Origin: Oehlia diaphana
Taxonomy: Eukaryota; Glomeromycota; Glomeromycetes; Glomerales; Glomeraceae
DNA length: 31,987 nucleotides
Direction: 5' to 3'
Assembly: GCA_003833135.1 (NCBI GenBank)
Contig: QZLH01000714.1
Location: forward strand, 33,786-65,772
The notes beneath the pieces are model-generated. The model was not told the DNA's origin, did no database searches, and saw nothing but the letters and a program-made list of their open reading frames with translations. Of the stretch, positions 1-31,987 are shown piece after piece. Every line of letters starts with the position of its first letter. Positions within the stretch are counted from its first letter, which is position 1. Position numbers and translations under genes: made by a program.

Positions 1-3000
1 CATACTCTTTCAAAACTGATTTTACAGGTCGACATAATCCTAAATCACTAATATAAATTTTATCCTTATTCTTACAATTATGATTTAAAATATTGCCATC
101 ATGAAAATCACAATGAATGAGATCGTTCTTATGTATCTCACTAAGTCCAGAAATAATTTCGTACAACATATATAATTTTTGATTCCAATTATTTTCAACT
201 ATTTTTGTTAAATTTTCTCTTAAATTACCTTTATTTGCATAATCCATTACTACCATATATTTTGAAGTATTTGGATCTTCTGTAAATCCATGTAAATATA
301 TAATATCATTCGAACCCAAAACACTTTTATGATATTCCCACTATAAAAAATAATAATAATTTATTAATATAAATAAATCTTAATTTAAATTAAAAATAGA
401 AAATAATATACTATCATACTTCTTTCAAAAATTCATTTAAATTTTCATTTAAATTTTTATGGCATTTAAGAATTACTTCTTCAACTTTATAATTCTTTAA
501 CCAAGTAGCTTTATATATAGTACCAAATCCTCCTTCATTAAAATATTCAACATTTTTAAATTTGTTATAAGGAATCCATTTTATTCCATTTTTAAGAATA
601 AAATCATTTATAATTGCATTTTTACTTTTTCCAAATCTATAAGTTTAAATAGTTAGAATTATATTAAAGCTTGTATTATAATTACTCAAAAATAAATTAT
701 TACTTACTCTAAAATTTAAATAAGAATTTAATGTGACAAAATCTTAGTTTTTGGATAAATATATATAATAACCTATAATTTACAACTTACCAACTAAAGT
801 AACAAATATTTTTTAAATGAAAAAATTCAGTTAACAAATGAATATTATATATAACAATAGAAATATAAATATCTTACAAGCTATATCGTGAGTAAGTTTT
901 TTAATAAAGAAATTAATTATTTTAAATATTATATAAATAAGTAATAATAGAATTAAATAAATAACTTACACCCTATATTATTAAAAAGAAAGAAATTAGT
1001 TAGTTTAAATGATATGCAAATATCATATAAATGAGTAATAATTATTAAATGAATAACTTATAACTTACAATCTGAAATCAGTTAGTTTAAATTATATGTA
1101 AATATTATATAAATAAGTAATAATAGAATTAAATAAATAACTTACAATCTATTAAATAAAAAATCAGTTAATTTAACTTATATGTAAATAATATATAAAT
1201 AAGTTATAATAGAATTAAATAAATAACTTACCTTCTATATTAATTAATAATTTTAATAAAAAATTTAATTAGTTTAAATTATATGTAAATAAGTAATAAT
1301 AGAATTAAATAAATAACTTACCTTCTATATTATTTAATAATTTTAATAAAGAAATTAATTAGTTTAAATTATATGTAAATAAGTAATAATAGAATTAAAT
1401 AAATAACTTACTCCCTATATTATTAAATAATTTTTTAAATAAGGAAATGAATTAGTTAAAATTATATGTAAATATAATACAAATAATAATAAAATTAAAT
1501 AAATAACTTACCCCCTATATTATTTAATAATTTTTTAAATAAAGAAATTAATTATATGTAAATATTATATAAAGGAAGTAATAATAAAATTAAATAAATA
1601 ATAAACAACTATAACTTACGGACTATTAAATAAAGAAAATGGTTGTTTAAATTATATTAATTATATTTAAATATTACATAAATAAGTAATAATAGAATTA
1701 AATAAATATCTTGTAACTTACTAACTATAATAAATTACAAAATAATTTTTATAATAAAGAAATTAATTAGTTTAAATTATATGTAAATAATATATAAAAG
1801 TAATAATGAATTTAAATAAATAACTAATAACTTACCATCTATTAAATAAAGAAATTAGTTAGTTTAAATTATATGTAAATATTATATAAACAAGTAAAAA
1901 ATAACTTACAGCCTATATTATTTATAATTATTTAAATAAAGAGATAAATTATACATAAATATTATATAAATAAATAATAATACAGTCAACTCTCTATAAA
2001 TTGCACTCTTCTTGGAACTGGATAAAAGCATGTGATTACAAAGGATACATTTATAAAGAGTAAATAATTAGAGGTCAAATATACTTGGGACTGAATCAAA
2101 GTGTGCATTTAAGAAGGGAATGTAATTATAAGTAGTGTATTTATAGAGAGTTGACTGTAGAATTAAATAAATAACTTATAACTTACGATCTATTAAATAA
2201 AGAAATTAATTAGTTTAAATTAGATGTAAATATTATAACAATAAGTAATAATAGAATTGAATAAATAATTTATAACTTACCAACTAAAATAAATTACAAA
2301 ATAATTTTTTAAATAAAGAAATTAGTTAGTTTAATTATATGTAAATATTATTTAAAGTAATAATAGAATTAAATAAATAACTTATAACTTACTATCTATT
2401 AAATAAAATAAAATTAGTTAGTTTAAATTATATAAAAAATATTATATAAATAAGTAATAATAGAATGAAATAAATAACTTACTTCCTATATTATTTAATA
2501 ATTTTTTAAAGAAATTAATTAGTTTAAATTATATATAAATATTATATAAATAAGTAACTTACCAACTAAAATAAATTACAAAATAATTTTTTAAATAAGT
2601 AATTAGTTAGTTTAAATTATATGTAATATTACATAAATAAAGTAATAATAGAATTGAATAAATAACATATAACTTACGATCTATTAAATAAAGAAATTCA
2701 TTGGTTTAAATTATATTTAAATATTATACAAATAAGTAATAATAGAATTAAATAAATAACTCATGACTTACCAACTGAAAAAAATTACAAAATATTTTTT
2801 TAAATAAAGAAATTAGTTAGTTTAAATTATATGTAAATATTATATAAATAAGTAATAATAGAATTAAATAAATAACTTGTCTTACCAACTAAAATAAATT
2901 ATGAAGTAATTTTTTAATAAAGAAAGTAGTAAGTTTAAATTATATGTAAACATTATATAAATAAGTAATAATAGAATTAAATAAATAACTTATAACTTAC

Positions 3001-5380
3001 GATCTATTAATTAAAGAAATTATTAGTTTAAATAATTAGTAAATATTATATAAATAAGAGCAATGACATTTATTACATAATATTTTAGGTATAGAAAAGT
3101 CTTAATTTATATGATGTAATATAAGATATTATTCACTATTACGTGGGGTGGGTTAATATTTATGGATATTATGTAATAAATGCCACTAAATAATAATAGA
3201 ATTAAATAAATAACTTATGGCTTACCAACTAAAATAAATTACAAAATAATTTTTTAAATAGAGAAATTAGTTAGTTTAAATTATATGTAAATATATAAAT
3301 AAGTAATAATAGAATTATTAAATAAATAACTTATGACTTACCAACTAAAATATATTACAAAATAATTTTTTAAATAAAGGAATTAGTTAGTTTAAATTAT
3401 ATATAAATATTGTATAAATAAGTAATTATAGAATTAAATAAATAATTTATAACTTACCATCTATTAAATAAGGAAATTAGTTAGTTTAAATTATATGTAA
3501 CCATTATATAAATAAGTAATAACAGAATTAAATAAATAACTTACACCCTATATTATTTAATAATTTTTTAAATAAAGAAATTGGTTAGTTTAAATTATAT
3601 GTAAATATTATATAAATGAGCGATGATAGAATTAAATAAAAATAAATGACTTATAACTTACGATCTATTAATTAAAGAAATTAGTTTAGACTATATACAA
3701 ATATTATATAAATAAGTAATAATAGAATAATAAATAATTTATAACTTACTGTCTATTAAATAAGAAATTAGTCAGTTTAAATTATATGCAAATATTATAA
3801 GTAAGAAACAATAGAATTAAATAAATAACTTATAACTTACAATCTATTAAATAAAGAAATTAGTTAGTTTAAATTATATGTAAATATAATAATAGAATTA
3901 AATAAATAACTTATAACTTACTATCTATTAAATAAAGAAATTAATTAGTTTAAATTATATGTAAATATTATATTATATAAATAAGTGGTAAAAGAATTAA
4001 ATAAATAACTTACTCTCTATATTAATTAATAATTTTTTAATAAAGATATTAGTTAGTTTAAATTATATGCAAATATTATATAAATGAGTAATAATAAATA
4101 ATTTACCTTCTATCATATTATTTAATAATTTTTCAATAAAGAATTTAGTTAGTTTAAATTATGTGTAAATATTATATAATTAAATAATAATAGATTATTA
4201 TAACTTACTATCTATTAAATAAGGATTAGTTAGTTTAAATTATATGTAAATATTATATTATGTAAATAAGTAATAATAGTATTACTTACTTCCTATATTA
4301 ATTAATAATTTTTTTAATAAAGAAATTAGTTAGTAGTTTAAATTATATGTAGCAATAAGTAATAATAGAATTAAATAAATAACTTACTCTCTATATTATT
4401 TAATAATTTTTTAAATAAAGATATTAGTTAGTTTAAATTTATATGTAAATATTATAACAATAAGTAATAATAGAATTAAATAAATAACTTACTCCCTATA
4501 TTATTATTTAATAATTTTTTAAATAAAGAAATTAGTCAGCTTAAAATTATATAAATAATAGAAATATAAATACCGTATAACTTACACCCTATAGTATTAT
4601 TAATTATTAATTAGCTAGATATAAATATAATATGAAAGTATTTATTGTAAGTTATATATATTACTCACAATCTAGTTATTTAAATTAAGAATATAATTAG
4701 TTGAAATATATAAAATGTTAAACAAATAAATACCATATATATATTGTAACTTACCATCTGTAATATAATTAATTATTAAATAGTTATTTAAATAAAGAAT
4801 TTAGTTGTTTGAATGTTATGTAAAATAAAGAAAGCAAAGAATTAAAGATTTAAATAACTGATAACTTACCAACTATATATTATTCATTATTAAATTAATA
4901 AATTATTTAGTTATATGGAATACAATAAAAATAATGAGTAATTCATTATTTGTTCAATTATATTAACTTACGAGCTAATATTTAATATAATTTTATATAA
5001 TATAGTTAGTCTAAATTATATTTGCATATTATATGGTATAATTATAGATAGTATTTAAATTGTTTATAAATAAAAATTTGATTTTTCAGCTTATTTGATA
5101 TACCTTTAGATTCCTTTGTACTACTTCCTTCAAATCCTTCAATATTACTGGGAACTAGTTTTGTTATATTGCAAATTCGGTTTAATTATATTTGATTATT
5201 TACAATTAAATTTTTTAATAAATAAAAACTTAATATTCATTTTGTTTACCTTCAGGTTTCTTGATATTATACAAAACTAGTTTTATTATATTGCAAGTTT
5301 ATTTTAAAAATTTTGAGTAATTATAATTTGTATTATATATTTATGCTATATGCTTTACCTTTACCAATATATTGACCCAT
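1..5380 (-). CDS. TKL-like protein kinase, 5' part of gene, 47 exons proposed (3' end outside window)
   Basis: Proposed exons on the minus strand: 5359-5380 (ATG), 5250-5276, 5104-5154, 41 micro-exons of 3 nt between 4974 and 790, a 1-nt exon at 708, 420-636, and 1-340, which runs off the edge. The last two exons are certain: they read as a kinase N-lobe and part of the C-lobe. In my numbering these carry the glycine-rich loop GGFGTI (residues 110-115), the VILK lysine (132), the catalytic loop HCDFHDGN (223-230; Cys replaces the usual Arg of HRD) and the magnesium loop as DLG rather than DFG (246-248). The intron 341-419 has GTATG and TATAG ends and joins KE to WEYH in frame. Exon lengths sum to 147 codons before the 1-340 exon, with no stop. 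The start and the micro-exons are inferred from splice signals and frame. The activation segment and the rest of the C-lobe lie outside the window. The substrate is unknown; such kinases are strongly expanded in Rhizophagus. Confidence 0.8.
708..1724 (-). other. Micro-exons 31-41 (3 nt each) and a final 1-nt exon
   Basis: Transcript order: 1722-1724 TTA; 1620-1622 TCC; 1512-1514 GGG; 1412-1414 GGA; 1322-1324 AAG; 1232-1234 AAG; 1146-1148 ATT; 1069-1071 ATT; 969-971 GGT; 878-880 CTT; 790-792 TTG; then a single A at 708, between TTTTAG and GTAAG. The kinase exon 420-636 needs two bases carried into it, because an in-frame TAA lies just upstream of its only plausible acceptor (CTTATAG). The array arrives with one base (G); the 1-nt exon adds A and the kinase exon adds A, giving Glu. 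The join reads Tyr-Trp-Ser-Phe-Glu-Phe-Gly-Lys. The intron before the 1-nt exon is 81 nt and the one after is 71 nt. Confidence 0.6.
1983..2157. mobile_element. 175-bp MITE, Tc1/mariner-pogo-like, in an array intron
   Basis: Terminal inverted repeats begin CAGTCAACTCTCTATAAAT at both ends, flanked by TA on each side (1981-1982 and 2158-2159). The flanks join into the normal unit sequence TAATAATAGAATT when the element and one TA are removed. TA duplication and a CAGT start are typical of pogo/Tc1-mariner MITEs. It has no coding capacity. It sits inside the intron between micro-exons 28 and 29. Confidence 0.85.
3064..3185. mobile_element. ~122-bp MITE in an array intron
   Basis: The ends form an imperfect inverted repeat: TGACATTTATTACATAATAT at the left, and the reverse complement of the right end reads TGGCATTTATTACATAATAT. 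Removing it returns the host intron (222 nt) to about 100 nt, the usual size. No clear target duplication could be read, so the superfamily is not assigned. Confidence 0.7.
3662..4974 (-). other. Single-codon micro-exons 1-15
   Basis: Each exon lies between a minus-strand AG and GTAAG and is exactly 3 nt long. In transcript order: 4972-4974 CTC; 4870-4872 TTG; 4755-4757 ATG; 4669-4671 ATT (donor GTGAG); 4586-4588 GGT; 4493-4495 GGA; 4388-4390 AGA; 4290-4292 GAA; 4209-4211 ATA; 4107-4109 AAG (donor GTAAA); 4014-4016 AGA; 3922-3924 ATA; 3841-3843 ATT; 3750-3752 ACA; 3662-3664 ATC. The introns between them are 78-112 nt. Read in phase 1 (last base of one exon plus the first two of the next), the run begins Ala-Leu-Asp-Asp-Trp-Trp and has no stop. 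Confidence 0.65.
5104..5380 (-). other. First three coding exons of the kinase gene (ATG exon, 27 nt, 51 nt)
   Basis: Minus-strand exons 5359-5380, 5250-5276 and 5104-5154 are separated by introns of 82 and 95 nt. Both introns end in nearly the same acceptor tract (TTGCAATATAA then T or C, then AAAACTAG), so they are probably duplicates of each other. All junctions are phase 1: the first exon reads MGQYIGK plus one G, and the next two read VLYNIKKPE and VPSNIEGFEGSSTKESK, each codon completed across the junction. A second possible donor in exon 1 (exon ending at 5365) keeps the same phase and would drop two residues. The frame is open upstream of the ATG for about 30 codons, back to a TAA, so an upstream exon is possible. 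Confidence 0.6.
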
Positions 5381-7446
5381 TACTATATTAAAATTTTCTC
5401 TAGTTAGAAAACATTTAAGTAAATATCTTTTTTTTTCTTTTTTTTTTATTATTATTAAACGTTTTTATTTAGTTACACCACTAAAAGATTTGTTGGCAGC
5501 CGACCATATTAAAATAGAAAAGCTTAAATCAAAGTTAGTATAGGTGAATAATATAATCAGCTAAAAATGGAGATTGGCATCTTAAAAAGGAAATCACTTG
5601 AGAACTAATCTTATGTTAGCGTAAAATTAGCGTAAAAGACTTGTGCCGTCATGATGACGTTTGCCACTACCAGCTACAAAATAAACCTTTATTTAATTTG
5701 ATAAAAATTATAACAATTCCCGAGTTTCATAATAAAGCAAGAAAGAATAAATTCTAAAATTAATCCTCATCGAATTCCTGATTACTAATTTTAAATAAGT
5801 AGAACCATTTAAAATATTAATTTCAAAAGAAACTTCATATAAATTATTTGTCTATTTTCGTCATAATTTCGAAGATCATTTCAAGATTAATCTCGTAATC
5901 AATGCCAATAACTCGATCCCCTAATAAACTAATAAAATGATAAGAATATTTTAACGTTATTATGGACGCAGTACATTTAAAAACACTTCAAATTTTTATA
6001 CATTTAAACTAAATATAATACTGTCACAGCCTCTACAACGTTAATGTTAACGTAAACATAACGTTAAACAATAACTGAATAAAATGATTATTTTTCGTCA
6101 GAACCAAAAATGATCATCAATTGTGTTACGAAGCCGCAGTAACTGATAGATCATTTTCAATGAATAAAATTATTTTTATTGTATTATATTATTTTATTTT
6201 AGATGGCTTTTTTTATTGCATAATAGATTGTGTTGTTAGTATATTTTGTTAATATATATATTGTTTTAGTTGGAATTTTTTTTATTTATTTGATTGATTT
6301 TGGAATTCATTATATTATATCAAAAATTTTGATTCCATTTTTTTTCCACAAGACCACAAATTTAATTTATCATCAATAAATTCTCAATTTTTTTAACAAA
6401 TTTATTTGATTGTTTTTTAAAAAATAATAAATTTATTTGATATTTTTTATAATCATGTATTTTCTAAAAAAAAAAATTTTGAATTTTTCGGAAAACTATG
6501 CACCCCTTAGAATGATAGTGTGGCTTATTAGGTAAATTTCGTTTTGTGAGTAGTGATTTTTTAGCATACTAAACAAATAATGTTCTTAAGAATGATGATT
6601 TTTTCGTCAGAAATTAAGATTTTTTTTTAGAAATTAAACTAAAAATGATCATTAATTATGCCGAAAATAATTAAGGGATTTTTTTTTATCAAAATACAAT
6701 TTTATTTTACTAACTAAATTAAGTAATGTTAATTATTTTTTTTTATTGATATGTTGTTTTTATTATTCCAATTTAATTAAATCAAAAAAATAAAAAGATA
6801 TGATTCTTTTTAATAATCCAGCATATAGTTACTTTAATCATGTGTCATAACGATCAAAATTTAATTTTTTTTTTATCAAAATAAAATAAAAGAGAATTTT
6901 TTTCAAAAAATACAGGTTAGGTATTGATTTGCGTACTACCTGACGATTTTTTAGCCAAGGTCAGACTATTTAAAATGCGTATTTTTTACAGGTCTTTTGT
7001 TTAAGGGTTTATTTTGCGTATTTTTTAGTAATTTGCTGATCATATATACAGTTTATACATATTTCATGAGATTCATAGTGCAAAAAAATGTGTAATGCTT
7101 GTACATTTAATAAATACATTATATAACTATGTGACATATAAAAGTTACTAAATTTTTTAAAAAAAATTATTCTTCGATAAACGTTTTAAAAGTTTGATCA
7201 ACAAAACAATAGGTAAATCACATGATGATCGGTGGTTAGGAAATTAATTTGCGTATTTTTTCCAATTATCCAAAGTAATGAGGTAATTTTGCGTACTGAA
7301 CTTATAGAAAACCCTTGCGTACAGCTATTAGTAAAAAGTTCGAAAGCCACCTTACCTTTTTATATATATTTCGGGGTCCTACCTTATTACACGAATTTTT
7401 AATATTTTTATCCCAAATTTATTTTTGCGATCATTAAACTCAAGAT
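5381..7446. other. Non-coding AT-rich stretch with degenerate repeats
   Basis: I see no convincing gene. It holds the presumed promoter side of the kinase gene, a 13-bp palindrome CGTCATGATGACG near 5648, and two diverged copies of a segment containing TTTTCGTCAGAA followed by AAAAATGATCAT (about 6092-6122 and 6600-6655). Between 6910 and 7320 it holds several copies of TTTGCGTA followed by T-runs, probably the remains of an element I cannot name. Confidence 0.4.
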
Positions 7447-7454
7447 ATAAATGG

Positions 7455-7640
7455 TAGAGGTGTTAATTTTACCGACGCAACTGCCGTAACAAAGTTACGT
7501 CAATACCGTCACTGCAGATGCTCACATAGAAATTTTATAATATTTTATATAATATCGAGCTACGTCACGAGTTACAACTTACAACCTTTCATTGACTTAA
7601 TGAGTGACGTAGCTAAAAAAAGAAAAAGTCTGCACCCCTA
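7455..7640. mobile_element. 186-bp hAT-type MITE with 8-bp target duplication
   Basis: It begins TAGAGGTG and ends CACCCCTA (short imperfect inverted ends) and is flanked by the perfect 8-bp direct repeat ATAAATGG at 7447-7454 and 7641-7648. An 8-bp duplication is the signature of hAT transposition. Inside is an inverted repeat AGCTACGTCAC / GTGACGTAGCT with about 35 bp between the arms. It has no coding capacity. Confidence 0.85.
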
Positions 7641-7719
7641 ATAAATGGTATCCTACTTTGATTTTTAATGGCATATTGTATTTATATTATTATTAATATT
7701 TTTAAAAGTAAAAATTGAA

Positions 7720-8004
7720 ATGAATCAACATTTTATGAATTTTTAATATTTTTACGATTTTTTGATGAATCATCAAGTTTTATCCATAATAAACATCATA
7801 ATAATACAAAATTTTGTATCTTTGTATTAGCATTATTTATTAACTGTTATATAAATAATCATAATAAATTATACTAATACAAAATATTTACATAAAACAA
7901 TTTAAAATATTACTATGGTGATTTTCATGGATAGAATTTGATGATTCATCAAAAAATCTAATAATATACAAATATTAAAAAATTCGTGTAAAGAAATGAT
8001 TCAT
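7720..8004. mobile_element. ~285-bp foldback element
   Basis: The two halves are inverted copies for most of their length. The outer arms carry ATGAATCA and the string TTTTTTGATGAATCATCAA (7755-7778, complemented near 7940-7960). Inner arms share TTTGTATTAG. The loop is only a few tens of bases. No clear target duplication is seen, so it may be an old MITE. Confidence 0.65.
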
Positions 8005-8947
8005 ATTATATTTAATACAAAAAATCACATGATAACATTGCAAAATCAGAAAATGGCAATAAAAGAAATAACTTTGATTATTAAATTTCTTGCACTATTT
8101 AAATTATAGTAATTTTTACATTGATAGTTAGCTGATGATTGTTAATATAAAATAGATTTAGAATTTTTATTAAATTAGACAAATTTCTTTCACAAAGTTA
8201 ATATAATTAATAATTTTTTTTTTTTGTCAAACATAATGCATAAATAATTATCTAAATTTTTTTTTCTTTATTAATGGACATGATTGTCCAAGATTTGACA
8301 GTTATGAAAGGAATTTTTTCTTTTTGAAGATTTATTAATAGCCTAGCACATTATATAATTGAAGCCTAAAATCTTTTTAGTCATAGAGTATTTGTATTAA
8401 TTCTCTTATTATTATTGCTATAGATACCCATCAAGAAATGCAAGATTAATTTAATAAATTAATTTCATCTCAAAACTTCTAATTATTATAAAATTTTATT
8501 ATTCATTAATATTTAAAGCTCCCTAATACATAAATATGGTAATAATATTTATGAAAATGTATTATATGCAAAATGTTGAGCACAATCATATAACAAACAA
8601 ATTTATACATCTGGAATTTCGATACATATAAACTTAGTTACTTTACAAGTTATTAAAGAGCAAGTAAATATCATCAAATGATCTGTATATTACATATTTT
8701 TATTCATATCCACACATTTTTGAACTAGCCAATTTGACGCATCTCATTTGACTATATGAAATGCTTATAAAATTGACGCGCCTATACCTGAGAAGTTGGG
8801 TTAGACTTAATAGTTATCACCTTCACTAGTCCAATTCTTGAAATTTTGTTGAAATTTACACTGGCACCAATAAAGATTATCAATTAACAAATTTTGTTCA
8901 TTTGTTTATCCAATCTTTAATTTGCTCAATTACATCATCACTGAACT
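8005..8947. other. Non-coding AT-rich stretch
   Basis: No supported gene, RNA or structured repeat is visible in either strand; only homopolymer runs and short AT-rich strings are present. Confidence 0.5.
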
Positions 8948-9515
8948 AGCCTTCAGAATTTCTGGATCCGGGTCATACCAAAATCAAAAAAGTATTATCA
9001 GACTCCATAACGGGTATTATCCGTTTATACCCGTTTACCTTTTTATCTGATATGACCCAAGTAATATCCGGGTATTACCGGGATAATATCAATTCTTTTT
9101 CTTAATACAAATCAAGATATTTAATGAATTTAAAAAACTTGATATTGTTGAAATTTTGAAAAATAAAAAAATTTTCAAATAAATGTTGTTAAAGTTCACC
9201 AGTAGTGACTGTCAACACACTACATTCTGGCGGAATATTATAATTTTAGTAAAAATTTCATTCACAAAGCAAAAATCCGTATAACCCTTAATTCTGGTGG
9301 AATTAAAATTCTGACCAGAGTTAAAATCTTAACTCTGGCAAGACTTAATTTTCGGTTGGAATAATTACCTCGGGTAATATAGTATCAACACAAAACGGAT
9401 ACAAAATGGTATTACTCATTTTACCCATTTTACCCATTTACATTCTATGACCTGGATACTCATAAATACCTGAGCATACCCGGATTGCAACGGATAATGG
9501 GTCGCAGCTTTACTG
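8948..9515. mobile_element. Degenerate non-autonomous element with CCGGGTA-type repeats
   Basis: The stretch is rich in variants of CGGGTATTA, TACCCGTTTA and TTACCCATTT, running outward in opposite orientations from the two ends, as in a decayed inverted-repeat element. Possible flanking direct repeats are ACTGAACT (8940-8947) and ACTGAACA (9516-9523), 7 of 8 bases the same, which would suit a hAT element. The ends themselves do not match well. It contains a hairpin at 9315-9338. Confidence 0.4.
9315..9338. repeat. Perfect 10-bp hairpin
   Basis: The arms CCAGAGTTAA and TTAACTCTGG are separated by four bases. It lies inside the degenerate element 8948-9515, and its origin is probably the element's internal inverted repeat rather than a regulatory site. 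Confidence 0.7.
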
Positions 9516-11006
9516 ACTGAACATAAATTCTTCCATGTCAGCTTTATAATTAAACAGGGTAAAAGATTTTTTTTTTAAAAAAAAAAAAAAAAAAATAGCA
9601 GCGTATTACAGTTGCATAGCAGCTATTGACAAATTATCATGCATCCTTTTTTTTATCACCCACCTTTTTTTAGCTTGCATCATTTTTTATTAAAAAAAAA
9701 AGGATTGTTTAAAATTAATTCATAAACTTTAATACGTACAAAAATAATATAAATTATTAAGAAAAATAATTATTTAACAAAATATATACATATTTATACA
9801 CTTTTTTATATTAAATAATAATCCAAATTTTATGAATGCCAAAAATGTATTTTTAATGTTTCGTGGCGAACGAAACTAAAATTAAAAAGAATTATTATTT
9901 TTTTCTAATTTTTTTTTAATTAAATAAGTTATTTCATTATGCATCAAAGAAGCAATGCTTACTTCACCAGTTACTGCTGATTAAGGACAAAGATAGTTGT
10001 CTACTATGCATATGAAAGAAAGAGAATCGTAGGAGAAATATCGACTATATATGATATTAATAAAAAGTCTTACTTGCAAAACGTTCAATAGATGATTTTC
10101 TGTGAGATTTTTTATTAAAAATGAAATGGGACAGCGGTATAGGAAATTATCAGTATATAGGATATCGGTACATTGAGGTTTGACTGTATGCGCAATATGA
10201 AGGACCAACGCGGAACTAACATACTGAAGTTATGTAGAAAAAAATTTTATCCTCCCATGTTAAATTGAGGAGAAAAAAAGTAATTGGACCCCAAAAAGAT
10301 GATGAAATAGAGGAAAAACTATCCTCACGTTTAATTGGGGCGATTTAAAAAATATCGGGCCCAATAATGTTAAAGTTAGGGAGAAAATAAAATCGGGACA
10401 GAACCCCATATTAATTGAGGGAAAAAAAAATCGGGCTAGATTCGGGCTAGAACCTCAAAGTCGTTCTACTACAGTTATTATTAAATTTTATTCATATTAT
10501 ACTTACATATTATCATGTAAAGTGTAGATTATTTAACACGCACACAAAGGAATAGACGAGATCATAATTTAAATAGTAATTATCTGTTATGAGAAAAGAG
10601 CATGCGTTCAGTTATCGCACGAATCACATATTAGTGTGTTTGAATTTATTACATCTCTACTTTTAGTTACTCTCTTATTTATTTTGATCTTAAAAATTTG
10701 CTTTATTTATTATTTATAAGTAACATAATTTAAATAATGTTTAAAATGTTTAAAAATGGAGATGTAAATACAAAATAAGGACGAAAAAAAAAAATATTTT
10801 TCATGATCTATATTAATATTTTCATTTATTTATTTTATTTCAATTTTTTTTTAAATTTATTTATTTACTTAATTTTTCTTTTGTGATTCCTATCTTCCTT
10901 GTAAAAAACGAAGTGAAAGTAAATAAGTGGGACTGATCTTGCGAAAATGTAAGCCTTACTATTGTATAAATTAATAAAATTATAATTTCATATTGGACAG
11001 CTCGTC
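9516..11006. other. Non-coding stretch with an orphan MITE end and short dispersed repeats
   Basis: Holds a poly-T/poly-A foldback near 9567-9597. At 10177-10188 is one end of a pogo-like MITE (GAGGTTTGACTG followed by TA), for which I find no partner end. At 10250-10450 are three or four diverged copies of a motif like CCTCACGTTTAATTGGGG or CCCCATATTAATTGAGGG with purine-rich tails. No gene is supported. Confidence 0.4.
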
Positions 11007-11218
11007 TAGGAATGGCAGCGGTTATGATCATAACCGTTTAACCGACCGTTTGACCAACCATTTAACCATTATTAACCATTTGACCGACCATTTAACCAAT
11101 TATTTAAGTAAAATGATTATAAACTACCATTTAACCGACCTTTTAACCAATTTTTAACTGACCACAACTGACCATTTAAATTGTTATAAACGACCATAAC
11201 CGACAATTGCCATCCCTA
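11007..11218. mobile_element. 212-bp hAT-type MITE with internal ACCATTTAACC repeats
   Basis: Begins TAGGAATGGCAGCGGTTATG and ends CCATAACCGACAATTGCCATCCCTA, inverted copies with a few differences. The flanking 8-mers AGCTCGTC and ATCTAGTC match at 6 of 8 positions, as expected for an old hAT target duplication. The body is a run of variants of ACCATTTAACCGACC. It has no coding capacity. Confidence 0.65.
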
Positions 11219-12539
11219 ATCTAGTCCCAGCAACTCCAAAAATTAAGATGCCAAATTTTACTTTAAAAATCACGTGATAATTCAGCCAGCATTAAGAAAT
11301 TAAGCATAATTTTGGCCAGCATCAAGAAAAATTTTATTTGAGATGTCTTTTATATTATAAGCTCTTCTTTAATTTGTGATATAGGATGCAAGGATGGGAG
11401 TGGTGGCATTTTTGGAATATTGCGTAAAATTTTTTGTTGCATAACTTATAGAAATTCATGAAATTTTACCATAAATAGCAGAAATTATTAGGGGCCAAAT
11501 TTCGAAAATTTCATATACAATATTATGAAATTTTGCCAGATAAAACTCTTATTTTTAAATTGTAATCTGAAAATACGGGTTAAGATCTATTAAAATACGA
11601 TAAGTTTATTACGATAAATATAATTTCAAGAAGTAGATACGATTTATAAATAGGATAAAAAATTTGCTGAGACTAGATGACGGGAGCTGTAGAATGGAAA
11701 AATGAAATGAATATAAATACAACAAGTTGGAATCATCAAAACCATCATTAAAAGTATCTTTGATCTTTGCATAAATTACAGAATGAATACTTCAAATATT
11801 GGAGATTGGCATTATAATAAAGCAAGTGTAATCCATGTTTTGAATAATTGAAAAAGAAATTAATAATGAAAGTATCACTGACTGTTCATAACATTTCTAT
11901 TTTTGGCCAAAATTATCAATAATTCAATTCAGGCAGCACTATGACTTTGGCCCGAATTACTGACGTAACGACGCAAAAATAACGTGATGAGATTTTTTTA
12001 AAATTATTCTGGGACTTTAAATTGGATATACTGTATCAACATATATAGTATTCTTTTTTTACCAATTTTTCGTGTATTAATTTTATTAATACATCTTTTT
12101 ATGTATATTGTACAGCATACGTGCGTTATTTTTTTATATTAAATTAATTACTTTTATTTAGAAAATAATTAGACTAATCTACAGTATATAAATTTATAAA
12201 TTATATTATATTCTAAACATTTTAAAAATTTTATCATAAAATCTGAATATATTCCCGAAGTTATGGCATTATCATAATTCTTGACGACATTATTTGTTAA
12301 TCCCGTGAATTTATTTGATATTCATTTATAATGATGATTGTTTCCATAACTACTATTGATGAATGATCATTTAAGCTAATTACAAATATTTCATATGTGA
12401 AACCCTATATAACCTTCCATTTTAGTTAGTTAATTTTTTGTTTCAAACAAGTTAAATGAAATTATAAAAGGATATAATAATTGAAATGCATAATAATAAA
12501 TATTTTCGTAATTAGATAAGCTTTTCTTTGTTATTTTTA
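11219..12539. other. Non-coding AT-rich stretch
   Basis: No gene is supported. Strings such as ATAATTTTGGCCAGCATCAAG (near 11310, split by one mismatch) and TTTTGGCCAAAATTATCAATAATT (near 11904, also imperfect) resemble the arms of the nested foldback at 28300-28396, so this is probably debris of the same repeat family. Confidence 0.35.
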
Positions 12540-14090
12540 ATGAAATGCCTTTTCTACAAATAAGTAAAAATTTAAATGTTTGTTATTTATGGAATATTTC
12601 AACTCCGGATTATTACGCCATTAATTACGGGTTTTCGATAATTTTCAAAATATTTGTGTTATTGCATTTAACTTTATTTAGTATGCTAAATCAATTATCT
12701 GAACTTCAATCACACGCTTATACATATCAAAATGCCAAGAAAAAACTATCCCTAAATAATAATATTTATTATTAAACAAAAAAAATATTCTAAACAAGAA
12801 TAAAAATAATTAACCGTAAATACGAATCTCTTACGTTGTTCACCTATCATTAATAAAGATTGGCCGCGTTTATGTCATCCATCATAATATCCAAAATTTT
12901 TTATCTTTTTATATTGATCTTTCAGGGTATTCGTGAAATGTTCCTGATTGATTTATACGGGTAAAAAAATTATTTATGGAATATTTTAACTCCGTATTAT
13001 TGCGGTTTTTGCGATTTTAAAGAAATAATTTTCAAATGTTTGAATCTTTATTTGGGTATACTAAATAATACTTGCATCGATTATCTGAACTTAAATCACG
13101 CAATCAAAAACGCCAAGGTTAATGATAATAAACTATACTTAAATAATAATATTTATTAATAAACGAAAAAATATTCTAAACAAAAATATAAATAAATTAA
13201 CCGTAATTACGAATCTCTTACGTTGTTCACCTATCTTTAATAAAGATTGGTTTATCGATAAGCGTTTATGTTATCTCCCATCACGATATTCAAAAATTTT
13301 TTATATTTTTTGATCATATATCTTTTGATCTTTTAATATTCATGAAAATGTTTCTGATTGACTTATACAAATAAATATTTTTTTTATTTATGGAATATTT
13401 TTAACTCCGTATTATTGCAGTTTTTGCGATTTTTTAAAGAGATAATTTTCAAATGTTTATGTTAAAAATAAATCTTTATTTGAATATACTAAATAACACT
13501 TGCATCGATTATCTGAACTTAAATCACACTTTTATACATCTAACGCCATAAATAAACTATCATTAAATGATAAACGAAATAAAATAAATCAACCGTAAAA
13601 ATACGAATCTCTTACGCTGTCCGCCTATCGATAATCGTTTATGTTATATTTTGATCTTCAGGTATTCATGGAATGTTTCTCAAACGAATTTGATTAAAAG
13701 TTAAATGTTTGTTATTTTTGGCTCCGTAATAATATTACGCCATTAATTTCGACTTTTGCAGTTTTAAAAGGGGTTATTTTCAAAATATTTGAAAATTTTG
13801 AAATATTTGGATTAAAATAAAATATGTTACGTTACTTTATTTAGTATATTAATAATAACCGCATCGGATTATCTCAAGTAAATATTTTACGCCAACTTCA
13901 ACTTAATAAACTATTCTTAAATAAATGAAAGAATATTCTTAAAATTAAAAAAAATAATCCCTTACATTGACCACCTATCATTGATTGAAACAATCAATGT
14001 TATATCCAATCATAAATAATCAACATCTTTTGATTATATATTTTAATCTTTCAGGGTATTCATGACGGAAATGTTTCTGATTAATCTATA
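12540..14090. repeat. Four to five tandem copies of a ~325-415-bp satellite
   Basis: Copies start near 12585, 12971, 13385, 13710 and, more decayed, about 14110. Each has in the same order: TTATTTATGGAATATTT with AACTCCG, TTTTCAAA, a string like TGCATCGATTATCTGAACTT, CGAATCTCTTACGTTGTTC with CACCTATC, and TGATCTTTCAGGGTATTC with ATG and TTTCTGATT. Copies differ by substitutions and indels. A 76-codon open frame in the first copy (12545-12775) is not kept in the others, so I do not call it a gene. Confidence 0.8.
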
Positions 14091-14249
14091 AAGATGTAAA
14101 AAAAAAAAATTTTAATTTTTGTTTACGCAGAGATAATCTTTCAAAATATTTGTTTTTAAAATCAAATATACACATTACTTTATTTAGTATATTAATAATA
14201 ATATCCGCATCGGATTATCTGAACTTTTATTCTTTTTATATTTCATATA

Positions 14250-14440
14250 TTTCATAACGCTTAGTTAATGTCAATAGTTAATGTCAATGAATTATCCTTA
14301 AAATTAATAATACTCACATACATCGGATTATTTTTCATAATGCCTAATTAATGTCAATGAATTATCCTTAAATTAATAATATTCACAACATCGCTCATAA
14401 TGCCTAATTAATGTTAATGAATTATTTTTAAATAAAATAA
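14250..14440. repeat. Short tandem repeat of ~60-70 bp, three copies
   Basis: Three diverged copies of a unit containing CATAATGCCTAATTAATGT followed by CAATGAATTATCCTTAAATT, with ATCGGATTA or a relative in between. It follows directly on the larger satellite and reuses its motifs, so it is probably a local expansion within the last satellite copy. Confidence 0.6.
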
Positions 14441-14530
14441 AGAATTTTCAAAATTGGAAATAAAACAAAGAAACTAAAATAAATCGACAGTAAAAATTTC
14501 CACCTATCATTATTTTACAAGATATTTATT

Positions 14531-16292
14531 TTTTCAAATTTAAAATTTTAATAAAAAGTAATAAAATGTTTCAATGCCACTTTAGTAAATAAAATATGCA
14601 AGCGCGGTGAAGACCTTGAATTCAGGATTTCAGATACGTCGTTTGGATGCATACCAATGATACTATTATTCAATATTTATTATTATCGCCAATAAAAAAT
14701 ATTTTTATTATGCTTTTTCCATATTCGCCATTGATGTATGGAGAAAAAAAAAATTGCTTTATAAAGGAATGAAGGATTTCCATAAATAGAAACTATACAA
14801 TGAAAATTTACACAATTACGCATAAATAGTTATTTGGGCTTCAGGATGTGTCACCTGACCTAGTCACAGATGCATGATCGACACATATATGAATGAAAAA
14901 TAGTTTAGCATCAAAGTTAATTCGCACGGTCCTGTAAGACTGCGCAGACTTTGTTCCGATATCAATAGTTACCTGATTTTCTATATTGTAATGATAACAC
15001 TTACCGTAGGCGCCTACAATATTTGTTGTAAATTATATATCAAATAAATTTAATAATTAGTAGTAATTCATAATAATTCGGAAGTAGTATTGTTGAAATT
15101 AATTTCTATTAATAAGAATACGAAAGAAAGAAAAGTTTATAAATAAATAAAACCATGATCTATATTAATTGTACGATAATACGGATACTACGGTGTTGTA
15201 TTATATTGATTAGCGTCACATATAATTTTTAGTAATAATATTAGTAAATTTTACGTAATAAATAATTATACGTGAACTTTCTATAATAAATTGTCTTCAT
15301 ATTATTTTAGTATTCAGTTAATGATATATTGTGGTGGTTCGTGATGGTATATTTTTAGGAACAATACAGAGATATTTTTACAAAATTATAGGTACTAACA
15401 GAAGAGGGAGGTAGTTATTGTTAAGGCGTTACCACTGGCTCGACGATATCGTAAAGCGAGTTTTTACGCTTGAATTCAAAACGTCACCGTATGAGCGGGA
15501 CTACTGAATCATTCATGTAAGCATTTTGCTTAAACTTTTTTAACGCAGAAATTCATCAAATTTTTCTGCGACGTACATTGTATAGGTTCATATTTATACT
15601 AAATATTATAATTCTAACGTACTTAAATGAATGATATTTCATCTTTCGAAAATTATGAATGACTTTAGAAATTAAATCAAATAAATCTTCAATCATAAGA
15701 CATACGCCTTAAGCATAAAGTTAATTGTATAGATCAGTAAAATAATTGTAAATTTGACACGAACCATTATCCAATGATCATGGATTAAAAAGTTATTCAG
15801 AGTTGGCAAATTGACCAATTGGAACAGCTAGTTATAAAAAAAAAATTGCATTATACGCGTGCCAACTGGTCAAGAAATTTTATATGTCCAGTTAAAAAAA
15901 AAATAATAAATAATAAAAATTAAATAAAATTACTGAACATGAGTTAAAATTTGCCAACACTGTTGAGTTTTATAATTCTTTCCAGCCGAGCAAAAAATTT
16001 TTTAATTTGCCAGTTAGTCGATTTTTTTTTTTTTTTAGTAAAAAAAATATACAGTATATATATATATTTCTTAATTTGTGTTGCAATTTCAATTGAAATT
16101 GAAATTCATTTCTCAAATTGGAATTCGAAAAAAAAAAAAATAAACGTTAAATTAACAAATTCCAATTTTCGGAAAAATCTAATTTTTATCTTAAGTTTCG
16201 ATCAATAACATCAAAAATCGAAATTTGATCTGAAATCAGAAAACATCGATCGTATCGTTCCCGATTTCATAAGGATCAACAAATGAAAGGTA
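14531..16292. other. Non-coding stretch
   Basis: No gene or RNA is supported. A slightly less AT-rich patch at 15420-15510 has no recognisable product. A weak inverted pair TTGGCAAATTGACCAATTGG / TGCCAACTGGTCAA lies at 15803-15880. The open frame at 15951-16208 is low-complexity and dominated by homopolymers. Confidence 0.4.
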
Positions 16293-16402
16293 ACCCAGTA
16301 ACATCCGAAAAAGTTCCGCAATAATGGACAGACTTTTATGATCAGAGACATAAGAAATTAATCCTGTCAAAAATCGCGGAATTTTTTCGAGTGTTACTGG
16401 GC
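16293..16402. mobile_element. 110-bp foldback MITE with TA target duplication
   Basis: Inverted ends of about 27 bp: CCCAGTAACA with CGAAAAAGTTCCGC on the left, and GCGGAATTTTTTCGAG with TGTTACTGGG on the right. They are flanked by TA at 16291-16292 and 16403-16404, which fits the Tc1/mariner style. It lies about 400 bp downstream of the F-box-like gene and has no coding capacity. Confidence 0.8.
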
Positions 16403-16822
16403 TAATATTTTCGATGAGAATTCGTATTATTGGCTTTTAGTATCTCAGTCATTTTTAAGGTTTACAAAATAAAGTAATGTAAAAAATTTTTAAAATTTTA
16501 TTTAAATAATTTTATAATTTAACATTAATAATTTAATTTATGATACATTTAAATATAAACTAATTTGTTCTGTGGTGAATTACTTACTCGGAATCACTTG
16601 CATTTTTTTTTTTTTAATGATCATTCCTTTTTCTTGGCGCTAACCGCCGGAATGCTATGGGCTCCAACTTAATAGCGGAGATACACACAAAACACGGGTT
16701 GGTTTTGGGTCTGGTATAATACATACATGCGTATTTAATATATACATTCTTTTCACACTCAACGCTAACATGTTCCTCGACGCTATTAGCATATTTGGTG
16801 CCGGATTTTTCATAATCAAACT

Positions 16823-18640
16823 TTATTGTTTTAACATTTTGGGACAAACTTCTTCATTAATCTCTTGATTCTGCGAAGAAGTAACTCTTTCCAAGAATTT
16901 TTCATAATTGTTTCTAAAAGTTTCGGTAATGTCTGTATTATTTATAAGAGTTTGCAAATTTTCTAATAATTTAAGCCATCCGCTCCTATCTGGTTGTTCG
17001 GGTTGTTCATTCATGTCGGTATACTTTCTTTTATTATTATTTTGAACATTGTTAATTTCAGGTCTGTTATATTCATAATCTATTTTATATGTATTGCATA
17101 ATAATTCTAGCCCAAATAAATTTGGCAAACTAATTTCAAATAAAGGTCTTATTATCTCCTCATTGTTTACCAATGTTAAATAATGTAAATAATTTGCTTT
17201 AAATGGAATTCCTTCGTTACAAAATTCAAGGTAAATTGAGCAAATAGCATTGAATGCACATCTAGTAAGATGATCAGGAATTTCTCTTTCAAGAATTTCT
17301 TGTGATTTTAAATCTATCCATATTCTTGATTCCATAATATCCTCGAAACATTTTTGAGTAGCTTCGGAATTAGGTCCAAATTTTTTTAATATCCAATAAT
17401 ATAAATTCGAATGTACTGATAGAGACCTTATTTTTATCTTTTTTATTGAACTTAAATTATACCTAAAACCCACTTTATAACATTCTAAAGCATTTTTCAT
17501 AGCTTTTTCAGGTTGATCAATTCTATCATTCAAAAATTCTAATAAATCAGTTTTTCTATGACTTCTCTCCGGTTTAATAGCTTGAATGAGACATAAACTA
17601 GCAATAGCAGATTTTGATTTTTTCTTATGAATAATCTGAAACGATTCAAGTAAAATATCTCCAATTTCATTTAATTTATGTTCAAATAAATGAAGTGCTT
17701 CTTCCATGACAGAAGCAGTTAACTTAAATCCAAGATTAATGAGTTGTCTTAAGCGTTTCACAACAATCTTTGTATCAGGACGTTCCCAATCAACAGGAGG
17801 GGTCGGTGGGAATAAAATTAAGAGAGCCCCTTGCATCACGAGGTCGTTAACATCACTACAAATTTCATAATATCCAATTTCTTTCCATAAAGTTACTAAA
17901 TCGGGGTGTATCAAGATCGCCCGAGCTATAACATTGAGCTGACGACTATTTTCGTAACCATCTTTTGGAGGATATTCTTCATGAGCTCTCGATTGCATTA
18001 ATTGAATATATTCCACCGTATCTTCATGAGCCGGTTTTGGTCGTGGTGGAAAGGGTACGAATTTTTTATTTATTATTAAATCTTTAATATCAGCAAGATT
18101 TTGAAAGAGTTTTTGAGGTGCCTGATTAATTACTAAAGGGCCAGCTGATAGAAAATGAAATAATTCCATATCATTTCCTTTTATTACGAGATTTTCATCG
18201 TTTAAAATATTATAACCCGCAGTAATCAATTTTGTAAAAATTGGTAAGGGTAAATTAGATGCCCATGGAGAATTTAATTTTTTTTGAAAGGCTCGAATTC
18301 TATCAAAATCGACCTGATTTACATTATGCTCAATTTTGAGTTCAATCAACTTTTCATCATATGGTCCGAAATGCATCAAAAGACGCTGTATAAAATATCT
18401 TGAAATTATTGCGTTTTTACTTAACAAAGAATGTAACACTTCAGAGTTTAAAAAGCTGTTCCCAAGTCTTACTGCGTGAAAAAGTGCGTGTGCGTGTCCA
18501 TACTTAAAAATTAGCCAATTAGCGCGAGACTGTGGATCTTGTGATATTGCATACCATTTTTTATTAGTTAAGGTGAGTGAAATTGGTGTATCTACAAATT
18601 TGAATATTTCGATTCTTAACTCGTTGTAAAGAGACTCCAT
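16823..18640 (-). CDS. Large F-box-like protein, single exon
   Basis: The product is about 605 residues from the ATG at 18640 (MESLYNELRIEIFKF). A start 14 codons upstream at 18682 is also open, but it adds a lysine stretch encoded by an A-run, so I prefer the inner start. The first ~45 residues fit an F-box: a leucine/isoleucine-spaced helix (LYNELRIEIFKF), then SLTLTNKKWYAISQD, the usual place of the conserved Trp. F-box proteins bind Skp1 in SCF ubiquitin ligases and recruit targets through the rest of the chain. Here that is mostly helical and I recognise no LRR, Kelch or WD repeat. There is a proline-rich patch FVPFPPRPKP and a polar Asn/Lys/Glu-rich stretch before the C-terminal helix. 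No intron is needed. F-box and BTB-type adaptors are greatly expanded in Rhizophagus. The function is unknown; the assignment as F-box is moderately sure, that it is a real gene very sure. Confidence 0.85.
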   Translation of the reverse strand: MESLYNELRIEIFKFVDTPISLTLTNKKWYAISQDPQSRANWLIFKYGHAHALFHAVRLGNSFLNSEVLHSLLSKNAIISRYFIQRLLMHFGPYDEKLIELKIEHNVNQVDFDRIRAFQKKLNSPWASNLPLPIFTKLITAGYNILNDENLVIKGNDMELFHFLSAGPLVINQAPQKLFQNLADIKDLIINKKFVPFPPRPKPAHEDTVEYIQLMQSRAHEEYPPKDGYENSRQLNVIARAILIHPDLVTLWKEIGYYEICSDVNDLVMQGALLILFPPTPPVDWERPDTKIVVKRLRQLINLGFKLTASVMEEALHLFEHKLNEIGDILLESFQIIHKKKSKSAIASLCLIQAIKPERSHRKTDLLEFLNDRIDQPEKAMKNALECYKVGFRYNLSSIKKIKIRSLSVHSNLYYWILKKFGPNSEATQKCFEDIMESRIWIDLKSQEILEREIPDHLTRCAFNAICSIYLEFCNEGIPFKANYLHYLTLVNNEEIIRPLFEISLPNLFGLELLCNTYKIDYEYNRPEINNVQNNNKRKYTDMNEQPEQPDRSGWLKLLENLQTLINNTDITETFRNNYEKFLERVTSSQNQEINEEVCPKMLKQ

Positions 18641-18682
18641 TTTTTTTTTTTTTGTGGAATTGTTTCGATAAAAATTGAGCAT

Positions 18683-21600
18683 TTTTATATATTTGATCAG
18701 AAGGGAGCGGAGTGATCAACATTGTACAATATATCATTCAAACGTCCCAAATAGGGGAACCAATAAGTTCATTCGGGATATGCATATTTTTACCCCAAAT
18801 GTATAAAAAAAGGCAAGCCAATTTCCGCTATTACATTTATTATTTAAATAGCAATTAATTATTTCTAGTAAACAAATTTTATGACAATTAAAATGATCAA
18901 CAAATTATCTCTTATATATAAAAATTTTTTTAAGGCAAATTTCTTCTTGTTAATATATGTTAACATTAAACATTTTTGTATTAAACTTCTTAAGCTTTAA
19001 AATATAATAATATTAAATTATTTTATTATTATTATTTAGTTCGGAATTAATTTACTGAGTTGTGATTAATTTCATTCACACCCTTTCAAACATGGCTAAA
19101 TTTGGACATATTTCAAAGTAAATAAATGTAACACAGCCCCATAATCAATCCCTTATTTACTTTGAAAAAAAATTTTGTGTAATTATTTAAAAAAATTAAT
19201 CTATGCAAGTTTTTCGACCAGTTCATTCATTCATTCATTTTGATTGTTGTTTGTAACAGTTATTCATTTGTTTTCATTACACGTTGTTTTACCATATGAT
19301 TTCCTATATCCTTTCATAAGCGAATATGTCCGTTTTTCTTAAAAAAAACGAATGATGATTAGTATTTGAATGTAAGTGTTTACAAATAGAGAAATAAAAA
19401 TAAATATTTTTGGCATAACGGTTTCTTTTATTTGTAGTATCTTTATTTACTGACTTTTTTATTAATTACATATTATTCCTATACACAAAGTAAAATATAT
19501 CGACAAGAAATTTTAGCAGGACCAAAGAAATTATAAGGAAGCTTATTGTTAATGCAGGTTACTAAAAAATTTTTATATTTTGAAATTTTTTTGAATTCAA
19601 ATCAGAAATTCCGATGGCGTTATTAATAATACTATGTAAGTAATTATTTAACAAGAATAATATTTCATTCTATTGTTTTAAAAAGGAGAACCAGTTTTTT
19701 TTTACTCTGCATTAATAAAATCTTAATTTTTAGTACCCGAGTCAATAGCTAAGAAGGATATCGTGCATAATATAACTCCGTATATAGTGATTTATTTTAA
19801 CTGGAGGAAAAATTGTACATAAGGAGAATTATACAAAGCAGCCAATTAACTTTTTTCGGTCTTATTCCGCATAGTGCACGCATACCCATACGTATATATA
19901 TAAAATCGATAAATGATGATTCTTTATTATCTTAGATTATTTAGGTTTTAATTGTTTAATAAAAAAGGAAAGAGTTTAAACGAAATAAACATTTTTTAAG
20001 TAAATTTTTCGAATTAATATATTATTCTTATATGAAATAAAAATATTATACTTTTTTATTAATCGAAAAAATTTTATAACTATCATCGTAAATTTTATTA
20101 ACGTTATTAGCATGACATTTTTTGGTAGGTTTGTAAATTTTGTTCGCTAAATCCTCCTTGTCCCCCAAAATTGGAGATAACCTGCGGTGTAACATTTATA
20201 ATTATTTCACTTTGTTAACAATCCCTTTTATAGTTACAGTAAATTGCGTGACGCCATATAGATTACACATAATTAGTTAATGTGGTCAACGGCAGTTATT
20301 TTTTTTTTTTTTGATTTTCCTTTTTTGATCTTATTTATCCATTTTGAAAATCGCTTTGTTATGATTTCCTAATTTCGTCGATTAAAGTTTATTACGGTTT
20401 TGTACATCATCCGAATGACACGTTGATCTTTCATATTCGACAAAAGAATCTAGATTAACTATAATGCAATGAATGACAAATATTCCAAATTTTGATCATG
20501 TGGTCATTTTAATAAGTATTTTCGTAATTAAGCTTACTTTGAAGTAATTACCATATTTATTAAATTATATTTTTAGGAAACATTACCCATAATAAACATA
20601 ATAAAGCTTAATTAAAAACGAAAAATAAAAGATATCTTGTCAAATTTCTTCAATGAAAAAAAATGAACCAAATTAAGAAATAAAGTATTATATTCAATAA
20701 TTTTTATAAATTAATATTTGGTGTAATTAAAGATTCCGGAAATTTACCTTACTTTATTATTTCAAAAATGGAAAAAAAATGTAAAAAATTAATATTTTTT
20801 CTTCCCTTTTTTATTTTCCTTTTTTTTTTTAAAACATACATACATACAAGGTATTATTGTGGTCTTATAATTAAGGTGAAATGTTGATGGTCAATGTTTG
20901 GTTTACCATATTTAATTTCGGTATCACCATCTGCTGCGCCAAGTCTAAAATACTTTTTTTTAATTTTTCGTCTTTCGCTTTGTACCGAAAAGAATCGAAT
21001 AAAAATGTCATTATTCATATTACATATTTTTTTTTTTATATAAAATCTACATTAAGAAATGGGCATCTGACAGATGAATGATGCAACAACGCATATTTTC
21101 TCTTTCAAAAAGAAGCTTCAATATAATACAAAGAAAATAATCAAAGATCTACACTTAAAAATAGCATATGACACAAAGTCAGGATTAATGTAAATTAAAA
21201 AAAAAAAAAATGAATGAATACTTTTATTATTATGATATCAAATTTTGTAAATATTTTTTTTTTTTTGAATGAATACTTAAGTGGAAATAAAAATAATAAG
21301 TCACCAAGAAAAACTCATCATGTTATTCATGTTTCGCCTACAAACTTTGTTCGATTAATATTTTTATGGTAATTATGAATATGATATAGATATCTCATTA
21401 CGCATTATTGTTATGCATATTATAACGTTTTCTTTCTTTTAACTCCGTCTTCAGTTATTTAAAAAACAAAACAAAATAGGAAGAAAGAAATGAGACAAAA
21501 AAAGAAACTTCTTTTCTTTGTTTCATTAGAGACTACTTTAAAGGATAATTCCAAACTTTTACAAAGTTTGCAAGCAATTCACTTTATAGATTCGTTCTAA

Positions 21601-21988
21601 TGTAAATAAAAGGAAAGAAAGGATATAATCTATACGTGCATATTTTGAAATGGTTAAGAACAACTTTACAATAACTGAACGTGTCATTCTTTGCATGCAT
21701 TTACTTATAATAATTCGTTTAAAAGTAAAAAAAGGGAAAGGAAAAATATCATAATATGTGCGTGCATCATGCATTTGCATCATTGAAGAATCTTTTTTAA
21801 GTAAGTGAAGTTTTTTTAGCGAGCGACATTTATAGTGCAAAAAATGAAATAATTGATAGGATTTCTACATATAACAGATAATATTTTCATATTTTACCTT
21901 TTCAACTAGCGACCGACGTCCGTTAATATCTCAGCAATGAAATTTGAACGAAGAAAATATTTCAAATTGTATTAGGCAAGTATCCCAT

Positions 21989-22019
<31 letters not shown>

Positions 22020-23672
22020 TAAAAAAAAAATAATATTTCAATTTTCGAAATCTAATATTTTAGAAGCGCTACGGTGACTATATTTTGAATTCTCAATGTT
22101 CCTATTAATTATATTGCTATCGGGTAAATTGTGAAAATGATCAAGAAAAAATAATCAAACTCCAGTATCAATAAGGTAAAAATTTCTTCTACTTTAGATT
22201 CCTTTGATTTTTAAGTTTCGGACGGAACAGCTGCTGTATTTCTGTAATTTGTAATGACATACTATTTATTACCTTCAGAGTCAAGATAGTCGCCAGCAGT
22301 AATTTACGAACCGTACATCCTACCTATTTCTCTGACGAAATTAATCTATGTCACACGACTATAAAATTAGTGCTAAAAAATGTGTTTAATATGAACAATA
22401 CAAAAATTTCTAAAGGCTCTTTTCGACATCATTTGCTAAAGGTGAATACGCATTTATTTTTTTTGTTCTATTTATCAAGAGTATTCTTTATATTGTAAAA
22501 ACAGATAATTCCTCAGAAATATTCAAGATTTTAAAAATTGATATCATTCGACTAATAATACTCTTTTATCATTTTTTTTTAGTTCAGAGAACAAATTATA
22601 TAATTTGAAATTGTTTTAGGGCATTTTCTATATTAAATAATTTTTCCGACAGACGACTTTCTGTATTTTTTTTTCCAATAATATCAATGGTTTAACATTG
22701 ATAAAAGTATTAAAAATTATGATAATACATTTTGTCAAATTGAAAATTTTTTAGATTCTTGTAAAAATTTTAATAAATAATGAGGATCGTAACAAATAAT
22801 CCATATAACAATATAACAATACGTAGTAAAACTTACCATTTTTGACAAAAATTAAATTTTTTTTTTTTTTTATTAAAAAAAAAAAAATAAAGAATATGAG
22901 AAATTTTATATTTAAATGAAAAAAAAAACAAAATTGTGATCAAGAGGATTCATTTGATATATGCTAGATTTATAATATTCATTAAAAGAAAATTTTCAAG
23001 AATTTTATAATCATTTTTGTATAATTATTATTTTTTTTTTCCAAAGTAAAAGGTATGTCATTAAAAAAAGTGATGGACTAGATATTTCTTATGTACTGCC
23101 AAGTATAATTTACCACTTACTAACACCACCGATCTTCAGAATATTTGAGCTGATATTAAATGCAAATAAAAATGAAATTCCGGAGGTAATTATGTGAAAA
23201 TGTTGATGAGAATAAAAATCATCCTTCAAAGAAGATGGTTCATACTTGGGAAAATTTATCATATAACGCAGGCCGCAGTACTCCCATATAGTATTCCCCT
23301 CTTTTATCTGAAAAAATTCTCCATTTTCTTCCCTATAAAAACGAAATTTGTTAAATTTGTTTTATACTTATGCTCATGTGTAATAAATGTCTAAAAAACG
23401 CCATTTTGTTTAATTTTTGTTTTTTTGTAGTGACATAAATCGGACAAAATGGTGCTTTTAGACGTGAACACAAATATAAACCGAATTTAACACATTTCAT
23501 TTTTATAGGGTTTTAATTTTACTATTTAAACATTCAAATTTTACTTAGGCGACACATGTAAATAATTTTTGAATATACTACAAGTTTTTAAAAACCTTCG
23601 TTTATAATAATAAAAAATTTCATACACCCCGACAGCGTCAACCGAGTACTGCGGCCCGCGAACATGACACAG
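18683..23672. other. Long non-coding AT-rich stretch
   Basis: I see no gene, tRNA or clear transposon here. The first ~100 bases are the presumed promoter of the F-box-like gene. Open frames at 20881-21081, 21559-21840 and 23194-23394 lack recognisable domains and look like chance. 21540-21790 contains two loosely similar segments of about 60 bp (pairs of GTAAATAAAAGG / GTGCATATTTTG-like strings). A T-run followed by an A-run at 21988-22030 forms a long foldback, and another lies at 22856-22887. Confidence 0.45.
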
Positions 23673-23875
23673 ACTAGCCTGCGTGAATAAAATAATTTCT
23701 AGATTCTCGTAACTCTCGCGTGTCGGTTTTTGAAAAATGAAAATTTTTCTTGTAATAAAAAAAATGACCGCATGATTTAATGGCGTAGACTTTGAAGACG
23801 TGTTGATACCAAATAATAAATGTCACGACATTGCGAAGAAGGTCACTCGCGGATTCCACTATAATTTACAAGTCG
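23673..23875. mobile_element. Degenerate copy of the PIF/Harbinger-like MITE at 29067
   Basis: The stretch beginning TCTAGATTCTCGTAAC, then TGTCGGTTTTTGAAAAATG, then AAAATTTTTCTTGTAATA matches, base for base with gaps, the reverse complement of the right half of the 29067-29278 element. The far end GGTCACTCGCGGATTC matches its other inverted end. The open frame 23674-23859 lies within it and is not a gene. Confidence 0.6.
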
Positions 23876-25455
23876 AATTATGAAATAATTTTGTTTCAAG
23901 TCGTTTGAATTTCTAACATGTTAATTTTGTCAAAAATTAGTAATTGAATTTTTTTGGTCTTAGTCCTTGACAAATTGAATATCTATAAATTCATCGTGAG
24001 ATATATTATGATAAGGAGGCCCAATGGCCCTTAAACATAACTGAATCATTATTGATACTCGAAAGCCACCGAAGATCGAGTTTGCGGCACTCACGATAAC
24101 CGCTGGACGTCAATGAGTAGGCGGTTCCTACAGTACCTGGTTGGAATTTTTGCGGAAGTTGTTGAAAATATGTCCCCTTTTGGGAAATCTTACACAAATT
24201 TCTTATGCAACAATTCTAATCCATAAAGTTCATTTGATTGGGTATATACAATATATACTTTTTCTCTTAAGACATCAAGGCAATACTTTATAAATTTTTT
24301 AAATTCTTTTATTTTTACTAGCTACCTACTAAATTATCTGTTTTCTTCTTATTTTGAATTAAGCGTTCCTAATTAGCAACCGTAATGCGTGTAATATTAT
24401 TCATCACGATAATTAATTTATTTTAAGTCCGTCAATCTTAGGGTTTTTACCGTATTGAAAACAGATATCAATCCAATTGAAAAATTGCATGGTTATTATT
24501 TTATTATTATTATTATTGTAATTTGGAGAGTCGTTAAAATTACAAGTTTTCGTAAATCCCTTAAAGTAAGATTTTTTATTGCTTCGTCAAAGTTTCTATT
24601 TTCGTCAATATTCAATTTTGGCTATTATTTTACATAATATCATAGTAAGTAAAATTCAGTTGATAGGTTTTTGTAAGATATAGTGATAGTAAATGATAAC
24701 CATGAAATGTAAAGTAACGAAAATTGTAAATTTTGTATTTCATTTGTTTTATAATATTGTACATATATTTCCAAGAGCAATTAATATATATATATAATGA
24801 ATCATAAGAAAATTCTTTAAGGCTATAAAATTTCAATTCTACGTAATATTATAGTATCAATAACAATATTTGACAAATTTTCCAGATAATTATATTTATT
24901 AAATGAATAATGAGAACGAGGAAAAAGAAGTGGAAAGATTTAGGAGGAGAAAATAATAAAGGTGACGTGATTCAGTCTCTCTTTCATGAGCAGTTTTGAC
25001 CTACGCAGATCACGACTATGAGCTTATACATTTTGATACCATTCTTCAAATTCTTTCACATTTTTAGATAATCCGGGATCTTTGAAACCTCCTAAATTTA
25101 TTAGCCTATTTCACAACCTGGCTCCCCATATTAAAAAGTCCCTATAAAAAATTTTTATCCGAATATTTCCATAACTTCGTAAAAAATTCTGTGAAAATGA
25201 TACATTCACGGATATTCGTGTTAGAGAGCATGATTTAAGGCTATAAATTCCATGAAAATGATACATTTGCGGAAAAATCATGGAACGATAAAACACGGTT
25301 TTATAGGGAAGTGTTCACCTGGTTTACGTTCCGTTGAGTTATACTATGGATGCTTTCTTGAATCATCTCGTGCGTAATCTTACGAACCGTGCGAGGGTCT
25401 GGCATTGGGTCTGGCTCAAACTCAGGAACTTTTAGATGAGCGGAGTTGGCAGGTA
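23876..25455. other. Non-coding stretch
   Basis: No gene is supported. 24006-24197 is less AT-rich and open on the minus strand for 63 codons, but I recognise nothing in it. 25120-25310 has two direct copies of GAAAATGATACATT followed by a CGG string, and an outer inverted pair CCCTATAAAA / TTTTATAGGG, perhaps a worn foldback. Confidence 0.35.
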
Positions 25456-25708
25456 CCGTATAGCGCTGCATATAGTACCCCCCTGGAATAGTACCCCCCC
25501 CTTTTTTTGACGAGCGATTTATAGCCCAATTTTCATAATTAATAGTGCGATCTTTTCACTGGATTTGATAAGTCTAATAGCAAGGTATATATTGATCAGT
25601 AACGAATATTTGTATCATCCTCCCATCTCCCAATATTTGGGAGGTGTTATACAATCTAGGCCGGGTTTCTTGAATAACACCGGGGGTGTTTTATGCAGCG
25701 CTATACGG
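25456..25708. mobile_element. 253-bp MITE with TA target duplication
   Basis: The ends read CCGTATAGCGCTGCATA on the left and TATGCAGCGCTATACGG on the right, exact complements apart from one base. They continue as GTACCCCCCTGG and CCGGGGGTGT, and are flanked by TA at 25454-25455 and 25709-25710. Inside is a small hairpin CTCCCAATATTTGGGAG. It has no coding capacity. Tc1/mariner-like by its TA duplication. Confidence 0.85.
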
Positions 25709-26544
25709 TAGGCTTCCCATTAAATTAAACCATTCGAATCTGACTGGCCAGTTTGTTAATTCATCAATTGATGAACTATTTTGCTCGCCTGGCTTTTCTT
25801 TCGATTGTACCGGCACTAATTGTGCGGATACAAGAACGAGAAGGTGAAATCATCTTAGAGAAAAATTTATTACGTGAAATTATTTATTAAGTCTGATTGA
25901 TGTAATGGTAAATATAACGCATTTGTAATGTACCATTCTAAATTATAATTTCATCAATTCCTTGCGAAACGCGTAAATAAAGCTTTACTAGCTAGTAGCT
26001 TTTTTCAATCCTTAATTTTTGTTGTGGAAATAAATAGTATTTCATTGTTTTGTATATTTCAATTATAGAATGAGGATAATTCATCGTATGGTATGGATAA
26101 AAATAATTAAAACTATAATCAGGATTATTTTATCGAATTTTCTTGAATAATTTTGTAATTTATCAAGAAAAAGTTTTATAATGAAAAGAGTGTAACGAAA
26201 GGTAATAGAATTTTTGAAAAAATAATAAAAACCGATAAATTTTTCAATAGTTATTAAACAACGAAGTATATATTTGACTATTTTTACGTCCTTAAAGAGT
26301 CATTAAATAAAGAAGGAACAAAAAACAATGACAAGTAAGTCATATGATGTGAAAAAAAAAATCAAAGTGCTTTCATGCACGAAAAGTTTGTTAAAAATTT
26401 GATTTCCATGTTTAGAATCGTATCATTGAACATATGGGCTATGGGCAAAAGTTATTATTTGAATTATTTGAATACAAACAAGAGCATTATCGCTATTTTA
26501 CTTGTTGTTTCCCTAGTTGCATATAATTAGTAAGCAGGTCGTCG

Positions 26545-26710
26545 GAATTATTTTACGATTACGGCGCGTGCCGCAACGCCGTAATTAAAACGTAAATACC
26601 GTAATGCCGTAATGCCGTAATTTAATTTGGCGTCGTAATTTCGTAAATATCTGATATACGATAAATGAATGACTAATAATTTCAGCCAAGTTCGTAATGC
26701 CGGGTCAATT
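26545..26710. repeat. Cluster of GCCGTAAT repeats
   Basis: Five or more copies of (T)GCCGTAAT and relatives such as GGCGTCGTAATTTCGTAAAT lie close together, unusually rich in CpG for this window. The remains of a MITE are the likeliest source, but I could not find matching ends. Confidence 0.4.
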
Positions 26711-27082
26711 TTTCGCGCTATCATATCACGTGACGTTTCACTGATTTCCAAAACGGAACTTCCCACAAATAAAATCGTAGTTAAAAGGAAAATTTCTAAA
26801 GTTATTGTGCAAGTCGTTTTTAGTTTTATTTTTTATTTCCCTTTTTTCTTTTACTTTGGTTCGGACGGTTGCACCCTTAGGGCGTACCTGCCATTTTGTT
26901 TCTTACAACCAAAGGTGACGCCGCCATCATCGCGGTTTGGTTTACAGTTTGTTTGAATTATAGTAACTAGTTCATGTTGAAAATAAAATTAAAAATAAAA
27001 TAAAAAGAGAGATAATATTAGAATTGAATAATAGAAAAAAACATTAATTATATATAGGAATAATATATAATATTAAACCCCA

Positions 27083-27765
27083 ATGCGAATTATTTGTATT
27101 TTTTATAATTATATAAGTATTAACTGGGCACGAGGAACTTTTAGAGATTTGTTATTGATAACAGAATTAATGTACCAGATGAAGAAATACCGTAAAAGAG
27201 AAAAGCCCTTCGACATTAAAGTAGGTGAAACTTCAGATGAATGGTCTTCCGTTGAGGATAGCTTTCCTGAAAATGAGGATTACCTAGTAGTTCAGTTAGC
27301 ACTTCAGTTAAACTTTTTTCTGTTACACCTCATGCAGCTGGTTGCGAACGGGTTTGGTCAAGTCTTGGTTGGATATACGGTAAGAAAAGAACTCGTTTAA
27401 GCTTAAATAAAATTGAAAATATATACAAACTTTCAGCCTATTATTATCATGCAAATGTGAAAAAAGAATTACCACATTGCAGTGTGGAAAAATCTGCTGT
27501 AGAAATTCATCAAATTTTTGTTGACGCTCATTTGAATCCCGACCAAGACCATCTTGAAATAGAAGATGATTTGCCTAACTATTACATTAATGAGGAAGAA
27601 ATAGTAATTGATGAGGAGGAAGAACTGATTTGGATAGATTTTGAATTAGACGCATTTATTAATAATTTAGAAGATATAATTGAAGATAGTATAGATGGTA
27701 TAGAGAATGAAAATGATGAAGTAGAAGAATCTATGGGTGAAAATGTGAATGGAACCAGCTGCTGA
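27083..27765 (+). pseudogene. hAT transposase, C-terminal dimerisation region, frameshifted
   Basis: From about 27295 one frame reads the hAT dimerisation signature (LFSVTPHAAGCERVWSSLG) and continues through GWIYGKKRTRLSLNKIEN and HLNPDQDHLEI to a very acidic tail that stops at 27763. Upstream, another frame reads WARGTFRDLLLITELMYQ and KREKPFDIKVGE up to about 27308. The two join by a one-base slip close to the T-run at 27312-27318. The ribonuclease H-like catalytic core and the BED finger are missing from the window, so this is a 3' remnant. Families of this type are common in Rhizophagus. hAT identity is confident from the motif; non-function is inferred. Confidence 0.8.
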
Positions 27766-27859
27766 AGCTGATGAAATAGTTGATACTATGTAAATTGTAA
27801 AAGTTGCGATTTATTAATAAATTTTGTGTTGTTTGTATTATCGTAAAATGTATCACAAA

Positions 27860-27966
27860 AAATAAAGTGTTTTGCAAGTTCAGAAAATTTCGTCTAGTTT
27901 CAGAAGTTTCGCCCAGTTTCGAAGGTTTCGCCAGGGGTCTAGTTTCGGTTTCGCCCGAAACACTAT
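27860..27966 (+). mobile_element. Possible right end of the hAT element
   Basis: About 100 bp downstream of the transposase stop lies a block of repeated TAGTTTCG / AGTTTCG / GGTTTCG strings ending GGTTTCGCCCGAAACACTA. On the other strand this begins TAGTGTTTCGGGCGAAAC, a plausible hAT terminal repeat. I could not find the matching left end in the window, so this is tentative. Confidence 0.35.
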
Positions 27967-28203
27967 GCTGTACAGTTAGTCTTTTTTGGTATGCAAGTTA
28001 GAATATTTATGTGAATCGCCTATCCCAATAAAAAATCTTTCAGAATAATGATCATTTATTGGAGTTTTTTTCTTATAGGGTATAAATAAGTTATTTGTAC
28101 CGTTGTTTTTGGAAATATAAAATACAAAATTAATATTAGTCTTATTAACTGGCTGCATGATGTGCGACAGTCAGTCCATCCAGTGGATTTGACACATCAC
28201 ATA

Positions 28204-28620
28204 CAGTCGCCACTGGATATAACGAACCTTCCGTTCCAGAGGATTTAGTTCGGTATAGAGTGAATTCGTTATATAATATACCGAACTCCCAGTAATTTTG
28301 GCCAAATTTATAGTGCTGGCCAGAATTATAATTTCGTTTAATATAAATTTTCTACATTAATTACTGATAATTTTGGCCAGCGCTATAAATTTGGCCTGAG
28401 TTAATACAAAGTCACATGACTGTTCGTTATAAAAAACAAAAAACAAAATATGATTTAAATACTGGGCTGTTAAGGTAGGTTCGATATCAGTATAAAGCAT
28501 TTTATTATGGCAATTCGGTATAACCAGTGTAATTAATTATAGAAAATTCGGTTCTGTGAACTTTGGTTCAATATAACAAGTTTTCGGTATATATAGGTTC
28601 GTTATTACCAGTTGCGACTG
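28204..28620. mobile_element. 417-bp pogo/Tc1-like MITE
   Basis: The left end is CAGTCGCCACTGGATATAAC followed by GAACCTT. The complement of the right end is CAGTCGCAACTGGTAATAAC followed by GAACCTA. TA flanks both sides (28202-28203, 28621-28622). It shares the CAGTC start with the MITE at 1983-2157. It carries another inverted repeat inside (28300-28396) and no coding capacity. Confidence 0.85.
28300..28396. repeat. Nested inverted repeat inside the MITE
   Basis: The arms GGCCAAATTTATAGTGCTGG(CC) at 28300-28321 and its complement at 28375-28396 differ by one base. Surrounding bases CAGTAATTTTG and ACTGATAATTTTG extend the similarity. It looks like a second foldback element inserted into the MITE. 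Relatives of these arms occur near 11310 and 11904. Confidence 0.65.
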
Positions 28621-28664
28621 TATATAATAAATCTCTCTACTTAAATTTACTACTATCCAATAAA

Positions 28665-29657
28665 ATGCGCAATTTAAAAAATCTTCTCTTTGGAATTATT
28701 CTTATCATCTTTTGGTTCAGCATTTGCTGACGAATATGATCCTAAACAAGACGTTTTCGATCAAGTAATTAATACGTTGGTTCCTTTACTTATAGTTTTT
28801 TATTTAAAGAATTTGAAGAACATTTAAAAAAATCAGGTGAAAAATTCAGATGATGTAGAAGCAACACGAAGTAAAAGCATGCTCGATAAAATTAGAATAC
28901 CTGTTGAAATTAGACGTGCTTTCGATAATTCTCTTTTTTATTATCCCTTTTTGTTCTACCAAGTATAGTTTTTCATAAAACCACGAGAAATTCAAAACAC
29001 CCCTCTGGATTTCAATCTTCTCCAGAGTACAGCAGGATTTGTTTTCATTTCGATCATAATCAATTAGGCCAGGCAAAAAAAATTTTTAGATTCTCGTGAC
29101 ATAAAATTTTAAAAATGACCCGGCTGGCCGGCAATTTTTTTGTAAAATTTTTTTACGCCACATTGGCCAATAACTTAAAATCACGTGATGAAAATTTTTA
29201 CTATAGAAAAAAAATTTCCATTTTTCGAAAAACTGACCCGGCCGGGTCACGAGAATCTAAATTTTTTTTTGCCCAGCCTTATATTGGTTGGAAACAAAAG
29301 GATGATAGTATCTTCGGGTGGATAGCTTTTTGTATATTACCATTCATAATTGATTTATGTTATGTATTTTCTGATATTAGCTTCCTGTCTTACATCTGGA
29401 GTACTATTCCCATTGGTAATTTCAAAGATGGTTTTATTTATATATATGCAGTAACTGGAATCTTAGGTGTGATTTTTCTGCTTTACATTATTTTCTTTTC
29501 TTTTATAGATTTATATAAAATCAGATGTTTTTATGGTAAGTACCTCATTACAATATATACATGCAGTAACTGGAATCTAAGGTGCACTTTTTACCTTATT
29601 TACATAGGTTATACAGTGCATTACCTCTATACTCAACTTTTAGAAAAATTGAAATAA
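28665..29657 (+). pseudogene. Broken membrane-protein gene interrupted by a MITE
   Basis: Starts with a signal peptide-like MRNLKNLLFGIILII (28665). A one-base shift in a T-run near 28710 moves it into a frame reading FGSAFADEYDPKQDV, then a hydrophobic stretch LVPLLIVFYL. In that frame are stops at 28825 (TAA) and 28966 (TAG), with coding-like sequence on both sides (DDVEATRSKSMLDKIRI). At 29067 a MITE is inserted. Beyond it the frame continues through GWIAFCILPFIIDLCYV and FIYIYAVTGILGVIFLLYI, two likely membrane helices. A 72-nt intron (29536-29607, GTAAG to ATAG) leads to a short last exon with stop at 29655. I do not recognise the family. One frameshift, two stops and the insertion make it non-functional. 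Confidence 0.65.
29067..29278. mobile_element. 212-bp PIF/Harbinger-like MITE with TTA target duplication
   Basis: The inverted ends are GGCCAGGCAAAAAAA and (complemented right end) GGCTGGGCAAAAAAA. Both run on into TTTAGATTCTCGTGAC and a CCGGCCGG-type core, and are flanked by TTA at 29064-29066 and 29279-29281. The three-base TTA duplication and GGC start fit PIF/Harbinger. Removing the element with one TTA joins ISIIIN to YIGWKQKDD in frame, which marks it as an insertion into a gene. A worn copy lies at 23673-23875. Confidence 0.85.
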
Positions 29658-29845
29658 ATTTAATCCAGTGATTCAATTTTGTTTAAACAAAAAAAAATAA
29701 ATTCTATACCTAAAAAGAAATTAATTTATTAAATAAAAAAAAAGTCTCAATTTTTCAAATTATGTAAGCATCACGTGATATTAATAAGAGCCAATCAAAA
29801 TTAGCCATATGATTTAATATTTATCATTAAAAATATAAAATTTAT

Positions 29846-31987
29846 TTAATTGGTTTCATTATAAATTGTATCAGGTACATGACGGTGTGATTTATATTTT
29901 TTAACAGCATATTCAGCTACCTTTCCAGTAATTCCTTTTCTGTAGATATCCATATACCTTCAAGATTTTCTTGCAAACTTTCTAATTGAAACCATTCATT
30001 GCCATAAAAGCTTGCTGCTGTTCTAACGATATCAGTTGATTTGACGGCTATGCTTGAATATATTTTGAAATATCCAGATTGATCATCATAATTTATATCA
30101 TTTTCGGTCAAAAATTCTTCAAAACCTACACGAAAATTATCAAAACCTTCCTTATATAGATGATGAATATCGTTATCTTGATTTATTTGGGAAACTTTTG
30201 TCTCAATCTCATTAACGTTAAATTCCCATAGAAGATTTCTAAAGCCACTGGATCTTCTAGACTTAGGTTTAGCCGCTTTTTGTTTAGCAGTCAAATAATA
30301 ATGTCATACCTATTGCGTTAATTAAAATTTTAATATATATAACGATAAAAATTGATTTGATGCAAATAGATTGTATATTAGTAATTGAACATACTGTATT
30401 TAACATTTGCGGAACATAATTCTTCTTGTTTGTCATACGGTATGGATTTTTAACATTACTTTTATGTAAGGTCTCGTATGTCTCCGTTGATATTCCATTC
30501 ATTGAACCGTAAAGTCGAATTGATGAAACTACATGATATCGAAGTACATGTAGTCTCAGTATTTTACAGCTACTTGAAGAATACTCAGAAAAAATATCGA
30601 CAAATTCTTAGCAGAATTCTGTGATAGATGTCCAATAAAAATCGATATTTGAGTATTTGACTAACTGAAATTTAATGTTAAAGATTTAATTAATATATTT
30701 ACCTGCAATTCTACCAATTCCATATCTGTATATGATTCACAGCACAACTTCATATATATCGTTAAATAAAGATAAAAAACATTGCACAATCTCTTGCATG
30801 GTATTCCTCCTTCTTTATAATTTTCGTATAAATTATCAATAACGAAAATTATCACTTTCATTATATTTCAGTAATCATTTGCAGTGAACTTTGAGATATT
30901 TTCTAAGCCATTCTTTAAAATTATCAGTCCTGGATATCATGGAATTGCACAAAGTCTGTGATCTATCTCCTTAACTGCCTTAGCGCTAACTTTTTGTTAC
31001 AAGTATTCTTGAGTAAATTCTAGGAAATACTTTGTTATTCCAAAATCGAGCATATGCATCCGATCTGGAACAGTCGCCTCATAAATATTGAAATCAACAA
31101 ATTTCCAGAAAAAATTAAAATTCATATGAATCAAAAGTTCATTGGCTCGATTTATATCGATAGCTTCTTTCATTTTTTCTGGTGTTCGTAAATCAACATT
31201 ATTTAATATCATATTACTAAGGTCTTCGTTACTTATCAGGCAAAAGCAACAAGGCCATTTCGATGTTGATGGGAGATATGTAGTAGTAAAAGTTGCAGCT
31301 TCCACCAAATCAGTGAAGATAACTGATATTTTTGGGATGAATGGACATACTTCGTTTTTAACAACAAAATGCATATCAGTTTGATTCAATATTGGCGATA
31401 ATAATATTTGAAGGCATCTTTGAAATACTTGTCTCTGTAATTTTCAAAATGATTCTGAATTCTTTATGGTGTTATCCTTTACTTTTAATTTTGGCAAATA
31501 ACTGACAAGTACTTTAGAATTTGGTTTATTTTGCTGCCAACTAGGAATATTTCCTAGCGAAATATAAATGAGATGTTCTGATGTTTTACCAAAATGGTCA
31601 CATGTGGTTGAATCTGCATAAAGGATTATTGATAACAGATAATTATCGATAGGAATTTTTGATTCCATGATGTTCCACCAATCGCTTTCAAATTGTTCGC
31701 CATAAGTTCTAATCGATGTATTTCGATATTTTAAAACAAATTTCTCATTGATATCAGACTGAAGGAGTAGAACTTTAATTCCGTAAATTATCAGTTGATA
31801 ATAAAAATTATAATCTCTACCCTCAAAATTTGTGATAGATACTGTTTTGAATTTCATATATGAAAATTCGTTAAAATCAAGGAATTTCTATCCCTTCTTG
31901 GTATTTATTGGTAGCAGATTTTCATCAGTGGAATTGCGACTGTTATTGATCAACTTAATTAATCTATCTCCACAAGAATTAGATAAC
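29846..31987 (-). pseudogene. Decayed Plavaka/KDZ-type transposase (3' part; 5' part beyond the window)
   Basis: A single minus frame from the window edge to about 30703 reads continuously except for five stops: 31888-31890 TAG, 31444-31446 TGA, 30997-30999 TAA, 30937-30939 TGA, 30868-30870 TGA. Recognisable stretches are LLSIILYADSTTCDHFGKT (probable first catalytic Asp), SKWPCCFCLISNEDLSN (a CxxC pair) and ATVPDRMHMLDFGITKY. After a short break the similarity goes on with GSMNGISTETYETLHKSN at about 30500-30440. A likely intron (GTATGT to AATAG) ends near 30295, then comes SGFRNLLWEFNVNEIE at about 30245. The tail RKGITGKVAEYAVKKYKSH (29950-29880) is in yet another frame. I match the family from memory of fungal Plavaka-like proteins. 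With five nonsense codons and frame breaks it is not functional. Confidence 0.7.

Follow-up and report, generated by a model that had tools for sequence, protein, structure and literature searches.

A predicted array of single-codon exons precedes the kinase domain in a gene family of the fungus Oehlia diaphana

A minisatellite of approximately 4.3 kb in a kinase gene of Oehlia diaphana is, we conclude with high confidence, a series of 41 exons of one codon each, closed by an exon of a single base. Their splicing in order is predicted to yield a 42-residue segment before the kinase domain. The gene lies in the window, that is, the whole stretch of 31,987 nt analysed here (contig QZLH01000714.1, positions 33,786 to 65,772, assembly GCA_003833135.1). 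Across the sequences compared, the single-codon-exon array is a trait of the gene family, with ends that are conserved and a middle that is not, and part of these kinases is probably written by the fungus codon by codon. The array is very likely a minisatellite of codons, carried by introns and safe for the reading frame, that would provide a hypervariable segment before the kinase domain. At the scale of the genome, there is good reason to believe in an expandable fungal script encoded by splicing, with more than 1000 single-codon exons, arrays of up to 54 of them, a hypervariable segment for each kinase, and the intron as the repeat unit.

The predicted features of the gene are collected in Table 1. 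A sequence-only reading of this DNA had described 41 consecutive units, each composed of AG, three bases and a GTAAG donor (with one GTAAA and one GTGAG), and all 41 were recovered on the minus strand: 39 donors are GTAAG, the unit at 4671 has GTGAG and the unit at 4109 has GTAAA. In sequence, each triplet has the size and flanks of an internal micro-exon, being shorter than approximately 51 or 25 nt and bordered by spliceosomal sites (AG and a GTRA donor in 41/41). The introns between units measure 71-114 nt in 38 of 40 cases, and the remaining two, of 222 and 274 nt, hold inverted repeats, in agreement with their earlier description as enlarged by MITEs. These MITE-like inserts are two different elements, neither of which touches the splice sites, and other intron inserts are present in several paralogue arrays. 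The earlier statement that every intron has an ACTAAC-like branch site was right for most introns and too strong in its 'every': 34 of the 42 window introns have the strict motif CTAAY/CTGAY/CTTAC no more than 60 nt from the acceptor (shuffled control: mean 9.1, maximum 18). Directly beyond position 1 of the window (below contig position 33786) the assembly consists of N, and the 3' end of the gene is out of view.

Table 1 Predicted features of the kinase gene, in window coordinates
Feature	Position	Strand	Basis
Exon 1, with ATG, MGQYIGK, 22 nt	5359..5380	-	Sequence; paralogue comparison
Exon 1, possible alternative end after 16 nt, phase unchanged	5359..5380	-	
Exon 2, 27 nt	5250..5276	-	AG|...|GTAAAC, open in phase
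Exon 3, 51 nt, last base is one base of a split codon	5104..5154	-	Open in phase; related paralogue exons
Array of 41 predicted single-codon (3-nt) exons, each followed by its own intron	791..4974	-	AG-N3-donor in 41/41; stop-free in the phase of the flanking exons
Array triplets 1-14: CTC TTG ATG ATT GGT GGA AGA GAA ATA AAG AGA ATA ATT ACA			
Array triplets 15-28: ATC GGT ATG TTG TTG ATC TTG TTG ATC TTG GAA ATA TTG ATC			
Array triplets 29-41: GCT ATG TTA TCC GGG GGA AAG AAG ATT ATT GGT CTT TTG			
Predicted 1-nt exon (A), restoring the frame into the kinase exon	708..708	-	AG|A|GTAAGT; paralogue comparison
First kinase exon, FGKSKNAIINDF... to ...LNEFLKE	420..636	-	Reading frame open and in phase downstream of the 1-nt exon
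Second kinase exon, WEYHKSVLG..., continuing beyond the window edge	1..340	-	Relative P0001 matches PF07714/PF00069
MITE-like insert in one array intron, 21-nt perfect terminal inverted repeats	1981..2159	.	
MITE-like insert in another array intron, 20-nt terminal inverted repeats (95%)	3064..3185	.	

Exons 1-3 leave one base over, so that each codon of the array takes its first base from the end of one triplet and its other two from the start of the next, and no single micro-exon contains a whole codon in the phase of the ATG exon. Translated in this phase, which exons 1-3 set, the window array has no stop, as had been claimed, and reads ALDDWWKRNKENNYNRYVVDLVDLGNIDRYVIRGKEDYWSFE and then FGKSKNAIINDF in the kinase exon. 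Joining exon 3 straight to the kinase exon, with the array omitted, breaks the frame, which the single-base exon before the kinase exon would mend. Such an exon was implied by the 124 nt that the sequence-only reading had expected between the flanking exons, and it could be located as AG|A|GTAAGT at 708. Across the 35 loci its base is A 33 times and G once (L039, at about 1802 in gene orientation), and its length was found by rule in 34; the 35th locus, L038, has T at this position and a damaged downstream acceptor. Ten loci have full 5' arrays, and eight of them show the ATG exon, whose length (13, 19 or 22 nt) is 1 mod 3 in every case; in L010 and L014 there was none within 700 nt. In the loci where it was seen, the exons between the ATG exon and the array are multiples of three (exon 3 was read by hand in the window, L011 and L018, and is 0 mod 3 in all), and the 3-nt exons share its phase in 8/8 cases, forming a long run of symmetric exons in one phase. 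Retention of a single intron would introduce an in-frame stop for 340 of 343 array introns. One 6-nt micro-exon (two codons), which keeps the frame, was observed in L033 at about 1186 in gene orientation.

The spacing between acceptor and donor is almost constant. At 278 of 290 GTAAGTTA sites, drawn from 20 paralogue loci together with the initial 9.9 kb of the window, the nearest YAG lies exactly 3 nt upstream (elsewhere at nine sites, and none within 30 nt at three), and a chance origin of the 3-nt spacing is therefore excluded. Anchors of 30 nt placed in intron interiors, blind to the splice sites, led to an AG-N3-donor unit in 340 of 357 cases in ten full arrays, where the neutral expectation for an intact unit at the measured anchor divergence is approximately 35%. 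The 17 anchors without N3 were judged by eye to comprise four true losses (two in L012, one each in L017 and L026) and one regex artefact, the rest being misplaced; when only best matches were accepted, N3 followed 59 of 61 anchors and was absent at two. Loss of a splice site or deletion has affected about four units; a deletion in L012, which took out one micro-exon and the splice sites around it, seems to have merged two introns into one without disturbing the frame. Array introns vary in length (mean 95 nt, s.d. 11, for the 324 of 343 introns not exceeding 130 nt) and the exon is constant at 3 nt; weak donors such as GCAAGT and GTATGT still lie exactly three bases past the acceptor. The view of the minisatellite as an exon-intron array is thus supported by exact spacing despite intron drift, by splice letters kept above the neutral level, and by its recurrence in 35/35 loci.

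Array donors also differ from ordinary ones. A perfect GTAAGT is present in 627 of 744 array units (35 loci) and in none of 24 ordinary donors of the same kinase genes, the latter counted with exon patterns that fix no donor letters; stronger donors would be expected if those of the array must work without help from the exon. Possible GC-AG introns occur inside several arrays, with GCAAGT in L011, L014, L034, L037 and L043 and GCAAGC in L030. When the last three introns were compared column by column in 21 loci, conservation (majority base 0.88 in the intron, against 0.94-0.97 for splice letters) proved a weak discriminator, and the anchor and stop tests were used for this reason.

In the predicted phase, a triplet ending in T may not precede a triplet starting with AA, AG or GA, and this rule permits a test of the triplet joins. 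No stop was found at 669 neighbour joins in 33 loci, against a mean of approximately 30.9 in within-array shuffles (minimum 13 of 5000), and the result was the same in the first 21 loci (0 vs 14.8) and the later 12 loci (0 vs 16.1). With two more loci the count was 0 of 709 (35 loci; 37.4 expected from independent base frequencies). As these 709 joins share descent and are not independent, the split sample and a count of distinct triplet pairs served as safeguards; the latter yielded 321 pairs and not a single stop type, where 23.9 were expected (minimum 13 of 2000). On the other hand, joins that skip units carried stops at the shuffled level: 33/636 with one unit skipped (29.6 in shuffles), 27/603 with two (28.2), 26/571 with three (27.0) and 20/540 with four (25.7, with 10% of shuffles as low or lower). 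The triplets in reversed order gave 31 stops, and the remaining (third) phase gave 89. At the joins, 52 of the 64 codon types occur, one-step neighbours of stops among them, and the 12 absent ones comprise, besides the three stops, nine sense codons, of which seven have C as their last base. The proposal of a series of single-codon exons gains from this contrast between neighbour and skip joins. Because neighbour joins are stop-free and skip joins are at the shuffle level, selection appears to act on the exact, ordered and complete chain of triplets. A neighbour-join stop test of this kind can give strong evidence for the splicing of tiny exons without RNA.

These results bear on other explanations of the block. 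It is highly unlikely that it represents a neutral, AT-rich minisatellite within one giant intron or between genes, removed whole and with splice-like motifs that simply belong to its repeat unit. A repeat finder does call a tandem array here and the intron sequence is itself fairly conserved (0.88 majority base), but a neutral repeat gives no account of zero stops at neighbour joins beside normal numbers at skip joins, of splice letters retained far above the neutral rate, or of a frame that is broken when exon 3 meets the kinase exon directly; where a neutral minisatellite should have no position-specific constraint, the array has it. A reading of the micro-exons as mainly a bank of alternative-splicing cassettes, from which each transcript would take a different subset to produce many isoforms, is very unlikely. 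The frame would be kept whatever number of units was skipped, and schistosome micro-exon genes are described as permitting such excision (PMC4015677). However, donors in the arrays are mostly strong, and since stops persist at joins that skip between one and four units, such subsets are unlikely to be what selection mainly favours.

The same DNA could also be translated in frame 0, with each triplet as a codon and a last exon of 5 nt (AGTAA), as several Rhizophagus irregularis gene models seem to imply (LLMLMIG...KLSKFGKS). We consider this extremely unlikely. SKFGxS is found in 18 of the 120 listed models (the best 120 of 351), and frame-0 stop triplets are rare, 3 of 702 against 23.6 predicted by column composition, an expectation that is weak because the triplets are few types in many copies. 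Yet AGTAA would itself produce a stop in the reading phase that the ATG exon sets, and in 3 of 34 loci the donor after it would have to be GC rather than GT. Of the three stop triplets, those of L028 and L037 are followed by a perfect GTAAGT, and frame 0 offers no explanation for the stop-free neighbour joins. The ordered chain of single-codon exons, read in the phase of the ATG exon, is the interpretation that we retain below.

The arrays are widespread in the genome (108.8 Mb in 1672 contigs searched). The pattern TAGNNNGTAAGTTAT has 1346 occurrences (46 for the backward control), compared with 18 when its gap is four bases (control 59) and 29 when it is two bases (control 46). A DNA search with the kinase exons returned 40 scored matches, namely the window and at least 39 others with 81-92% identity, and a search of the genome with the kinase protein gave 150 scored matches among 1616 candidates. 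We analysed 35 loci, consisting of the window, its 20 best paralogues, six possible intron-free picks, six loci from the pattern list and two more. AG-N3-donor units were present in all of them, at 3 to 54 per locus by a rule whose base-content filter was relaxed without reference to frame, some arrays being clipped by contig or slice ends; L042 has just six scattered units by this rule. Most close paralogues begin the array with CTC TTG ATG ATT GGT or a near variant and end it with CTT TTG A, and the middle varies among them in length and content. No processed copies were detected: the joined kinase junction had no match with up to three mismatches, and the six possible intron-free picks, 52-66% identical in the kinase piece, all carry arrays as well.

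As for the kinase itself, the relative P0001, 85% identical to the window kinase over 185 aa, matches PF07714 at 1.5e-42, and the best relatives of the window kinase (83-85% identity) are R. irregularis proteins. Values of dN/dS for the kinase exons (median 0.57, range 0.31-2.04) indicate moderate purifying selection in 14 of 21 loci, the calculation omitting L010, L013, L019 and L021 with stops or frameshifts and L012, L017 and L026, where the script missed an exon border. The four loci with stops or frameshifts, together with L038 and its damaged acceptor, resemble pseudogenes in their kinase part, yet none of them has a stop at an array join. Elsewhere in the window, two open stretches on the minus strand (31000-31443 and 31447-31887) match the Plavaka transposase profile PF18759, and one on the plus strand (29100-29654) matches DUF6720 (PF20480). 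An open frame of 630 residues (16826-18715, minus strand) and an open stretch of 162 residues (27277-27762, plus strand) have no Pfam match, and the latter resembles the end of a hAT transposase.

Public Rhizophagus gene models are disturbed at the position of the array. Among public proteins, none was found to contain the predicted phase-1 array peptide; of 11 candidates the sole match was P0001, which starts with the exon that follows the array. Many models of relatives in R. irregularis, R. diaphanus and R. clarus are truncated or improvised at the border between array and kinase. Among the best 120 of 351 relatives, 10 start exactly at the FGxS exon that follows the array, 18 join through SK (AGTAA), 10 keep an intron tail ahead of the 1-nt exon and continue across the donor of that exon, and the remainder start or join otherwise. 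We take these border variants as compromises made by gene finders. In a few models, for example P0007, P0016, P0017, P0033 and P0082, SKFGKS is preceded by long stretches with many I, G, L, V, R and M residues, which look like array triplets read in frame 0.

How such an array might be processed can be outlined. Because a lone 3-nt exon would be too short for self-definition, the introns are probably removed stepwise. Each splice would add one codon to the growing 5' exon and bare the next strong GTAAGT donor, in a process akin to recursive splicing that leaves one codon per step. With the repeat unit being an intron plus a codon, gain or loss of units would change the protein by whole codons without shifting the frame, and the introns would supply homology for further duplication of units. 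Comparison of introns in 15 loci is informative here: the best partner of an intron lay within its own array for 162 of 394 introns of array middles and 14 of 113 of the ends (chance share 7%). The array ends are thus apparently common to loci, and the middles are often locally made. From the local similarity of introns in array middles, we infer turnover of units by duplication. The array segment is rich in R, D, F, N and W, and it may serve as a hypervariable linker or as a recognition or binding surface of a signalling kinase.

If the interpretation is correct, working limits on exon size and exon definition would be overturned, and for every kinase the spliceosome would need approximately 40 consecutive faithful splices with 3 nt between introns. 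It would also represent a new route to hypervariable proteins, in which frame-safe changes of length are carried by introns and the segment could grow, shrink and mutate freely without frameshift, as a codon-by-codon generator of diversity. Furthermore, it would account for the fact that models of this kinase family break off or are improvised at one and the same border in R. irregularis, R. diaphanus and R. clarus, and it would provide a natural system in which to test how ordered and how faithful splicing is.

We know of no string of single-codon exons, and open-licence literature on micro-exons, fungi, and Rhizophagus kinases and introns yielded no system of consecutive single-codon exons. 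In PMC10234402, on the long-read annotation of R. irregularis, the terms micro-exon, microexon and mini-exon have 0 occurrences. Single-nucleotide exons are reported in Arabidopsis APC11 (PMC4674806) and in Fusarium CYP621A (PMC12940212), so extreme exon size is, on these accounts, no bar. As presented there, they resemble the 1-nt exon predicted for the array in being constitutive, far below the size for exon definition, and essential to the frame. They are, however, isolated and supported by RNA, whereas the present case is a gene family in which dozens of consecutive 3-nt exons are predicted ahead of a 1-nt exon.

In recursive splicing, ratchet points (AG|GT) are zero-length exons that leave nothing in the mRNA. 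The array is similar in the juxtaposition of 3' and 5' splice sites (3 nt apart at 278/290 GTAAGTTA sites), but each step is predicted to leave one codon, and the stop test argues that the triplets stay. Exons of schistosome micro-exon genes and aphid bicycle genes range from several to dozens of bases. Both groups are described as fast-evolving families with many small symmetric exons (PMC4015677; PMC9168663), nearly all internal exons of the bicycle genes being in one phase (PMC9168663). The array shares such exons and such a family setting with them; unlike theirs, its exons are 3 nt long with none holding a whole codon, and the exon-intron unit is repeated in tandem up to 54 times. The product here, judged by its relatives, carries a protein-kinase domain, and we do not class it among micro-exon or bicycle genes. 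Coding minisatellites and tandem-repeat proteins vary in length by duplication of units, and the array would resemble them in this respect. In contrast to coding minisatellites, the repeated DNA here is intron, with one coding codon per approximately 98 bp, so that the array peptide need not repeat and the frame would be kept.
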